Source: Acidobacteriota bacterium (GTDB lineage: Bacteria > Acidobacteriota > Terriglobia > Terriglobales > Acidobacteriaceae). From it: a stretch of DNA of 64,000 nt. The position numbers and the translations under genes are program-made. The DNA lies in the NCBI GenBank assembly GCA_016196065.1, contig JACPYL010000008.1, positions 372,001 to 436,000 on the forward strand. Direction: 5' to 3'. Of the stretch, positions 1 to 64,000 are shown one piece after another (within the stretch, counting starts at the first letter, position 1; every line of letters starts with the position of its first letter). The notes under the pieces were generated by a model that worked only from the letters and a program-made list of their open reading frames with translations, ran no database searches and was not told the origin of the DNA.

Positions 1-374
1 GTGGTCCAGCAGCGCCGGGCATCGGATTTGCCATTGGCGAAGACCGCCTCGTCATGTCGCTGGCGGAGTCGGCAGAATCGGTACTGCGTAAGCCGGACGT
101 CTACATTGCTCCACTTGGCGCAGGGATGAACCGCGAAGCGGCGCGACTGGCGCGAGAGCTGCGCCGGCACGATCTAGTCGTCGATCTAGGAGACGATTCG
201 TTTCGCCTGAAAAAATCTTTCGAAGCCGCTGACAAGATGGGAGCACGCTACATTCTGATCGTCGGCGAAAACGAAGTGAAGGCAGATGCCTTCAACTTGA
301 AGCATCTCGCGTCCGGCGAGCAGGTTACCGTTCCCCGCGCGGACCTGGCGAAGAAGATCCTGGAGAACCGCTAG
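1..374 (+). CDS. hisS: Histidyl-tRNA synthetase, C-terminal part (truncated by window start)
   Basis: This is the end of the enzyme that charges tRNA-His with histidine in the cytoplasm. The frame is open from base 3. Its first residues, PGIGFAIGEDRL, look like class II synthetase motif 3 (the G-x-G-x-G-hydrophobic-E/D-R pattern). They are followed by about 100 residues with the alternating pattern of the anticodon-binding HGTP domain (VYIAPLG, ARELRRHDLVVDL, ARYILIVGENE). The gene stops with TAG at 372-374. Only about the last 123 residues are present, so the catalytic core cannot be checked. Identity rests on motif 3 plus the C-terminal domain and is fairly secure. ATP phosphoribosyltransferase regulatory subunit HisZ is a less likely alternative. 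Confidence 0.85.
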   Translation, partial: GPAAPGIGFAIGEDRLVMSLAESAESVLRKPDVYIAPLGAGMNREAARLARELRRHDLVVDLGDDSFRLKKSFEAADKMGARYILIVGENEVKADAFNLKHLASGEQVTVPRADLAKKILENR

Positions 375-391
375 CACCACGTTGTCGATTT

Positions 392-418
392 TCTCCGTGT
401 CCTCCGTGACCTCTGTGG
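392..418. repeat. Three tandem copies of a 9-bp unit (CCTCCGTGN)
   Basis: Units TCTCCGTGT, CCTCCGTGA and CCTCTGTGG follow one another directly in the gap between hisS and the next gene. The sequence is non-coding. It could be a slipped-strand array. No function is apparent. Confidence 0.6.
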
Positions 419-485
419 TTACGACTCTGATGTTCTAGCGGCGAAGAACGCACATTCACGGAGTAGAATCTTTGCGGAGGCAATC

Positions 486-956
486 ATGCGTATGTTCTCT
501 TTGTTGTCCGCCGTGCTGATCAGTGCAACTCTGGCCTTTGCTCAAATTGCTCCGACCAAACCGATGGCGTCCTCGAAGGAACTCACTCCGTTCGAGCAGG
601 AACTCATCAACAACCAGCACCAGTTCACGCAAGCGTTCACGGACAAGAATATCGTCTACGTGAATCAGTCGATCGCAGACGATTTCCGGGGCATCGGCAC
701 CAATGGCGATTTCTACGATAAAGAGGAACTCGCTGGTATCGCCCACTACGGGACATCGCCGGACGTCCGTGTTTACGAGATGCAAGTCGTGCGACTGGCC
801 GACGACGCCGCAGTTGTCACCTACAACCTGATTATTCCTGGCGCGCATCCTCGCTACCGCCACATGAGCGACACGTGGGCTAAGGACGGCGGCAAGTGGA
901 AGCTGAAATTTCAGCAATTGACTGCCAACCTCTGGAGTGCCACCGATTACGACTAG
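486..956 (+). CDS. Secreted SnoaL/DUF4440-like (NTF2-fold) protein
   Basis: A 156-residue protein with an N-terminal signal peptide of about 19 residues (hydrophobic LLSAVLISATLAFA, then Q). The mature part resembles NTF2-fold DUF4440 proteins: an amphipathic first helix (ELINNQHQFTQAFTDKN), a DDFRGIG strand, and closing strands ending in DTWAKDGGKWKLKFQQLT. Family members are small cone-shaped barrels that bind ligands or act as uncharacterised enzymes. No catalytic residue can be assigned here. The start is supported by GGAGG at 476-480. A second protein of the same general fold lies at 9404-9862. The function is unknown. The fold assignment is by pattern only. Confidence 0.7.
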   Translation: MRMFSLLSAVLISATLAFAQIAPTKPMASSKELTPFEQELINNQHQFTQAFTDKNIVYVNQSIADDFRGIGTNGDFYDKEELAGIAHYGTSPDVRVYEMQVVRLADDAAVVTYNLIIPGAHPRYRHMSDTWAKDGGKWKLKFQQLTANLWSATDYD

Positions 957-1026
957 CTTCGATTGAAGCTGCCTAATGGGATCGCTGGTTTGTCTCCATA
1001 GACCAATCCTCAGGAAGAGGTACGTT

Positions 1027-1551
1027 ATGAAGCATTTGTTGCTGGCAATGGCTGCGGCCATGCTGGTGTCTGCGGCATTTGCCCAGCAGGAAGCTGCGAA
1101 GCCCGACGCGGACCATCAGAAACTCAGCTACTTCCTCGGTAACTGGACCACGGAAGGCCACATGAAGCCGGGCCTGATGGGACGAGGCGGCAAGGTGACC
1201 ATCACCGAGGACACCGTCTGGATGGATGGTGGCTTCTTTATCATCACGCACTCGACCGTCGATGCGGGATCGATGGGCACAAGCACCGAGATCGCCTTGA
1301 TGGGCTACGATTCGGACGAAAAGGTCTACACCTACGACGAGTTCAGCAGCACCGGCGAAGTCACCCATGCCAAGGGCAAATTCGAAAATGACACCTGGAC
1401 GTGGATGAACGACATGAAGATGGGCTCGCAGACCGTGAAAGGGCGCTATACCGTGAAGGTTCTGTCTCCGACGTCCTATACCTACAAGTTCGAAATGTCA
1501 GACGGCGAAAAATGGAATCTCGTGATGGACGGGAAAAGTGTAAAGAAATAA
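1027..1551 (+). CDS. Secreted DUF1579-like protein
   Basis: A 174-residue protein with a clear signal peptide (MKHLLLAMAAAMLVSAAFAQ). The mature part begins HQKLSYFLGNWTTEG, the typical opening of DUF1579-type beta-barrel proteins (L-x-x-F-x-G-x-W). A run of beta strands with conserved-looking G-Y-D-S-D-E-K-V-Y-T-Y-D follows. A longer frame opens at 976, but the ATG at 1027 has AGGAAGAGG ten bases upstream and starts exactly at a signal peptide, so I chose it. It follows the DUF4440-like gene on the same strand by 70 bases and may be co-transcribed. The role is unknown. Confidence 0.72.
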   Translation: MKHLLLAMAAAMLVSAAFAQQEAAKPDADHQKLSYFLGNWTTEGHMKPGLMGRGGKVTITEDTVWMDGGFFIITHSTVDAGSMGTSTEIALMGYDSDEKVYTYDEFSSTGEVTHAKGKFENDTWTWMNDMKMGSQTVKGRYTVKVLSPTSYTYKFEMSDGEKWNLVMDGKSVKK

Positions 1552-1639
1552 CGTTTTCGGTACCCGGCACCTGGTAATCAGTATCAATGAGTAGGCTCGA
1601 ATTCCAACTCTGGATACCTGGTACTGGGTGCTGATCTTC

Positions 1640-1645
1640 TATAAT
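1640..1645 (+). promoter_or_regulatory. Possible -10 box upstream of aspS
   Basis: A perfect TATAAT lies 45 bases before the aspS GTG codon. No good -35 match sits 16-18 bases further upstream (CCTGGT at best), so this is only a candidate promoter. The surrounding 1560-1635 segment also contains echoed words (GTACCCGGCACCTGGTA and TACCTGGTACTGGGTGCTG). Confidence 0.35.
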
Positions 1646-1690
1646 TATTGATTCGGCTCACCGCCGCATTCCTGCAGACAAGGCAAAATT

Positions 1691-3514
1691 GTGCTCGATT
1701 TTCTAGGCGATCTAAGGCGAACTCATATGTGCGGGGCTCTGCGCCTCGCCGACACAGGTAAAAAAGTAGTCCTCATGGGATGGATGAACCGGCGCCGCGA
1801 TCTCGGGCAGATCATCTTTGTCGACTTGCGCGACCGCTCCGGAATTACCCAGGTCGTGTTCAATCACGAACTGAATGCCGCCGTCCACGATAAAGCCGAG
1901 GGTCTGCGTAACGAGTACGTCATCGCCGTACTGGGCACGGTCAAGAAGCGCGACGCCGACACCATCAACAAGAACATTCCCACCGGAGAAGTCGAACTGG
2001 TGGCGGAAGAACTGCGCGTGTTGAACGTCTCGAAGCCATTGCCCTTCCTGCCCAGCGATACGGTACTGGCCAACGAAGAGATGCGGCTGAAGTATCGCTA
2101 CATCGATCTGCGCCGCGACGCCATGCAGTTCAATATCGAACTGCGTCATAAGGTGGCGCTCGCGATCCGTGACTATCTTTCGTCGCAAGGATTCTTTGAA
2201 ATTGAAACGCCGTTCATGACGCGCTCTACGCCGGAAGGCGCGCGCGATTACCTCGTTCCCAGCCGCGTGCAGCCGGGGATGTTCTATGCGCTCCCGCAGT
2301 CTCCGCAACTATTCAAGCAGATCCTGATGATCTCGGGCTTCGACCGGTATTTTCAGATCGTGCGCTGCTTCCGCGACGAAGACTTGCGCGCCGACCGCCA
2401 GCCAGAGTTCACACAGATCGATCTGGAGATGTCGTATCCGCAACCGGAAAGTGTGTGGGGAGTGGTCGAAGGCTTTCTGACTTCGGCGTTCAAGGCCGCG
2501 GGGCATGACATCAAGACGCCTTTCGCGCGCATGGATTACGACGATGCTATCCGTCAATACGGCATCGACAAGCCTGACCTCCGCCTGCCTGCCTTCACCG
2601 ACGTGAAAGATTGCTTCAGCGCCGCCGACCTGGAACAACTGGCGATCAATCCAGAGCTGCCGGTGATCGCAATTCGAACGCCGAACGTAGGCGAGTTATC
2701 GAGAAAAGAACGCGACGACATCAAGCCGATGTTCGTGTCCAAAGGCGGCGCACGCGTGTTCGAAGACTTCAAGCGGATCGAGACGAAGTTTCCGGAGGCA
2801 GGTGCGAAAGTCCGCGAGAAGGCTGGTGCTGCAGCCAACGACCTGCTCGTATTGGTAGTGGGATCGGCGCAATCCGGAGCCGACGGCCATCCTGCCGGGA
2901 AACGCAAAGTTACGCCCGCGGAACTGGCGATCTACGCTTCCGCGGGAATCCTGCGTGTAGCACTGGCGCAAAAATATGCCGATCGTCACGGCATCTTCAA
3001 GAAGACTGGCGACCCCGCGAAGGACTACCGCTTCCTGTGGGTCACGAACTTCCCCATGTTCGAGTACGACGAAGGCGACAAACGATGGATGGCAGCGCAT
3101 CATCCGTTTACGTCGCCGCACGATGAAGACATGGACAAGCTCGAATCCGATCCGGCGATGGTGCGTGCGCTGGCCTATGACGTCGTGCTGAACGGCACCG
3201 AGTTGGGATCGGGATCGATCCGTATTCACCGCCAGGACGTGCAGAGCCGAATCTTCAGCGCTCTCGGCATGACGGAAGAAGAGGCGCGCTCGCGTTTCGG
3301 ATTCTTCCTCGAAGCACTGGAGTACGGAACTCCTCCGCACGGCGGGATCGCTTTGGGGCTGGACAGGATTGTGATGATCCTCGCCGGGGCGGACAGCTTG
3401 CGCGAAGTGATTCCCTTCCCGAAGACTGCCGCTGCCAAGGACTTGATGGTGGAGGCGCCGACGCCGGTGGCGCTGGGGCAGCTGCGGGAGTTAGGGATAC
3501 AAGTGAAGAAGTAG
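1691..3514 (+). CDS. aspS: Aspartyl-tRNA synthetase
   Basis: A 607-residue class IIb synthetase that activates aspartate and charges tRNA-Asp (possibly also tRNA-Asn). The order is an N-terminal OB-fold anticodon-binding domain (residues 10-110, containing GWMNRRRDLGQIIFVDLRDRSG), the catalytic domain with motif 2 region FQIVRCFRDEDLRADRQPEF near residue 220, a bacterial GAD insertion around residues 300-410, and motif 3 GGIALGLDRIVMIL near 550. The length fits the bacterial-type enzyme. The gene opens with GTG at 1691. The next in-frame methionine (MCGALRL) would drop only 12 residues and is an alternative. It stands alone, with mutL 163 bases downstream. Confidence 0.97.
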   Translation: MLDFLGDLRRTHMCGALRLADTGKKVVLMGWMNRRRDLGQIIFVDLRDRSGITQVVFNHELNAAVHDKAEGLRNEYVIAVLGTVKKRDADTINKNIPTGEVELVAEELRVLNVSKPLPFLPSDTVLANEEMRLKYRYIDLRRDAMQFNIELRHKVALAIRDYLSSQGFFEIETPFMTRSTPEGARDYLVPSRVQPGMFYALPQSPQLFKQILMISGFDRYFQIVRCFRDEDLRADRQPEFTQIDLEMSYPQPESVWGVVEGFLTSAFKAAGHDIKTPFARMDYDDAIRQYGIDKPDLRLPAFTDVKDCFSAADLEQLAINPELPVIAIRTPNVGELSRKERDDIKPMFVSKGGARVFEDFKRIETKFPEAGAKVREKAGAAANDLLVLVVGSAQSGADGHPAGKRKVTPAELAIYASAGILRVALAQKYADRHGIFKKTGDPAKDYRFLWVTNFPMFEYDEGDKRWMAAHHPFTSPHDEDMDKLESDPAMVRALAYDVVLNGTELGSGSIRIHRQDVQSRIFSALGMTEEEARSRFGFFLEALEYGTPPHGGIALGLDRIVMILAGADSLREVIPFPKTAAAKDLMVEAPTPVALGQLRELGIQVKK

Positions 3515-3542
3515 AGCGGCACAACCACTGAACTGCCCGACA

Positions 3543-3567
3543 GAAGCCGGGCCCTTCCCGCGGCTTC
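3543..3567 (+). terminator. Possible hairpin after aspS
   Basis: GAAGCC and GGCTTC pair across a GGGCCCTTCCCGC centre that can extend the stem with a bulge. It lies 29 bases after the aspS stop. It is not followed by a T run, so Rho-independent termination is doubtful. Confidence 0.3.
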
Positions 3568-3677
3568 CAGAGGCCTCTAGAGCCTTCTGGGCGAGCACTC
3601 GCCTTGATCCTCTAGCCACTACGCGCCACTCTCTGTCAAACTACTCGCGGGCCACTCATCACTATCCGACGGATCTC

Positions 3678-5648
3678 ATGGGAAAAATCCACGTCCTTTC
3701 CGAACGCGTTGCGAACCAGATTGCGGCTGGCGAGGTCGTGGAGCGTCCGGCGTCGGTGGTGAAGGAGTTGTTGGAAAACGCTTTGGACGCTGGATCGACG
3801 CGCATCCGCATCAACGTTGAAGCAGGCGGCAAAAAGGTGATCCAGATCATCGACAACGGATGCGGGATGGTGCGCGACGATGCGATGCTGGCGTTCGAGC
3901 GGCACGCGACTTCGAAAATCAAAGAGTCGGAAGACTTGCTGACAGTGGCCACGCTCGGATTTCGCGGGGAGGCGCTGCCTTCGATTGCGTCGGTCGCACG
4001 ATTACATCTGGAGACTCGCGCCGCGGAAGAACCCGCGGGCACGGTGATTGAGATTAATGGCGGGAAGTTGATCCGGGTCGAAGAAGCCGGGCTGCCGCTG
4101 GGGACTTCCATCACGGTGCGCGATCTCTTCTTCAATACGCCCGCGCGCAAGAAATTCCTCAAGGCGGAATCGACGGAGTTGTCGCACATCGCGTCGCTCG
4201 TCACGCACTACGCGCTGGCACATCCGGAAAAACATTTCGAATTGCATTCGGCAACGAACGCGCTGCTCGTGGCTCCGCCGGTTGCTGGATATCGCGAGCG
4301 CGTGTACCAGGTGTTTGGGCAGGAAGTGCTGGATCAGCTCATTCCGCTGGCAGCGGTACAACCGCTGGCGCATGTGGGATTGCCACAGCCTCCGCCGTGG
4401 CGGCGTGATCCGGAAGTTGAGGCGGAGAAGGCTGACCCAGGAGAAGTCCATCTGCACGGGTTCGTGTCGAAGCCGGAAATTCAGAAACTCAATCGCAATT
4501 CGATTTTCATTTTCGTCAATGGGCGACTGATCCGCGACCGGTTGATCCAGCACGCGATCATCGAAGCGTATCGCAATATTCTTCCGCCGACGGTTTTCCC
4601 GGTGGTGCTGCTGTTTCTGGAAATGCCGACTGCCGAGGTCGACGTCAACGTTCATCCTTCGAAGATTGAGGTTCGCTTCCGGCAGCAGAGTGTCATGCAC
4701 GATTTCGTGCGCGACTCGGCGAGGGAGGCGCTGATGAAGGCGCGTCCGGTGCCGCAATTTTTATCGGAGATTCATGCGCAACCGACAGCCGGGGCCGCGC
4801 TGACACCCGGTTCGCGCGGCGGCGATGGTGGACAGGCTGCTCCGTGGCGTGACCTTGCGCAGCCCGGCGGAACTGGATTCGCCCTGCAGGCGCAAGAACC
4901 TCCACCGACTACGGCTCGCCTGGAATTTGAAGGAGGCATTGCGGTCGAGGCGAATGCGGCCGTAGCACTGGGCCGCGCTCCCGACGTGACTGTCTTCGGC
5001 AACGTGCCTGATCACGGATGCGCTCCCCCGATCGAGCAGGAGGCCCACACTCCGCCGACGCTCGAATCCCTGCGAACGCTGAAGCCGCTTGGCCAGATTC
5101 GCAATTCGTTCATTCTTGCGGTCAATGAGGACGGATTGTGGATCATCGATCAGCATGTCGCCCATGAACGCGTCCTGTTTGAGAAAGTCCTGCAGCAACG
5201 AGCGGCGCAACGAGTAGAGAGTCAGAGGATGCTGCTGCCTTTGCTCATTGAATTGACGCCGGCGCAGCAAGCCATCTTCGGCGAGATCGCCGACGAACTC
5301 GCGCACAACGGATTCGAAGCGGAACCCTTCGGCACTCGCAGCGTCGCCGTCAAGGTAGCTCCCGCGGGCGTCGATGCTTCCCAGATCGAGCACATGCTGA
5401 ACGAGATCTTCGACCAACTCCTGCGCGAGGATCAGGCCATCAACCTGGAAGCGGTTCGCACGCGAATTGCGGCGTCGATCGCATGTCATGCGGCCATTAA
5501 GGTCAACATGCCGCTGGAACAGAACAAGATGGAATGGCTGCTCGCCGAACTCGCCAAAACGCAGCATCCGATGACCTGCCCCCACGGGCGGCCGGTGGTG
5601 TTGCGCTATTCGATGGTGGATATTCAGAAGGCGTTCAAGAGGATCTAG
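3678..5648 (+). CDS. mutL: DNA mismatch repair protein MutL (endonuclease-type)
   Basis: A 656-residue GHKL ATPase that links mismatch recognition by MutS to strand incision. The N-terminal ATPase shows ENALDAGSTRIRI (motif I), DNGCGM (motif II) and TLGFRGEALPSIASV (motif III) within residues 35-105. A low-complexity Pro/Gly/Ala linker spans about 365-460. The C-terminal dimerisation domain keeps the metal-binding endonuclease signatures: DQHVAHERVLFE near residue 490 (consensus DQHA-x2-E-x4-E, here with V for A), SIACHAAIKV near 605, and CPHGRP near 635. It is therefore probably a nicking MutL rather than the MutH-dependent type. No mutS or mutH is in the window. The start is the ATG at 3678. 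Confidence 0.96.
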   Translation: MGKIHVLSERVANQIAAGEVVERPASVVKELLENALDAGSTRIRINVEAGGKKVIQIIDNGCGMVRDDAMLAFERHATSKIKESEDLLTVATLGFRGEALPSIASVARLHLETRAAEEPAGTVIEINGGKLIRVEEAGLPLGTSITVRDLFFNTPARKKFLKAESTELSHIASLVTHYALAHPEKHFELHSATNALLVAPPVAGYRERVYQVFGQEVLDQLIPLAAVQPLAHVGLPQPPPWRRDPEVEAEKADPGEVHLHGFVSKPEIQKLNRNSIFIFVNGRLIRDRLIQHAIIEAYRNILPPTVFPVVLLFLEMPTAEVDVNVHPSKIEVRFRQQSVMHDFVRDSAREALMKARPVPQFLSEIHAQPTAGAALTPGSRGGDGGQAAPWRDLAQPGGTGFALQAQEPPPTTARLEFEGGIAVEANAAVALGRAPDVTVFGNVPDHGCAPPIEQEAHTPPTLESLRTLKPLGQIRNSFILAVNEDGLWIIDQHVAHERVLFEKVLQQRAAQRVESQRMLLPLLIELTPAQQAIFGEIADELAHNGFEAEPFGTRSVAVKVAPAGVDASQIEHMLNEIFDQLLREDQAINLEAVRTRIAASIACHAAIKVNMPLEQNKMEWLLAELAKTQHPMTCPHGRPVVLRYSMVDIQKAFKRI

Positions 5649-5693
5649 CGGCAGGCCTTCGAGTCTCTTGACTCCTCTGAAGTCTCTCTAAAA

Positions 5694-5769
5694 CTGTCAT
5701 CCCGAGCGAAGCGAGGGATCTGCAGTCCGCTGGCAAGATGCAGATCCCTCGCTTCGCTCGGGATGACAG
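5694..5769. repeat. Perfect 31-bp inverted repeat (REP-like hairpin)
   Basis: The arms 5694-5724 and 5739-5769 are exact reverse complements, separated by a 14-base loop. The outer ends read CTGTCATCCCGAGCG and its complement. A related outer end (CTGTCATCCTGAGCG) bounds the element at 31436-31664. The position, 45 bases after mutL, would let it act as a transcript end or a mobile palindromic repeat. Confidence 0.9.
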
Positions 5770-5877
5770 AATTATGAGGGACGCCGAAAGGCACGCTACG
5801 GTCTTCATGATTGGGGTCAACGCCAATGGCTAAGAGCTAGCAGCTAAGAGCTTGCTTCCTATGTTCTAATCAAGGTG

Positions 5878-6759
5878 ATGACTGACGCGGAACTCCTGCA
5901 GGCACGAGCGGAAAAGTGGCATCTCGATGGGCATCCGATTCGGACTCTCGACGATGCGCGTTCGTTCCTTGAGGCGGTTGGATTCTGTTTGATGGTTCCG
6001 CTGCGTCCCGCGGTGCCGGTACCGACTTTCGTTGGAGCCTGGGTTGGTGCAGACGATCACCTTCCGACTTGGCAGCACGTGTTTGAGGATTCCCGCGCCC
6101 GAGAAGCGACCGAATTGATGGTGCGGGCGCTGCGCGACAAAGCGGCCTATGAGGCACCTCTGTTCGATGAGAACAATGCGTTCCTGGTGGCGGCTTCGGT
6201 CTTTCCTTATTTCTATGCCCTGGTCGGTGAGCGGAATCCCAAGCAACCTCCAAGAGGCACATCGAGTGGAGGATATTCGCCGCTGGCTTGCGACGCGTTC
6301 GAACTGATCCGGCGGCGCGGGCCGATCTCCAAAGCCAAGCTGGGCGAAATGTTGGGTGGATCATTATCAGTATCGGGACTCGACCGCGCTTTAGGAGAGC
6401 TCTGGGCGAAGCTGCGCATCACGCGGGTCGACTACACGGCAGAAGAAGGATCGGTGTGGGACGAACTCTCGCGCTGGGCGCCGGACGTGGTGCAGGAAGG
6501 CGTATCCCTTTCGGTTGCGGAAGCGCTCTCGGCGGTGATTTCTAAGTATCTCGGGTGCTTGGTTGCCGCAGATCAGGGCGAAGTGGAGGACTTCTTCTCC
6601 AATTTTGTCCCTCGGTCGCGCGTAAAAGAGTCGATCAACGCGTTGCTCTCGGCACGCGAGCTGACCTTTATCCACGTAGGCAAGCGATCGTTGTTGCAGG
6701 TTACTCCGGCCAAACAACCCTACGTGCCGCGGGTGCGACCGCAGCAGGTTGGAAGCTAG
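5878..6759 (+). CDS. AlkZ-related winged-helix protein
   Basis: A 293-residue cytoplasmic protein. The opening (RAEKWHLDGHPIRTLDDARSFLEAVGFCLMVPLRP), the central helix-turn-helix-like stretch (AFELIRRRGPISKAKLGEML, then LDRALGELWAKLRITRV) and the closing beta-rich segment match my memory of AlkZ-related proteins. These are distant relatives of the AlkZ/YcaQ DNA glycosylases that lack an established activity. The Q-x-Q/D catalytic motif of true AlkZ glycosylases is not evident, so repair activity should not be assumed. GTG at 5875 and ATG at 5878 overlap as possible starts. I used ATG. It stands between a repeat and cmk. Confidence 0.55.
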   Translation: MTDAELLQARAEKWHLDGHPIRTLDDARSFLEAVGFCLMVPLRPAVPVPTFVGAWVGADDHLPTWQHVFEDSRAREATELMVRALRDKAAYEAPLFDENNAFLVAASVFPYFYALVGERNPKQPPRGTSSGGYSPLACDAFELIRRRGPISKAKLGEMLGGSLSVSGLDRALGELWAKLRITRVDYTAEEGSVWDELSRWAPDVVQEGVSLSVAEALSAVISKYLGCLVAADQGEVEDFFSNFVPRSRVKESINALLSARELTFIHVGKRSLLQVTPAKQPYVPRVRPQQVGS

Positions 6760-6837
6760 TTACCCTTCGGTTCATATTGGGTTTGTGCGGCGCTGTAGTC
6801 TTCCCATCCCCGCCCCGTGTAGAATCGCTTTCGCCCG

Positions 6838-7530
6838 ATGACCGAGACTACTCCGCGCAAACTGATCATTGCTGTCGACGGCCCGGCCGGAGCCGGCAAG
6901 AGCACCATTGCTTCCCGCCTGGCTCGCAAACTTGGCTACGTCAACCTGGAGAGCGGGGCGATGTACCGCGCGCTCGCCCTCAAGGCAATCAAAGCCGACA
7001 TTTCTTTTGATGATGAAGGGGCGCTGATAAAGCTGGCGCATGAGTCGCGGATCGCACTCGATCCGAGCATTGGCGGAAATCACGTGCTCCTCGACGGACG
7101 CGATGTTTCGGCGCGCATCCGGGAGCGGGATGTCACGGAAGGCGCCTCGCGGGTATCCGTTCATCCGGCGGTAAGGCACTGGATGGTGGAGCGGCAGCGC
7201 GAGATGGGGCTCAGTGGCGGCGTGGTGATGGAAGGCCGCGATATCGGCACCAAGGTTTTCCCGGACGCCGATGTAAAGATCTTTCTGGATGCCGATCCGG
7301 TCATTCGCGAAAAGCGACGGCTCGATCAACAACATGCTAAGGGACCCTCCGCGGAAACCATCGCGGCGGAACTCCGGGAACGCGACCTGCGGGACCGGAC
7401 GCGGGCGGTATCACCTCTGGTCGCCGCGTACGATGCGGTCCGGATCGATTCCACGCATATGAGCGAAGATGAAGTGCTCGCAAAGATCGAAGCCCTGGTA
7501 CATGAGAAGGGCGCAGCGGGCGGCAAATAA
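6838..7530 (+). CDS. cmk: Cytidylate kinase
   Basis: A 230-residue P-loop kinase that phosphorylates CMP and dCMP to their diphosphates. It has the Walker A motif GPAGAGKST at residues 17-25, followed by LGYVNLESGAMYRALALKA, which corresponds to the CMP-binding GxxYR segment of the family. It also has MEGRDIGTKVFPDADVKIFLDA and the lid-region arginines (REKRRLDQQ). Its length equals the usual bacterial enzyme. It begins at ATG 6838. It is monocistronic as far as the sequence shows. Confidence 0.96.
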   Translation: MTETTPRKLIIAVDGPAGAGKSTIASRLARKLGYVNLESGAMYRALALKAIKADISFDDEGALIKLAHESRIALDPSIGGNHVLLDGRDVSARIRERDVTEGASRVSVHPAVRHWMVERQREMGLSGGVVMEGRDIGTKVFPDADVKIFLDADPVIREKRRLDQQHAKGPSAETIAAELRERDLRDRTRAVSPLVAAYDAVRIDSTHMSEDEVLAKIEALVHEKGAAGGK

Positions 7531-7649
7531 CACGGGTATTCTTGCGCCGCTTTGCGTCCCAGGCTGCCCTTTACAAATCGCCGCACGACTACTTTTGGTG
7601 ACCCGATTACACTCGGGCGTGGGTAGCGTCTAATCTGCGAGGTATCCAT

Positions 7650-8750
7650 GTGATCCTGTTGCGCTCCTCTCTATTGCTCCTGTTGATCTCCGTTTCAACT
7701 GCTCAAACTCAACCTGCGAACGGGGACTGGCCGAGAGCTTCGCTTGCGGACAGTAGTCTCTCCGCAAGTAAACTGGCGGCGCTCGAGGTTGCGGTTCGGG
7801 CGGGAGAATTCAAGAAAATCGGCAGCGTCTTGATCGCCCGGCACGGCAAACTAACATATGAGACCTACTTCGATGGCGATGCGAATTCTCTCCGTGATAC
7901 GCGCTCGGCGACGAAGAGCATTACGAATGCGCTGATTGGGATCGCGATCGGCGAAGGCAAGTTGAGCGGCACGGACGCGAAAATCTTCTCGCTCCTCCCA
8001 GACCGCGCACGCAAAGCGCAGAATCCCGATCCGCGCAAAGCTGCAATCACGGTAGAAGACTTCCTGACCATGAGTTCAGCACTCGAGTGCGACGACTGGA
8101 ACGATGCCTCGCGTGGCAACGAAGAGCGGATGTATCTGGTGGAGGATTGGGCGCAATTCATCCTCGACCTGCCGATCCGCGGACGGATGCGGGTTGGCGA
8201 ACACGAGGATCCTCCACCCTACGGCCGCAACTTCAGTTATTGCACCGGCGGCGTATTCACGCTAAGCGAAGTGCTGGGGAAAGTGACGGGCACTCGCACG
8301 GACCACTACGCCCAGCAGAAGTTGTTCGGGCCGCTCGGAATCACGAATGCGCAGTGGGTGTATTCACCAATGAACATCCCGCAGACAGGCGGCGGATTGC
8401 GCCTTAGCAGTGGCGACATGCTGAAAGTCGCGCAACTCTATCTCGACGGCGGCAGTTGGCACGGCACGCGCATCGTAAGCGAATCCTGGGTAAAGAGATC
8501 AACGCAGCCGCATGCGCGCATCGACGACACCACCGAATATGGGTATCTCTGGTGGCTTAAGACGTTGAAGTCTGGAGAGAAGCGCTATCCGGCGTTCTAC
8601 ATGGCGGGGAATGGTGGCAACAAGATTGTGGTGATTCCAGCGCTCGACATGGTGGTGGCGATCACCAGTACGAATTACAACACGAGGGGAATGCACGAAC
8701 AGACGGATAAGATCCTCACGGACTACGTCATTGCTGCAGTCGAGAAATGA
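7650..8750 (+). CDS. Secreted serine hydrolase (class C beta-lactamase fold)
   Basis: A 366-residue exported protein with a signal peptide (hydrophobic LLLLLISVSTAQ after MILLRSS). The S-x-x-K nucleophile motif appears as SATKS near residue 88. The second motif, normally Y-x-N, reads FSYCTGG near residue 195, giving Y-C-T. The third motif is probably NGG in MAGNGGNKIVV near residue 325. Related proteins include 6-aminohexanoate-oligomer hydrolases, esterases and D-amino-acid peptidases. The substrate cannot be read from the sequence. The start is GTG at 7650, preceded by GAGG at 7639-7642. The Y-x-T variant is noteworthy but occurs in a loop compatible with the fold. Confidence 0.85.
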   Translation: MILLRSSLLLLLISVSTAQTQPANGDWPRASLADSSLSASKLAALEVAVRAGEFKKIGSVLIARHGKLTYETYFDGDANSLRDTRSATKSITNALIGIAIGEGKLSGTDAKIFSLLPDRARKAQNPDPRKAAITVEDFLTMSSALECDDWNDASRGNEERMYLVEDWAQFILDLPIRGRMRVGEHEDPPPYGRNFSYCTGGVFTLSEVLGKVTGTRTDHYAQQKLFGPLGITNAQWVYSPMNIPQTGGGLRLSSGDMLKVAQLYLDGGSWHGTRIVSESWVKRSTQPHARIDDTTEYGYLWWLKTLKSGEKRYPAFYMAGNGGNKIVVIPALDMVVAITSTNYNTRGMHEQTDKILTDYVIAAVEK

Positions 8751-8873
8751 GTGGGGCGCACCGTCGATTCAGGATGTGTATCGATCAGGAACGCCCGCCT
8801 GACGAACGATGCATTTGTGGCCGGTCTGCCCGAATCGGTTCGTGTAGACTCGGAGCGAGGCACTCCAGTGACC

Positions 8874-9050
8874 ATGGAAGAACCACCGGGCTGGCGCATT
8901 CTCCAGGATCGAGCGCGGAGAGAGAAAGACCCGAAGAAACTGGCAAGCATCATTGATGAAATGAACGAACTGCTCACGCAGTGCGAAAAAGCGGCAGGGT
9001 CAGGCCAAACGAAAAGAAAGCCTCTGGATTCAGAAAACGCCTCGTCCTAG
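8874..9050 (+). CDS. Small helical protein of unknown function (58 aa)
   Basis: MEEPPGWRILQDRARREKD followed by PKKLASIIDEMNELL is a highly charged, predicted all-helical sequence with a W and a heptad-like ending. Its tail is Lys/Ser rich. A longer frame begins upstream, but the preceding 41 codons look non-coding and the ATG at 8874 opens the plausible protein. It faces another small helical gene on the opposite strand, with only 18 bases between their stops. I recall similar short proteins in acidobacterial genomes but cannot name a family. Confidence 0.55.
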   Translation: MEEPPGWRILQDRARREKDPKKLASIIDEMNELLTQCEKAAGSGQTKRKPLDSENASS

Positions 9051-9068
9051 AAAAACTCCAGCGGCCGA

Positions 9069-9254
9069 CTACGCTGCCGTCACAAATTTTCCGAGCGCTA
9101 CCCGCAAGGTCAGAATGCGAGCCTTGCGGTCCTCGTAGGCAGCCAGTTCCTGGTCGGTAAAGTCCTCGATTTTTTGTTTGCCGAGAATCTCTACCTGGTC
9201 CTGCAGCAAATGGCACAGTTCGTCGGCAATCTGTTTCAACTCCATTGCATCCAT
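9069..9254 (-). CDS. Small helical protein of unknown function (61 aa)
   Basis: The sequence MELKQIADELCHLLQDQVEI, followed by FTDQELAAYEDRKARIL, shows continuous amphipathic helices and a single Cys, which suggests a two- or three-helix bundle. Initiation could be at 9254 or at the fourth codon (9245). It is convergent with the 58-residue gene at 8874. No function is assignable. Confidence 0.55.
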   Translation of the reverse strand: MDAMELKQIADELCHLLQDQVEILGKQKIEDFTDQELAAYEDRKARILTLRVALGKFVTAA

Positions 9255-9403
9255 ACCGGACTAGAAGACACCACAATGCCAGCATGAACAGTGAGGACGG
9301 CCACCCTTGGGTGTGAGCACCGTCACTCCCAAGCATGGCTATTGATTGTGGCCAGACGGAGTTGTCACGACCCGACGCACGCGCAAATTGCCGAAAAACG
9401 TCG

Positions 9404-9862
9404 CTACTTGGGCTCGGGACTTGAGTTTCCCATATCAACAACGACCTTCCAAGCGCCACCCTTCTGTTTTTTCCAGACTGACATGTACTTGCCGTAGCTG
9501 GCGACGATTTTGCCGTCTTTGTCTTTCGATTTGAAGACATAGTTCCCGAAGGTGTAGCCGAGATCGCCGGAGGCAGCCATATCTCCTCGGACCGGAGTCC
9601 ATGTGAGGGAGGTCCCTTCGGGCCAAGCGGGTTGCTTCGCGATCTCGTCGCGGGAGGTAATACCGCCACCGTTGTCGAGCTCGACACCATCTTCGGCAAA
9701 GTAGGAAACGAAGGCAGCGTGGCCGTGTTCAGCAACAGCTTGCGCAAATTCGGCTTCAAGCTTGAATAGAAGAGCGGTGCCTTTGGAGGGCATACTCTCC
9801 GCGAAAGTTGTGGTGGCAAGAAGGCTGAGCAGAACGAAACACAACGGGGCGATCTTCTTCAT
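9404..9862 (-). CDS. Secreted SnoaL/DUF4440-like protein
   Basis: A 152-residue protein beginning MKKIAPLCFVLLSLLATTTFAES, a standard signal peptide with AGGAAA placed five bases before the ATG at 9862. The frame remains open upstream to 10003, but that extension is Arg/Cys rich and overlaps the divergent gene, so I rejected it. The mature part has the NTF2-like pattern: first helix LEAEFAQAVAEHGHAAFVSYF, AEDGVELDNGGGITSRDEI, and closing strands YMSVWKKQKGGAWKVVVDMG. It is a distant paralogue in fold of the protein at 486-956. The function is unknown. Confidence 0.8.
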   Translation of the reverse strand: MKKIAPLCFVLLSLLATTTFAESMPSKGTALLFKLEAEFAQAVAEHGHAAFVSYFAEDGVELDNGGGITSRDEIAKQPAWPEGTSLTWTPVRGDMAASGDLGYTFGNYVFKSKDKDGKIVASYGKYMSVWKKQKGGAWKVVVDMGNSSPEPK

Positions 9863-9977
9863 GAAGTTTTCCTGGCTGCAACGGCGGCAGCGGTTTTGAC
9901 GAAATTCGAGCCAACACGTTATCACGCACGACCGGGTATTCGCCCGTGCTCCGCGCCTGTTAAACTCTTGCTCCAGA

Positions 9978-11174
9978 ATGAACAATTTTGGAATCACTTC
10001 CATGCGGCGACTAGAGTTGCACCTCCAATCGCCCGCTGATCGCCGCCGTAAACCGCTGCACTACCCGCAAGCATGGTTGGGCACTCTGCTGCTTCTCACT
10101 CTATTCCTGGCCGATGTGGCGCTGGGACAAGCTCCGGCGGGGGAGTTGCGCACGCCCGAAGAGAAGCACCTGCACAATGTCCGGCAGCTTACTTTTGGTG
10201 GACAGAATGCTGAAGCGTATTTCTCCGCCGACGGCAAGAAGCTGATCTTCCAGTCCACGCGCGACCAGCTGGAATGCGACCAGATCTTCACCATGAACGT
10301 GGACGGTTCGGATCAACGCATGGTCTCGACCGGCAAGGGACGCACCACGTGCAGCTATATTTTTCCGCATCAGGACAAGATTCTCTATGCCTCCACTCAC
10401 CTTGCCGACGCTGCCTGCCCGCCCCGGCCTGACTATTCCAAGGGATACGTGTGGGCGGTGTATCCGGGCTTTGACATCTTTACTGTGGATGATGTGCTAA
10501 CGCCGGCGCACCTCGATGGCTGCAGTAAGAAGAAGAAGAAGACGGGCAAGGTCGATCCCTGTGCGCCTCTACAACTGACCAAGACACCGGGATACGACGC
10601 GGAAGCGACGATTTCTGAAGATGGCAAGAAGATCGTCTTCACATCGATGCGCAATGGCGATCTCGACATCTACACGATGAACGCAGACGGCGGGCACGTA
10701 AAGCAACTCACTCACGAGTTGGGATACGACGGTGGGCCGTTCTTTTCTCCCGATCGAAAATGGATCGTTTATCGAGCTTACCATCCCAAGACTGATCAAG
10801 AGACGGCGGAATACAAAGAGCTGCTGAAGCAGAACCAGATTCGTCCCACCACGCTTGAACTCTGGATCATGAAAGCGGACGGCAGCGGCAAGCGGCAATT
10901 GACGAATGTGAATGCCGCCAGTTTTGGGCCCTCATTTTTTGCAGGCGGGAAGAAGATCATTTTCTCTACGAATCTGGGTGCAACAGGAGGCATGGGGAAC
11001 TTCGAACTCTATGCCATCAATTTCGACGGCAGCGGCCTGGAACGAATCACGTACAGCGAAGGGTTCGACGGCTTTCCCATGTTCAGTCCCGATGGCAAAC
11101 AGCTGGTGTGGATCTCGCATCGGAATGGGAAGGCTCCGCGCGAGAGCAACGTGTTCATTGCAGATTGGGAGTAA
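9978..11174 (+). CDS. Secreted TolB-like PD40 beta-propeller protein
   Basis: A 398-residue protein with an N-terminal hydrophobic segment (LLLLTLFLADVALG, residues 36-50) acting as signal or anchor. It then has at least five WD40-like PD40 repeats of the type RQLTFGGQNAEAYFSADGKKLIFQS, DGKKIVFTSMRNGDLDIYTM and EGFDGFPMFSPDGKQLVWIS. A Lys-rich loop with SKKKKKTGK interrupts the propeller near residue 180. Such propellers usually mediate periplasmic protein contacts. No catalytic domain is attached. ATG 9978 is taken as start. ATG 10002 is a plausible alternative. It is divergent from the DUF4440-like gene and 64 bases upstream of the MscS gene on the same strand. Confidence 0.85.
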   Translation: MNNFGITSMRRLELHLQSPADRRRKPLHYPQAWLGTLLLLTLFLADVALGQAPAGELRTPEEKHLHNVRQLTFGGQNAEAYFSADGKKLIFQSTRDQLECDQIFTMNVDGSDQRMVSTGKGRTTCSYIFPHQDKILYASTHLADAACPPRPDYSKGYVWAVYPGFDIFTVDDVLTPAHLDGCSKKKKKTGKVDPCAPLQLTKTPGYDAEATISEDGKKIVFTSMRNGDLDIYTMNADGGHVKQLTHELGYDGGPFFSPDRKWIVYRAYHPKTDQETAEYKELLKQNQIRPTTLELWIMKADGSGKRQLTNVNAASFGPSFFAGGKKIIFSTNLGATGGMGNFELYAINFDGSGLERITYSEGFDGFPMFSPDGKQLVWISHRNGKAPRESNVFIADWE

Positions 11175-11238
11175 GGACAGTAGTGAACGCGGAAGCAAGA
11201 GTTCGGATTGCAACGGGTAAAACCTGGCATCAGCACTT

Positions 11239-13026
11239 ATGAAATTTCCTCATTGGATCGTTGTGAGCGTCCTGCTGCTGCTGGTCATTGCGGCCGGGTC
11301 TGCGTACGTGGCAACACGCGACTCTTCGCATCCGGCAGCAACCGGCGGGCAGAGTCCACTGGTAGATCAGACACCGCTGCGAACGGCGCGGCAACTGACG
11401 CCTCTGGCATTGACGACGGAGGAGCAACGGCTGGCACAGGAAGCGGCCCGCATTGCCGACCATGAAGTCGATCTGGCTTTTGCCGATGCGCTTCGTGAAG
11501 CTTCCGAACATGAGGAAAAGGTCGATCCCAAGAACGAAGACCTTCTTCTCCGCATTCAACTTGCGCAGGCGACACTCGCCGACGAGCAAGCGCGAATCAA
11601 TCAACTGAAGGCCAAGGTTGCTTCCGCTAAGCCGGACGAAAAAGAAAGCCTGCAGGAGCAGATGGACCTGCTCGAAGCACAGCAGGCTCTGGACGAAGAT
11701 GAACTGGAAGACGCGCGTCAGGATTTGATCCGCGCCGGCGGCAATCCAGAAGGAATGATGCAGCGCCTGCGCGCCGAGCACGAAGCGGGACGCAACCAGG
11801 AATCGAGCGCTCCGATTGTGTCGCAGCCTGCGGCCATCGAACTGGAGGCCGGCAATCTGGCCGGCCAGGTGAGGGCATGGTGGTGGCTGGAGAACAAGCG
11901 CAGCAAGCTGGAATCAGCGCGACGCGACGCGAAGGCGCTGGGACAGCGCCTGCTCAGCCAGCACAATGTGTTGGAACAGCATGCCCAGGAAGAAGAATCG
12001 CGGAAACAGGTTGCCCGCCAGCAGGCGTCCGGCTTACGCAAGAACGTCGAAGAGGGCGGAGGTTCCAAACAAGAGACTGCCGATGCAGTGAAGTCTCTCA
12101 AACACTTCTCCAACGATCAAAAACAGCTTTCTGATTTCGATAAACGAATCCAGGATCAGCAGGAACTGGGCGATGTCTATGGCAACTGGGCCGACATGGT
12201 CGCGTCGCAGCAGCGTTCTGCGGTCCACGCAATGCTGCGATCGGTTCTCTGGATCTTGCTGATCGTCGTTCTCGGATATGTGGGGAGCCGTATTGTGGAT
12301 GCGTTCCTGACCGGGGCGCAGGCCGAGCGGAAACACATGTTCTCCCTCCGTGCCGTGCTGCGGTTCGCTTTGCAGGCGCTGGTGGTCCTGCTGGTCGTAT
12401 TCGTGATTATCGGCACGCCGAGTCAGATGCCGACCGTTCTCGGCCTTGCCGGTGCCGGATTGACGGTCGCTTTGAAGGATTTCATTGTCGGCTTCGTAGG
12501 CTGGTTTGTCCTGATGGGCCGCAACGGAATTCGCGTGGGAGACTGGGTCGAAATCAACGGCGTAGTCGGCGAAGTGATCGAGATCGGACTGCTACGCACG
12601 GTGCTGATGGAGACTGGCAACTGGACGGACACGGGCCATCCTACGGGGCGAAAAGTCGCCTTCGTCAACAGCTTCGCGATCGAGGGGCACTTTTTTAACT
12701 TTTCGACAGCTGGGCAGTGGCTGTGGGATGAGTTGCAGGTGCTTATCCCGTCGGGAACAAGTCCTTACGCGCTGGTGGAGTCGATCCAGAAACTCGTGCA
12801 AGAAGAGACGCATGCTGGGTCTACTCTGGCCGAACAGGAATGGAAAGCGTCGACCAAGAATCGATTGCAATCGCTATCTGTGATTCCGGCGATCCATCTC
12901 AGGCCGACCGGGGCCGGGGTGGAGATGCAAATCCGCTACATCACCAGCGCGCACGAACGCTACGCGATGCGCTCCCGGATGTACGAAAAAATCGTCGGGC
13001 TAATGCAAAGCGGGGCGAAACCATAG
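11239..13026 (+). CDS. MscS-family mechanosensitive channel with long periplasmic coiled coil
   Basis: A 595-residue membrane protein. Residues 6-24 form a signal/anchor helix. About 55-165 and 215-330 are strongly charged and heptad-like (coiled coils rich in E, Q, A and L). Three transmembrane helices follow from about 330 to 430. The pore-lining TM3 includes VLGLAGAGLTVALKDFIVGF, the Gly/Ala helix typical of MscS. The beta domain follows (IRVGDWVEINGVVGEVIEIG), then the alpha/beta cytoplasmic vestibule. The family releases solutes under membrane tension. The large extra-membrane coiled coil makes this a long MscK-like variant. It lies 64 bases after the PD40 gene. Confidence 0.92.
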   Translation: MKFPHWIVVSVLLLLVIAAGSAYVATRDSSHPAATGGQSPLVDQTPLRTARQLTPLALTTEEQRLAQEAARIADHEVDLAFADALREASEHEEKVDPKNEDLLLRIQLAQATLADEQARINQLKAKVASAKPDEKESLQEQMDLLEAQQALDEDELEDARQDLIRAGGNPEGMMQRLRAEHEAGRNQESSAPIVSQPAAIELEAGNLAGQVRAWWWLENKRSKLESARRDAKALGQRLLSQHNVLEQHAQEEESRKQVARQQASGLRKNVEEGGGSKQETADAVKSLKHFSNDQKQLSDFDKRIQDQQELGDVYGNWADMVASQQRSAVHAMLRSVLWILLIVVLGYVGSRIVDAFLTGAQAERKHMFSLRAVLRFALQALVVLLVVFVIIGTPSQMPTVLGLAGAGLTVALKDFIVGFVGWFVLMGRNGIRVGDWVEINGVVGEVIEIGLLRTVLMETGNWTDTGHPTGRKVAFVNSFAIEGHFFNFSTAGQWLWDELQVLIPSGTSPYALVESIQKLVQEETHAGSTLAEQEWKASTKNRLQSLSVIPAIHLRPTGAGVEMQIRYITSAHERYAMRSRMYEKIVGLMQSGAKP

Positions 13027-13090
13027 GTGATTGGGCATTTCATTTGGTAGACTCAATCGTCTTAAAAGGTCAGACCTCCACTTTCCATCC

Positions 13091-16051
13091 ATGATCGGCC
13101 AGACGATCTCTCACTACCGCATCGTTGAAAAGCTGGGTGGCGGCGGCATGGGCGTGGTGTACAAGGCGGAAGATACGCGCCTGCACCGCTTCGTGGCATT
13201 GAAGTTCCTGCCCGACGACGTGGCGCGCGATCCCCAGGCGCTGGGACGTTTTCAACGCGAGGCGCAAGCAGCGTCTGCTCTGAATCATCCCAATATCTGC
13301 ACGATTTACGACATCGGCGAAGAGGACGGCAAGGCGTTCATCGTCATGGAATTTCTGGACGGTGCAACCCTTAAGCATCTGATCGGCAATCAGCCGATGG
13401 AGATGGAAGCATTGCTGGCGCTCGCCATCGAGATCGCGGATGCGCTCGACGCAGCGCATGCGGGTGGAATTGTCCACCGGGATATCAAGCCCGCCAATAT
13501 CTTTGTCACGCGCCGCGCACACGCGAAAATTCTTGACTTCGGATTGGCAAAGCTCGCGCCTTCCGCCGCTCGAAGCGCGGACACGTTGGCCGCCACCGCG
13601 CAAATGACGGCGGCGAACGATCAACACCTGACGAGTCCGGGATCGACCATGGGCACGGTTGCCTATATGTCGCCGGAACAGGCCAAGGGCAAGGACCTCG
13701 ACGGCCGTACCGACCTGTTCTCGTTCGGCGCGGTGCTCTATGAAATGGCGACCGGCACGCTGCCGTTTCGAGGAGACACTTCGGCACTGATTTTCAAGGC
13801 GATTCTCGACGGCACACCGACCTCGCCAGTTCGATTGAATCCGGATATGCCGCCGCAGCTCGAAGACATCATCAACAAGTCCCTGGAGAAGGACCGCAAC
13901 CTGCGCTATCAGCATGCGGCGGACTTGCGCGCCGACCTGCAACGATTGAAGCGAGACACGGAGTCGGGACGAGCGGTAGCGGCGAGTTCCGGGAAAGTCG
14001 CGGTTGCGCAAGAGGCGCCTCCCGCTGTCCCTCCAGCGAGCGGACCTCAATCCGCACAGATATCCTCTGGCCCGGTCCCCCATGCATCGTGGCCGCCAGC
14101 GCCCGGTGCGCCGTTTCCCGTCGGTGCGACCGCCTCGACCCGCAAAGGACATTGGCGCATCGTCATCCCCGCAGCAATCGCAGTCGTGGTTGCGATGGTC
14201 GCGGCGGCGTTGTACTTCCGCCCCGCCCGGGCAGCGAAGTTGACGGAGAAAGACACGATTGTATTAGCGGACTTCGCTAACACGACCGGCGATCCCGTAT
14301 TCGATGGCACCTTGAAACAGGCGTTGGCAGTGGATCTCGAACAGTCACCATTCCTGCGTGTGATCCCTCCGTCGAAGGTACAGGAGATACTGGGGTTCAT
14401 GGGACGGTCTCCGAGCGAGCGGCTTACTTCTGATCTGGCGCGCGATCTCTGTATGCGCGCAGGCAGCAAAGCGATGCTATCGGGATCGGTCGCCAGCTTG
14501 GGAACGCAATATGTGCTCACGCTTAATGCCATCAACTGCCAGACGGGAGATTCGCTGGCGCAGGAACAAGCGCAGGCATCCAGCAAAGAACAGGTGCTGA
14601 CGGCTTTGGGAAGCGCGGCTTCAAGTCTGCGGGGCAAGTTGGGCGAGTCGCTGGCGTCGGTGAAACAGTTTGATGTGCCGATCGATCAGGTTACGACTTC
14701 TTCCCTGGAAGCGTTGAAGGCGTTCACCTTGGGCAGCGTGGAATTTGAACAAGGCCGGGAGCGGGAGTCTTTGCCGTTCTACAAGCATGCGGTGGAACTG
14801 GATCCGAACTTCGCATGGGTCTACGCGCGCATGGGAACGATCTACTCGAACGCCGGGGAACGGGAGCCGGCGATCGAAAATACTCGCAAGGCGTACGAAC
14901 TTCGCGACCGGGTCAGCGAGCGGGAGAAGTATTACATCACAGAACACTATTACCAGACGGTCACGGGCGAGTTGGAAAAAGAGATGGAGACCCTGCAACT
15001 CTATGGTCGTACCTATCCCAACGACCCGACCCCCAACCACAACCTGACGGTCGGTTATGAGCAGATGGGGGATTATGAGAAGGCCGCGGAATCGGGCCGG
15101 GAGAGCTTACGAGTGGATCCGAATTCCGCCACTGGGTATCTCAATCTGGCCTACGCGTACTGGGGCAGCGGCCGGTTCGATGAGGCATGGCAGACCACGA
15201 ACCAGGGGCTGAAGCTGTTTCCGGAGAGCGAGGCGAATCATTTTGCTGCTTATTTTCTCTCTCTCGTAGAAGGCAAGGCGGACGTCGCGGCGCGCGAACT
15301 GGCGTGGAGTAAAGGCAAGTCCGGGGAATTTCGTGTTCTACGATTGCAGGCGATGGACAACTTGGACACAGGGAAATTGCGAGAGTCGCGAGAGATTTTG
15401 GAGCACGCGTTCCGACTGGAGAAAGATCAGGGCCTGGTCGAGGTTGCCGCGTCTGACTTGGCGTGGCTGGCCGTGATCGAGGCTGATTTTGGAAACTGCG
15501 AACGCGCCAAGCAAGATGCCGCTATTGCCCATGCGAACCAGACACGGGATGCCTCGGTGCTGGCAGCGATGGTGTTTGCGACTTGCGGGGACAGGTCGAA
15601 AGCGGAAGGCATCGCTGCCGATGTTGCCCAGAAATATCCAGCAGATACTTTTGCGCAGAAGGCAGACATCCCGCAGATTCGCGCAAGGATTGAAGTGCAG
15701 CGCGGGGGCGCCGCGAAAGCGGTGGAGTTTCTGGCTCCCTCGGAAGCTTATCAGTTCGGCTTCGTTGAGGGTGGCATTCCTGCCTATCTGCGCGGCCTGG
15801 CTTACCTGCAAATGAAACAAGGCCCGCAAGCGGTTGCCGAGTTCCAAAAGATTCTGGACCACCACAACATGCTTGCGCCCACACCCTATTTAAGCCTGTC
15901 GAAACTGGGGCTGGCGCGTGCCTATGCGCTGTCCGGCGATTCCGCAAAAGCCCGGACGGCTTACCAGGATTTCTTTACGTCCTGGAAAGACGGCGATCCG
16001 GATATTCCAATCCTCAAAGCAGCGACGATGGAGTACGCGAAGCTGAAGTAA
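13091..16051 (+). CDS. Transmembrane Ser/Thr protein kinase with C-terminal TPR array
   Basis: A 986-residue protein. The Hanks-type kinase spans residues 1-285. It has the glycine loop [13 protein letters not shown], catalytic Lys in [18 protein letters not shown] (catalytic loop), ILDFGLAKL (DFG) and [10 protein letters not shown] (APE region). A Pro/Ala linker leads to one membrane helix at about 355-375 ([20 protein letters not shown]). The following 150 residues resemble the TolB/FlgO-like segment ([17 protein letters not shown]) seen in such kinases. Residues 540-986 hold TPR-like helical pairs ([40 protein letters not shown]). The ATG at 13091 starts exactly at [15 protein letters not shown]. 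The upstream extension to 13031 is unlikely. It probably signals across the inner membrane. The ligand is unknown. Confidence 0.95.
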
Positions 16052-16084
16052 CGCTGCAGCATTTAAACCGCTCCCAAGACACGA

Positions 16085-16103
16085 GCAAGCCGCGTCTCTA
16101 CAT
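16085..16103 (+). repeat. Half copy of the GCAAGCCGCGTCTCTACAT repeat
   Basis: It matches one arm of the inverted repeat at 56624-56683 (right arm GGCAAGCCGTGTCTCTAC). The partner arm is missing or degraded here. It lies 33 bases after the kinase gene. Confidence 0.6.
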
Positions 16104-16183
16104 TTGATTTCTTTATACGGTGGTAGATATTTTCACCGCCCCAGCGTACTATCTCGCATCGCTAGTTCGGGGAGAACGCCACT

Positions 16184-16696
16184 ATGATCCTGGGAATGTC
16201 GCTCGCTACGTTTACTGCTTTTCATACTGCCCTTAGCTTGATCGGGATCGTTGCGGGCCTGGTCGTTGCTTACGGAATGCTCAGCGGAAAGACCATAGAA
16301 AAGTGGACCAATCTATTCCTGCTGACAACAGTGTTAACCAGTGCGACCGGATTTCTATTCCCGGTTGAGCATCTCCTGCCGTCTCACATCGTCGGCACGA
16401 TCTCGCTGGTGGTGCTGGCCGGGGCGCTGACGGCACGTTATGCCTTTCATCTGGCCGGTGGATGGCGCAAAACGTATGTGTTCACCGCGATGATCGCGCT
16501 CTATCTCAACTGCTTCGTGCTGATAGTGCAGCTCTTCCTCAAAGTGCCGAGCCTGCATGCTATGGCTCCGAAGGGACAAGAGCCTCCTTTCCTGATTTCG
16601 CAGCTAGTACTGCTGGCCCTGTTCATCGGGCTCACCATCAAAGCAGCGAAGGGGTTTCGCGCCGCAACAGCTCCGGCATTGCGACGAGCCGCTTAA
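16184..16696 (+). CDS. Small inner-membrane protein of unknown function
   Basis: 170 residues with five predicted membrane helices (TALSLIGIVAGLVVAYGML, WTNLFLLTTVLTSATGFLF, HIVGTISLVVLAGALTARYAF, YVFTAMIALYLNCFVLIVQ, ISQLVLLALFIGLTIKAA). The tail is short and basic (FRAATAPALRRAA). GGGGAGA precedes the ATG at 16184 by seven bases. It converges on the helical-repeat gene at 16726. I do not recognise a named family. DoxX-like proteins have a similar size, but the sequence match is not convincing. Confidence 0.75.
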   Translation: MILGMSLATFTAFHTALSLIGIVAGLVVAYGMLSGKTIEKWTNLFLLTTVLTSATGFLFPVEHLLPSHIVGTISLVVLAGALTARYAFHLAGGWRKTYVFTAMIALYLNCFVLIVQLFLKVPSLHAMAPKGQEPPFLISQLVLLALFIGLTIKAAKGFRAATAPALRRAA

Positions 16697-16725
16697 CGCG
16701 CGCGCTCAACGATCGGCAGGCGGGG

Positions 16726-17496
16726 TCAGAGAGAAGGACGGCTCTGATGTTCTCGCAGGATCTGTTCCTTGATTCGGCCCGGCAATCGCGAAGTATTGAG
16801 GACATCACGCAAGAGCGGTTCGGGCAGTCCCTGGCTGAATTCGAGTGCCCGCGCGAGCGACAAATACTCCGTACGTAGCAGGGCGATCCGCAATTCCCTG
16901 CGATACGACCACTTCGCGTGGTGCGCCACTGCCTGCACCATGTAGGCCTTCGCTTCCGGACGCAACACTGCCTGGATCACAAAAGTCTCTGTGAGTCGGG
17001 CATTTTCCAGTGCGATCTGCATGACGCGGGCGTCGCCATCCAGCAGCATGGCCCCGGCTACCCGGCCCGATCCGCGGCGGGCGAGGGCGAGGCGTTCCCC
17101 GAGTGTAACCGTCTTCAAACGCGAAATGAGGAGATCATCCGTAGCAACTTTCACATCGGCAGGCACACCCGGAGTGAGCGCGATCTTCATCAAGTCAAAA
17201 GTGTAGAACTGACGAATCAGCGGGATCGAAATCTGGCGAGGCGTGTGCGGATGACTGGCGACAGCGAGCCTCACCTTACGCAGCTTCAGAACACTGGTGT
17301 TCTTTCCCAGCCGGTCCAGGACGTCCACAGGTAAGTCCGCCCACTTGAGCAGTGACAGGGCGAGATCCTCTGTCAGCGCCGGATTCGCAGCCGCACGCAG
17401 AAGTTCCTCCGGTGAAATGTTGTGGGTGAAACTCTCAAGCGAAGCCGGAACCGCTGAAGCTGGGGGTGCCTCTGCGTTTTCATTTTCGCGAATCAT
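16726..17496 (-). CDS. Helical-repeat protein, paralogous to the one at 60535-61794
   Basis: A 256-residue soluble protein, almost wholly helical, with no signal peptide. Repeated helix pairs are visible, such as VRLAVASHPHTPRQISIPLI (about residues 90-110) and ERLALARRGSGRVAGAMLLD (about 145-165). The latter closely parallels GRIALAMRGSKEERSILIRD in the protein at 60535-61794, and the segments after it can be aligned to both C-termini. The start at 17496 (MIRENENAEAPP) lies five bases after the stop of the BadF-type gene, which implies translational coupling. Upstream in-frame codons overlap that gene and are rejected. It may be a HEAT-like scaffold. The function is unknown. Confidence 0.8.
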   Translation of the reverse strand: MIRENENAEAPPASAVPASLESFTHNISPEELLRAAANPALTEDLALSLLKWADLPVDVLDRLGKNTSVLKLRKVRLAVASHPHTPRQISIPLIRQFYTFDLMKIALTPGVPADVKVATDDLLISRLKTVTLGERLALARRGSGRVAGAMLLDGDARVMQIALENARLTETFVIQAVLRPEAKAYMVQAVAHHAKWSYRRELRIALLRTEYLSLARALEFSQGLPEPLLRDVLNTSRLPGRIKEQILREHQSRPSL

Positions 17497-17501
17497 ACGG
17501 T

Positions 17502-18419
17502 TTAGCCTGCCTTCAACTTCCCTGCCCGGCGCGCCAGTGTCAGCGCTCCTTCCACGGGTTCGATCAACTCGCTTTGCAGTTCGACGCCCGGGAAGCGGGC
17601 ATGTAGACAATTGTAGAAAACCTGGCGCACTTCGGTGGACTGACGAAAGACACTGCCCGTCATGGCTACTGGGGCATGGGGAGCCTTGGGCATCAGGCGG
17701 CTAATGACCTTGGCCGTTAGGCCAGCTAGCTGCGATCCGGCGTCGGCCAGGATTGCGCGAGCCATGGAATCGCGCTCGGCAGCCGCCTTGAGGACAATGG
17801 GGAAAAGCCGCGGGAAATCAGGTGAGGGTTCCGAGTTGGCAGTTTCTACGAGTGCGCTCAAATCACGCAAATTCCAGGCTTGAAGCACCAAATCGGAAAG
17901 AGCCGTTTGCTGCCCTGCATCGCGGGCGCGCAGGATCATCGAGACGGCATGCTTGCCGATCCAGTGCCCGGAGCCTTCGTCCGAGATTGCGAATCCCCAG
18001 CCACCGGCGCGGGCCGTACGGCCGGTGGCGTCGCGTCCATAGACGATCGAACCTGTGCCCGCGGCAACGATTACTCCGGGCCCAGTACCGAAGGCTGCCT
18101 CGAGGGCGATCACCATGTCTCCGACAACTTCGACCAAGGCGGGAGTCAGTTCCGCGAGGATGCTTTGAACTTTGGCTGCAATTTCGGGCCGGGCTGCTCC
18201 GGCCGCACCAACGCAGATGTTTCGGATATGAGCCGGTTCAATCTTTGCGGAAGTGCATGCTTCCCGTATGCAAGCGTGTAACGATTCGCGAGCCAGCGCT
18301 TCGCCAGAACGGATGATGTTGCTGCCTCCGGCGACGGCCGTGGCCAGAGTCCTTGTTTCGTCACCCAGGGCGCAGCGAGTTTTCGTGCCGCCGCCGTCGA
18401 TGCCAAGGTAAAACGCCAC
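17502..18419 (-). CDS. BadF/BadG/BcrA/BcrD-type ATPase, probable N-acetylglucosamine kinase
   Basis: A 305-residue ASKHA-fold kinase. The phosphate-1 loop DGGGTKTRCALGD is at residues 8-20. VGAAGAARPEI follows near 70. GTGSIVYGRDATGR, GGWGFAISDEGSGHWIGKHA near 145-170, and the closing adenosine loop VAMTGSVF complete the family pattern. Bacterial members of this size phosphorylate GlcNAc or related amino sugars, often from cell-wall recycling. The substrate here is inferred from the family only. The next gene on the same strand begins five bases downstream, so the two are probably an operon. It diverges from the APC permease at 18519, with 99 bases between them. Confidence 0.85.
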   Translation of the reverse strand: MAFYLGIDGGGTKTRCALGDETRTLATAVAGGSNIIRSGEALARESLHACIREACTSAKIEPAHIRNICVGAAGAARPEIAAKVQSILAELTPALVEVVGDMVIALEAAFGTGPGVIVAAGTGSIVYGRDATGRTARAGGWGFAISDEGSGHWIGKHAVSMILRARDAGQQTALSDLVLQAWNLRDLSALVETANSEPSPDFPRLFPIVLKAAAERDSMARAILADAGSQLAGLTAKVISRLMPKAPHAPVAMTGSVFRQSTEVRQVFYNCLHARFPGVELQSELIEPVEGALTLARRAGKLKAG

Positions 18420-18518
18420 GCGGTATTTCTATCACAGCATGACTTATATTTCCGGGGACATTGTTGTTCTGTAAGATGGCTAGCGACTCCTAAAGCGCAT
18501 CGTTCTCAGAAACCGGCT

Positions 18519-19889
18519 ATGGCACAAAGTCCACGTCCCGAACTCGCCCGCGATCTCGGCCTCTCCCATGCTGGAGCGGTCGTGGTGGGCACGATCATCG
18601 GCAGCGGCATCTTTCTGGTTCCTGCCGAGATGATGCAAGCCGTCGGCTCGGCTCGCCTCGTGTATCTGGCGTGGATGGTGGGAGGAGTTCTCTCGTTCTT
18701 TGGCGCGCTCACATACGCGGAACTGGGCGCAATGAAACCGCAGGCGGGCGGCGAGTACGTTTACGTCCGCGATGCATACGGGCCACTCGCGGGATTTCTC
18801 TACGCCTGGACTTGGTTCCTGATCGCAAAGCCTGCCTCAATCGCCACCATCACGACTGGCCTCGTCCGCATTCTGGGCACGTTTCCGATATTTGCTTTCT
18901 TCTCCCATCCGTTCCTGGCACATCCGTTCACGCTCACCTACGGACAACTCGTCGCCATCGCCGCAGCCATCCTTATTTCGTGGCTTAACTACATCGGCGT
19001 ACGCAAAGCGGGTGAATTTCAGTTTCTGTTCACGTTACTCAAAGTCGCAACGATTGTGGGGATCGTGGCGATTGGGTTTTCCTATGGCGGCGGCTCATGG
19101 TCAAATTTTGCAACGGAGTTTGTCGGCGCCAAGGGTGGTATCAACGGATTCTTCCTCGCCCTGGTCGCGGCTCTCTGGGCCTATGACGGCTGGAACGATC
19201 TCAACATGGTGGCAGGCGAGATCCGCAATCCGCAGCGCAATGTCCCGCTGGCTTTGATCTGGGGCGTAGCGACCGTGGGACTGCTTTACATACTGGTCAA
19301 CGCAGCGGTGCAGTACGTCCTTCCCGCTGCAGTCGTAGCGGGATCGGAACGCCCGGCTTCCGAAGCGGTCGCCCTGGTGCTGGGACGCACGGGCGCGGGC
19401 CTGGTCTCGGCGGCGATGGCGATCTCCATGCTCGTGACGCTGAATGGCACGATCATGAGCGGAGCGCGTGTGCCCTATGCGATGGCGCGGGATGGATACT
19501 TCTTCCAGTCGATCGCGGATGTGCATCCCCGATTCCGGACGCCATCCGTAGCCATCGTGGTGCAGTGCGGGCTGGCGATTGTGCTCCTTCTTCTAGGGGG
19601 AAGCTTCCGGCAGTTCTTCTCGCTGGCAATCTTTGCGGAATGGCTCTTTTATATGATCGCGGGAAGCACGGTTTTCGTGTTTCGGAAGCGCGATCCCGGG
19701 GCTGACCGTCCGTATAAGGTCTGGGGCTATCCTGTAGTTCCGGCGTTGTTCGTGGGCGTTTCGGCGGCGCTCCTTTACTTCACGTTCAAGAACAATCTGC
19801 CGAATTCTGCCTATGGAACCTTGGCAATTCTGGCAGGGGTTCCGGTGTTCTACTGGTTTGCGCGGCAAAAGCGCGTTACTTCCAAGTAA
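18519..19889 (+). CDS. APC-family amino acid permease
   Basis: A 456-residue transporter with about 12 membrane helices. The first unwound helix carries VVGTIIGSGIFLVPAEM (G-S-G-I-F motif, residues 20-37), the substrate-binding signature of the amino acid-polyamine-organocation family. GALTYAELGAMKPQAGGEYVY matches the second conserved segment (Y-A-E-L-G-x-x-x-P-x-A-G-G-x-Y). The overall pattern is closest to the LAT/y+LAT-like bacterial exchangers. The substrate is not determined. It diverges from the BadF-type kinase. No partner gene follows closely. Confidence 0.92.
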   Translation: MAQSPRPELARDLGLSHAGAVVVGTIIGSGIFLVPAEMMQAVGSARLVYLAWMVGGVLSFFGALTYAELGAMKPQAGGEYVYVRDAYGPLAGFLYAWTWFLIAKPASIATITTGLVRILGTFPIFAFFSHPFLAHPFTLTYGQLVAIAAAILISWLNYIGVRKAGEFQFLFTLLKVATIVGIVAIGFSYGGGSWSNFATEFVGAKGGINGFFLALVAALWAYDGWNDLNMVAGEIRNPQRNVPLALIWGVATVGLLYILVNAAVQYVLPAAVVAGSERPASEAVALVLGRTGAGLVSAAMAISMLVTLNGTIMSGARVPYAMARDGYFFQSIADVHPRFRTPSVAIVVQCGLAIVLLLLGGSFRQFFSLAIFAEWLFYMIAGSTVFVFRKRDPGADRPYKVWGYPVVPALFVGVSAALLYFTFKNNLPNSAYGTLAILAGVPVFYWFARQKRVTSK

Positions 19890-20035
19890 CAAATCCCAAG
19901 AAAACCCACCTTTTGATCGGTTACCAAAGGACAGGCGCATGCGACACGTTTACCCCTGCCCGATGATCCTCTAATGTGAGGACTCCAGTCCCATGCGCTC
20001 TCCCCAGCCTGGGTCCCCATATTTGGAGCTATGGC

Positions 20036-21088
20036 ATGTCAATGAACGATCGTGGATTTCGGCTCGGCCTTCTGCCCGAGAAAAAATGGGACTGGCGGAC
20101 GTTTGCCACCAGCTATGGCATGTTGGTTGCCTTCATCTTGCTATTGCTGCTGGTCAATGTCCTGATGCCGCAAGACCTGAAGACCAATCTGAGCTTTCAC
20201 GTGACGGAATTGATTCCACGACCTTCGTTGCGGCCCGAGCCTCCACCGCCGCCGAAGCCGTTGCCGGTGCATGCCAAGTTATTGAAACCTGCGCCCGTGT
20301 TTGAGTCTCCGAAGCTGGTGGTGCCGAAGGAAATTCGCGTCATCAAGCCTCATCAACAGGAAGTGGAAGTTCCCAAAGTGGCACTCAACAATTTTGCTCC
20401 GGCGGTTTTGAAGACCATTCCGGGCGGAGCGCGTCCGGTACTGATTCACACCGGGGACTTTGCAGGCAGTTCGGTGACGCCGACCGTGAATGCGCCGATT
20501 CAGAAAGTGCAGACGGGTGGATTTGGCGATCCCAATGGACTCAAGCCGAATGAGAACAGTAAATCGAATGCCCGGCTCATGGCGGCAGCGGCCGGCGGAT
20601 TCGATATGCCGGTCGGTCCTGGAAACGGAAACGGATCAGGCGGAGCCAAGGGTATCAAGGGAACAGTCGCCAGTGCCGATTTCGGAACTGGGATTGCCAC
20701 TCCGGGAAAAGGTGATGGCCGCAGCAGTGGCAAGGGTGTGCAGACTTCAGGCTTCGGCGCGCAGGAAGTCGCCCAGGTGAAGCCTGGCAGCCAGCGCACA
20801 CTGGACAGCGGTCCAGCGACAACTTCGGTTGAGATCACGTTCAAACCGAATCCGGCTTACACCGAGGAAGCGCGCGGTTTGAAGCTGGAAGGGGAAGTAC
20901 TTCTTGAAGTCAGCTTCGGTGCGAACGGGCAGTTGCATGTGAACCGGGTGGTCCGCGGGTTGGGCCACGGGCTCGATGAGAACGCCATCGCAGCCGCCAA
21001 TAAGATGCGTTTTAAACCCGCGATGCGGAACGGACAGCCCATGGACTCCACGGCCATCGTGCACGTGGTGTTCCAGCTAGCGTACTAA
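20036..21088 (+). CDS. TonB-family protein
   Basis: 350 residues. A single N-terminal membrane helix (residues about 32-50, YGMLVAFILLLLLVNVLM) is preceded by a short cytoplasmic part. A proline-rich stretch RPEPPPPPKPLP spans the periplasm. A Gly-rich low-complexity region (about 170-245) is followed by a C-terminal TonB-like domain (NPAYTEEARGLKLEGEVLLE to the end). TonB proteins transmit proton-motive force to outer-membrane transporters. Acidobacteria have many such copies, and no ExbB/ExbD is nearby. I chose ATG 20036, seven bases after GGAG. The longer frame from 19976 is less likely. The M48 protease gene follows after 18 bases, so the pair is probably one operon. Confidence 0.88.
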   Translation: MSMNDRGFRLGLLPEKKWDWRTFATSYGMLVAFILLLLLVNVLMPQDLKTNLSFHVTELIPRPSLRPEPPPPPKPLPVHAKLLKPAPVFESPKLVVPKEIRVIKPHQQEVEVPKVALNNFAPAVLKTIPGGARPVLIHTGDFAGSSVTPTVNAPIQKVQTGGFGDPNGLKPNENSKSNARLMAAAAGGFDMPVGPGNGNGSGGAKGIKGTVASADFGTGIATPGKGDGRSSGKGVQTSGFGAQEVAQVKPGSQRTLDSGPATTSVEITFKPNPAYTEEARGLKLEGEVLLEVSFGANGQLHVNRVVRGLGHGLDENAIAAANKMRFKPAMRNGQPMDSTAIVHVVFQLAY

Positions 21089-21106
21089 TTTTTGGAGATG
21101 AGAGTC

Positions 21107-22918
21107 ATGCGTACTTCGAAATGGATGGTTCTGGCCCTGCTGGTTCTATCGGTCACGATGACGGCGGCAGTGGCACAACAGTCGGCACCGGCACCTGGAA
21201 CTCAGCAGCCCGTTTCGGCAAGCCCGCAATCGGGTCCGGCTGCAGAGCCCGCCTCGGCGAGCCAACCTATTTCCGCGACACCTGCGCCGCCGCCTCCGGT
21301 GGCTGCGCCCGTGACCATGGATCAGGTCGTCGACCGCGTGATCGAGCGCGAGAAGGGCCTTGTCAAAATGATGGCCCCGCGCACGCCCGTGGTGGAGACC
21401 TATCTCCAGAACCTGACGCAGGACACGGCATTGGGTCCGGTCCCGAGCGATGACCGGTACTTCCTCGGCCGCATGGACCTGAGCGAATCCATCGACCGTT
21501 CTGACTACCTGAAAGAGAAAGACGACGGCATGGAGAAGCGCCTGCTCGGCGGCGTCACCAAGATGTTCAAGTTCCAGTACACGCCGCTCGGCTTTTCGTG
21601 GATGATTTACGCCGATCGCAATGACTTCGATCGCCAGCACTACGATTTCCGCTATGTGCGCCGCGAATTCATGGGCGATGTCCGTACCCTCGTGTTCGAC
21701 GTCACACCCAAGAAAACAGCTGGCAAGGGCCGCTTCCTCGGACGCGTCTGGGTTGAGGATCAGGACTTCAACATCGTTCGCTTGAACGGAACGTATACCC
21801 ATCCTTCGCGCAACACCTACTACTTCCACATGGACAGCTGGAGACTGAACCTGGTCCCCGGATATTGGGTACCGACTTACATCTACAGCGAAGAAGGCGA
21901 CTTCACCGCTGGCGCCAAGAACAAGATTGCGTTCAAGGCACAGACCCGCATGTGGGGATATAACCTGAAGACTGGCGCCGCCAACGACGAACTGACGCAG
22001 ATTCGCGTGGACAGCGTGAAAGACGACACGCCATCGGCACAAGACGCTTCTCCGCTGGCCGCCCAGCGCGAATGGCAGCAGCAAGCCGAAGACAACGTTC
22101 TGGAACGCCTGGAACGCTCCGGATTGCTGGCTCCCGAAGGCGAACTCGACAAGGTTCTGCAGACCGTCGTCAACAACCTGCAGATCACCAACAATATCGA
22201 ATTGCCGCGTCCGATCCGTACGCGCGTCCTGATCACGTCTCCGCTGGAAACCTTCAGCGTGGGCAACACGATTGTCATCAGCCGTGGCATGATCGACGTC
22301 CTGCCGGACGAAGCCAGCCTGGCCGCTGTACTCTCGCATGAACTGTCGCACATCGTGCTTGGACACAACCTGGGAAGCCAGTACGCTTTCAACGACCGCA
22401 TGCTGTTCTCGGACGAAGGAACGTACCAGAACCTCGGTTTCAAGCACATTCCCGAAGAGGAAGCAGCCGCCGACAAGAAAGCGGTGGAAATGCTGAAGAA
22501 CTCGCCTTACGCGCAGAAGCTGGACGCGGCCGGCTTGTTCATCAAGGTTCTGCAAACGCGCGCGCCCCAGCTGGCCGCTCTGCTGCAGGCCCACCTCGGC
22601 AACAGCATTGCTGAAAATGGCACGGTCACTCGCATGTCTTCACTGGCAACATCGGCTCCGGCTCTCGACTGGAACAAACTGGACCAGATCGCTGCCCTGC
22701 CGCTTGGTGGACGCGTCCGACTCAATGCCTGGGACAACAAAGTAGAAATGGTCAAGGCGCAGCCGGTAGCAATCACTTCAGCACGCGACAAGATGCCGTT
22801 TGAAGTCACTCCATTTTTCCCGCGTTTAACGCGTTTTGGTGCGAACTCAGTTCCCGCCACGACGGCGCCCGCAACCACTGCGAGTTCCGCCAACGCGACT
22901 CCTAGCCCGACGAACTAA
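21107..22918 (+). CDS. Secreted M48-family zinc metalloprotease
   Basis: 603 residues. A signal peptide (MVLALLVLSVTMTAAVAQQ) is followed by a Pro/Ala/Ser-rich segment to about residue 75. A beta-rich region of about 230 residues comes next, with an outer-membrane lipoprotein-sorting-like feel (FVFDVTPKKTAG, GRVWVEDQDFNIVRLNGTYT). The M48 peptidase core contains HELSHIVLGH near residue 412 (zinc H-E-x-x-H) and the third ligand in EEEAAADKKAVEML near 450. The family includes periplasmic quality-control peptidases (BepA/LoiP-like). GGAG sits nine bases before ATG 21107. Earlier TTG and ATG codons at 21092 and 21098 are too close to it. It is coupled to the TonB-like gene. Confidence 0.9.
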   Translation: MRTSKWMVLALLVLSVTMTAAVAQQSAPAPGTQQPVSASPQSGPAAEPASASQPISATPAPPPPVAAPVTMDQVVDRVIEREKGLVKMMAPRTPVVETYLQNLTQDTALGPVPSDDRYFLGRMDLSESIDRSDYLKEKDDGMEKRLLGGVTKMFKFQYTPLGFSWMIYADRNDFDRQHYDFRYVRREFMGDVRTLVFDVTPKKTAGKGRFLGRVWVEDQDFNIVRLNGTYTHPSRNTYYFHMDSWRLNLVPGYWVPTYIYSEEGDFTAGAKNKIAFKAQTRMWGYNLKTGAANDELTQIRVDSVKDDTPSAQDASPLAAQREWQQQAEDNVLERLERSGLLAPEGELDKVLQTVVNNLQITNNIELPRPIRTRVLITSPLETFSVGNTIVISRGMIDVLPDEASLAAVLSHELSHIVLGHNLGSQYAFNDRMLFSDEGTYQNLGFKHIPEEEAAADKKAVEMLKNSPYAQKLDAAGLFIKVLQTRAPQLAALLQAHLGNSIAENGTVTRMSSLATSAPALDWNKLDQIAALPLGGRVRLNAWDNKVEMVKAQPVAITSARDKMPFEVTPFFPRLTRFGANSVPATTAPATTASSANATPSPTN

Positions 22919-22944
22919 GTCGGCTCACGAGGTGAACGAAGCGC

Positions 22945-22986
22945 AGGCCGGGACCGGAAGAAATTCCGGGGCCCGGCCTTGTGTCT
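22945..22986 (+). terminator. Rho-independent-like terminator after the M48 gene
   Basis: AGGCCGGGACCGGAA (22945-22959), a GAAA loop and TTCCGGGGCCCGGCCT form a long GC-rich stem with one small bulge. TTGTGTCTTTC follows. It lies 27 bases after the stop codon. Confidence 0.75.
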
Positions 22987-23111
22987 TTCTGGGGGAAATA
23001 ATCAGCAGCCCTGGTTTGCTCAGCGGCGAGCCAGCGGCATGAAAAGGCAGCCGACATCCAACGCGGCATGATGGCCGCAAGCGTGCGCCCACACGATCCC
23101 GCAGGCAGGTT

Positions 23112-23181
23112 GACCTCAGCCGCTGAAGCGGAAATCGACATGACGCTGGATCGCAGCGGTGAACCGCTGCGCCACCCAAAA
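23112..23181 (+). repeat. Composite palindromic repeat, copy 1
   Basis: The copy starts with CCTCAGCCGCTGAAGCGG, has a spacer, and ends with the hairpin GCAGCGGT-GA-ACCGCTGC (23153-23170) and GCCACCCAAAA. The same order occurs at 32601-32669, 42940-43008 (inverted) and 43078-43148. The gene-free gap 22919-23302 contains only this repeat, the terminator above and the tandem array below. Confidence 0.8.
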
Positions 23182-23208
23182 ACTACCACCCAATACTACT
23201 TCCAATGG

Positions 23209-23276
23209 TGCAAAGCCTCACAACACTGCAAAGGCACACAAGACCGCAAAGCCACAAAACTGCAAAGTACAGCGCA
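23209..23276 (+). repeat. Degenerate tandem repeat, about 18-bp period, four units
   Basis: Units start at 23209, 23227, 23245 and 23261 with TGCAAAG or CGCAAAG, followed by C/G-C-A/T-CACAA-like sequence. It lies 28 bases beyond the composite palindromic repeat and is non-coding. Confidence 0.7.
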
Positions 23277-23302
23277 GCAATCCACTCCACCTTGGATCCA
23301 AC

Positions 23303-26300
23303 TCACTTCCCCAGGTCGTCTCCCTGGTGAAAATTCGGATAGGGCGGTTTCTTGTATTTCGGTAACGGGTTCTTGTTCAGTAGATCGAGCACGACAGCGA
23401 CTGCCTTCTCCAGTTGCGGATCGTGGCCCTGCCGCACGGCTGCCGGATCGAGTTCAACGTCGTAGTCCGGCTTGATGCCGTGGCCCTCCACTTCAAACTC
23501 ACCCGCTAATCCAAAGAGGGCACCGCGCGGAGCGGTGACTCCCCCGCCATCGATGAAGTCGGGGTAGTCCCATATGCCGACGAGCCCGCCCCAGGTCTGT
23601 TTGCCAACGAGAGGTCCGATACCAGCTTTGCGGAAATACCAGGGTTGAGCGTCTCCGCCGGAGCCCGCCATTTCATTGATGATCATCGCTTTCGGTCCGT
23701 AGATGGCGGCGCCAGGGCTACCGAAATCCTCTCCTTCGCGCGTTTCTCCGAGACTCATGAGCGGACGCCGCAAGGAATCAATGATGTAATCGGCAAGATC
23801 TCCGCCTTCGTTGAAACGCTCGTCGAGGACGGCGGCCTCCTTGCCGACCTGCGCGAAGTAGTAGCGATTGAAGCTGGAGAAACCACCTCCCGCTGTGTTG
23901 GGCAAGTGAACGTAGGCCACGCGGCCTCCACTGAGTTCGTCGACTTTGCGGCGATTGCCTTCGATCCACGCGAGATGACGCAAACCAGTTTCGCTGTCGA
24001 TCGGAATGACCGTGACTTCGCGCGATTCCTTGCCATCTGGATTGGGTCCAACCTTGATGGTCACCTGCTTACCGGCGGTGCCTTCAAAGAAGCTGTCGAT
24101 GTCATCGGACCCATGCAGATCGCGTCCGGCGACTGCGAGAATGTATTCACCAACCTTGACGTTCACTCCCGGCTGCGTGAGCGGAGCTTGCAGGTCGGGA
24201 TTCCAGTTCTCTCCGTTGAAGACGCGCGCCACGCGATAGCGATTGTTGTCGATGGCGTAATCGGCTCCCAGCAGTCCGGTCTTCACCGGCTTGATTTCAG
24301 GACGGTATCCACCGCCAACAAAGACATGGCCAACCTGGATTTCGCCGAGGGCGTCTTCAAACAGATAATTCAGTTCGTCGCGCGAGCCCAGGCCATCGAT
24401 GTAAGGAGCATATTTCTTCTCTGCTTTTGCGAGATCCAGGCCGTGGTGATTGGGGTCATAGAGGAAGTCGCGCTCGATGCGCCAGGCTTCGTGATACTGC
24501 TGCTTCCACATCGCGCGGGGCTCGATGTAGACCTGCATGCCTTCGAGTTTCAGTGGGCCCTCGCCGGGCTTGGGAGGACCGGCTCCGGCACTGGGCGCTT
24601 CCGCGGTGGCGCTGATTACGAATTGCTCACCCTTGCGGTAAAGCATCTTTCCGCCGTCGTCAGACAGGGTGTAGTCGTTCACTTCTTCAAGGAACTTGTC
24701 GACTTTGCGTTTACTCAGGTCGAACTTCCAGAGAGTAGTTTTCAAGTCTTCCTGATCGCTCTCTCGGATCACCGAGGGGCCTTCGGCGAGAAACAGGATT
24801 CCGGTCGCACCAGCAGACAACCCTAGATAGCCTCGAGATGGGATGGGAAGGGCGAGAATGCGCTGCCCGATGCCGTCCATATCAACGCGCACCGACACAG
24901 GCTCTTCTTTTTTCTTTTCTGTTTCTTCCTTCGCTTCTTCGACAGCTTTGTCTTTTGATTTGCCCGTTTTGACTTTGATTTCTACTTTCTTCGATTCTTC
25001 TTTTGCTTCCTTGATTTTTTCTTCGTCACTCTCAGGCGCCAACGGAGAGACATCGTCCTTCCGCAGCACGGCTACATACACGCTCCGAGACTGGGGATGG
25101 TCGAGGCTCGACATGTCGAGCCAACTTGCTCCCAGTCCAACATCGGTGCTGGCCGTGAAGTAGAGGCTCTTGCCGTTCTTGTCGAAGACGGCATACTCCG
25201 CATCGCTGAGGCCGTCAGAAATCTGGAAGGCTTTGGATTGGTCCAACGAATATACGAATACCGCGCGCAAATGATTGGCCAGCTGCTTCGTGTAGGTAAT
25301 CCACTTGCTGTCGGGAGCCCAGGCGGGATGCAGGTTGCGCCGGGGATCGTCGTAACGATCGGTATCAGCCTTGGTCAGCTTGCCGGTGGCAACTTCTGCA
25401 ATCCACACATTCAAGCGCTTGTCGGTATACAGAATCTTCTTGCTGTCAGGCGACCACACAGGGTTGTAGAAGTAAGACGGCGGTGTTCCGAGACTGATGT
25501 GCTGCACTGCCCCGCTACCGTTCTGCTCGCGAACCTGTAATTCATATTCGCCGGGTTCGTCGGAGAAATAGCATATCCATTTTCCATCCGGCGACCAGGC
25601 TGGATCGCGGTCCGCAACGGCTGGACTATGAGTAAGATTGCGGATGTCCCCTTTGTCAGACGGAATCGTGAAGATCTCGCCCCACGCTTCGGCAACCACG
25701 CGAACACCGGCCGGAGACAGGCTGAAATTTTGCAGACGCTTCGCTTCCACCTTCACAAATTGCGGGCGAACTTCAGGAAGATCTCCACTGACTTTCACAT
25801 TGATGGTTTGGACTTGCCCGGTTGGCAGGTCAAGAAGCTTCAGCGCACCGAATTGCTCGATCACGATGGCGTCCGGTCCGGCCGAGGCCGACTTGAAATC
25901 GAACCCATCGTTCTTCACGACTTCGCGGACCTGCTTGCTCTCGGTGTCATACGCAAACAGGCTCACGGCTCCATTCCGGTCCGATAGAAAGTAAATCGTG
26001 TTGCCCACCCACATGGGATTGAAGTCGTTGGAATTCTCGCGGGGGATCTTCTGCACGGAAGAGTCCTTGAGATCGGCGATCCAAATCGGAGTCGTTTGCC
26101 CGCCGCGATAGTGTTTCCAGGCACGCTGCCATTTCCCGTGGGGCACGTAGGCGAGATGACTTCCGTCGGGCGAAAGCACGCCTTCTTCGGCGATGGGCAG
26201 AGGAAGTTCGGCCGCCGGGCCACCGCCTACCGGAACCGTGTAGAGCTGATTATTCGCGTGATAGTACGCATGGCGGTTGGAGCGAAAGAGAACGCCCTTG

Positions 26301-26656
26301 CCGTCGGGAGTCCATCCCATAGCCTCGTCGTCGGCTGGATGATAAGTCAGGCGTTTCGGCTGTCCGCCAGTGGCGGGCATCACGTACACGTCGCGATTGC
26401 CGGCGTAGCTGCCGGTAAAGGCAATCATCGAACCGTCCGGCGAAAACCGGGCGTCAATGTTAGTGCCGGCTGCGGACGTCAGGCGGTGGGCGTCTCCGCC
26501 ATTGCGACTCACGGACCAAAGATCGCCGCCGTAGGTAAAAACGATCTCCGTCTTGCTGACGGTTGGTTCCCGCAAAAGAAGCGGCGCGGATTGTGCGTGA
26601 ATTTGAACACTACAAAGAAAGGCGGCAGCACACAGAGCGAAGACAAGCTTTCGCAT
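23303..26656 (-). CDS. Secreted tricorn-protease homologue (S41 peptidase with beta-propellers)
   Basis: 1117 residues with a signal peptide (MRKLVFALCAAAFLCSVQIHAQ). Residues 25-540 contain two runs of PD40/TolB-type blades (GTNIDARFSPDGSMIAFTGS, DRDPAWSPDGKWICYFSDE). A Lys/Glu-rich insert at about 555-595 (KEAKEESKKVEIKVKTGKSK) is unusual. A PDZ-like domain follows (about 850-900), then the S41 core (about 900-1080) with AMIINEMAGSGGDAQPWYFR. The Ser of AGSGGD near residue 990 is the expected nucleophile, as in archaeal tricorn. The length and order match tricorn homologues, but the signal peptide places this one outside the cytoplasm. It is monocistronic. The next gene upstream on the strand ends 143 bases away. 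Confidence 0.94.
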   Translation of the reverse strand: MRKLVFALCAAAFLCSVQIHAQSAPLLLREPTVSKTEIVFTYGGDLWSVSRNGGDAHRLTSAAGTNIDARFSPDGSMIAFTGSYAGNRDVYVMPATGGQPKRLTYHPADDEAMGWTPDGKGVLFRSNRHAYYHANNQLYTVPVGGGPAAELPLPIAEEGVLSPDGSHLAYVPHGKWQRAWKHYRGGQTTPIWIADLKDSSVQKIPRENSNDFNPMWVGNTIYFLSDRNGAVSLFAYDTESKQVREVVKNDGFDFKSASAGPDAIVIEQFGALKLLDLPTGQVQTINVKVSGDLPEVRPQFVKVEAKRLQNFSLSPAGVRVVAEAWGEIFTIPSDKGDIRNLTHSPAVADRDPAWSPDGKWICYFSDEPGEYELQVREQNGSGAVQHISLGTPPSYFYNPVWSPDSKKILYTDKRLNVWIAEVATGKLTKADTDRYDDPRRNLHPAWAPDSKWITYTKQLANHLRAVFVYSLDQSKAFQISDGLSDAEYAVFDKNGKSLYFTASTDVGLGASWLDMSSLDHPQSRSVYVAVLRKDDVSPLAPESDEEKIKEAKEESKKVEIKVKTGKSKDKAVEEAKEETEKKKEEPVSVRVDMDGIGQRILALPIPSRGYLGLSAGATGILFLAEGPSVIRESDQEDLKTTLWKFDLSKRKVDKFLEEVNDYTLSDDGGKMLYRKGEQFVISATAEAPSAGAGPPKPGEGPLKLEGMQVYIEPRAMWKQQYHEAWRIERDFLYDPNHHGLDLAKAEKKYAPYIDGLGSRDELNYLFEDALGEIQVGHVFVGGGYRPEIKPVKTGLLGADYAIDNNRYRVARVFNGENWNPDLQAPLTQPGVNVKVGEYILAVAGRDLHGSDDIDSFFEGTAGKQVTIKVGPNPDGKESREVTVIPIDSETGLRHLAWIEGNRRKVDELSGGRVAYVHLPNTAGGGFSSFNRYYFAQVGKEAAVLDERFNEGGDLADYIIDSLRRPLMSLGETREGEDFGSPGAAIYGPKAMIINEMAGSGGDAQPWYFRKAGIGPLVGKQTWGGLVGIWDYPDFIDGGGVTAPRGALFGLAGEFEVEGHGIKPDYDVELDPAAVRQGHDPQLEKAVAVVLDLLNKNPLPKYKKPPYPNFHQGDDLGK

Positions 26657-26799
26657 GAAGGGCTCCTGGAAGAAGAACTGAGCATCTTAGCATCATCAAT
26701 GCTCCTCCGCGTGGACCGCGAGGCCAGCAAATGGAACGGCGCCGCCTTGCCTCATTGCAACCGAGTCAAGACAGCGCCGTTGATCGAGACATCAACCGA

Positions 26800-28239
26800 C
26801 TAGTTGACGGTTACCGTCACTGTGGCCGATGGAATTCCGTTGGCGACTACTTCGAGCGTGCTGGCGCCGGTTTCGGCGGCGGAAGGAACATCGAAGTTGG
26901 TGGATACAATAGCGGTGCCGGTTGCTACACCCATGGTGCTGTGGTTGTGGGTACGGGCGTAGAACACGTGTTTCGTGCTTTTGTTGGTGATCCGCACCAA
27001 TGGATAGTTGGTGTTGGTTTCAAACTCGTCTCCGAAAGAAGCAGCCTGTGAAAGACCGTTGAACTGCGTTCCGGAAATCGAGTATGTAGAGCCACGCGTG
27101 ATCGTGCCCGGAGACGACGAGATCGTCGGAGCCCAGGCTGGGAGATACGTTCCTGTCGGATTGTAGAGCTGAACCTGGTTCCCGGAAACCAGCACTTGGC
27201 CGCTCGGCAACATCATCAGTGCTCCGTAGCCCGCGATTGTGAAGTTCAGATTCGTTCCATCGAATTCATAGAATCTTCCTGAATTTCCAGCAACCAGTAC
27301 ATTGCCATTCGGGAGCAGTGCTGCCCAGGAATCGCCGGCGTTGTCACCATTCGGAAAATCTGGTCCAGCCGTCCAAAGGCCTTTGCTCGCGAGCTTGGGT
27401 CCAGGATGAAAGATCGCAGTATGTCCGGGGCCGGCACCGCCGTTGGTGTACGAACCCGTGGCGAACACCGTGCCGTCTGGGCGCAGGACAGCGGGACCCA
27501 CTTCTCCGGGCGGGAAGTAGCAGCCGGTGGGGTAGGTAATGCAGCCCTGAATGTCGGTTGGAGAATGTAAATCGACAATCGTCGAGCCCGCAGTGACCCA
27601 CTTTGACAACGTGGGGAGGTACCGTTCGGCATGGGGCGCGGACTTCACATCAAAGGTCAGGACGGAACCGTTCGGCATCAGCGTCCAACCTTCTTCAGCG
27701 TTGAAGTCTTTCTTGTGAGTCGAGAGGACAGCAGTCCAGGTCAATGTCGCGGGATCAAGGACAGCCATATCTTTTGTTACTTTGTTGCCGAGCAGAAACC
27801 GTCCGTCCGGCAACACTACAGAAGGCGAGTCCCCGATGGTGGTCCACCCGGTGGGGGGATTCACCGCGGTCCACTGGTTAGCCTTCGGATCGTAGATCGC
27901 GCCTTTGTTGGTGAGCACGAAATTATTGCCGAGATATTCGCCGCCTTCGATCAGAACGCGGCCATCGCCGAGGACCGCTGAGGAAAAAGCGTCGGGATTA
28001 TAACCGGATGGCAAGCTGGCGACCTGCGTCCAAGTCCCTTTCAGATAGCTTCCCGTATTGTCAGGAGTAAGTTTGTACCAACTGGTTCCTGAACCCTGGA
28101 AAATGACCGTGCCATCGGTGAGCAGGAAGCTCATTCCCACTCCGGCAGGGGGCTGGTGCGTGAGCGTTTGAAGCGTTTGCGCCGTCGAAGTGCCGGCCAA
28201 GAGCAGCGTAGCGATCGCAAGAAGAAAATGCTTGAGCAA
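26800..28239 (-). CDS. Secreted kelch/galactose-oxidase-like beta-propeller protein
   Basis: 479 residues with a signal peptide (MLKHFLLAIATLLLAGTSTAQ). Residues 25-370 hold repeated kelch-like blades (VLGDGRVLIEGGEYLGNNFV, VVLPDGRFLLGNKV, ALLPNGNVLVAGNSGRFYEF). The C-terminal 110 residues are an Ig-like/DUF1929-type beta domain (PGTITRGSTYSISGTQFNGL, then TVTVTVN at the end). The Cys-Tyr cofactor and copper ligands of galactose oxidase are not evident, so it may be a binding propeller rather than an oxidase. It opens divergently from the TIG lipoprotein gene, with about 250 bases between starts. Confidence 0.85.
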   Translation of the reverse strand: MLKHFLLAIATLLLAGTSTAQTLQTLTHQPPAGVGMSFLLTDGTVIFQGSGTSWYKLTPDNTGSYLKGTWTQVASLPSGYNPDAFSSAVLGDGRVLIEGGEYLGNNFVLTNKGAIYDPKANQWTAVNPPTGWTTIGDSPSVVLPDGRFLLGNKVTKDMAVLDPATLTWTAVLSTHKKDFNAEEGWTLMPNGSVLTFDVKSAPHAERYLPTLSKWVTAGSTIVDLHSPTDIQGCITYPTGCYFPPGEVGPAVLRPDGTVFATGSYTNGGAGPGHTAIFHPGPKLASKGLWTAGPDFPNGDNAGDSWAALLPNGNVLVAGNSGRFYEFDGTNLNFTIAGYGALMMLPSGQVLVSGNQVQLYNPTGTYLPAWAPTISSSPGTITRGSTYSISGTQFNGLSQAASFGDEFETNTNYPLVRITNKSTKHVFYARTHNHSTMGVATGTAIVSTNFDVPSAAETGASTLEVVANGIPSATVTVTVN

Positions 28240-28487
28240 GTCGAACCACCTTTCGTGAACATCCGCGCGGCCTGCCCAGGGACATCCCCACAGACTATCC
28301 CTGATTTGCGGCCATCTTCGGGGGCGAAGAGCGAAACGCAGCGGGCACTGATGGTATCAAATCCGCACCCAGCGGGCCAAGTGGCATGTGTATTCGATTG
28401 GACAAGAAAGTGACATGGCAATGACAAAGCCATAACTGGAGATTGTTAGCCTGAGCACAATCTGCATAACGCAGCATGGAGAAAACT

Positions 28488-28838
28488 ATGTCACGATTCT
28501 GTCTTTGCTTTCTTTTGACCCTCGCCCTGTTCACGACGGCGTGCGGCTATGGGTCTCACTACAACATGGGGGGAACCGGTTCCCCAACACTCACCAGCCT
28601 CGTTCCGGCTACGGCAACGGCGGGCGACGCGACCTTCACACTAACGGTGGATGGCAGCAATTTTGGCGCTGACTCCGTCGTCTTTTGGAATGGCACGGCC
28701 CTGCCTTCGACATATGGCACGGGTAATCAAGTCACCGCTACCGTCTCCGCGCAGGATGTCGCAACCGCCGGCGAGTTCCCGGTGTACGTACGTTCCGCTG
28801 CAAAGAACTCGAACATCATGAATTTCACGGTGCAATAG
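28488..28838 (+). CDS. Lipoprotein with one IPT/TIG domain
   Basis: 116 residues. It begins MSRFCLCFLLTLALFTTAC, a lipoprotein signal peptide with lipobox F-T-T-A-C at residues 15-19. Then comes a short linker and a single Ig-like TIG domain (PTLTSLVPATATAGDATFTL, DGSNFGADSVVFWNGTALPS). I chose ATG 28488, six bases after GGAG. An ATG at 28476 lacks a binding site. TIG domains mediate surface protein or carbohydrate contacts. It is probably anchored in a membrane facing the periplasm or outside. The partner is unknown. Confidence 0.85.
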   Translation: MSRFCLCFLLTLALFTTACGYGSHYNMGGTGSPTLTSLVPATATAGDATFTLTVDGSNFGADSVVFWNGTALPSTYGTGNQVTATVSAQDVATAGEFPVYVRSAAKNSNIMNFTVQ

Positions 28839-28845
28839 CAGCAGG

Positions 28846-29562
28846 TTAAAAGTGGTTGCGCAGGTCGGCGAAATGTTCGACGACGAGCAGGTGTTGCGCA
28901 GCAGGGGCGGGAACGAGTTCGTCGTGTTCGAGAATCCAGGTGTTGTCATGCGGCACGAACACCGCATGCAAACCGGCGGCGAGTGCCGGATTAATATCTG
29001 ATTTCGGACTGTTCCCGACCATCCACGTGCTGTCGGACTGAAGCGCGTATTTGGAAATCACCGACCGGTAACACTTCTCATCCTTCTCCGGAACGATTTC
29101 AATCGCCGCAAAGTACTCCTTCAGTCCTGACCGCTCGACTTTGCCGGCCTGCTCGACGGGATTCCCTTTTGTCACCATCAGAACGTGATGCCGCTCACCC
29201 AGGTAAGCGAGAGTTTCCGGTACGCCTGCCAGTATCTCGATGGGATGTTCGGCGATCTGATGGGCGAAACTTTGAATGCGCTCGTGCAATTCGGGCGTGA
29301 TCGGTTCGACGGAAAGCTTTTCAAAGGTCGCGACCAGCGAATGAGAAAAGCTGTGCAGCCCGTAACCGTGCTTTACGATCGAATCCCGTTCCGCATCGTT
29401 CAGTACTTCCCGAACCTGCTCCGGGGAATGATCCCGATGATCTAGGAAGGAAATAAAGCGGCCAATGGCGCGCTCGAAGTAGATATTGTTCTCCCAGAGG
29501 GTGTCATCGGCATCGATGAGCAGGGTCTGAGCGCCATTTTGCACGGTCATACGTCTAATCAT
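28846..29562 (-). CDS. HAD-superfamily hydrolase
   Basis: 238 residues. Motif I is LLIDADDTLWENN (DxDxT, residues about 15-27). A helical cap follows. Motif II is probably the T in HVLMVTKGNPVEQ, with K from the same segment or nearby. Motif III/IV is MVGNSPKSDINPALAAGLHAVFVP. This is the class I HAD phosphatase pattern. The substrate is unknown. The start could be 29562 (MIRRMTV, GAAGG four bases upstream) or 29550. A still longer frame reaches 29610 but overlaps the divergent peptidase gene. It converges on the TIG lipoprotein gene with a 7-base gap. Confidence 0.88.
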   Translation of the reverse strand: MIRRMTVQNGAQTLLIDADDTLWENNIYFERAIGRFISFLDHRDHSPEQVREVLNDAERDSIVKHGYGLHSFSHSLVATFEKLSVEPITPELHERIQSFAHQIAEHPIEILAGVPETLAYLGERHHVLMVTKGNPVEQAGKVERSGLKEYFAAIEIVPEKDEKCYRSVISKYALQSDSTWMVGNSPKSDINPALAAGLHAVFVPHDNTWILEHDELVPAPAAQHLLVVEHFADLRNHF

Positions 29563-29596
29563 AGCGCCTTCGGGCAACTCCTTGAATTTGATAGAA

Positions 29597-29610
29597 TTGA
29601 ATGCATTCAA
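29597..29610. promoter_or_regulatory. Perfect 14-bp palindrome TTGAATGCATTCAA at a gene start
   Basis: It overlaps the first candidate start codon of the M49-like gene and lies in the intergenic stretch shared with the divergent HAD gene. A dimeric regulator could bind such a site. No regulator gene is adjacent, so this is a guess. Confidence 0.35.
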
Positions 29611-31337
29611 TGAAAAATAATTGGTTCCTGGCGGTTCTCTTTCTCCTTGTCCTCATGTCTATTTCGGGCTCATCACAAACCAAGGCACCTGCGAAAAAGA
29701 CGCGCAAGATGACCGGATCGGCTGCGACCGGCCCGGTTACATCTGGATTGAAAGTCGCTCCCGATCTTGACAAGCGCCTGGCCAAGTTCCGGCGCGTCAA
29801 AATGCCGTTCAACCGCGCTGGGCTGACTGCGCGCGAACAGAAATTGGTCGGCAAACTGGTGGAGGCGTGCGGCTATCTCGACAGTATTTACTGGCGGCAG
29901 AGCGATCCGGAAGCGCTGGCACTCTACCAGTCGCTGGAGTCGAGCACGAATATCCGCGATGTCCGGCTCCGCACGTATTTGAAACTCAATGCCGCGCGCT
30001 TCGACTTGATTGACGAAAATAAGCCGTTTGTTGGCGCCGATCCGATGCCCGCAGGGCGCGGATTTTATCCCACGGACTTGACTCGCGAAAAAGTCGAGCA
30101 GTATGTGAAAGATCATCCCGATCAAAAAGACGCGATCTACGACCAGTTCACCGTGGTCCGATGGAAAGATGGAAAGCTGGAGACGGTTCCCTACCACGTT
30201 TTCTATCGTCCATTTCTTGAGCCGGCGGCAAAGGCGCTGCGGGACGCGGCAATCCTGAGTGATGATCCGGCGTTCGCGAAGTTTCTTGAGTTGCGCGCCG
30301 ATGCGCTTCTGAGTGACGACTACTTTCCGAGCGACCTGGCGTGGCTTGACCTGAAGCATCCGAAATTCGACATTATTTTTGCGCCCTACGAAACCTACAT
30401 GGACAGCCTGCTCGGCGTGAAGGGATCGTACGGAGCGGCTGTTATGGTCCGTAACGAGCGCGAGAGCAAAAAACTGGAACTGTTTCAGAAATACGTTGCC
30501 GACATTCAGGACGCGCTGCCTCTGGCAGCGGAAGACCGTCCGTCAAAGCGCGGGCTGGAAACACCGATGGAAGTGATGGACACTCCATTCCGCGCGGGCG
30601 ATCTGACGCACGGATACCAGGCGGTAGCCGACAATCTGCCAAACGATCCGCGCGTGCATGAACAGAAAGGCAGCAAGAAGCTTTTCTTCAAGAACTTCAT
30701 GGACGCGCGCGTGAACTACGTGTTCCTGCCAGTCGCGCGCAAACTGATGGAACCCAAGCAGGCCGCCAAAGTGACCGGCGACGGATACATGGAAGACACG
30801 ATCATGCACGAGATCGCGCATGGCATCGGTCCGGCATTTGCGCGGACGGCGAATGGGAAAGTCAGCATCCGTGAAGCCATCGGACACGCCTTCAGTGGTC
30901 TGGAAGAAGCGAAAGCTGATGTGGTCGGCATGTTCGGCCTGAAGTGGCTGGTCGATCACGACGCATTGCCCAAAGCAAAGCTGGAAGAGTACTACGCATC
31001 GTATGTCGGAGGAATGTTTCGCACCGTGCGCTTTGGAACAGCCGAGGCCCACGGGCAGGCGGAGATGATGGAGTTCAACTATCTCTCCGAACGCGGGGCG
31101 ATTCACCGCAATGCGAATGGCCGATATGTGGTTGACTACGAGAAGATGCCCGGCGCGGTAGCCGATCTGGCGAAGGAACTCCTCGAAATCGAAGCCACCG
31201 GCGACCGCGAGCGCTGCGAGAACTGGTTCAAGAAGTATGGACAGATGCCGGAGGAGCTGAAAACCGCTCTGAAAGCGGCGTCTGACGTGCCGGTGGATGT
31301 GGATCCGGCGTTTGAGTTTGCGGAGAAGGTGAAGTAG
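29601..31337 (+). CDS. Secreted dipeptidyl-peptidase III-like (M49-related) metallopeptidase
   Basis: 578 residues with a signal peptide (WFLAVLFLLVLMSISGSSQ). The mature part is mostly helical. The zinc site reads MHEIAHGIGPAF near residue 402 (H-E-x-x-H). The third ligand is in GLEEAKADVVGMFG near 434, the E-E-x-K-A-D motif of the M49 group. DPP III proper uses H-E-x-x-G-H, so this is the bacterial variant group whose peptide preference is not settled. ATG 29601 or 29610 may start it. Neither has a strong ribosome site. It stands alone. Confidence 0.8.
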   Translation: MHSMKNNWFLAVLFLLVLMSISGSSQTKAPAKKTRKMTGSAATGPVTSGLKVAPDLDKRLAKFRRVKMPFNRAGLTAREQKLVGKLVEACGYLDSIYWRQSDPEALALYQSLESSTNIRDVRLRTYLKLNAARFDLIDENKPFVGADPMPAGRGFYPTDLTREKVEQYVKDHPDQKDAIYDQFTVVRWKDGKLETVPYHVFYRPFLEPAAKALRDAAILSDDPAFAKFLELRADALLSDDYFPSDLAWLDLKHPKFDIIFAPYETYMDSLLGVKGSYGAAVMVRNERESKKLELFQKYVADIQDALPLAAEDRPSKRGLETPMEVMDTPFRAGDLTHGYQAVADNLPNDPRVHEQKGSKKLFFKNFMDARVNYVFLPVARKLMEPKQAAKVTGDGYMEDTIMHEIAHGIGPAFARTANGKVSIREAIGHAFSGLEEAKADVVGMFGLKWLVDHDALPKAKLEEYYASYVGGMFRTVRFGTAEAHGQAEMMEFNYLSERGAIHRNANGRYVVDYEKMPGAVADLAKELLEIEATGDRERCENWFKKYGQMPEELKTALKAASDVPVDVDPAFEFAEKVK

Positions 31338-31435
31338 GGAGCTTCGGGCTTTGAGCTACGAGCAACCGCTTCTTTGCGAAGCGCGGTGGATGGGCGCACT
31401 CAACGAAATATGCTCGAGTTGGTGAGTTTCTTAAA

Positions 31436-31664
31436 CTGTCATCCTGAGCGCAACAGAGTTATCGGCAAAGCCGATGTAGAGGGTGCCGGAAGCGCTGGCA
31501 ACGTTTCTTCGTAAGTTGCGCGCGACGCAATGTGCCGCAGCGAGTTCGCTGCGTGCTGCGCCGAGTGAATGCCTTGCATCACCTTCGCCACTGCCCCCGG
31601 TGAAGGGATCCTTCGACTCCGCAGAAACTCACTTCGTGAGTTTCTCCTGCGCTCAGGATGACAG
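31436..31664. repeat. Inverted-repeat element bounded by CTGTCATCCTGAGCG
   Basis: The 15-base ends 31436-31450 and 31650-31664 are exact reverse complements and enclose 199 bases without a gene. Inside are smaller hairpins, notably AGAAACTCAC-TTC-GTGAGTTTCT (31623-31645). It is related at its ends to the 5694-5769 palindrome. The rest of the gene-free gap 31338-31715 holds only AGCT-rich words (AGCTCATAGCTCGCGGCTCGCAGCT). Confidence 0.75.
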
Positions 31665-31715
31665 CTGCAGAAAATTGGTTCGCTCGAAGCTCATAGCTCG
31701 CGGCTCGCAGCTACT

Positions 31716-32564
31716 TCACACCCACTCCACCCGCGGCGTCACTGGAATAATCCCCGCCTTGTGTCCCATATCGAGCAACCGCCGGACCGCTTCCCTGCCG
31801 TCGTCGCCGTAGTCGAGGGTGCGTTCGTTGACGTACATGCCGACAAATTTGTCGGCGAGTTGGGCGTCAAGGTCGCGGGCGAATTGCATTGCGTAGGAGA
31901 GAGCTTCTTCGCGGTGATCGAGGGCGTACTGGATGCTGTCGCGCAGGGCCTGGGTCACATTCGTGATCGTTTCAGCGCCGAGCGAGCGGCGGATCGCATT
32001 CCCGCCTAGCGGCAGGGGCAGGCCGGTGACTTTCTGCCACCATTTTCCTAGGTCAACGACGCGCTGCAATCCGGCTTTCGAATAGCTGAGCTGGCCTTCG
32101 TGGATGATCAGTCCGGCTTCGAATTTGCCTTCCACTACCTGCGGGATGATCTGATCGAAGGGAACAACTTCAGTTTCGATCCCCGGCGCGAATAGTTCCA
32201 GGGCTAGATAGGCGGTCGTCAGTTTGCCGGGAATGGCGATTTTGATTTTCTTGATTTCAGTCTGCGAGAAGGGGCGCGGCGAGACGATCATCGGACCGTA
32301 GCCGTCGCCGACGCTGCCTCCGCAGGCCATGAGCGCGTAGTGGTCCTGGATGTAGGGATAGGCGTGAAACGACACTGCCGTCACGTCGTAGACCCCCTCC
32401 TGCGCTTTCTGGTTCAGGGTTTCGATATCGCAAAGAGTGTGGTTGAAACGCAGTCCGGGCACGCGGACTTTGTTGGTGGCGAGGCCGTAGAACATGAAGG
32501 CATCGTCAGAGTCCGGGCTGTGAGCCACGTTGATATCGCGAACGGGAGCGGAGACAGTATTCAT
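31716..32564 (-). CDS. mqnD: 1,4-dihydroxy-6-naphthoate synthase (futalosine pathway)
   Basis: 282 residues with a periplasmic-binding-protein-like fold, but without a signal peptide. It converts cyclic dehypoxanthinyl futalosine to 1,4-dihydroxy-6-naphthoate in menaquinone synthesis. Diagnostic stretches are [19 protein letters not shown] near the N-terminus, [33 protein letters not shown] and [19 protein letters not shown]. The His in IHEGQLSY is the residue usually given as catalytic. mqnA and mqnC are 6-10 kb away on the other strand. The gene is flanked by repeats on both sides. Confidence 0.94.
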
Positions 32565-32600
32565 AAGAATTCAAGGATTTCTACAAGCGGAGGGCTAACC

Positions 32601-32669
32601 CCTCAGGGGCTAAAGCCTGGTCTTCCACTCCGGCATAATCGCAGCGCTGAAGCGCTGCGCCACCCAAAA
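32601..32669 (+). repeat. Composite palindromic repeat, copy 2
   Basis: CCTCAGGGGCTAAAGCCTGG leads, through a spacer, to the hairpin GCAGCGCT-GA-AGCGCTGC (32641-32658) and GCCACCCAAAA. It is joined directly to the 14-bp tandem array. Confidence 0.8.
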
Positions 32670-32808
32670 GCAACGTCATGAATACAACGGCACAGAAGCA
32701 ACCTCGTGAAAGCAACGTCACGATAGCAACGTGGCGAGAGCAGTGTCACGATAACAACGTCTTTGAAGCAACGCCTTGAAAACAACGTCCGTTCTAGGAA
32801 CGTGGAGA
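32669..32808. repeat. Degenerate 14-bp tandem array, ten units
   Basis: Units start at 32669, 32684, 32697, 32711, 32725, 32739, 32753, 32767, 32781 and 32795. The best are AGCAACGTCACGAT, AGCAACGTGGCGAG and AGCAACGCCTTGAA. The approximate consensus is AGCAACGTCACGAA. The last unit contains the bioY stop codon (complement of CTA at 32794). The period is not a multiple of three and there are no spacers. Confidence 0.8.
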
Positions 32809-33369
32809 AAGCCGTTTGTTCCAGCGTTCTGCGAAACCGGCGGCCATTACGATCTTGATCACTTCGGCGAATACGAACCAGTACAAGCCCCACTTGATTG
32901 CCTGCGACATGGAGTGCGTCAGAGCGAACAGCCATCCCAAGCCACCTGCGAACAACACGATCTCACCGGCGAAACCTGCAACGGCCGCCCACGCGAAGCG
33001 TCGCGAGGAATGTTCGTAGATCCATCCGGCAACAAACGCTACCAACGGATACGCCATCAAGAAACCGCCTGTCGGCCCAAGAATCTGTGCGATTCCGCCG
33101 GGGCCAGCCGGATTGAAAACAGGCAGACCGGAGGCTCCTTCCATCAGGTAGACCGCCATCACGGCAAAGCCGCGGCGCGATCCCAGGAGCAATCCGACGA
33201 GCAAGACCCCAAAATTTTGCAGGGTCAGCGGCACGGGCGTAGGCAAAGGCACGGTCAGGCGTGCGCACAGAGCCACAAAGAGGCTGGCGCCGATCACAAT
33301 ACCGGCCTGCTTGGCCCACTCCACGGACCGGCTGGGGCGTTCGAGAGCTTGGATCGCTACTTTGGACAT
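32794..33369 (-). CDS. bioY: Biotin transporter substrate-binding component BioY
   Basis: 191 residues with about six membrane helices. Typical BioY stretches are LTVPLPTPVPLTLQNFGVLL (residues about 38-58, including the P-x-P-x-T-x-Q-x-F core), GLPVFNPAGPGGIAQILGPT and GGFLMAYPLVAFVAGWI. It binds biotin as the S component of an ECF transporter, or works alone. No ecfA or ecfT is in the window. The start at 33369 has GAGGA eight bases upstream. The longer frame from 33456 is rejected. Its 3' end runs into the 14-bp tandem array. A 51-codon membrane gene lies 55 bases upstream on the same strand. Confidence 0.93.
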   Translation of the reverse strand: MSKVAIQALERPSRSVEWAKQAGIVIGASLFVALCARLTVPLPTPVPLTLQNFGVLLVGLLLGSRRGFAVMAVYLMEGASGLPVFNPAGPGGIAQILGPTGGFLMAYPLVAFVAGWIYEHSSRRFAWAAVAGFAGEIVLFAGGLGWLFALTHSMSQAIKWGLYWFVFAEVIKIVMAAGFAERWNKRLSPRS

Positions 33370-33424
33370 AGAAAATCCTCTCTGCGTGGGCGAATCGTAC
33401 ATCTGCAGGTCACACCTCTGCAGA

Positions 33425-33580
33425 TCAAGCCTCGGAAGGAGGCTGGTCGTGGTCATCCAGTGGCGGCTTGGGACTAGCGGCAGGGCGCTTCATTTGATGG
33501 CGCACCTGCACATACAGAAGCATCCCAACCACAACCACTACCACCGTACTGGCTCCGAGTATGAGGAACCACCAGAGCAT
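33425..33580 (-). CDS. Small single-pass membrane protein (51 aa)
   Basis: The reading frame gives MLWWFLILGASTVVVVVV, then GMLLYVQVRHQM, and ends in a Pro/Asp-rich tail (PKPPLDDHDQPPSEA). That is one strong membrane helix followed by a basic patch and a proline-rich cytoplasmic tail. It lies 55 bases upstream of bioY on the same strand and may share a transcript. There is no clear Shine-Dalgarno sequence before the ATG at 33580. The composition is typical of a real small membrane protein. No family is recognised. Confidence 0.55.
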   Translation of the reverse strand: MLWWFLILGASTVVVVVVGMLLYVQVRHQMKRPAASPKPPLDDHDQPPSEA

Positions 33581-33633
33581 CCGCACAGCAATTTAGGATA
33601 GCAGAAGCGAGGGCCGCCGGATTGTGACTCGTG

Positions 33634-34092
33634 TCACTTGGAGGGCTTTGCCATCGATTTCAGGCGCTGCTGGACGTTTTTCGAGACGCGCTCCAGGCGT
33701 TTGCGGGCCAGCTTTGACCCCGTAGCGAGCTTCTCAATGTTGGCGAAGGCATCGGGATTGCCCATCTTCTCGCGGATTTCCTTCAAGAATGGCTGGATCT
33801 TCGCGAAGATGAAAAACATCTCGCCGCTCACTCCACCTTGCAGGAAGAGTTCCTGGTTGACCGCGCCGAGCAGAACCATCGACGACGCCATGTCCCAATA
33901 ACCGCCTACCTGGCGCAGCCAGGCATTTTCCTGACCGGGAAAAGCGTTGGCAACCTTCAGAAATTCGTCGGCACTGGTAGGCCAGAATTCGGCTGTGGCC
34001 CAGTGGCGGGCCTTGCGCATCTCCGCTTCGCGGCGGAGATCGTACAGTTGCATGATGACCTGGGCGTCGTGGGCAGTTGGTTTTTTTGCCAT
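33634..34092 (-). CDS. Conserved-looking hypothetical cytoplasmic protein
   Basis: 152 residues, helical, with a basic C-terminus (SKLARKRLERVSKNVQQRLK). The centre contains WATAEFWPTSADEFLKVANA and ENAWLRQVGGYWDMASSMVL, rich in Trp. It looks globular. I do not recognise a domain. The ATG at 34092 is the only good start. It lies 65 bases downstream of the topA stop on the same strand and could be co-transcribed with topA. Confidence 0.75.
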   Translation of the reverse strand: MAKKPTAHDAQVIMQLYDLRREAEMRKARHWATAEFWPTSADEFLKVANAFPGQENAWLRQVGGYWDMASSMVLLGAVNQELFLQGGVSGEMFFIFAKIQPFLKEIREKMGNPDAFANIEKLATGSKLARKRLERVSKNVQQRLKSMAKPSK

Positions 34093-34157
34093 CGCATTGT
34101 CCTCAGTATTCTGAATTTGAAAGTAGCGCCCGCTCCTTTGTCTGGGACAGGGCGCCG

Positions 34158-36677
34158 CTACGAAACTGTTGCTCCCGCTGCATCCGCGCTGGTTGGTTCC
34201 GCGGCGCGCTCGTAATCACATTCCTTGTTGGGGCAGGCAATCACTGTGCCGTCCTTGCGCAGGCGCTCGACCAGAAATTCGTGACCGCAACTCGGACACT
34301 TCTCCGCAATCGGTTTTGCAGCCGAAGTGAACTTGCACTTTGGATAGCGTCCGCATCCGTAGAACGTGTTGCCTTTGCGGGCACGCTTTTCGACCAGGTC
34401 GCCTTCCTTGCAATCCGGGCACTTTACCCCGATGAAATTCTGCTTCACGTACTTGCAGTCGGGATACCCGCTGCATGACGTGAACTCACCGTAACGCCCG
34501 TGGCGGATGATCAGGTTGCGCGTCTTGCACTCCGGACAGATCTCTTCGAGTGGAATATCCGGCACGCGCTTGCCCTGATCGAGTCGGCGTGTCGTCTTGC
34601 AATCAGGATATCCAGTGCAGGCCATGAACTGGCCAAAGCGTCCGCGCTTGAGAACCATGACCCGGCCGCAGTTCTCGCAATATTCCTCCTGCGCCGTTTC
34701 CTGCATGTCGGCAGAGTCGAGGTCGGGCAGGTTAATCGGATTTTCTTTGGTGAACTTGCAGCTTTCAGGATTTTCCTTGTCGTAGGTGCTGCACGCATAG
34801 AAAGATCCGTGCTTGCCCCACTTGATAACCAGCGGCGAACCGCAGAGTTCACACTTTTCGTCCGTCGGCTTCTCCATACGCTTGATGTTTTCCATGTGCT
34901 TCTCGGCGTATTTGAGATCCTTGGAGAATTTCTTGTAGAACTCGGCGAGCGTGTCGGTCCACGTCTCCTTGCCTTCTTCAATGTCGTCCAGCTCTTCTTC
35001 CAGATGCGCGGTGTACTGGAAATCGAAGATGTCCTTGAAGTTTTCGACCAGCAGGTCGGTAACAACCAGGCCGATTTCGGTCGGAGCAAACTTGCCGCCA
35101 ATCTTGGTGGCGTACTGGCGCTCCTGAATGGTGCTAAGGATGGTTGCGTAGGTCGAGGGACGCCCGATGCCGCGTTCTTCCAGTTCTTTCACGAGCGACG
35201 CTTCGTTGTAGCGCGGAGGCGGCTCGGTGAAATGCTGTTCGGGCTTCAATTCTTTCAACGTCAGCTTCTGTCCGGTTTCGAGCGGCGGTAGTTTGTGTTT
35301 TAGCTCTTCGTCCTCTTCGTCCTTATTGTCCTTGGACTCTTCATAGACTTTGAGGAAGCCGTCGAACTTCATGACCGAACCGGTGACACGGAACCAGAAT
35401 GTTTCGCTGGCGGACTTCGCGTCAATGTCGACCGTCGTCTGATCGAAGATCGCCGGATTCATCTGCGACGCGATGAAGCGCTGCCAGATGAGTTTGTATA
35501 CCTTGAACTCGTCTTCCTGCAGATATTGCTTGACGGTGTCGGGATGCCGCATCGCCGACGTCGGACGAATCGCTTCGTGCGCGGCCTGCGCTTCCTTCTT
35601 CTCCTTATATGTATTCGGCGTCTCCGGAATGTACTGAGGGCCAAACTGCTCGGCAATGTATTCGCGCACTTCGACGATGGCGTCAGGAGAGACGCGGGTC
35701 GAATCGGTACGCATGTAAGTAATCAGGCCGACCAGCCCTTCTTCGCCCAGTTCAATGCCTTCATAGAGTCGCTGCGCGATCATCATCGTGCGCTTGACGC
35801 TGAAGCGCAGCTTGCGCGACGAATCCTGCTGCAACTTGCTGGTCGTGAACGGAGGAGTCGCATTGCGGCGACGCTCTTTCTTTTCTACCGAGCGAACCAG
35901 CCAGTCGGACTTCTCCAGAGCCGCGCGGATCTTTTCGGCGTCCTCGCCGTTGGTGACTTCTACTTTTTCTTCGCCTTTACCGACGAAGCGGGCGTCGAAC
36001 GCCGGGGGCTTGTCGCCCGACAGATGGGCGTCGATGGTCCAATATTCTTTCTTTTCGAAGGCCTTAATCTCGCGTTCGCGATCAACGATCAGGCGCAGCG
36101 CAACGGTCTGGACGCGTCCGGCGGAAATACCACGGCGAACTTTGTCCCATAAAAGAGGAGAGACCTGATATCCCACCAGACGGTCAAGAACGCGGCGAGC
36201 CTGCTGGGCGTCGACCAGGTTGCGATCGATGTCGCGAGGATTTTCAAACGCAGCCTTCACGGCGCGCTGGGTGATTTCGTTGAAGGTGACGCGGCGGATG
36301 TTCACGCCATCGGGATGCTCTTCCAGCTCCTTCTGCGCCTTCTTGCTGACTTTCCCCTTTTTCTTTTTCTTTTCGCCGTCGCCAAGTTCAAACGCAAGGT
36401 GCGCAGCGATGGCTTCGCCTTCGCGGTCCGGGTCTGGCGCCAGGTAGATCATGTCGGCTGACTGCGCCAGCTTCTTCAGCTTGGCGAGCACCTTCTCTTT
36501 GCCAGGGATGACGATGTATTCGGTTTCGAAATCGTTGTCGATGTCGACGCCGAGACTGCTCTTGGGCAGATCCTTCACGTGGCCGTACGAGGCATCCACG
36601 GTGAAGCCCTTGCCTAAATACTTCTGAATTGTTTTCGCCTTGGCAGGCGATTCGACGATGACGAGTCCTTTGGACAA
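34158..36677 (-). CDS. topA: DNA topoisomerase I
   Basis: 839 residues, type IA, relaxing negative supercoils. The Toprim domain begins GLVIVESPAKAKTIQKYLG and includes YLAPDPDREGEAIAAHLAFE near residue 85. The active-site Tyr is in GLITYMRTDSTRVS near residue 322. The C-terminus carries five four-Cys zinc ribbons: CELCG, CENCG, CPECK, CPDCK and CPSCG, each with a second Cys pair. I chose a TTG start at 36677 because GAGGA lies four bases upstream and the Toprim begins at once. The ATG at 36728 would add 17 unlikely residues. dprA lies upstream on the same strand but is separated by the IR-flanked cassette. Confidence 0.96.
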   Translation of the reverse strand: MSKGLVIVESPAKAKTIQKYLGKGFTVDASYGHVKDLPKSSLGVDIDNDFETEYIVIPGKEKVLAKLKKLAQSADMIYLAPDPDREGEAIAAHLAFELGDGEKKKKKGKVSKKAQKELEEHPDGVNIRRVTFNEITQRAVKAAFENPRDIDRNLVDAQQARRVLDRLVGYQVSPLLWDKVRRGISAGRVQTVALRLIVDREREIKAFEKKEYWTIDAHLSGDKPPAFDARFVGKGEEKVEVTNGEDAEKIRAALEKSDWLVRSVEKKERRRNATPPFTTSKLQQDSSRKLRFSVKRTMMIAQRLYEGIELGEEGLVGLITYMRTDSTRVSPDAIVEVREYIAEQFGPQYIPETPNTYKEKKEAQAAHEAIRPTSAMRHPDTVKQYLQEDEFKVYKLIWQRFIASQMNPAIFDQTTVDIDAKSASETFWFRVTGSVMKFDGFLKVYEESKDNKDEEDEELKHKLPPLETGQKLTLKELKPEQHFTEPPPRYNEASLVKELEERGIGRPSTYATILSTIQERQYATKIGGKFAPTEIGLVVTDLLVENFKDIFDFQYTAHLEEELDDIEEGKETWTDTLAEFYKKFSKDLKYAEKHMENIKRMEKPTDEKCELCGSPLVIKWGKHGSFYACSTYDKENPESCKFTKENPINLPDLDSADMQETAQEEYCENCGRVMVLKRGRFGQFMACTGYPDCKTTRRLDQGKRVPDIPLEEICPECKTRNLIIRHGRYGEFTSCSGYPDCKYVKQNFIGVKCPDCKEGDLVEKRARKGNTFYGCGRYPKCKFTSAAKPIAEKCPSCGHEFLVERLRKDGTVIACPNKECDYERAAEPTSADAAGATVS

Positions 36678-36768
36678 TGGTTCCTCAGTTTGCCAATTGT
36701 TGGATTTGAAACTAGCACGAACAGGCAAGGGGCAACAACTGCACTTCCCCGTTAGCTACTAGCTACTG

Positions 36769-37235
36769 GCTGCTAGCTACTAGCAATCACGAGCTTTGCC
36801 GCCACTATGATCCTAGCCGGATCGCCGTACGGGTTGGACCTTCTGAACAAGCGAAGTCAACATTCTTTGCACCTCTTGGATCTTCTGTTCCGTCTTTTGG
36901 AAGTCGGCTTCTAGAAGGAGGCCCAAGTCCTTTGCTAGAAGCAAGTGGTATTCAGTTTCACTGGCGGAACCTCGCGCGATTTGCAGGAAGCGCGTCATCT
37001 CTCGTCTGAGTGCCGCCCGCAGCCTTCCGCGATATTCGCTCCGATCGAAGCCGCGGAACGCCGCACTTGTGAGGCGATGCCGTAAATTTCATCGCGAGGA
37101 AACGATCGCGTCACACCATAGATCAATACCGTCAATTCGTGAGCCTTTGACCACACCCTCAACTCCTTAAAGTCCTTCATATTGCCTCCGTTCGAGTAGC
37201 TGTTTGCTAGAGGTCAGAAGCTAGTAGCTAGCAGC
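36769..37235. repeat. Cassette bounded by perfect 16-bp inverted repeats
   Basis: GCTGCTAGCTACTAGC at 36769-36784 is the exact reverse complement of GCTAGTAGCTAGCAGC at 37220-37235. Further TAGCTACTAGCTAC words lie just outside the left end. The 435 bases between contain only the frameshifted four-helix-bundle gene. Similar AGCT-rich words occur at about 5826-5850 and 31681-31712, so the ends may be general intergenic repeats. Confidence 0.6.
36813..37180 (-). pseudogene. Frameshifted four-helix-bundle (S23/IVP-type) protein gene
   Basis: Two overlapping frames together encode one protein of about 120 residues. The first (37180-36995) gives MKDFKELRVWSKAHELTVLI to SASIGANIAEGCGRHSDER. The second (36998-36813) gives MTRFLQIARGSASETEYHLL to the end. 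Intact relatives run continuously through G-C-G-R...E-M-x-R-F-L-Q-I-A-x-G-S-A-S-E-x-E-Y. One base missing near 36999-37006 explains the break. Stop and start overlap as ATGA, so two coupled subunits or recoding remain possible. Such proteins occur as intervening-sequence proteins and isolated genes. Their function is unknown. The gene lies inside 16-bp inverted repeats. Confidence 0.8.
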
Positions 37236-37241
37236 CCGCAG

Positions 37242-38408
37242 CTAAAAGCTCTTCACAAAATTCTTTCCCGGCAACTGCCGGATTTTCCCGCTTAGTTCCA
37301 GCTCAAAAAGTGCGGCGAAGATTTCTGAAGAGGAGACTTCGCTTTCCAGGGTCTCGACGATCTCGTCAATGTGTGTCGATTCGTCTGGCTTCAACAATCG
37401 AAGGATTTTCCTTTCATACGGCGAGGTGTCGTCTTCGGGGAATAGAGATGCGGTTTCGGAGGCGGAAGATTCATCGCGGACGGCGGTGAGAGTGTCTTGA
37501 ATGTCCGTAGGTAGTTCTTCCCAAACGTCTTCCCAGGTTGCAACCAACTTGGCACCCTGCTTAATCAAAGTGTTCGGTCCCCACGATCCTTTATTGGTTA
37601 CGTTGCCGGGGACGGCATACACGTCACGGTTCTGTTCGAGCGCGCAGCGGGCGGTGATCCGCGTTCCGCTATATTCAGCAGCTTCGACGACCAGCACGCC
37701 GACCGACATGCCGCTGATGATGCGGTTGCGGATCGGAAAATTCTGAGGCGCGGCAAATGTGCCGATCGGAAACTCGGAAATCAGTGCGCCTCCGAGGCTC
37801 AGGATCTGCTCCGCGAGGCGCGAATTTTCTTTGGGATACAACACGTCAACGCCCGTGCCAAATACGGCAACTGTTTTTCCTCCCGCTGCGATTGCGCCGC
37901 GATGCGAGGCGGTATCCACGCCACGCGCCATGCCACTGATGATGACCAGTCCGCGGGCGGCCAGATCTTTGGATAATCGCTCGGCCATACCAAGTCCGTA
38001 GGGCGTTGGGTGCCGCGTGCCGACCATCGCGATACCCGCCAGCGAGAGCACTTCGACGCTGCCGCGCACAAAAAGTACAACCGGCGGATCGTAGATTTCT
38101 TTCAGGTGACTTGGATACGCAGGATCGTCGAGAGCGATGATCTTCGCGCCGCAAGCGACTGCCTTTGCAGTCTCCTGCTGCGCCAGTTCCATCGAGTCCC
38201 CCGTGGCCAACGATTGCGCGGAGGCAACGGGCATCCCAGTCGCTTCCAGTTCCGTGAGGGTGGCCTGAAACACGCGTTCGGCGCTGCCAAAGTGCTCAAC
38301 AAGTTTCCGAACACGCGTGGGACCAAGGCGCGGCGTCAGCGCGAGGGCCAACCAGTAGGCGGCCGGTTGCAGCGTGGAATTCGGCGTACTGAGGACAGGG
38401 CTCGACAT
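37242..38408 (-). CDS. dprA: DNA processing protein DprA
   Basis: 388 residues. DprA loads RecA on incoming single-stranded DNA during natural transformation. The order is an N-terminal SAM-like helical region (residues 15-75), the extended Rossmann fold (about 95-310) and a C-terminal winged helix (about 320-385). The Rossmann fold has MVGTRHPTPYGLGMAERLSK, ISGMARGVDTASHRGAIAAG, VFGTGVDVLYPKENSRL, SEFPIGTFAAPQNFPIRNRI and YSGTRITARCALEQNRDVYA. The stop lies only seven bases from the right inverted repeat of the cassette. No other competence gene is nearby. Confidence 0.96.
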   Translation of the reverse strand: MSSPVLSTPNSTLQPAAYWLALALTPRLGPTRVRKLVEHFGSAERVFQATLTELEATGMPVASAQSLATGDSMELAQQETAKAVACGAKIIALDDPAYPSHLKEIYDPPVVLFVRGSVEVLSLAGIAMVGTRHPTPYGLGMAERLSKDLAARGLVIISGMARGVDTASHRGAIAAGGKTVAVFGTGVDVLYPKENSRLAEQILSLGGALISEFPIGTFAAPQNFPIRNRIISGMSVGVLVVEAAEYSGTRITARCALEQNRDVYAVPGNVTNKGSWGPNTLIKQGAKLVATWEDVWEELPTDIQDTLTAVRDESSASETASLFPEDDTSPYERKILRLLKPDESTHIDEIVETLESEVSSSEIFAALFELELSGKIRQLPGKNFVKSF

Positions 38409-38486
38409 GGTGCGTGGACTCTACGGGCTTGGCAAGCGGCTGTCTGTGAGGGCGCGCACACCATATTTGTTAGAATTCGTAAATCA

Positions 38487-39299
38487 ATGAGCCGGTTGAA
38501 GATTTCGGCGATTTCCTATCTGAACACGGCCCCGCTCCTGTGGGATTTCGAGCATGGAGATGCGGGCGCTGACTTCGAAATTTCCTACACGGTGCCGTCG
38601 GCCTGTGCGGCGGCCCTGCACTCAGGAACGGCGGATATCGGGATCATTCCCGCCGCTGCCTACAGCACCATCCCCGGCCTGGTCATTGTTCCTGAAATCG
38701 CGATTGCGGCACGCCACCCGGTGCGATCCATTCTGCTGGTCAGCAAGGTTCCTATCGAAAAAGTACGCACGGTGGCGCTCGACACTTCGTCGATGACCTC
38801 GGTTGCCTTAACTCAAATTCTGTTCGCGAAGTGGCTAGGCGGCGCGCGCGACTACAAGGCCATGGATCCCGATCTGGACGTAATGCTCAGCGCGTGCGAT
38901 GCCGGGTTACTCATTGGAGACCCGGCCCTGCAAGTTGACCGTGGGCGTTACGTCACGCTGGATCTGGCCGAGGAGTGGATCGCGCGAACGGGCAAGTCAT
39001 TCGTGTTTGCGTTCTGGGCGATTCGCCGGGAAGCGCTTGCCGGACGCGACGCCCCTGCAATTGGCGATATATTCAAGAAATCGCGGGATCATGGTTTGCG
39101 TCCAGAGAATCTGGAGAATGTTGTGCAGGAGTGGGGGCCGCGGCTGAATTTGTCCGCCGCGGTGATCCGGAGGTATCTCACACATAACATTCATTACTAC
39201 CTCGATCCGCCGTGCCTGGAGGGATTGCAGCTTTTCTACCGCTACGGGGCGGAACAGGGCGTCTTGCCTTCGGTGCGGGAATTGGAATTTGCAGTTTAG
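38487..39299 (+). CDS. mqnA: Chorismate dehydratase (futalosine pathway)
   Basis: 270 residues, cytoplasmic, PBP-like fold. It dehydrates chorismate to 3-enolpyruvylbenzoate, the entry step of futalosine-route menaquinone synthesis. Recognisable stretches are LKISAISYLNTAPLLWDFEH at the N-terminus, VPSACAAALHSGTADIGIIP, ALDTSSMTSVALTQILFAKW and LLIGDPALQ. The ATG at 38487 starts the protein in the usual place. The frame is open upstream into the dprA region, but that is not coding. It diverges from dprA with 78 bases between start codons. Confidence 0.93.
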   Translation: MSRLKISAISYLNTAPLLWDFEHGDAGADFEISYTVPSACAAALHSGTADIGIIPAAAYSTIPGLVIVPEIAIAARHPVRSILLVSKVPIEKVRTVALDTSSMTSVALTQILFAKWLGGARDYKAMDPDLDVMLSACDAGLLIGDPALQVDRGRYVTLDLAEEWIARTGKSFVFAFWAIRREALAGRDAPAIGDIFKKSRDHGLRPENLENVVQEWGPRLNLSAAVIRRYLTHNIHYYLDPPCLEGLQLFYRYGAEQGVLPSVRELEFAV

Positions 39300-39514
39300 G
39301 AAAATTGGCCCCCTCTCCATTCTCCCCAGACCATGCGCCATGAACTTCGTCCCACGACCGCCATCGGTTCGTGTTTCGGGCGGATTGCGCAAACAGTTGC
39401 CATTTAGCTGCACTCCGGATGATCGTTGCATATTTATTTTCGAAACATCGCCGATTGGCGCCCGGAATACGCACTATTGTATGAACGGGAATTTCTGTGA
39501 GGAGAAAATCGTTT

Positions 39515-40552
39515 ATGAAGGTCGTCGTCTTTGCTTGTTGCTGTCTGTTGATGGTTGGTCTCGCAACGCAACCGTCCCTCGCCGCATGGGGACCATTCGC
39601 TTCGATGGGAAGCACTACGGTGAATTCCGATCCCTCGTGCGCGCCGATGCCCGGAGGAAAAGCAGTCTGCTCGGCACGTGGTTTCACCAACAGTCTGCTG
39701 GTCAACCAATTTGATGGAACCGCCTGGTCGGGCTGGACGAAGCTTGCCGGGACGGTGACGTCCGGTCCCAGTTGCGCAACAGACGGCAATGGGAAAGTGA
39801 TTTGCGCCGCGCGCGCCGCAAGTGGCGTGATGGTCTACACCATCTTCAATGGCACCACGTGGTCCGCGGAGGTGAAGCTCAAGGGCCTGTTGGCGAGCGG
39901 CCCGAGTTGTGCCAGCCTGGGCGCTGGGCGTGTGCTCTGCGCTGCGCGCAGTTCCAGTGGCGGCCTCACATCCAGCGTCTTTAGTGGAACGGCCTGGAGC
40001 ACCTTCGATAACCAGGCCGCGACCAGCACCAGCGAACCGAGTTGTGGCGGTGACGATGCCGGTCGAGCAGTCTGCGCCATGCGGGACACGACGGGAAAGA
40101 TTATCGTCAACCGCTACAACGGAACTGCCTGGGACGGATTCCTCAACATTGGGGGGCTCGCCAGCGACGGGCCGGTTTGCTCGAACTTCGGCATCGGCAG
40201 CCATGTAGTGTGCTTCGCCCGCGGGACCGACATGAACTATTTCGGCAGTCAATTCTTAGGGGGATCATGGGTCGCGGCGCAATGGACGACATGGTCATCG
40301 CTCGCAGGAGGGTTCGTGTATTCCAAAGGCGGTTGTGCCGTGATTGGAACCGGACAAATGATCTGCGGAGTCATCGCCGTGACGGACAGTGGCTTTTACA
40401 TCACGCAATTCAATGGGAGCAACTGGAGCAGTTACCTCGGCCTCGGGCAGACTTCAATCGGCAACCCGGGGTGTACCACGCTAGGCGGCGGTAAGGCGCT
40501 ATGCACGGTCGTCGGTGTGAACAACAAGGTGCAGAGTACGGTCGGGCCGTAA
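39515..40552 (+). CDS. Secreted protein of about six Cys-containing beta repeats
   Basis: 345 residues. The signal peptide is MKVVVFACCCLLMVGLATQ, cleaved near SLA-AW. The mature protein is built of repeats about 50 residues long, each with FNGT-x-W-S or a close variant followed by a paired-Cys pattern (SGPSCATDGNGKVICAARA, SGPSCASLGAGRVLCAARS, SEPSCGGDDAGRAVCAMRD). The two Cys are 11-12 residues apart and probably form a disulfide within each blade. The design resembles PLL-like lectin propellers, but I cannot name the family. ATG 39515 has AGGAGAA ten bases upstream. Confidence 0.75.
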   Translation: MKVVVFACCCLLMVGLATQPSLAAWGPFASMGSTTVNSDPSCAPMPGGKAVCSARGFTNSLLVNQFDGTAWSGWTKLAGTVTSGPSCATDGNGKVICAARAASGVMVYTIFNGTTWSAEVKLKGLLASGPSCASLGAGRVLCAARSSSGGLTSSVFSGTAWSTFDNQAATSTSEPSCGGDDAGRAVCAMRDTTGKIIVNRYNGTAWDGFLNIGGLASDGPVCSNFGIGSHVVCFARGTDMNYFGSQFLGGSWVAAQWTTWSSLAGGFVYSKGGCAVIGTGQMICGVIAVTDSGFYITQFNGSNWSSYLGLGQTSIGNPGCTTLGGGKALCTVVGVNNKVQSTVGP

Positions 40553-40624
40553 GTTGGCTGAAGCCTAAGAGGACGGGCACAGGGGCGAGGGATCCTCCAG
40601 GTTCGGTGCGCTTTCGGTAGTGGG

Positions 40625-40870
40625 CTACTTTGAAGTACCGAATAGATTCAAGCCCACTAGGAACGCCATAACTGCAGCCCCTGACACAATGACAAGAAAT
40701 ACGAGAGTGCCTACAGCCATGCCAATCCAGTAGCTGATGGGTTCCTTGTCCCGGCGAGAGGTGTGGCCTTTGACCGTAAGGACACCACTGCGGAAGGATT
40801 CGTAGTAACCCTTCCCAAGGAGGAAGGCCACCGTCGCACACAAAAAGAATATGCAGAGTTCGCGTGCCAT
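40625..40870 (-). CDS. Small two-helix membrane protein
   Basis: 81 residues. It has an N-terminal helix (LCIFFLCATVAFLLGKGYY), a basic middle (TVKGHTSRRDKEP) and a second helix (ISYWIGMAVGTLVFLVIVSG and on to the end). Base composition and amphipathy support a real gene. It is convergent with the repeat protein gene (40552) and divergent from the DedA-family gene at 40957. The function is unknown. Confidence 0.6.
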   Translation of the reverse strand: MARELCIFFLCATVAFLLGKGYYESFRSGVLTVKGHTSRRDKEPISYWIGMAVGTLVFLVIVSGAAVMAFLVGLNLFGTSK

Positions 40871-40956
40871 TTTGAATCACGATTCTAAGCGGAAGTAGCC
40901 CATTACCGCGCTGTCACATCGCAACTTCCTCGCTCCAATCCTGTTTTAATAAGGAA

Positions 40957-41565
40957 ATGCCATCGTTCGCGGTTGTCCTGCTTGCCACCCACAAGAGCGC
41001 GTTGCGATGGCTGATTGGCTTGGGCGGTCCCGGTTTGATTCTTCTGGGCCTCGCCGACAACTCGCTCGTTCCCATGCCCGGTAGCACCGACGTGGTCACG
41101 ATTCTTTTGGCGGCACACCACCGCGAATGGTGGATCTACTATGCGCTGATGGCCACGAACGGAGCCGTTCTTGGCGGTTTTCTAACTTACCGGATGGCGC
41201 GACGAGGCGGCAAGGCAACGCTGGAGAAAAGGTTCTCGCAGAAGAGAATCAAAAAGGTCTACGCGATTTTTGAGCGATGGGGATTCGCGTCGGTAGCAAT
41301 CTCGGCAATCCTGCCGCCGCCCTTTCCGATTGTTCCCATTCTTCTGGCCGCCGGAGCCATGCAATATCCCACCAGGAAGTTCCTGAGCGCTTTGGCGGTT
41401 GGGCGCGGCATTCGATTCACGATCCTGGGATATCTCGGAGCGCACTACGGAACGCACATCGTGCGTTTCTTCGCGAAGTACTACTGGCCGGTGCTGATCG
41501 TTTTGATCGCTTCAGCAGTTTTAGGCGCGCTGCTCGGGCTGTACCAGTATTTGCGGAGAAAATAA
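40957..41565 (+). CDS. DedA-family (VTT domain) membrane protein
   Basis: 202 residues with about five hydrophobic segments. The VTT signature begins LIGLGGPGLILLGLADNSLV and P-M-P-G-S-T-D. A TNGAVLGGFLTYRMARRGGK loop follows, and the re-entrant segment is AISAILPPPFPIVPILLAAG. Family members transport or scramble lipids (undecaprenyl phosphate, phospholipids). The role here is not determined by sequence. It resembles the YqaA/SNARE-associated subgroup. It is followed by a 310-base gene-free repeat region. Confidence 0.88.
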   Translation: MPSFAVVLLATHKSALRWLIGLGGPGLILLGLADNSLVPMPGSTDVVTILLAAHHREWWIYYALMATNGAVLGGFLTYRMARRGGKATLEKRFSQKRIKKVYAIFERWGFASVAISAILPPPFPIVPILLAAGAMQYPTRKFLSALAVGRGIRFTILGYLGAHYGTHIVRFFAKYYWPVLIVLIASAVLGALLGLYQYLRRK

Positions 41566-41592
41566 CGCAGTGCTGCAGTGCGACGCATCATT

Positions 41593-41780
41593 GATTCGTA
41601 TCAGGGGTTTGTCGTGGATTGGCATCAGGGATGCGTAGCGGGGATTCGTATCAGGGCATCGCTTTAGCGATGCCGCAATGCCCGGAACAGAGACGCGGCT
41701 TTAGCCGCTGGGGGCAACGCCGGCGCTGAAGCCGATCGAGTGGTCGATCCTTGGGCGGGCCTGAAGACCCGGCCCTGTTA
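41593..41780. repeat. Tandem 25-bp words and consecutive small hairpins
   Basis: GATTCGTATCAGGG occurs at 41593 and 41643, with the variant GATTGGCATCAGGG at 41617 (steps of 24 and 26). Next come the hairpins GGCATCGC-TTTA-GCGATGCC (41655-41674) and GCGGC-TTTA-GCCGC (41695-41708), then GC-rich palindromic words to about 41780. Apart from these, the gene-free gap 41566-41875 shows nothing. Confidence 0.7.
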
Positions 41781-41875
41781 CGAATCTTTTCAAACGGCAC
41801 CTCCGACGAAAATAACGCAAACTCGCACCCAACTCGTATCACCAGCTAAAATAGAGGTGATTGAGGGGTGAGAGG

Positions 41876-42922
41876 ATGGCGTTGACCAAACAGCAAGCTC
41901 TGGAGATGTTTCAGTCCGATGATCTGATCGGCATTGGCATGGAAGCCGATGCGGTGCGCCGCCGGATTCATCCCGAGGGCACGGTCACCTACATCATCGA
42001 CCGCAATATCAATTACACGAATTTTTGCACCGAGTACTGCACGTTCTGCGCTTTCTACCGCCCACTGAAGGGACCCGCTTCCAAAGAAGGCTACATCCTC
42101 GATTTCGAAACCATCTACGACAAGATTCAGGAGACGGTGGAACTGGGCGGCACGGGCGTTCTCATGCAGGGTGGACTGCATCCGGACCTCAAAATCGATT
42201 GGCACGAAAAAATGCTGAGCGGCATCAAGCAACGCTTTCCAAAGATTCATCTGCATTGCTATTCCGCGTCGGAGATTTTAGCGATCGCGGAATACAGCGA
42301 TCTCAACGTGCGCGACACAATCGTCCGCCTGCGTGACGCCGGATTGGATTCCATCCCTGGTGGTGGAGCTGAAATTCTCGACGATGAAGTTCGGCACAAG
42401 ATTGCCCGTCTGAAATGCCTGACCGAGGATTGGCTGCTGGTGCATCGCACGGCACATCAACTCGGCATGCGTACGACGGCCACCATGATGTTTGGCGTTG
42501 GCGAAACCGCGGAGCATCGCATCAATCATTTCCAGAAGCTTTATGAACTCCAGGAAGAGACGGGCGGATTCACCGCTTTTATCCCGTGGAGTTTCCAACC
42601 AGCCAACACGGCCCTGGGCGGACGACGCTGGGAGGAAGCCACTGCGGTGGAGTATCTGAAAGTTCTGGCGATCTCGCGGCTGTATCTGTCGAATTTTCTG
42701 AATGTGCAATCGAGTTGGGTAACGCAGGGATTGAAAGTCTGCCAGATGGGCCTACGTTTTGGCGGCAATGATGTCGGCTCCGTGATGCTGGAAGAAAATG
42801 TGGTGCGGGCGGCAGGCGTCACGAACTGCACGACGGAGGAAGAATTGCGCCGCATTATCCGCGATGCCGGATTCCGTCCGGCGCAGCGGGATACGTTGTA
42901 CCGGCAGTATTTCCTGAATTAG
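41876..42922 (+). CDS. mqnC: Cyclic dehypoxanthinyl futalosine synthase (radical SAM)
   Basis: 348 residues. A radical SAM enzyme that cyclises dehypoxanthinyl futalosine in menaquinone synthesis. The 4Fe-4S motif is CTEYCTFCAF near residues 50-59 (C-x3-C-x2-C), preceded by DRNINYTNF, which is diagnostic of MqnC rather than MqnE. PGGGAEILDD, TTATMMFGVGETAEHR, PWSFQPANTAL and FGGNDVGSVMLEENVVRAAG complete the pattern. ATG 41876 follows a GAGGGG placed seven bases upstream. A TTG at 41861 is unlikely. With mqnA and mqnD nearby, three pathway steps are encoded within 11 kb. Confidence 0.93.
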   Translation: MALTKQQALEMFQSDDLIGIGMEADAVRRRIHPEGTVTYIIDRNINYTNFCTEYCTFCAFYRPLKGPASKEGYILDFETIYDKIQETVELGGTGVLMQGGLHPDLKIDWHEKMLSGIKQRFPKIHLHCYSASEILAIAEYSDLNVRDTIVRLRDAGLDSIPGGGAEILDDEVRHKIARLKCLTEDWLLVHRTAHQLGMRTTATMMFGVGETAEHRINHFQKLYELQEETGGFTAFIPWSFQPANTALGGRRWEEATAVEYLKVLAISRLYLSNFLNVQSSWVTQGLKVCQMGLRFGGNDVGSVMLEENVVRAAGVTNCTTEEELRRIIRDAGFRPAQRDTLYRQYFLN

Positions 42923-42939
42923 TTGACCAGGGCGTCGAT

Positions 42940-43008
42940 TTTGGGTGGCGCAGCGCTTCAGCGCTGCGATGGGGATCATTATCTGCTTGGGCTTCAGCCC
43001 TGAGGGCC
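42940..43008 (-). repeat. Composite palindromic repeat, copy 3 (inverted)
   Basis: It reads in the opposite sense to the other copies: TTTGGGTGGC, then the hairpin GCAGCGCT-TC-AGCGCTGC (42950-42967), a spacer and GGGCTTCAGCCCTGAGGGC. It begins 18 bases after the mqnC stop. Confidence 0.8.
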
Positions 43009-43077
43009 CGTCATTGTGCGGTTCTTCTAATTTTCGGGCGCAGGAGTAACTGACATTGCCTCTTCCTTGCGACCACT

Positions 43078-43148
43078 CGACCGCAGCGGCTAAAGCCTAT
43101 TTATTTTTTAGCGGTGATCGCAGCGGTAAACCGCTGCGCCACCCAAAA
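43078..43148 (+). repeat. Composite palindromic repeat, copy 4
   Basis: CGACCGCAGCGGCTAAAGCC leads to the hairpin GCAGCGGT-AA-ACCGCTGC (43120-43137) and GCCACCCAAAA. With copy 3 it forms an inverted pair about 210 bases across, with ends TTTGGGTGGCGCAGCG and its complement. Confidence 0.8.
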
Positions 43149-43199
43149 CCAACGACAGCATCGACTTTCGTTTCCGTTTTCAAATCTGCGCTCACAGGG

Positions 43200-44846
43200 A
43201 TGAGATTTACCCCTATCAATCGCTCGTTCGCTCTCATTTTCCTTGTTGGCTTCATTCTGTTGATTCAGGCAAGAGCGCAAGACGCGACTCACACTTCTAC
43301 CGCAACGTTGGCAGGCGTGGTCGTCAAGGAACCAGGTAGCCAGCCACTGAAGAAAGTCTTGCTCCACCTGATTGCGGAAGATCAAAAAGATGGCGGCAAC
43401 TACACTGCTGACACCGACTCCGAGGGACATTTTCAGTTTGAGAAAGTGCAGCCAGGACGCTACCGCATGCTGCTGGAGAAAACTGGATTCCATCCCATCA
43501 ATCTGCGCGGGCGGCAGTCGGACGGCTCGGTCCTCAGCATAAGGACGGGGCAGGAAATCAACGACTTGCTCTTCCAGATGGTATCGGCGGCCGTCGTCAC
43601 TGGCCGGGTCGTCGATGAAGACGGCGATTCACTGCCGGCCTTCGGGGTGACACTCTGGCGCAGGCGTCCCGGCAAAACGCGAGATCCAGAGATTGCAGGG
43701 GAAGAACGCACCAACGATCGGGGTGAGTACCGATTTTCGGGACTCTTCCCGGGTCAGTATTACGTCGCGGTGATTCCACCACCGGACGTCCGCAATTTCA
43801 TTCGTACCAAAGAGAAAGATGATCCTCCCAAACCGAATCTGAGCTATTTGACCACGTACTATCCGAGCACCAACGATTTCACGCAGGCGGCGGCGATTGA
43901 TCTGCGGGCGGGCGACGAGATGCCGGTGAACTTCTCGCTGATTCCCGCACGGACGTATCGCATTCGTGGCATGGTCACGGGTATTCCTGCCAACCAGAAA
44001 CCCATGGTGCAACTGATGTCCAAGGGAGTGGGGCGGACGATGAATGGAGCCGACGTGGCGGCCGATGGCCAATTTGAGATTCGAGGAGTTGCGCCGGGAT
44101 CGTATTCGATTACAGTTTTCGCCGGCTCGGAAGGGCAAATACTGAGTGCCCGGGAGAGCGTGTCAGTGGTTGCAGCCGACGTAGAGGGACTGAAACTCAC
44201 TCCCGTTCAGCCTTTCACCATCGCCGGGGCCGTCCGTTTCGACGCCCCAGTTCCGCGGCAACTTGCGCAATGTTCGGTCTATCTGCGCGCGCTGGAAGAC
44301 GACGAGTCAACATCCAGCCCTGGCGGTGTCGTGACTGCGCAGGTCGATCGTTTCGGAAGTTTTCAGTGGACGGGCGTTATGCCTGGCGCCTACGTCGCGC
44401 AATTCAGTTGTGACAGCGAGCGCGACTTGTATTTGAAGTACGTCCGAATCGGTGCCAGCCACAACGATGCGGGCTTTCGTTTAACGGGACCTGCTTCCGT
44501 AGAACTGGTAGTAAGTCCGAAAAGTGGGATTCTCGAAGGCGTTGTCATGGATCACGACAATCCGTCATCCAATGCAAATGTTGTGGCCGTTCCGGAAGAG
44601 AAGTATCGAAAAATTACAGAACACTTCGGCACCGGATCCACGGATCAGAACGGACATTTCACGATTCGAGGGCTCACCCCGGGCAGCTACATGGTTTTCG
44701 CGTGGCAGGACTTGGATGAAGGCTTGTTCTACGATTCCGCATTTCTCAAATCTCAGGAATCGAATGGCGTGTCGTTGAAGGTCGAAGAAGCGTCAAGGCA
44801 GAAGATCGAGTTGAAAATCTCGGATGTCGGCGACGACTGGCGATAG
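43200..44846 (+). CDS. Secreted protein with repeated carboxypeptidase-regulatory/Cna-B-like domains
   Basis: 548 residues. It has a signal peptide (FALIFLVGFILLIQARAQ), then successive beta-sandwich units. The first is ATLAGVVVKEPGSQPLKKVL with HFQFEKVQPGRYRMLLEKTG. Others are VTGRVVDEDGDSLPAFGVTL with GEYRFSGLFPGQYYVAVIPP, GQFEIRGVAPGSYSITVFAG, and a last one with GHFTIRGLTPGSYMVFAWQD. The G-x-F-x-F/I-x-G-L-x-P-G-x-Y pattern marks each unit. No protease or TonB-receptor domain follows. It is probably a periplasmic or surface structural or binding protein. The longer frame from 43056 runs through repeat copy 4 and is rejected. Confidence 0.82.
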   Translation: MRFTPINRSFALIFLVGFILLIQARAQDATHTSTATLAGVVVKEPGSQPLKKVLLHLIAEDQKDGGNYTADTDSEGHFQFEKVQPGRYRMLLEKTGFHPINLRGRQSDGSVLSIRTGQEINDLLFQMVSAAVVTGRVVDEDGDSLPAFGVTLWRRRPGKTRDPEIAGEERTNDRGEYRFSGLFPGQYYVAVIPPPDVRNFIRTKEKDDPPKPNLSYLTTYYPSTNDFTQAAAIDLRAGDEMPVNFSLIPARTYRIRGMVTGIPANQKPMVQLMSKGVGRTMNGADVAADGQFEIRGVAPGSYSITVFAGSEGQILSARESVSVVAADVEGLKLTPVQPFTIAGAVRFDAPVPRQLAQCSVYLRALEDDESTSSPGGVVTAQVDRFGSFQWTGVMPGAYVAQFSCDSERDLYLKYVRIGASHNDAGFRLTGPASVELVVSPKSGILEGVVMDHDNPSSNANVVAVPEEKYRKITEHFGTGSTDQNGHFTIRGLTPGSYMVFAWQDLDEGLFYDSAFLKSQESNGVSLKVEEASRQKIELKISDVGDDWR

Positions 44847-44899
44847 GCTGGGTCGCAGGTCTTAGGTGTCAGGAAACCCGCTGTCGGCTGTCAGGTACA

Positions 44900-46558
44900 A
44901 TGACTGGTCGTCTCTACCCTTCTGAATTCATGACTGTCATCCTCTCCAATGCTGCAATCGTGTTGGCTTTTGCGCCGAAGGGCGTATTGCCATATATCCG
45001 GCAGCATTTTCTGGATAAGACTTTTCAGGGACTTTACAAAATCAATGGATTTGATCTCGCGCTACTCATTCCCTATTTCATCGTTCTGATTATTCTGGCC
45101 GCGTACGGCGCGCATCGCTATTGGCTGGTCTATCTTTATTACAAAAACAAGAAAAACAAGACGACCGAACCCGCCGCTCGTTTCGACGAACTCCCGCGCG
45201 TCACAGTGCAACTGCCAATTTTCAATGAGCAGTATGTTGTGGATCGCCTGCTGGACGCGATCTGCAAACTCGATTACCCGCGCGAAAAGCTCGACATACA
45301 ACTGCTTGACGACTCAACCGACGAAACCGTCGCCGTAGCGCGCGAACTGGTCGAGCGTTATGCTGCGCTTGGACACCCTGTTTACTACCTCCACCGCGAA
45401 AATCGCGCCGGTTACAAAGCAGGCGCGCTTGAAGAAGGACTGAAAACTGCCAAGGGTGAATTCGTCGCGATCTTCGACGCCGACTTCGTGCCTCCCACAG
45501 ATTTTCTGATGAAGTGCATTCATCACTTCACGAATCCGAAGATCGGGATGGTGCAAACTCGTTGGACTCATATCAACCGGACCTACTCGTTGCTCACCGA
45601 GGTGGAAGCGATTCTGCTCGATGGCCACTTTGTGCTGGAGCACTCCGGACGCGCCCGCAGCGGTGTTTTCTTTAACTTCAACGGCACGGCAGGCATGTGG
45701 CGGCGTGTTGCCATAGAAGAAGCGGGAGGCTGGCAACACGACACACTGACGGAAGATACCGATCTTTCTTACCGGGCACAGCTCAAGGGATGGAAATTTC
45801 TCTATCTACAGGACGTGGAGTGTCCTGCCGAGTTGCCGGTAGAGATGACTGCCTTCAAGACGCAGCAGGCGCGCTGGGCAAAGGGATTGATCCAGGTATC
45901 GAAGAAAATTCTGCCGAAGGTATTCGCCAGCGATGTGCCGCGGGCGGTTAAGGTCGAAGCGTGGTATCACCTGACCGCGAATCTCAGCTATCCGCTGATG
46001 ATCGTACTTTCCGTGCTGTTGATGCCGGCCATGATCATCCGCTTCTACCAGGGCTGGTTTCAGATGCTTTATATCGATCTGCCCTTGTTCATGGCATCGA
46101 CGTTTTCAATTTCGAGTTTCTATCTGGTTTCACAAAAGGAACTTTTCCCGAAAACGTGGCTGCGCGCATTTCTCTTCCTGCCGCTTCTGATGGCTCTGGG
46201 GATTGGCTTGACCATCACCAACACGCGCGCGGTTCTGGAAGCGCTGGCGGGCAAGCAAACGGCATTTGCGCGCACTCCTAAATATCGTGTGGAGTCAAAG
46301 AAAGACAAAGTGGGCGGCGCCAGCAAATATCGCAAGCGCCTGGGATGGGTTCCCTGGATCGAGCTAATGATTGGGACCTACTTCGCGGCAGCGGTGTATT
46401 ACGCGATCGACAACGAAAACTACTTCACGGTTCCCTTCCTCCTGCTCTTCGTGCTGGGCTACTGGTGTACTGGCCTGATGTCGTTGCTGCAAGGCCGCTT
46501 CAGCGGCATGTCGGTCAGTTCCGATGCGCACAGCAAGCCTTTCCCGGTGGGCGTCTAA
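44900..46558 (+). CDS. Membrane-bound family 2 glycosyltransferase (processive type)
   Basis: 552 residues. Two N-terminal membrane segments (about 10-25 and 50-75) precede a cytoplasmic GT-A domain. The domain carries LLDDSTDET (about 134-142), IFDADFVPP (D-x-D, near 193), TLTEDTDLSYRAQ (T-E-D, near 283) and TQQARWAKGL (Q-x-x-R-W, near 320). At least four C-terminal helices follow. The D, DxD, TED, QxxRW set identifies processive enzymes related to cellulose synthase, glucomannan synthase or CgsA-like enzymes. The polymer made is unknown. It could start at 44900 (AGG seven bases upstream) or 44930. No BcsB/BcsZ-like partner is seen. Confidence 0.92.
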   Translation: MTGRLYPSEFMTVILSNAAIVLAFAPKGVLPYIRQHFLDKTFQGLYKINGFDLALLIPYFIVLIILAAYGAHRYWLVYLYYKNKKNKTTEPAARFDELPRVTVQLPIFNEQYVVDRLLDAICKLDYPREKLDIQLLDDSTDETVAVARELVERYAALGHPVYYLHRENRAGYKAGALEEGLKTAKGEFVAIFDADFVPPTDFLMKCIHHFTNPKIGMVQTRWTHINRTYSLLTEVEAILLDGHFVLEHSGRARSGVFFNFNGTAGMWRRVAIEEAGGWQHDTLTEDTDLSYRAQLKGWKFLYLQDVECPAELPVEMTAFKTQQARWAKGLIQVSKKILPKVFASDVPRAVKVEAWYHLTANLSYPLMIVLSVLLMPAMIIRFYQGWFQMLYIDLPLFMASTFSISSFYLVSQKELFPKTWLRAFLFLPLLMALGIGLTITNTRAVLEALAGKQTAFARTPKYRVESKKDKVGGASKYRKRLGWVPWIELMIGTYFAAAVYYAIDNENYFTVPFLLLFVLGYWCTGLMSLLQGRFSGMSVSSDAHSKPFPVGV

Positions 46559-46669
46559 TCCAGCAGATGCGAGGCCGCGCGCTGCGAAAAAATCCCAGCG
46601 CTTCTCCTGCAACCGTTGTGCGAGAAGAAGGGCCGGGATTCAAACCTGCCTGCTTTCTAACTCTGCGAA

Positions 46670-47365
46670 CTAGTTAAGATCGGACAGGACAATCGCCGTC
46701 AGCGGCGTTCCTCCGTTCTGCTTGTCGAGCGCTACAGCAGTGCGAATCTGACCTGCCGTAAGTGTCAACGCTCCGCTGTCGATCGCGATCGTCTTCGATC
46801 CGGTCGGCGTGATAAACACTTCGTAGCTGCCAGCAGCCACGCTCAAATAGTCCGACACACCCTTGAAAGGCACATTGGTGAGCGTTGGCGTAACAGTAGT
46901 GATATCCGTTCCTGGGGCTTCGACATAGATATCGACCGGGCCCGCGCTGGGCGCCGCATGGACCAATCGCAATTTGACTTGTCCCGCAGCAGGGGCGGTG
47001 TTGTTATCGGTGAGCAGCAGTGGTTCGATGTTTGCCAGCGTATTCACCGCCAGCAACGTGTAATCGCCGTTGGCAGAGAAAACCGGCTTGGCATCAATCA
47101 CATCGGTAGTTCCGCCCGTGGCGCGCACTTCAACGTGGCGAGTACCCGAACCCACAGTCAAATACGCGGACGCAGTCTCGTAGGCTGCGTTGGTCACAAC
47201 CGCCTTGCCGTCCACCAGGACGTCAACGTTGGGCGCATCCGGCGAGGCATGGACAACCCGCAATCGTGAGCGATGGTCGTCGCCGCATCCAGTAGTAAAA
47301 AGAGCTGCACCGAGAATGATCGTGCTCAAGGCTAGGGAAAGAAAACGTGAATACATGGACATCAT
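46670..47365 (-). CDS. DUF4397 lipoprotein
   Basis: 231 residues with a lipoprotein signal (LALSTIILGAALFTTGC). The lipobox is F-T-T-G-C near residue 27. Two beta-rich DUF4397-like repeats follow: LRVVHASPDAPNVDVLVDGK and KLRLVHAAPSAGPVDIYVEA. Family members have the recurring R-L/V-V-H-A-S/A-P-D/S pattern and are surface or periplasmic proteins of unknown role. It is a tandem paralogue of the gene at 47682-48368. It converges on the glycosyltransferase gene, about 110 bases away. Confidence 0.88.
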   Translation of the reverse strand: MMSMYSRFLSLALSTIILGAALFTTGCGDDHRSRLRVVHASPDAPNVDVLVDGKAVVTNAAYETASAYLTVGSGTRHVEVRATGGTTDVIDAKPVFSANGDYTLLAVNTLANIEPLLLTDNNTAPAAGQVKLRLVHAAPSAGPVDIYVEAPGTDITTVTPTLTNVPFKGVSDYLSVAAGSYEVFITPTGSKTIAIDSGALTLTAGQIRTAVALDKQNGGTPLTAIVLSDLN

Positions 47366-47614
47366 TCGAACTCCTTATGGTTTTGCCCCTAATGGGGATC
47401 GTTTGCAAAATGACCGGTCGCACCGGCCCGTGGATGGTCGATCTACCTATGGGTCGCCGGGAGTCTTGTGCACTCCGTTTGGCTGTACCTTCTCGGATGG
47501 CGAAAACAGGTTTGCTGTTGGCGACAAACCAGGCGGGGACGAAGTTCTTTTTCCTTACGTTCAAAAGGCTACGGAGCGTTTGCCTGTCAATCCCAGGGAT
47601 TTAGGAAGAGGCAG

Positions 47615-47639
47615 GCGGGCCCTTGGTGGACGGGCCCGC
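47615..47639 (-). terminator. GC-rich hairpin downstream of the second DUF4397 gene
   Basis: GCGGGCCC and GGGCCCGC pair perfectly across nine bases, 43 bases beyond the stop of the 47682-48368 gene. A T-rich tail is only weakly present (CCTCTTCC). The rest of the gap 47366-47681 (316 bases) shows nothing else. Confidence 0.5.
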
Positions 47640-47681
47640 GCAAGGCATGGATTGATGGAGTGGGACGGTTGAAATACTCTC

Positions 47682-48368
47682 TTAGTTCGCGTCGGTCAAC
47701 ATCGTGAACTCAAAACCGCCAACCGGATTGTTCAGGCCCAAAGCTGTGCGAATCTGACGGGAGGCAAACGTGATCTTGCCGCTGTCGAGATTGATAAATT
47801 TCTGCCCGGGCACAGCGAAAATGACGTGATAGTCTCCCGCCGCCAGGCCGGAGTAAGTCGTGACGCCTTGAAATGCCAATCCCGGAAACGTTGGATCGAC
47901 GGAACTGATATCAGTGCCGTCCGGCACGATGTAGACATCCTGGATACCCATCCCTGGAGACGCATTGATGACGCGCAACTTGAAATTGCCTGAGTCGGGG
48001 GCAGTGTTGTCATCGATCAGTAACACGCTTTGCGGATCGAAGGAGAAGTTCATGGAGAGCAAGGTGTAGTTCGTGCCGGCCGAGATACTGTCGGATCGAT
48101 CCGCCAAAAGGTTAGTCGCGCCGGTCGGTTCGATCTGCAACTCACGAGTCCCGGTCGCAATGGTGATGTACGAAGAGGAAGCGCCATAGGCAACACTGGT
48201 TGCAGCGCTCTTGGTGTCGATCAGCAGGTCGAGGCCGGCCTCGTCAGGTGTGCCGTTCACCAGACGAACTTTGGCGCCAGTGGAAGATGATCCGCAGCTA
48301 GTGGTGAAGGCGGTGAGAGCAGTAAGAGTGAAGACGGCGGCGAAAAGTACACACGTACGACGAAGCAT
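47682..48368 (-). CDS. DUF4397 lipoprotein (paralogue)
   Basis: 228 residues with signal MLRRTCVLFAAVFTLTALTA and lipobox F-T-T-S-C near residue 25. Two repeats are visible: KVRLVNGTPDEAGLDLLIDT and KLRVINASPGMGIQDVYIVP. Each opens with the R-L/V-V/I-N pattern, where the downstream paralogue has V-H. The two genes share strand, size and order of parts, indicating tandem duplication. A 316-base gap with a hairpin separates them, so they are probably separate transcripts. The function is unknown. Confidence 0.88.
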   Translation of the reverse strand: MLRRTCVLFAAVFTLTALTAFTTSCGSSSTGAKVRLVNGTPDEAGLDLLIDTKSAATSVAYGASSSYITIATGTRELQIEPTGATNLLADRSDSISAGTNYTLLSMNFSFDPQSVLLIDDNTAPDSGNFKLRVINASPGMGIQDVYIVPDGTDISSVDPTFPGLAFQGVTTYSGLAAGDYHVIFAVPGQKFINLDSGKITFASRQIRTALGLNNPVGGFEFTMLTDAN

Positions 48369-48497
48369 TCGCGGGAACTCCTGGATAGTGAAGGTTTTTG
48401 GTGAACACTTGACTGGATGCGCACGACAGATCGCAAAGTTGCCGGGGTTCTGTAAATAGTCGTCAATGCGACGTAAAGTCTTGTAAAGCAGAGACGT

Positions 48498-49943
48498 CTA
48501 TCTCTGTTTCGCACTCTGTTTAGAAGATCGAAGCGATAGAAGTAGGATGCCGAAAAAGGCGGCGAGGTTCAGCCATGCGAACCAATCGCCGAGGCGACGG
48601 TAAAGCGTAGATTCGTGGATCGTGGGGAGCGACACGCTTGCCATGGCAAACGTGGAAGAAGAACTGTCCGCTTCCGCTAGAATGCGGCCGCGACTGTCAT
48701 TGATCGTGAGGAGCCCGTTGCGCGCGGATCGCGCGATCCCAAACCCATTCTCCACGCTGCGCAGTACGGCCATGCGGCCGTGCAGCCATCCATCGACGCG
48801 AAAATCCCACGCAGGCACAAGCAGCAATGTCGCTCCGTCACGGCCGTACTCGCTGCTCAGAGCGGGGAAATCCATGTCCTTGCAAATTTCCAGCCCCCAC
48901 GCGCCCGCGGGTTGCGGCACCAGCGTTCGAGAGGAGCCGGGAAGTTCTGGCTCGAGCCCTGGGATCAGGTGGTGTTTGTCATAGCTGGCCTGCAACTTCC
49001 CTTCGGGAGAATAGTAACGGGACTCATTGAACGACCCGTTTGCAGTACGGCGCACCAGGCCAACGACGATGCCGGAATGGAGATCCGCGGCTGCGCGGGA
49101 AAATATCTCGTCGACTTGCGGGCGGGCGCCTTCCGAGACGCGCGCAATTTTTTCGGGAAGAACAATCACTTGTGTTCCTGGAGGCGTGATCCGCCGAAGT
49201 TCATCCACATACTCGTGGAGCAACGCCAGTGCCTCCGCATCATGCCCGGGATACGCGCTGTCTGGGACATCCTTCGCGACGAGCAAGACGGCCGCAGTGG
49301 AATCCGAGGAAGGACGACTACTCAAGCGCAAAGCTCCGTAGAAGAAGACGGCTCCCAGGATCAGGCCCACTCCGCACGCAAGGCTCCGCCGCTGCTTCGC
49401 ACTAACTTTTTTGTTGAGGAGAGTGGCGAGAGTCCCCGCAAACAGAAAGATCACAAAGCTGATGCCCCAGATTCCACTGAGTGAGGCGATCTGAATCACC
49501 GGCAGAAAGTTCATCTGCGAGTAAGCCAGATTTCCAAACGTACTGTGCGGAGAGGTAACCGCGTTCAGGTATTCGTAGCTCACCCAGAAACTGGGTACGG
49601 CGAGAGCGGCGAGCCAGTATCTGCCTTTCAGCAACAATGACCGATGAAGGAGAACTGTCAGTCCGAAAATCAGCGCAGGGCCGGCGACAGCGAGAATCAC
49701 GATGCCGAGCGGAATGCCGAGGATCCCGCGTAAGTACGGCCACATGTTCAGACCGCCCAATCCCCAGGCAAGGAAGGCTACGGCGAAACTGGAGGATCGC
49801 GAAAGCGACGGGGCCGCCATCAGGACAGGCGCGGGAGCAAGCCACATCACCCACCAAATAGGGTGAAGTCCGCTGCCGAAGTAGACGAGAACAGCGCCCG
49901 CGAGCGAAGCGACGGCGGCCAGAAGTGCAGTCCGGTAAGGCAT
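48498..49943 (-). CDS. Apolipoprotein N-acyltransferase-like membrane nitrilase (divergent paralogue)
   Basis: 481 residues. Six N-terminal membrane helices (residues about 5-210) precede a nitrilase domain and a final membrane helix (about 450-470). The catalytic triad is readable: Glu in VIVLPEKIAR, Lys in YDKHHLIPGLEPEL and Cys in GLEICKDMDFPAL. True Lnt usually has I-C-Y-E after the Cys, as in the second lnt at the window end (AICYESIF). Here it is I-C-K-D. It probably acylates or hydrolyses an amide-type substrate at the membrane, but classical Lnt activity is uncertain. I chose ATG 49943 over 49976. It is isolated. Confidence 0.8.
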   Translation of the reverse strand: MPYRTALLAAVASLAGAVLVYFGSGLHPIWWVMWLAPAPVLMAAPSLSRSSSFAVAFLAWGLGGLNMWPYLRGILGIPLGIVILAVAGPALIFGLTVLLHRSLLLKGRYWLAALAVPSFWVSYEYLNAVTSPHSTFGNLAYSQMNFLPVIQIASLSGIWGISFVIFLFAGTLATLLNKKVSAKQRRSLACGVGLILGAVFFYGALRLSSRPSSDSTAAVLLVAKDVPDSAYPGHDAEALALLHEYVDELRRITPPGTQVIVLPEKIARVSEGARPQVDEIFSRAAADLHSGIVVGLVRRTANGSFNESRYYSPEGKLQASYDKHHLIPGLEPELPGSSRTLVPQPAGAWGLEICKDMDFPALSSEYGRDGATLLLVPAWDFRVDGWLHGRMAVLRSVENGFGIARSARNGLLTINDSRGRILAEADSSSSTFAMASVSLPTIHESTLYRRLGDWFAWLNLAAFFGILLLSLRSSKQSAKQR

Positions 49944-50151
49944 CCGAACGAATATACATTCCACAACGATGCACACAAAACGGGTCCACCGTTACCGAGG
50001 CAACAACACTGGAGACCTGCCTGGAGTTGTATTGTCTGGATGCTTCCGGAAGCGCATTTTTACTGCACCAAACTAACCAACACGAGGGTCTGTGTCGCGC
50101 ATGCTACGCTGATAACGCTCTGGTTTCTCAGCTGGCGCTCCGCGTGAGTTC

Positions 50152-51396
50152 TTGCAGGGAACCAATCTGAAAAAGCTGTTACGCACCGTGGAAGCACTGG
50201 CCGAGTTGGGTCCGGAACTGACAGCGGACCGCGACTTCGGGCAGACCGCGCGCACCATGCTTACGGCCATTATTGAGGCCGCGGGCGCGCGCGAGGCAGT
50301 CCTATTCTCATTCGGCGAGCGACCTTTTCTCCTCACCTCAGTCGGTGCGCAAGGATTCGCGCTCCTTCCCGAACCATCCCTGATCCCTCTTCTTCCCCGT
50401 CATGTTCACACCCTGGCCGCAGCGGCGGGACCCGTTCTACTGAACAGCAGCACGTATGACGTTTTCCTGAGTTCGAATGGCAATGTAGCTCCTGAATTAT
50501 TCAAGTGCATTTGCCCCCTCAAAGTACGTGGAAGGTTGGTGGGAGCAATCGCGCTGGGCCGGCGAGTGGGCGATGCGGCCTATGAAGAAGACGCGCTCGA
50601 CGCCTTACATTTGATCAGTAACTACGTGGCGTTGTCGATTCAGAATCACTCCTTGAGCCAGACTCTGGCGCAAAGGGTGTCCGAGAATTTGCGGCTGCTC
50701 GCTTCCCTGCATGGTTTTTACGACAACGCGCTCGAAGCCTTTGCCAGCGCCATCGACGTGAAGCACGTCAATATTCACGGCCATTCGCTCCGGGTGGGAC
50801 GATACGCGCAAGCCATCGGAGAAGCACTCGGGATGCAGTCGGAGCAGGTGGGAGCGCTGCGATCGGCGGGTTATCTACACGACATCGGAAAGGTTGCGGT
50901 CGACAAAAGGCTGTTCAGCAAACCGTCGTCACTGAATCCCGAGGAATTTCGCGAGATGGCTGACCACACCGTGGTTGGCCACCAGATTGTCAGCAATGTG
51001 CAATTCCCGTGGCCGCAGATTCCCGAAATCGTGCGCTGGCATCACGAGCGCGGAGATGGAACGGGATACCCCGACGGACTCCACCGGGACGAGATGCCCC
51101 AACCCGTCCGCATCATCGCGTTGGCCGATACCTTCGACGCGATGGTCAGCGCGCGTCCTTATCGGGAACCATTGCCACTCGGGAGCGCCCTGCAGGATCT
51201 GATTCGCATGACTCCCCAGAAATATGACGCGGAAGCGATGCAGGCTTTGCTCATCCAAGTGCGGCGAGATGCGGTGGGCAGCAACCGCGTGCCGTTGCTC
51301 GAACCCGGAGTCGTGAACCTGTCTGCCAGCGATGTGGATCAGTTGGCTTCTACATTGCACCACAAGATCACCCAGAACAAAGTATTCCTGACATAG
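50152..51396 (+). CDS. GAF plus HD-GYP domain protein (probable c-di-GMP phosphodiesterase)
   Basis: About 414 residues. An N-terminal GAF-like domain occupies about 10-170 (ARTMLTAIIEAAGAREAVLF, LKVRGRLVGAIALGRRVG). A linker follows, then an HD-GYP domain at about 200-385 with LHDIGKVAVDKRLFSKP, VGHQIV and HHERGDGTGYPDGL (the GYP signature). HD-GYP enzymes hydrolyse c-di-GMP to GMP. The His-Asp pair and GYP are intact. No receiver domain is attached, so input probably comes through GAF. The start is uncertain: TTG at 50152 is the longest, and no strong ribosome site is seen. It is followed by the pentose phosphate operon on the same strand after a 192-base gap. Confidence 0.9.
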   Translation: MQGTNLKKLLRTVEALAELGPELTADRDFGQTARTMLTAIIEAAGAREAVLFSFGERPFLLTSVGAQGFALLPEPSLIPLLPRHVHTLAAAAGPVLLNSSTYDVFLSSNGNVAPELFKCICPLKVRGRLVGAIALGRRVGDAAYEEDALDALHLISNYVALSIQNHSLSQTLAQRVSENLRLLASLHGFYDNALEAFASAIDVKHVNIHGHSLRVGRYAQAIGEALGMQSEQVGALRSAGYLHDIGKVAVDKRLFSKPSSLNPEEFREMADHTVVGHQIVSNVQFPWPQIPEIVRWHHERGDGTGYPDGLHRDEMPQPVRIIALADTFDAMVSARPYREPLPLGSALQDLIRMTPQKYDAEAMQALLIQVRRDAVGSNRVPLLEPGVVNLSASDVDQLASTLHHKITQNKVFLT

Positions 51397-51588
51397 GGCC
51401 CTTTTTCCGAAATTGTGATCTTGTTCTTGCGAAGAGGGCTGCCGGGATGCAAAGTCCACAACCCGCAGATTGTCTCCGGTGTAAAATCGAAGTTCAACCA
51501 TGAAGGCAGGTCTCTGCAACAAAATGCCCTGATCTTCATCTAATTATCCGTACATCCCGGGATCCCAAAGACTGAAGAGGGGGACTTG

Positions 51589-53667
51589 ATGGCCGTAAGC
51601 GATCAGGCTGTAGCCACCGATGCAAAGCTCGATCAGCTCAGTATCAATACCATCCGGACACTTTCGATGGACGGCGTGCAGAAGGCGAACTCGGGACATC
51701 CCGGGACGCCGATGGCGCTCGCTCCAGTCGCCTATACCCTCTGGCAACAGTTCCTTCGCTATGACCCGGAAGATCCGCTTTGGCCTAATCGCGACCGTTT
51801 CGTGCTATCGAATGGACATGCCTCGATGCTGCTGTACTCGATGCTGCATCTAGCGGGCGTTCGGTCCGTAAACAAGAAAGGCGAAGTCCTGCCCGACTTG
51901 TCGATTTCCCTGGATGATCTGAAACAGTTTCGCCAGATCGGCAGCAAGACTCCTGGACATCCTGAATACGGCTTTGCCACTGGCGTGGAAACGACTACAG
52001 GCCCCCTGGGCCAGGGCGTTGCGACCAGCGTCGGGATGGCGATCGCGGGCCGGTGGCTGGGCGCGAACTACAATCGTCCTGGATTCGACCTCTTCAACTA
52101 CAACGTCTGGGTATTCTGCGGCGACGGCGACCTCATGGAGGGTGTCTCCTCCGAGGCAGCATCCGTTGCCGGTCACTTGAAGCTCTCCAACCTGTGTTGG
52201 GTGTACGACAACAACCAGATTACGATCGAAGGAAACACTGATCTCGCGTTCAGCGAGGATGTGACTGGACGGTTCAGGAGTTATGGATGGGATGTAACCC
52301 ACGTTACCGATGCCAACGATCTCGGACAACTTGCGAAAGCTTTCCAGCACGCGACCGGCGTGCAGGATCGGCCGCAGTTGATTATTGTCGACAGCCATAT
52401 TGGTTTTGGATCTCCCCACCGGCAGGACACGAAAGAAGCGCACGGCGAAGCCCTCGGCGACGAAGAAGTGAAGTTGACCAAGCGCGCCTATGGCTGGCCC
52501 GAAGACGCACAATTCCTGGTTCCGGATGGAGTCCGCGAGTGTTTCCGCGACGGCATCGGCAAGCGCGGCAAACACCTGCGCGATCAGTGGACCACGATGT
52601 ACAACAAATACGGCGAGCAGTTCCCCGACCTCTCTAACCAACTCAGCCAAATGCAGCAGCACCAACTTCCGAGCGGCTGGGACAAGGATCTGCCAAGTTT
52701 TCCCGCGGACGCCAAGGGAACAGCAAGCCGCGAGTCTTCGTCCAAAGTTCTGAATGCGCTGGCGAAGAATATTCCGTGGCTGATGGGTGGCGCGGCGGAT
52801 CTGTATCCGAGCACGAAGACTCGCCTGACGTTCGACGGTGCCGGGGATTTTGAAGCGGGCAAATATCAGGGCCGCAATTTCCACTTTGGTATTCGCGAAC
52901 ACGGGATGGGCGCAATCGTGAACGGCATGACGCTCTGCAATGTCCGCGCTTACGGTTCCACGTTTTTCATTTTCACCGACTACATGAAGCCGGCGATGCG
53001 GCTCTCCGCTCTGATGGAGATACCGGCGATCTGGATTTTCACGCACGATTCCATCGGCCTCGGCGAAGATGGTCCGACCCACCAATCGATCGAGCAACTG
53101 ATCGCCTTGCGGGCAGTTCCGGACATGACTGTTCTGAGGCCGGGCGACGCCAACGAAGTAGTGGAAGCGTACAAGGTGATCATGAAGCTGCAGCACAGGC
53201 CAGCGGTTCTCGTGTTGAGCCGGCAGAATCTGCCCACTCTCGACCGCACGAAGTACGCCTCCGCGGCAGGCGTGGCCAAAGGCGCGTACGTTGTCGCTGA
53301 CGCCGAAGGCGGCAAGCCGCAAGTCATCCTGATCGGCACCGGCAGCGAGTTGAGCCTGTGCGTTGACGCTTACGAAAAGTTGAAACAGGAAGGCATCAAG
53401 GCTCGAGTGGTCAGCATGCCTTCATGGGACATCTTCGATCGCCAGGAACAGAGCTACCGCGATCAAGTGCTTCCGCCGGATGTCACGGCGCGGCTGGCTG
53501 TCGAAGCCGGTTCGGCGCTTGGGTGGTCGCAGTATGTCGGCACCAAGGGCCGGGTGATCGGGATGCACACTTTCGGCGCTTCGGCTCCCCTGAAGGACGT
53601 CATGAAGAAATTCGGCTTCACGGTCGATAACGTACTGCAGAATGCGCGCGAACTGGTTGCAAAGTAA
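51589..53667 (+). CDS. tkt: Transketolase
   Basis: 692 residues, TPP-dependent, transferring two-carbon units in the non-oxidative pentose phosphate pathway. The N-terminal PP domain has ANSGHPGTPMALAPVAYTLW, TTGPLGQGVATSVGMAIAG and the TPP motif CGDGDLMEGVSSEAASVAGH near residue 177. The Pyr domain has FHFGIREHGMGAIVNGM and FTDYMKPAMRLSALM. The C-terminal domain ends with GVTARL-like PPDVTARLAVEAGSALGWSQ. It has the full bacterial length. ATG 51589 follows AGGGGGA. It opens the five-gene operon with tal-pgi, gnd, zwf and pgl. Confidence 0.97.
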   Translation: MAVSDQAVATDAKLDQLSINTIRTLSMDGVQKANSGHPGTPMALAPVAYTLWQQFLRYDPEDPLWPNRDRFVLSNGHASMLLYSMLHLAGVRSVNKKGEVLPDLSISLDDLKQFRQIGSKTPGHPEYGFATGVETTTGPLGQGVATSVGMAIAGRWLGANYNRPGFDLFNYNVWVFCGDGDLMEGVSSEAASVAGHLKLSNLCWVYDNNQITIEGNTDLAFSEDVTGRFRSYGWDVTHVTDANDLGQLAKAFQHATGVQDRPQLIIVDSHIGFGSPHRQDTKEAHGEALGDEEVKLTKRAYGWPEDAQFLVPDGVRECFRDGIGKRGKHLRDQWTTMYNKYGEQFPDLSNQLSQMQQHQLPSGWDKDLPSFPADAKGTASRESSSKVLNALAKNIPWLMGGAADLYPSTKTRLTFDGAGDFEAGKYQGRNFHFGIREHGMGAIVNGMTLCNVRAYGSTFFIFTDYMKPAMRLSALMEIPAIWIFTHDSIGLGEDGPTHQSIEQLIALRAVPDMTVLRPGDANEVVEAYKVIMKLQHRPAVLVLSRQNLPTLDRTKYASAAGVAKGAYVVADAEGGKPQVILIGTGSELSLCVDAYEKLKQEGIKARVVSMPSWDIFDRQEQSYRDQVLPPDVTARLAVEAGSALGWSQYVGTKGRVIGMHTFGASAPLKDVMKKFGFTVDNVLQNARELVAK

Positions 53668-53727
53668 CGAATCTGTAACGTCCATCGGCGAATCTGGTCG
53701 GGACATGAGTAGTCGTGAGGAGAGGTC

Positions 53728-56616
53728 ATGAATCCTGTTGGAACTTTGGAAACGAGCAAAGCCGTCAACCCGTTGAAACAGCTGCAGGGGCTCGGCCAGT
53801 CGATCTGGCTGGACTACATCCGCCGCGATCTGATGACCGGCGGCGAACTCAAGCGCCTGATTGACGAAGATGGGCTCGCAGGCATGACCTCGAATCCGGC
53901 GATTTTTGAAAAGGCCATTGTCGGCAGCACGCTCTACCAGGATTTTCTCGACTCGCTTGCGAATCGCACCGACCTCGACGCCAAGGGTCGCTACGAACTG
54001 CTCGCTCTCCGCGACATTCAGGACGCCGCTGACTTTCTGCGGCCGGTATACCAAAGCACGAAACGCCGGGATGGCTACGTCAGCCTGGAAGTTTCTCCGT
54101 ACCTGGCCAACGACACGCAAGGGACGATCGAAGAAGCGCGCCGTCTGTGGCGAGCGGTTGCCCGAGAGAACGTGATGATCAAGATTCCCGCCACACCCGC
54201 GGGGATTCTTGCCATTCGCCAGATGCTGAGCGAGGGCATCAACATTAATATCACTCTGCTCTTTGCCCAGAGCGTGTATGAGGAAGTCGCGCAGACGTAT
54301 GTCGATGCGCTGGAAATCTATTCGGCCGGCGGCGGCGATGTCAGCAGAGTAGCCAGCGTGGCCAGCTTCTTTATCAGCCGCATTGATTCGCTGGTGGACT
54401 CGCTGCTCAACGAACAAATCAAGAAAGAAACCGATCCCGCGCGGAAAGCCAAGCTGCAAGGGATCCTCGGCAAGGTCGCAATCGCGAACGCCAAGCTGAC
54501 CTACGAGGCCTACCAGAAGATCTTCTCCACTCCACGCTGGAAAGCACTCGCTGCCAAGGGAGGCCAGACACAGCGCGTATTGTGGGCAAGCACAAGCACC
54601 AAGAACCCGGCATATCGCGATGTCATGTACATCGAAGAACTGATTGGGCCGGACACAGTAAACACCGTGCCTCCCGCGACGCTCGACGCATTTCGAGATC
54701 ACGGCAAAGTGCGTTTGAGCTTGACCGAGAATATTCCGGCAGCGCGCCAAACCATGGCCGATCTGGCTGCAGTCGGCATTTCAATGAAAGAAGTCACGGA
54801 AAAGCTCATCACGGACGCTGTAAAGCTTTTCGCCGACCCCTTCAAGCTTTTACTTGACGCAGTCGAGAAGAACAGCAAGGGCGGTGGGGCGAAGACCAAC
54901 GCTCAGACCGCTACACTGCCCGCCGACCTTGACGGTGCCGTAAAAAAAAACCTTAGCGACTGGCAATCCGGCAACAAAGTAAAGCGTCTGTGGGATCACG
55001 ACCAGACACTCTGGACGGGCGAAGACGAAGCAGCCTGGCTGGGATGGCTCGACATCACTGAGCAACAACTGGCCAATGTCGGCAAGTTGAAAGAACTCGG
55101 CGCCGAAATCAAGAGCGGCGGCTTCCGTGACATTCTCCTTCTCGGCATGGGCGGATCCAGCCTCTGTCCGGAGGTCCTGGCGCTTACATTCGGCCAGCAG
55201 CCTGGTTTTCCGAAGCTTCACGTCCTCGATTCCGTTGATCCGGCGCAGATCCGGCACACCGAAGCCAAGATCGATCTGGCCAAGACTCTCTTCATAGTCT
55301 CCAGTAAATCGGGTAGCACGCTCGAACCGAACATCTACAAGCAGTATTTCTTCGAACGCGTGAAGCAGGTACTGGGTGCGGACAAGGCAGGAGACCGCTT
55401 CATCGCGATCACCGATCCAGGGTCGAAAATGCAGCAGGTCGCGGAGCGCGACCGCTTCCGTCACATCTTCTACGGGCTTCCTACGATCGGCGGCCGCTAT
55501 TCGGCTCTTTCGAACTTCGGCATGGTGCCAGCCGCTGCGATGGGACTTGATACGGAGAAGTTCCTCAATCGCACCGAGCAGATGGTTAAGGCTTGCAAGG
55601 CAAACGTTCCTGTCGCAGAAAATCCCGGAGTGGTGCTGGGCCTGATTCTGGGCACGGCCGCGAAGATGGGACGCGACAAGATCACGGTTATCACGTCGCC
55701 CGGTATTTTCGATCTCGGCGCTTGGCTCGAGCAATTGATTGCGGAGTCAACCGGCAAACTAGGCAAGGGCATCATCCCAGTGGATCGCGAAGCACTGGCT
55801 GCACCGGCGGTGTATGGCAAAGACCGTATCTTCGCCTACGTTCGACTGGAAACTGCGCCGGACGCGGCCCAGGACGCCAAGGTCGCCGCACTGGAAAAAG
55901 CAGGGCATCCCGTCGTTCACATCACCATGACCGACACCTATAACCTTGGCCAGGAATTCTTCCGCTGGGAAATTGCGACCGCCGTTGCCGGATCAATCCT
56001 CGGCATCAATGCGTTCAACCAGCCCGACGTCGAAGCCAGCAAGATCGAGACCAAGAAACTGACCACGCAATATGAGACGAGCGGTTCACTTCCAACCGAA
56101 ACGCCAATCCTCGAAGACGCCGGCTTCAAACTCTTCACTGATCAAAAGAATGCGGATGCGTTGGCAATCGCAACTGGCTCTGACAAGTCAGTGAAGAATT
56201 ATCTGAAAGCGCACCTGGCTCGCCTGGGCGCGGGCGATTATTTCGCGGTACTCGGCTACGTAGAGATGAATGCGGAGCACGAGGCGATACTGCAGGAACT
56301 ACGAACGGCCGTCCGCGACCGCAAGCGCGTGGCGACTTGTTTGGGCTTTGGACCACGTTTTCTGCACTCGACGGGTCAGGCATACAAAGGCGGCCCAAAC
56401 AGCGGAGTCGTACTGCAGATCACATGTGATGATGCCCAGGATTTGCAGGTGCCCGGACAGAAATTCACATTCGGTATTGTGAAAGCGGCACAGGCTCGCG
56501 GCGACTTTGCCGTGCTTGCTGAGCGCAATCGGAGAGCGCTGCGGATCCATCTCGGTCCGGATGTGAAAACAGGGCTCAGCAAGTTGGCGGAGTTAGTAAA
56601 ACAAGTTCTAGCGTAA
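53728..56616 (+). CDS. Fused transaldolase and glucose-6-phosphate isomerase
   Basis: 962 residues carrying two enzymes. Residues 1-385 are transaldolase: LGQSIWLDYIRRDLMTGGEL, MTSNPAIFEKAI and ENVMIKIPATPAG (Schiff-base Lys near 150). After a short linker (AKTNAQTATLPADLD), residues about 420-962 resemble glucose-6-phosphate isomerase: LLLGMGGSSLCPEV, VSSKSGSTLEPNIYKQYFFE near 525 and GRYSALSNFGMVPAAAMG. The fusion is known in some bacteria and would link the non-oxidative pathway to glycolysis. It starts 60 bases after tkt with GAGGAGAGG before the ATG. There is no frameshift between the domains. Confidence 0.95.
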   Translation: MNPVGTLETSKAVNPLKQLQGLGQSIWLDYIRRDLMTGGELKRLIDEDGLAGMTSNPAIFEKAIVGSTLYQDFLDSLANRTDLDAKGRYELLALRDIQDAADFLRPVYQSTKRRDGYVSLEVSPYLANDTQGTIEEARRLWRAVARENVMIKIPATPAGILAIRQMLSEGININITLLFAQSVYEEVAQTYVDALEIYSAGGGDVSRVASVASFFISRIDSLVDSLLNEQIKKETDPARKAKLQGILGKVAIANAKLTYEAYQKIFSTPRWKALAAKGGQTQRVLWASTSTKNPAYRDVMYIEELIGPDTVNTVPPATLDAFRDHGKVRLSLTENIPAARQTMADLAAVGISMKEVTEKLITDAVKLFADPFKLLLDAVEKNSKGGGAKTNAQTATLPADLDGAVKKNLSDWQSGNKVKRLWDHDQTLWTGEDEAAWLGWLDITEQQLANVGKLKELGAEIKSGGFRDILLLGMGGSSLCPEVLALTFGQQPGFPKLHVLDSVDPAQIRHTEAKIDLAKTLFIVSSKSGSTLEPNIYKQYFFERVKQVLGADKAGDRFIAITDPGSKMQQVAERDRFRHIFYGLPTIGGRYSALSNFGMVPAAAMGLDTEKFLNRTEQMVKACKANVPVAENPGVVLGLILGTAAKMGRDKITVITSPGIFDLGAWLEQLIAESTGKLGKGIIPVDREALAAPAVYGKDRIFAYVRLETAPDAAQDAKVAALEKAGHPVVHITMTDTYNLGQEFFRWEIATAVAGSILGINAFNQPDVEASKIETKKLTTQYETSGSLPTETPILEDAGFKLFTDQKNADALAIATGSDKSVKNYLKAHLARLGAGDYFAVLGYVEMNAEHEAILQELRTAVRDRKRVATCLGFGPRFLHSTGQAYKGGPNSGVVLQITCDDAQDLQVPGQKFTFGIVKAAQARGDFAVLAERNRRALRIHLGPDVKTGLSKLAELVKQVLA

Positions 56617-56623
56617 GTGCAGC

Positions 56624-56683
56624 GTAGAGGCTCGGCTTGCCTCATCTTCGTTGCGACAGAGATGCGGCAAGCCGTGTCTCTAC
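56624..56683. repeat. Imperfect inverted repeat inside the pentose phosphate operon
   Basis: GTAGAGGCTCGGCTTGCC (56624-56641) and GGCAAGCCGTGTCTCTAC (56666-56683) pair at 16 of 18 positions. The hairpin begins seven bases after the tal-pgi stop and ends 56 bases before gnd. A half copy occurs at 16085-16103. Confidence 0.75.
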
Positions 56684-56739
56684 ATTCAGATTTTGGTGTC
56701 TTGAACGTTTTCTGTGTTTCCGAAAATAAGGAGCATGGC

Positions 56740-57732
56740 ATGCAATTAGGAATGGTAGGGCTGGGGCGCATGGGCGCCAACATGACGCGGCGACTGCTGC
56801 GCGGTGGACACAAGCTGGTCGTTTCCGATCTCAGTTCCGAAGCGGTCAAGCAACTGGCCGGCGAAGGAGCCTCTGGATCGACCTCGCTCCAGGACCTGGT
56901 CAGCCAATTGAGCGCTCCCCGCGCAGTCTGGGTGATGGTGCCCGCAGGCGGGCCAACCGAGAACACGGTGCAGTCGCTCCTGCAGTACATGCAACCGGGA
57001 GACGTCGTCATTGACGGCGGTAACTCCTACTTTAAGGATGATGTGCGACGTTCGCTGATCTGCAAGGCAAAAGGTGTCGATTATGTGGATGTAGGGACCA
57101 GTGGCGGCGTCTGGGGACTTGAACGCGGCTATTGCATGATGATCGGCGGGCCTGACGGTGCTGTAAAACGCCTCGACCCGATCTTTAAGACGCTGGCTCC
57201 CGGACGCGGCGACATTCCGCGTACTCCGGGCCGCGAGAAGATGGGCGGCACGTCGGAGGATGGCTATATCCATTGCGGACCGTCCGGCGCGGGACACTTT
57301 GTGAAGATGGTGCACAACGGTATCGAGTACGGCATGATGCAGGCCTATGCCGAAGGCTTCGACATTTTCAAGAACGCGACCAGCAAGGACCTTCCCGAAG
57401 AAATTCGCTACGACCTGAATCTGGCGGATATCGCGGAAGTCTGGCGACGGGGCAGTGTGGTCAGTTCATGGCTGCTCGACCTCACCGCCATTGCCTTGGC
57501 GGAAAATCCGACGCTCTCTGAATACAGCGGATTTGTGCAGGATTCGGGCGAAGGCCGCTGGACGATCCAGGCAGCCATCGAAGAATCCGTTCCTGCGGAA
57601 GTACTGACTGCGTCGTTGTTCACGCGCTTCCGCTCTCGCCAGGAACATACGTTTGCAGAAAAGATACTTTCTGCGATGCGCCAGAAATTCGGCGGACACG
57701 TCGAGCCGAAAGCACAACCGAAGAAAGCGTAA
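56740..57732 (+). CDS. gnd: 6-phosphogluconate dehydrogenase (short, decarboxylating type)
   Basis: 330 residues. It oxidises 6-phosphogluconate to ribulose 5-phosphate and CO2. The Rossmann start is [30 protein letters not shown] and [20 protein letters not shown] follow. Then comes [20 protein letters not shown] (catalytic Lys and the N-G-I-E-Y core). The length is that of the shorter YqeC/GndA-type enzyme (about 300-330), commonly NAD-linked, rather than the 470-residue NADP form. The start is ATG 56740 with AAGGAG upstream. The longer frame from 56617 runs through the inverted repeat. zwf follows after 33 bases. Confidence 0.95.
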
Positions 57733-57765
57733 GGGGCGCTCGCAAACTCCCCTGACAGGACAAAC

Positions 57766-59307
57766 ATGGCTTTGACCGAAGCGGCACCGACTTCAGCAAA
57801 ACCGCGCGTTGGACGCGTGGCCGATCCCTGCGTGATGGTGATTTTTGGCGCGACTGGCGACCTCACGCGCCGGAAACTGATTCCCGCGCTTTACAACCTG
57901 GCCAGCCAGCAATTGCTGTCGCGGGAGTTCGCCATCATCGGAGTCGGACGCACTCCCATGACCAACGATGAGGCACGCAAGAAGCTTTCCGAGGACTTCA
58001 AGCAGTTCGCGACCGGCCCGGTTGATCCCGATTTGTGGGAATGGTTTGTCCGGCACTTGCACTACGTGTCGGGAAACTTCGACGATCCTGCAACCTATGA
58101 CCGGCTGAAGCAGGAACTCACGAAGGTGGAGAAGGACCATTCCACGCATGGCAACGTCTTTTTCTACCTGGCGACAGCGCCGAACTACTTTTGCGAGATC
58201 GTGCAGAGCCTGGCCAAAGTGGATCTGATGAAAGAAGAGAACGGCCAGTGGCGGCGCGTGATTGTTGAAAAGCCGTTTGGCCACGACTTGGAGTCGGCGC
58301 GAACGCTGAATCAGAATCTTCTCAAGTTCGCCTCCGAGCACCAGATCTACCGCATTGATCATTATCTGGGCAAGGAAACGGTCCAAAACATCCTGGCGTT
58401 TCGGTTTGCGAACGGAATCTTCGAACCCATCTGGAATCGCCGCTACATCGACAACGTGCAGATTTCCGTGGCCGAAACAGTGGGCGTGGAAGGCCGCGGC
58501 GGTTACTACGATACGGCGGGAGCTCTGCGTGACATGGTGCCGAACCACATCATGCAGCTGATCACGCTCACGACGATGGAGCCTCCGATTTCGTTCGAAG
58601 CGAACGCGGTGCGCGACGAACAAGCCAAAATCCTGCACGCGATCCAGCCGTTCACTTCCGAAGACGTGCTCAGCAAAACCGTCCGCGGGCAGTATGGAGA
58701 TGGTGTAGTCAACGGTCAGCGTCTGCCTGCATACCGTTCGGAACCCGGCGTTCCCGCCGACTCCAAGGCTGAGACCTACGTCGCCATGAAGCTGCTGATC
58801 GACAACTGGCGCTGGGCGGGAGTTCCCTTCTTCCTGCGCACCGGCAAGCGCATGGCGAGCCGCAATACCCATGTGGTGATCGAATTCCGGCGCGCTCCGT
58901 TCGTGCTGTTCCGGGAGACGCAGGTGGAAGACCTGATGCCGAATCAACTCGTCATGCACATTCAGCCCGAGGAAGGCATCTCACTGCGTTTTGCGGCCAA
59001 GACACCCGGCCCCGCAATGAATCTGGGCGAAGTCGATATGGACTTCAAATACGCCGACTACTTTGGCGAGACCACCGCCACTGGATACGAACGCCTGCTC
59101 CACGATTGCATGATTGGCGACGCTACGCTATTTCAGCGTGCCGATATGGTTGAGGCGGGATGGAGCATCGTCACTCCTGTGCTCGATGTATGGAAAGCGT
59201 TGCCTCCGCGCAATTTCCCGAACTATCCGTCGGGCGCGTGGGGACCGAAAGACGCGGACGAATTGCTGGAGCGCGATGGCCGGGCGTGGAGAAATTTCGA
59301 GAAATAA
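57766..59307 (+). CDS. zwf: Glucose-6-phosphate 1-dehydrogenase
   Basis: 513 residues, oxidising glucose 6-phosphate to 6-phosphogluconolactone. The dinucleotide-binding motif is [20 protein letters not shown] (near residue 26). The catalytic His lies in [20 protein letters not shown] near 195. [20 protein letters not shown] and FFLRTGKRM complete the core. The length fits the usual bacterial enzyme. The order gnd-zwf-pgl with short gaps (33 and 38 bases) indicates one transcript supplying all three oxidative steps. Confidence 0.97.
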
Positions 59308-59345
59308 TGCGCCAGCCACTCTAGCCAGGAGCATCCTCAGAACGT

Positions 59346-60083
59346 ATGACGTGCATTCGGATCATCGAAGTACTTCCCGCGCCTGCCGAACTCTTCGAAG
59401 CTGCCGCGAAAGAATTCGTTCGCATTGGCCGCGCCGCCATCGCCGAACGCGGACGCTTTACGGTGGCTCTCTCCGGCGGTTCGACTCCCCGAACTCTCTA
59501 TTCACTGCTCGCTAAAGAGCATGCCGACTTTGCATGGAAGAAGACTTTCCTCTTCTTTGGCGACGAGCGCCACGTGCCACCCGACCACCACGACAGCAAC
59601 TATCGCATGGTGAACGAAGCGTTGCTTTCAAAGGTATCGATCCCCGCCAAGAATGTGTATCGCGTTCAGGCCGAGGACCCGGAAGCAGCGATGGCGGCAT
59701 CGGATTATGAAAAGCAATTGCGCAGCTTCTTCAAATTGACACCGGGAGAGTTTCCGCACTTCGACCTGATCCTGCTGGGACTTGGACCCGACGGCCACAC
59801 GGCTTCCCTGTTTCCCGGCTCAGATGGATTGAAGGAACGTTCCCGTCTGGTGATCGCGAACTGGGTGGAGAAGTTCAAGACCCACCGCATCACCTTCACG
59901 TTCCCGGTTTTGAACCACACGACCGACGTCATGTTCCTTTCGAGCGGACCCGAAAAAGCGGATATGGTTCGCGAAATCCTGGAAGGCCATCACAGGCCTC
60001 CCTATCCTGCACAGCAAATTGAGCCCGAAGGTCGGTTGGTTTGGATGCTGGACGAGGCTGCGGCTGCAAAATTGACGAGCTAA
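59346..60083 (+). CDS. pgl: 6-phosphogluconolactonase
   Basis: 245 residues of the NagB/SugD superfamily, hydrolysing 6-phosphogluconolactone. VALSGGSTPRTLYSLLA near residue 40, FFGDERHVPPDHHDSNYRMV near 75 and LGLGPDGHTASLFPGSDGL near 140 are the family signatures. It closes the operon. Its stop lies 13 bases from the convergent CoA-binding gene. No terminator hairpin is evident in so short a gap. Confidence 0.95.
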   Translation: MTCIRIIEVLPAPAELFEAAAKEFVRIGRAAIAERGRFTVALSGGSTPRTLYSLLAKEHADFAWKKTFLFFGDERHVPPDHHDSNYRMVNEALLSKVSIPAKNVYRVQAEDPEAAMAASDYEKQLRSFFKLTPGEFPHFDLILLGLGPDGHTASLFPGSDGLKERSRLVIANWVEKFKTHRITFTFPVLNHTTDVMFLSSGPEKADMVREILEGHHRPPYPAQQIEPEGRLVWMLDEAAAAKLTS

Positions 60084-60096
60084 GTTGTGATCCTGA

Positions 60097-60501
60097 TTAT
60101 CGGAATCGGGCACGGTGCTCTTTCAGAATGCAACGGTCCATTACGACGAAAATCCCCGCCTGGCGGGCCTTTTCAGCGGCCTGTTCGTTGATCACATCTT
60201 CCTGAAGCCAGATCGCGGGAATCTTCAACTGGATGGCTTGCTCAACAATCTCATCCACATATTCTGGACGTCGAAAAACGTCGACGAGATCAATCTTGCC
60301 GGGGACATCGAACAGGGACGGATAGGCTATTTCTCCCAACGCCTCGGAAATGTGCGGGTTCACGGGAATGATTTTGTATCCCTGCGATTGCATGTACGCA
60401 GAAACGCCATGGCTCGGGCGCATCGCACTATCGGACTGTCCCACGACGGCAATGGTTTTGACCCGGGACAGCAATTCGTAGATGGCGTCTGGTTGCTTCA
60501 A
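60097..60501 (-). CDS. CoA-binding (YccU-like) protein
   Basis: 134 residues, a single Rossmann-like CoA-binding domain of the YccU type. IAVVGQSDSAMRPSHGVSAY, VNPHISEALGEIAYPSLFDV, DLVDVFRRPEYVDEIVEQA and IWLQEDVINEQAAEKARQ fit the family order. The biochemical role of this family is not established, although CoA binding is supported structurally. It is the last gene of the - strand cluster, 33 bases after the helical-repeat gene. Confidence 0.9.
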   Translation of the reverse strand: MKQPDAIYELLSRVKTIAVVGQSDSAMRPSHGVSAYMQSQGYKIIPVNPHISEALGEIAYPSLFDVPGKIDLVDVFRRPEYVDEIVEQAIQLKIPAIWLQEDVINEQAAEKARQAGIFVVMDRCILKEHRARFR

Positions 60502-60534
60502 GAGAGCACGCTCACTGGTTGCAGCTGGCAGAAA

Positions 60535-61794
60535 TTAGTCTTTGCCACCCTTCTCCATTTTCTGTTTGAACATCCGCAAGGCAAGCTTGCGAACCGTGTC
60601 GGACACTTCTTTGTTCCCCGACAGATTCTTCAAATCGTGAATCAACAGGTTCTTCATGAGGCCGAGCGAGATATCCAGCGGCGTGCGTGGATTGAACACC
60701 AGATTGCGCACGATCGTGTAGTTCTTCATGAAGCGGCGGCGCATGGGTATGGCGCGCAAGACCGCCTCCAGTACATTCTTCTGGAGTGCGAATTTTTCTA
60801 CCTCGCCGTCGGAGACTTTCGGAGAATCGAGTACCGCCAGTGCCACCAGTTTGGTGCTATCGCGGATTAGGATGGATCGCTCTTCTTTGCTGCCGCGCAT
60901 CGCCAGCGCAATGCGCCCCGTAATGTCGAGCTTGGAGATCTTCTGGAGCGTGCTGTCACGCTTGGTGTCCCCCAGTGCCACGATCGGCTTTCTGCCTGCC
61001 TTGATGCCGGCGGCACTCGGCGATGCAGGAGTCGCGGGAGCTTCCGGTACTGGTGCGGTTGCGGTTCCACCCTCGATGCCAGTTCCCTCCTGCACAACGA
61101 CTGCTTCAAACGGCTTATCGCCTGCCGCAGCCAATTCGGATTGATTTTGCTTCAGGTAGTCCACAATCGCCTGCTCAACGGCGGGTTCGTTCACGCCTTC
61201 GGAGTCGTCCGCAGGAATTGAGGGATCCACAATCGGAGCCGCCCCAGCTTCTGGATTCGCAGCCGCCGTCTCAACCGGCGCAACGGCTTCCACGGGAGGC
61301 GTCGCGGGCGCTGTGGCGGACGCGCCTTGTCCGGGATTGACGAGTGCTGCCAGTTCATTGGCCCGAACCCGCGGATTGCTTTGCAGCGCCGTCATGAGCG
61401 CAGTTGATTTCTTGAAGGTCTCGTCGGCAAGCAGCGCCTCGACCACCCAACGAGCACCTGTGCCGGCTACTTCCAATAGCGACTTTTGTGGGACCGCGGG
61501 ATTCTTCAATAGCGCCGGCAGCGTTACCGGACGAAGGTTCTTCGGCGACACCAGGTATCCCAAAACCTCAGCGCTGGTATTCGGGTCGGCGGCAACCGAT
61601 GTTGATGCATTTTCATCCCAGCCAGCCAGGGTCATACGCGCCTGTTCCGCAAATACCTTGTTGTGGAGGGCGAGGTGGACGAGAATTTCCATCATCTCGG
61701 CGGGCTGTACAGAGAGCGCACCGCGCGCCGCCGCCTGCATCATTTGCGATGACATCTGCGATTTGCGGACCAGATCAATCATCCGATGCTGCAT
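60535..61794 (-). CDS. Helical-repeat protein, paralogous to the one at 16726-17496
   Basis: 419 residues, no signal peptide. Helix pairs recur: EMMEILVHLALHNKVFAEQA, TLPALLKNPAVPQKSLLEVA, and then a Pro/Ala/Glu-rich linker at about 170-285 (APATPPVEAVAPVETAAANP). The C-terminal 130 residues hold GRIALAMRGSKEERSILIRD and VRNLVFNPRTPLDISLGLMK. Both are echoed in the protein at 16726-17496, which has ERLALARRGSGRVAGAMLLD and VRLAVASHPHTPRQISIPLI. It lies three bases after the SpoT-like HD gene, so the two are probably translationally coupled. The function is unknown. A HEAT-like scaffold is the best guess. Confidence 0.85.
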   Translation of the reverse strand: MQHRMIDLVRKSQMSSQMMQAAARGALSVQPAEMMEILVHLALHNKVFAEQARMTLAGWDENASTSVAADPNTSAEVLGYLVSPKNLRPVTLPALLKNPAVPQKSLLEVAGTGARWVVEALLADETFKKSTALMTALQSNPRVRANELAALVNPGQGASATAPATPPVEAVAPVETAAANPEAGAAPIVDPSIPADDSEGVNEPAVEQAIVDYLKQNQSELAAAGDKPFEAVVVQEGTGIEGGTATAPVPEAPATPASPSAAGIKAGRKPIVALGDTKRDSTLQKISKLDITGRIALAMRGSKEERSILIRDSTKLVALAVLDSPKVSDGEVEKFALQKNVLEAVLRAIPMRRRFMKNYTIVRNLVFNPRTPLDISLGLMKNLLIHDLKNLSGNKEVSDTVRKLALRMFKQKMEKGGKD

Positions 61795-61797
61795 GAT

Positions 61798-62451
61798 TCA
61801 TCTCCCTCGTTTGTCCTGAACCCTTGCTGCGCGCCGCTTTCGGGCGGCTCGGGGCGGTTTTACCCCGGCCATCATTTCCAGTTCGCACACGACAATCGCC
61901 AGCTGACGGGTGGTCCGATTCGCTTTGCGGCGCTGAAATTCTTCATTCAAGGCGCGATAGTACCAGAGCGTGCCGTCACGGCCGCCGCTGAAACGTTTCC
62001 AGATGGACTCCCCGTCGTAGCGATAGTCGGCAATGATGGTGCGAACGTTATGCAACTTGTCGGAAGCTGAGACCAGGCGGGTTTCGGCGTCTTCGCTCTT
62101 CAGCCGGGATAGATATTCGCTCTTGCGGACGATCCACGGCAGTTTCGGATCGGAGAACGAATCCGTGCAGCCTTCGACAATCTTCGCTACACGGCCGCCA
62201 AACATTTTATGAACCTCGCGCAGCCTCGGCATGCCGCCACAGTCTTCCACCACATCGTGCAGGAGTGCTGCGATGGCCATATCCTCGTCGCCGCCGCTTT
62301 CCATTACCAACGACGCAACCGCCATCAGATGCGACAGATAGGGCACGGCAGTTTGTTTGCGAGTCTGTCCTGCATGCTTATCGGCAGCATAGCGAAATGC
62401 CTTCTGCAGACGCGGGCCTAAGTGTGGCGGCTTGGGGGCGCCAGGTTTCAT
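61798..62451 (-). CDS. SpoT-like HD-domain hydrolase, probably a small alarmone hydrolase
   Basis: 217 residues. The HD-type metal site of RelA/SpoT hydrolases is preserved: VPYLSHLMAVASLV (first His), IAALLHDVVED (H-D and E-D) and VSASDKLHNVRTI (Asp). No synthetase or regulatory domain follows, only a basic Arg/Lys-rich tail. This resembles SAH/MESH1-type enzymes that cleave (p)ppGpp, but other nucleotide substrates are possible. The ATG overlaps the prfB stop as ATGA (62448-62451). It is probably co-translated with prfB. Confidence 0.85.
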   Translation of the reverse strand: MKPGAPKPPHLGPRLQKAFRYAADKHAGQTRKQTAVPYLSHLMAVASLVMESGGDEDMAIAALLHDVVEDCGGMPRLREVHKMFGGRVAKIVEGCTDSFSDPKLPWIVRKSEYLSRLKSEDAETRLVSASDKLHNVRTIIADYRYDGESIWKRFSGGRDGTLWYYRALNEEFQRRKANRTTRQLAIVVCELEMMAGVKPPRAARKRRAARVQDKRGR

Positions 62452-63564
62452 GTTGTTTTTTCACCTCTCCGCATGCGCAGGTACGCCTGCATGAACGGCC
62501 TCAAATTGCCGTCCAGTACACGGTCTACGTCGCCGACTTCGAACTTCGTCCGGTGATCTTTGATCAGGCGGTACGGTTGCAGGACATAAGAGCGGATTTG
62601 CGATCCGAAACCGATATCGAGTTTGGAGTCTTCAATTTTCTTGGTTACTGCGCGCTTCTTCTCCATTTCGAATTCGTAGATTTTTGAACGCAGCATGCTC
62701 ATCGCCTTTTCTTTGTTCTTATGCTGGGAGCGTTCGTTCTGGCAACTGGCAACAAGTCCCGTAGGGATGTGCGTAATCCGCACCGCCGAATCGGTTGTGT
62801 TGACGTGCTGGCCGCCCTTGCCGCTGGAGCGATAGGTATCGATACGAATATCGTCCGGCTTGATGATGACTTCGATGCTGTCATCAATTTCCGGCGACAC
62901 AAAGACGCTGGCAAACGAAGTATGGCGCCGCTTTGCCTGGTCGAAAGGTGAAATGCGGACGAGGCGGTGTACTCCGATTTCGCTGGAAAGGTAGCCGAAG
63001 GCATACTGGCCGTTGACCACGAAGGTCGCGGACTTGATGCCCGCTTCTTCGCCGGGCTGCTCGTCGTACATTTCCGTCTGAAAGCCCTGCTGCTCAGCCC
63101 ATCGCAGATACATACGCAGCAGGATCTGCGCCCAGTCCTGGGACTCCGTACCGCCCGCACCCGGATGGATGGTCACGATGGCGTTGCGTCCATCGTTGTC
63201 GCCGGAAAGCAGCGTTTCAGTTTCTACGCGGTCGACAAGTTCGGTCAGGCTCGTCAGGTCGCGCTGCAATTCGCTGGTGACGTTTTCGCCTTCGCCGGCA
63301 AGATCAAAATACGCGCCGATATCATCGGTGCGCCGCGCCAGATCGCTTTCCAGGGACAACATGCCTTCCAGGCGCTTGCGTTCCCGCATCACTTGTTGGG
63401 ATTTCGCGGGATTCGACCACAGACTCGGGTCAGCCGCCTGCTTTTCGATTTCGGCTAACTGCGGGCGCAGTTTACCGGCGTCAAAGATACTCCCGAAGGT
63501 CGTGGACTTTGCTTTTGAGTGCGGTGTATTGCTGCTCGAGTTCAGCTAGAAGGTTGTCGCTCAT
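62448..63564 (-). CDS. prfB: Peptide chain release factor 2 (programmed +1 frameshift)
   Basis: 371 residues if the frameshift is used. The first frame (63564-63484) encodes 27 residues, MSDNLLAELEQQYTALKSKV to DLREYL, then a TGA at 63483-63481. A +1 shift continues DAGKLRPQLAEIEKQAAD and the rest to 62448. The stop-codon recognition tripeptide SPF is near residue 206 (VRISPFDQAK). The catalytic GGQ is near 250 (SSGKGGQHVNTTDSA). RF2 ends translation at UGA and UAA. The start overlaps the end of lnt by 23 bases, and its stop overlaps the HD gene. Confidence 0.96.
63480..63495 (-). promoter_or_regulatory. RF2 autoregulatory frameshift site
   Basis: On the - strand the site reads CGGGAG-TAT-CTT-TGA-C. 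It has CTT-TGA-C as the slippery Leu codon and stop, with a GGAG ribosome-binding-like core at the same distance as the usual AGGGGG. When RF2 is low, the ribosome slips +1 at the TGA and finishes RF2. Confidence 0.93.
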
Positions 63565-64000
63565 ATTTGCGAAAAACAAAACGCGCTGGGATTGCGCCTA
63601 AAGAAATTATCGCACAGAGAACCGCGAACCAATCCCCATGCCGCGTGTAGAACGTGGTACTCGAAAGCAGGCTGTAGGGTGCGGAAAGAGTCGTACGGAA
63701 TTTACGGCCCGTGGCGGCCACGATCCGGCCATAAGGATCGACCGAGGCGGTCTTGCCGGTATTCGTTGCAACCAGCATCCAGCGGCCATTTTCGATGGCC
63801 CTCATCTGCGTCATTTCAAGATGCTGTTTCCAGGCGCCGCTGTCGCCGTACCAGCCGTCGTTGGTCAGATTGATCAGGACGTCGGCTCCACGCTGCACGT
63901 ATTCGCGGACTTCGTCGGGAAAAATTGATTCGTAGCAGATCGCGATTCCCAGCTTTTGCCCGCCTGCCTCCAGCGGCTCCCGGGAGTGCCCCCAGGCGAA
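63542..64000 (-). CDS. lnt: Apolipoprotein N-acyltransferase, C-terminal part (truncated by window end)
   Basis: 152 residues of the nitrilase-type catalytic end. The nucleophile Cys is in GIAICYESIFPDEVRE (Lnt I-C-Y-E motif), followed by ADVLINLTNDGWYGDSGAWK and the conserved ENGRWMLVATNTGKTASVDP. A final membrane helix ends the protein (WFAVLCAIISLGAIPARFVF). Lnt adds the third acyl chain to lipoproteins at the outer face of the inner membrane. The N-terminal membrane part lies beyond the window. Its 3' end overlaps the prfB start by 23 bases, and prfB belongs to the same cluster. Confidence 0.93.
   Translation of the reverse strand, partial: FAWGHSREPLEAGGQKLGIAICYESIFPDEVREYVQRGADVLINLTNDGWYGDSGAWKQHLEMTQMRAIENGRWMLVATNTGKTASVDPYGRIVAATGRKFRTTLSAPYSLLSSTTFYTRHGDWFAVLCAIISLGAIPARFVFRKYERQPSS

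Follow-up and report, generated by a model that had tools for sequence, protein, structure and literature searches.

Alpha-solenoids of the ARM/HEAT type, such as importin-alpha and the scaffold subunit of PP2A, have an overall shape similar to that of the predicted models of two proteins, A and B, encoded in the acidobacterial window analyzed herein (the whole stretch of DNA under study, 64,000 nucleotides). They differ from A and B in that Foldseek searches of the PDB with the two models returned no match at E <= 0.001, and a PDB sequence search with A and B returned no relevant match. The leucine-rich repeat variant (LRV), which has been solved as 1lrv, has a model of 26 residues, as compared to a conserved unit of ∼127 residues in A and B. 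With regard to layout, a described counterpart of A is SopA of Myxococcus xanthus (MXAN_0371, 405 residues), which, as described in PMC11580455, acts with FrzS and SgmX on pili and is, like A, cytoplasmic with two folded, conserved regions and an unstructured middle. The same paper places SopA homologs only in Myxococcales, with no motility gene beside sopA, and the likeness to A is one of described layout. According to PMC6946637 and PMC13327600, RodZ is a transmembrane component of the Rod complex, together with MreB. The literature searched, including for alpha-solenoid together with RodZ, did not contain the RodZ-A gene order described below, and nothing on the A/B family was present among the LRV and HEAT literature matches listed. 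The kind of protein shape is known, and the family has no name in the libraries searched.

As judged from predicted structure and charge, protein A consists of an N-terminal solenoid, an acidic disordered linker, and one conserved basic C-terminal unit (Table 1). The predicted model of A has a mean pLDDT of 84.1, with two helical domains (residues ∼1-152 and ∼282-416) mostly above 90 and the disordered linker between them. The model of protein B, for which an alternative, longer TTG start is possible at position 17610, has a mean pLDDT of 88.9 and a pTM of 0.79 from an input alignment of only 12 rows, and its predicted helices recur at a spacing of 127 residues (starts at 43/170, 57/184, 73/200, 87/214, 99/226, and 113/240). 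The unit spans ∼127 residues with about nine short, HEAT/LRV-like helices, is strongly basic, and contains a highly conserved ExRxxLIRD-type stretch; the columns of A that are conserved to at least 85% include E304, R306, L309, R311, D312, R347, N368, P369, P372, D387, and R402. Relatives were aligned from named loci, which come from a pattern scan favoring one exact peptide pattern and of which the best 80 of 133 were used. Alignment A4 contains window A and 49 of the 80 A frames, and alignment A5 contains window B and the full set of 11 B frames, with the N-terminus trimmed in three. In the 50 aligned A proteins, the linker is always negative (mean -12.9) and the C-domain always positive (mean +13.5), and N-domains of either sign occur (37 negative, 10 positive). 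The net charge of window A over residues 276-419 is +13, and that of the C-domain ranges from +6 to +17 in 98 of 98 cores, 11 of which are from outside the phylum. A short linker motif near residues 203-224 was seen by eye to recur in the rows of A4 from the window's lineage. In one lineage (L073, L075, L142, and L179), A is ∼630-650 residues long; the A profile matches twice in L142, where the N-terminal part of A seems to be duplicated.

Table 1. Positions in the window of proteins A and B, their parts, and the genes beside them
Feature	Position	Strand	Basis or remark
Protein A, 419 aa	60535..61794	-	ATG start 3 bases past the HD stop codon
A, N-terminal solenoid, residues 1-152	61339..61794	-	Block means of pLDDT 90-98
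A, helical stretch within the linker, ∼residues 203-224	61123..61188	-	Block means of pLDDT 82-92
A, C-terminal conserved basic unit, residues 282-417	60544..60951	-	Conservation, model, profiles
SpoT-like HD_4 protein, 217 aa, upstream of A	61798..62451	-	Pfam/NCBIfam; lineage-specific neighbor
prfB main frame	62448..63392	-	prfB model matched from model position 47 on
CoA_binding_2 protein, downstream of A	60097..60501	-	Lineage-specific neighbor
Protein B, 256 aa, one alpha-solenoid of two tandem units	16726..17496	-	ATG start 5 bases past the stop codon of the BadF-type gene
B, copy 1 of the unit, residues 28-128	17113..17415	-	Model and profiles
B, copy 2 of the unit, residues 132-251	16744..17103	-	Model and profiles
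BcrAD_BadFG-type kinase, upstream of B	17502..18419	-	Pfam/NCBIfam

A and B are homologous predicted alpha-solenoids, and B consists of two tandem copies of the C-terminal unit of A. A BLASTP comparison of A with B was marginal (E 0.045 for the single comparison), and on this pair alone homology could not be established. Comparison of an A-family profile (37 sequences) with a B-family profile (30 sequences) resulted in an E value of 1.8e-24; set A1 keeps 36 of the 37 A sequences, leaving out one with a stop inside the match, and set A2 keeps 25 of the 30 B sequences, leaving out five with over-long or odd N-termini. The profile of the A C-domain matched whole B at E 6.9e-24, with a second alignment at 3.3e-19, as compared to 0.23-0.24 for reversed profiles and 0.016 to 0.4 for six unrelated families, three of which contain TPRs. 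Chance resemblance was rejected on the basis of the reversed profiles. When the copies were compared separately, the A C-domain matched copy 2 at E 7e-25 and copy 1 at E 2e-21, and the two copies matched one another at E 1.3e-23 (reversed, 0.23). The best offset of B against itself is 127 residues, for window B as well as for the mean over its family. The N-domain of A is distantly related to the C-terminal unit (E 1.7e-7 against B; reversed profile, 0.3). Single-sequence searches of the window's own genome with A or B found no further paralogues at E <= 10, a setting in which A misses even B. The initial annotation had described matching segments in A and B that occur in opposite order, and had taken the order as a sign of a repeated unit. 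Both open reading frames and both segment pairs are indeed present, one segment of A pairs with copy 1 of B and the other with copy 2, which accounts for the opposite order, and the profile-profile comparison that it proposed gave the significant mutual match above, with reversed profiles at ∼0.2.

Neither window protein reached a Pfam or NCBIfam cut-off. When 36 A cores and 25 B members were scanned singly, only weak and scattered Pfam matches were obtained, and an NCBIfam scan of 50 A proteins gave nothing relevant. Three named families were considered. For LRV (PF01816), B scored 15.8 bits against a cut-off of 21.6 and A had no match at E <= 1; weak matches at E <= 0.1 occurred in 4 of the 25 B members (best E 0.0017) and in none of the 36 A cores, and 1lrv appeared in the Foldseek list of B as a weak match at rank 29 (E 0.30, TMq 0.21). 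Short helices with an NPxTP-like turn are a further point of resemblance to LRV. For DUF2336 (PF10098), B had a local match at E 0.16 with 11.8 bits against a cut-off of 34.6. A TPR solenoid was rejected because neither A nor B had a TPR match at E <= 1 and the three TPR-bearing families gave E values of 0.016, 0.3, and 0.35 in profile comparison. The top Foldseek rows were mostly ARM/HEAT or designed repeats, all insignificant. A second-look fold comparison returned ARM/HEAT and other helical repeats with Z up to 7.5 for A and 8.3 for B, a level that is common for helical repeats, and the absence of a fold from this listing proves nothing. The predicted models are confident and all-helical, and the libraries searched revealed neither a characterized family nor unrelated folds, which bears out the earlier description of helical-repeat proteins of scaffold-like shape with no named family. 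A and B are best read as two members of one family without a name in Pfam or NCBIfam and as cytoplasmic alpha-solenoid adaptors.

To place the family in its genomic context, an even sample of 119 genomes from the window's phylum was searched at E <= 0.001. B was found in 61 of the 119 genomes and A in 89, one of which (G060) has a weak match that is really a B homologue and was left out of the counts, leaving 88 A loci; these were scanned with neighbor profiles that had been derived from other loci. Nearly all of the named relatives carry the label Acidobacteriota or that of a group inside it. A conserved gene order, with A immediately behind a RodZ-like gene, is seen in most of the phylum sample. 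Of the 88 loci, 66 have this gene upstream of A in the same orientation, spread over 35 of 43 families, and 4 of the 22 loci that are negative for it have less than 400 bases of contig upstream. The two genes overlap in 39 of the 66 loci and lie within 50 bases in a further 21 (60 total), with a gap of exactly -4 in 20, where the first possible codon is used as the gene start and long overlaps are therefore overcounted. Of the 66 RodZ-like neighbors, 65 contain HTH_25, 54 contain RodZ_C, and 60 have a membrane-like stretch. The neighbor is the only HTH_25 match in its genome (E <= 1e-6) in 41 cases; two or three matches are present in 24 and none in one. B is upstream of A in 25 of the 88 loci, all of them RodZ-linked, and downstream of A are a PP2C gene in 35 loci and a TPR or DnaJ-TPR gene in 29. 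A frequent block is B-RodZ-A-(DnaJ/TPR)-PP2C. The order B-RodZ-A-TPR-PP2C is sometimes followed by a protein of ∼565-590 aa (cluster c25; L068:10281-12047, L069, and L076) with only a weak SprT-like Pfam match (E 0.0048).

Co-occurrence of A and HTH_25 in the phylum sample (83 genomes with both, 5 with A only, 17 with HTH_25 only, and 14 with neither) gave a Fisher p of 2e-6, a statistic that ignores kinship; moreover, as the genes are linked, a single missing contig takes away both. Genome G081, in which B and HTH_25 lie at the end of a contig and A is absent, seems to be such a missing-contig case. It should be noted that 17 of the 100 genomes with an HTH_25 match are without A, 8 of them from the window's own family, and that three small genomes (1.9 Mb) of family f5 (G004, G020, and G047) contain A with a full upstream flank and no HTH_25 match at E <= 1e-6. 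These exceptions in both directions indicate that neither gene needs the other.

An adaptor that brings proteins together at the envelope is the role indicated by the solenoid fold, by the conserved charged stretch, by the presence of a basic unit and an acidic linker in one chain, and by the tight spacing to the gene for RodZ, a membrane morphogen. Our current hypothesis, which we hold tentatively and with somewhat less than even confidence, is that A is a cytoplasmic adaptor for envelope or cytoskeletal machines that is tied to RodZ in most of the phylum, its binding partner and mechanism being inferred. A would be made together with RodZ as its putative partner, gene order being the sole link between the two. 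The basic C-terminal solenoid would dock either on the membrane or on some part of the RodZ-MreB machinery that is acidic or phosphorylated, and the N-terminal solenoid would bind a second protein. The acidic linker could compete for the basic surface and keep the adaptor closed until a partner is present, a putative switch that is drawn from charge alone, acidic linkers being common in disordered protein. The PP2C phosphatase could then reset a phosphorylated partner.

The same basic surface could instead bind RNA in the manner of Pumilio-type repeats, with the family tuning the translation or mRNA of its neighbors, such as prfB or the RodZ operon. This would agree with the uniformly basic unit (98 of 98 cores), with the position of a Pumilio domain as the match of highest query TM-score among the 50 Foldseek matches listed for B (TMq 0.35, E 0.33), with the appearance of PUF proteins in the second-look fold comparison, and with prfB as a neighbor of A in the window's lineage. 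However, all of the fold matches are weak, with none at E <= 0.001 and top rows that are mostly ARM/HEAT or designed repeats, and the RodZ, FrzS, and PilM neighbors belong to protein machines. We therefore consider an RNA-binding solenoid to be unlikely.

Outside of the Acidobacteriota, matches to the unit profile at E <= 1e-5 were obtained in 87 of 97 genomes sampled from the Myxococcota phylum and in 35 of 100 sampled from the Thermodesulfovibrionia phylum, with some of these genomes represented by B-type matches only. Loci from these phyla were chosen by hand (16 Myxococcota A, 5 Myxococcota B, and 20 Thermodesulfovibrionia, of which 12 are A and 8 are B), and in the 40 loci fetched no RodZ-like gene was recognized near family members. 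Of the 16 Myxococcota A loci, 12 have a convergent FrzS-like gene no more than 3 kb from A, and in 8 of these the distance is at most 100 bases; among the four negative loci, L281 is cut by the contig end. At one locus the neighbor matched the solved FrzS receiver at E 2.9e-70. Five of the 12 matches are distant (E 7e-21 to 4e-29) and, as ordinary receivers reach ∼1e-10, those five neighbors can be called only FrzS-like. We guess the locus tags of the gene beside frzS in M. xanthus to be MXAN_4150/MXAN_4148, neither of which appeared among the literature matches listed. Two of the Myxococcota A loci contain a confirmed CoaX and one a confirmed BirA. In the genus of G310, taken to be Myxococcus on account of FrzS, all 27 genomes match, 26 of them with three matches at E <= 0.001; the third paralogue (L314-L322 and L325-L327) has a different N-terminal stretch, a low-complexity linker, and the solenoid unit. 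SopA was considered as the identity of this third paralogue, which is of broadly similar length, but position and length do not identify SopA. One Thermodesulfovibrionia locus has the order A-pilM-pilN-pilO-(226 aa)-secretin, and another has an S4/FtsJ methyltransferase gene on one side of A and a MotA/TolQ/ExbB gene on the other.

These contexts could indicate that in all of these phyla A is an adaptor for polar or type IV pilus regulators, in which case the RodZ-like protein of the Acidobacteriota would serve polarity and not elongation. The FrzS-like genes in 12 of the 16 chosen Myxococcota loci, the pil order, and the layout that A shares with SopA, described in PMC11580455 as working with FrzS and SgmX, all favor this view. 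Yet convergent genes form no operon, five of the FrzS-like matches are the distant ones, and the pil link occurs in one of the five loci whose neighbors were read out of 12 fetched. In addition, no pilus gene is among the neighbor clusters annotated in Acidobacteriota, and the likeness to SopA is one of layout. A role in pilus regulation throughout is accordingly improbable, to about the same degree as RNA binding. Under the preferred hypothesis of an envelope adaptor, docking of this sort may be put to use by polar pilus regulators in Myxococcota, where A is often beside FrzS.

The variety of neighbors could also be taken at face value. A would then be a generic protein-binding solenoid with no single role, whose partner differs by lineage and whose neighbors, which range over RodZ, HD-prfB, SecA or TPR-TonB_C, FrzS-like, pil, and MotA/TolQ/ExbB-like genes, are incidental. 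The conserved polar residues, the uniformly basic unit, and the acidic linker instead suggest one kind of ligand, the RodZ link recurs in 35 of 43 families, and TPR genes, which follow A in Acidobacteriota, immediately precede it in 4 of 16 Myxococcota loci. We find this generic role rather unlikely. At the other extreme, the family could represent a new class of self-closing adaptors for actin-fold (ASKHA) machines, in which the acidic linker caps the basic solenoid until a partner is met. MreB, PilM, CoaX, and the BadF-type kinase share one fold superfamily, and the neighbors on which this broader proposal draws are RodZ, which works with the bacterial actin MreB, in Acidobacteriota, the actin-like pilus protein PilM in one Thermodesulfovibrionia genome, the type III pantothenate kinase CoaX in Myxococcota loci, and the BadF-type kinase beside B in the window. 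The birA-coaX neighbors may be mere housekeeping, and we consider such a class to be very unlikely.

In the window itself, A is not beside RodZ. The RodZ of this genome (HTH_25 and RodZ_C) is on another contig, and A instead follows prfB and a SpoT-like HD gene. A CTTTGA at 63481-63486 (minus strand), upstream of the main prfB frame, is at what we take to be the place where RF2 genes usually carry the +1 frameshift site. The order prfB-HD-A-CoA_binding is found in all three A loci of the window's family, and 8 of the 11 genomes of this family are without A and have an HTH_25 match. Among the best 80 of the 133 named loci, HD-prfB-A-CoA_binding occurs in 20 and HD or prfB is upstream of A in 7 more, with a SpoT-like HD_4 gene upstream of A in 21; the remaining upstream contexts are RodZ-A in 25, SecA and/or TPR-TonB_C in 14, and none of these in 14. 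A tree was built from 98 cores, comprising 87 of the 88 A loci (the core of L235 is too short for the filter) and 11 chosen loci from outside the phylum. The three rows from the window's family form one clade inside 43 acidobacterial rows, 27 of which are RodZ-linked (SH-aLRT 92, below the star of the program), and at least five changes of neighbor label are needed. The tree is weak: it is based on few columns, 37 of its 93 branches are open, and the rows from outside the phylum do not fall on one side. Its topology hints at, but does not prove, an older RodZ link that disappeared in the window's lineage, where the adaptor would have parted from rodZ to stand, as it now does, behind prfB-HD.

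The apparent loss of an older link takes weight from the argument that had been based on nucleotide-handling enzymes. The initial annotation had treated the coupling of A and B to such enzymes as a general clue to a scaffold or regulator; its repeat and scaffold-like shape hold up, but its pointer to nucleotide enzymes is restricted to the window's lineage, and the neighbor in 66 of the 88 phylum-sample loci is RodZ-like instead. Likewise, the BadF-type kinase that it expected to be conserved by B is found with only two members among 20 clustered loci, both from the window's family, and B is instead upstream of A in 25 of 88 loci. A scaffold that joins A to the SpoT-like HD protein and B to the sugar kinase is therefore highly improbable, since the 3 bases between the HD and A genes and the HD or prfB genes upstream of A in 27 of the best 80 named loci are set against HD and prfB neighbors at 3 of 3 A loci of the window's family but at none of the other 85 in the phylum sample, and against a BadF-B pair in 2 loci only.

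RodZ ties the MreB cytoskeleton to cell-wall synthesis, and A is a candidate missing part of that machine because it lies directly after rodZ in 35 of 43 sampled families and after the only HTH_25 match in 41 of 66 genomes. The unit is present in 87 of 97 sampled genomes of the Myxococcota phylum, often by FrzS, which makes the proposal testable in M. xanthus. In addition, the definition of the unit covers proteins that are now without a domain name.
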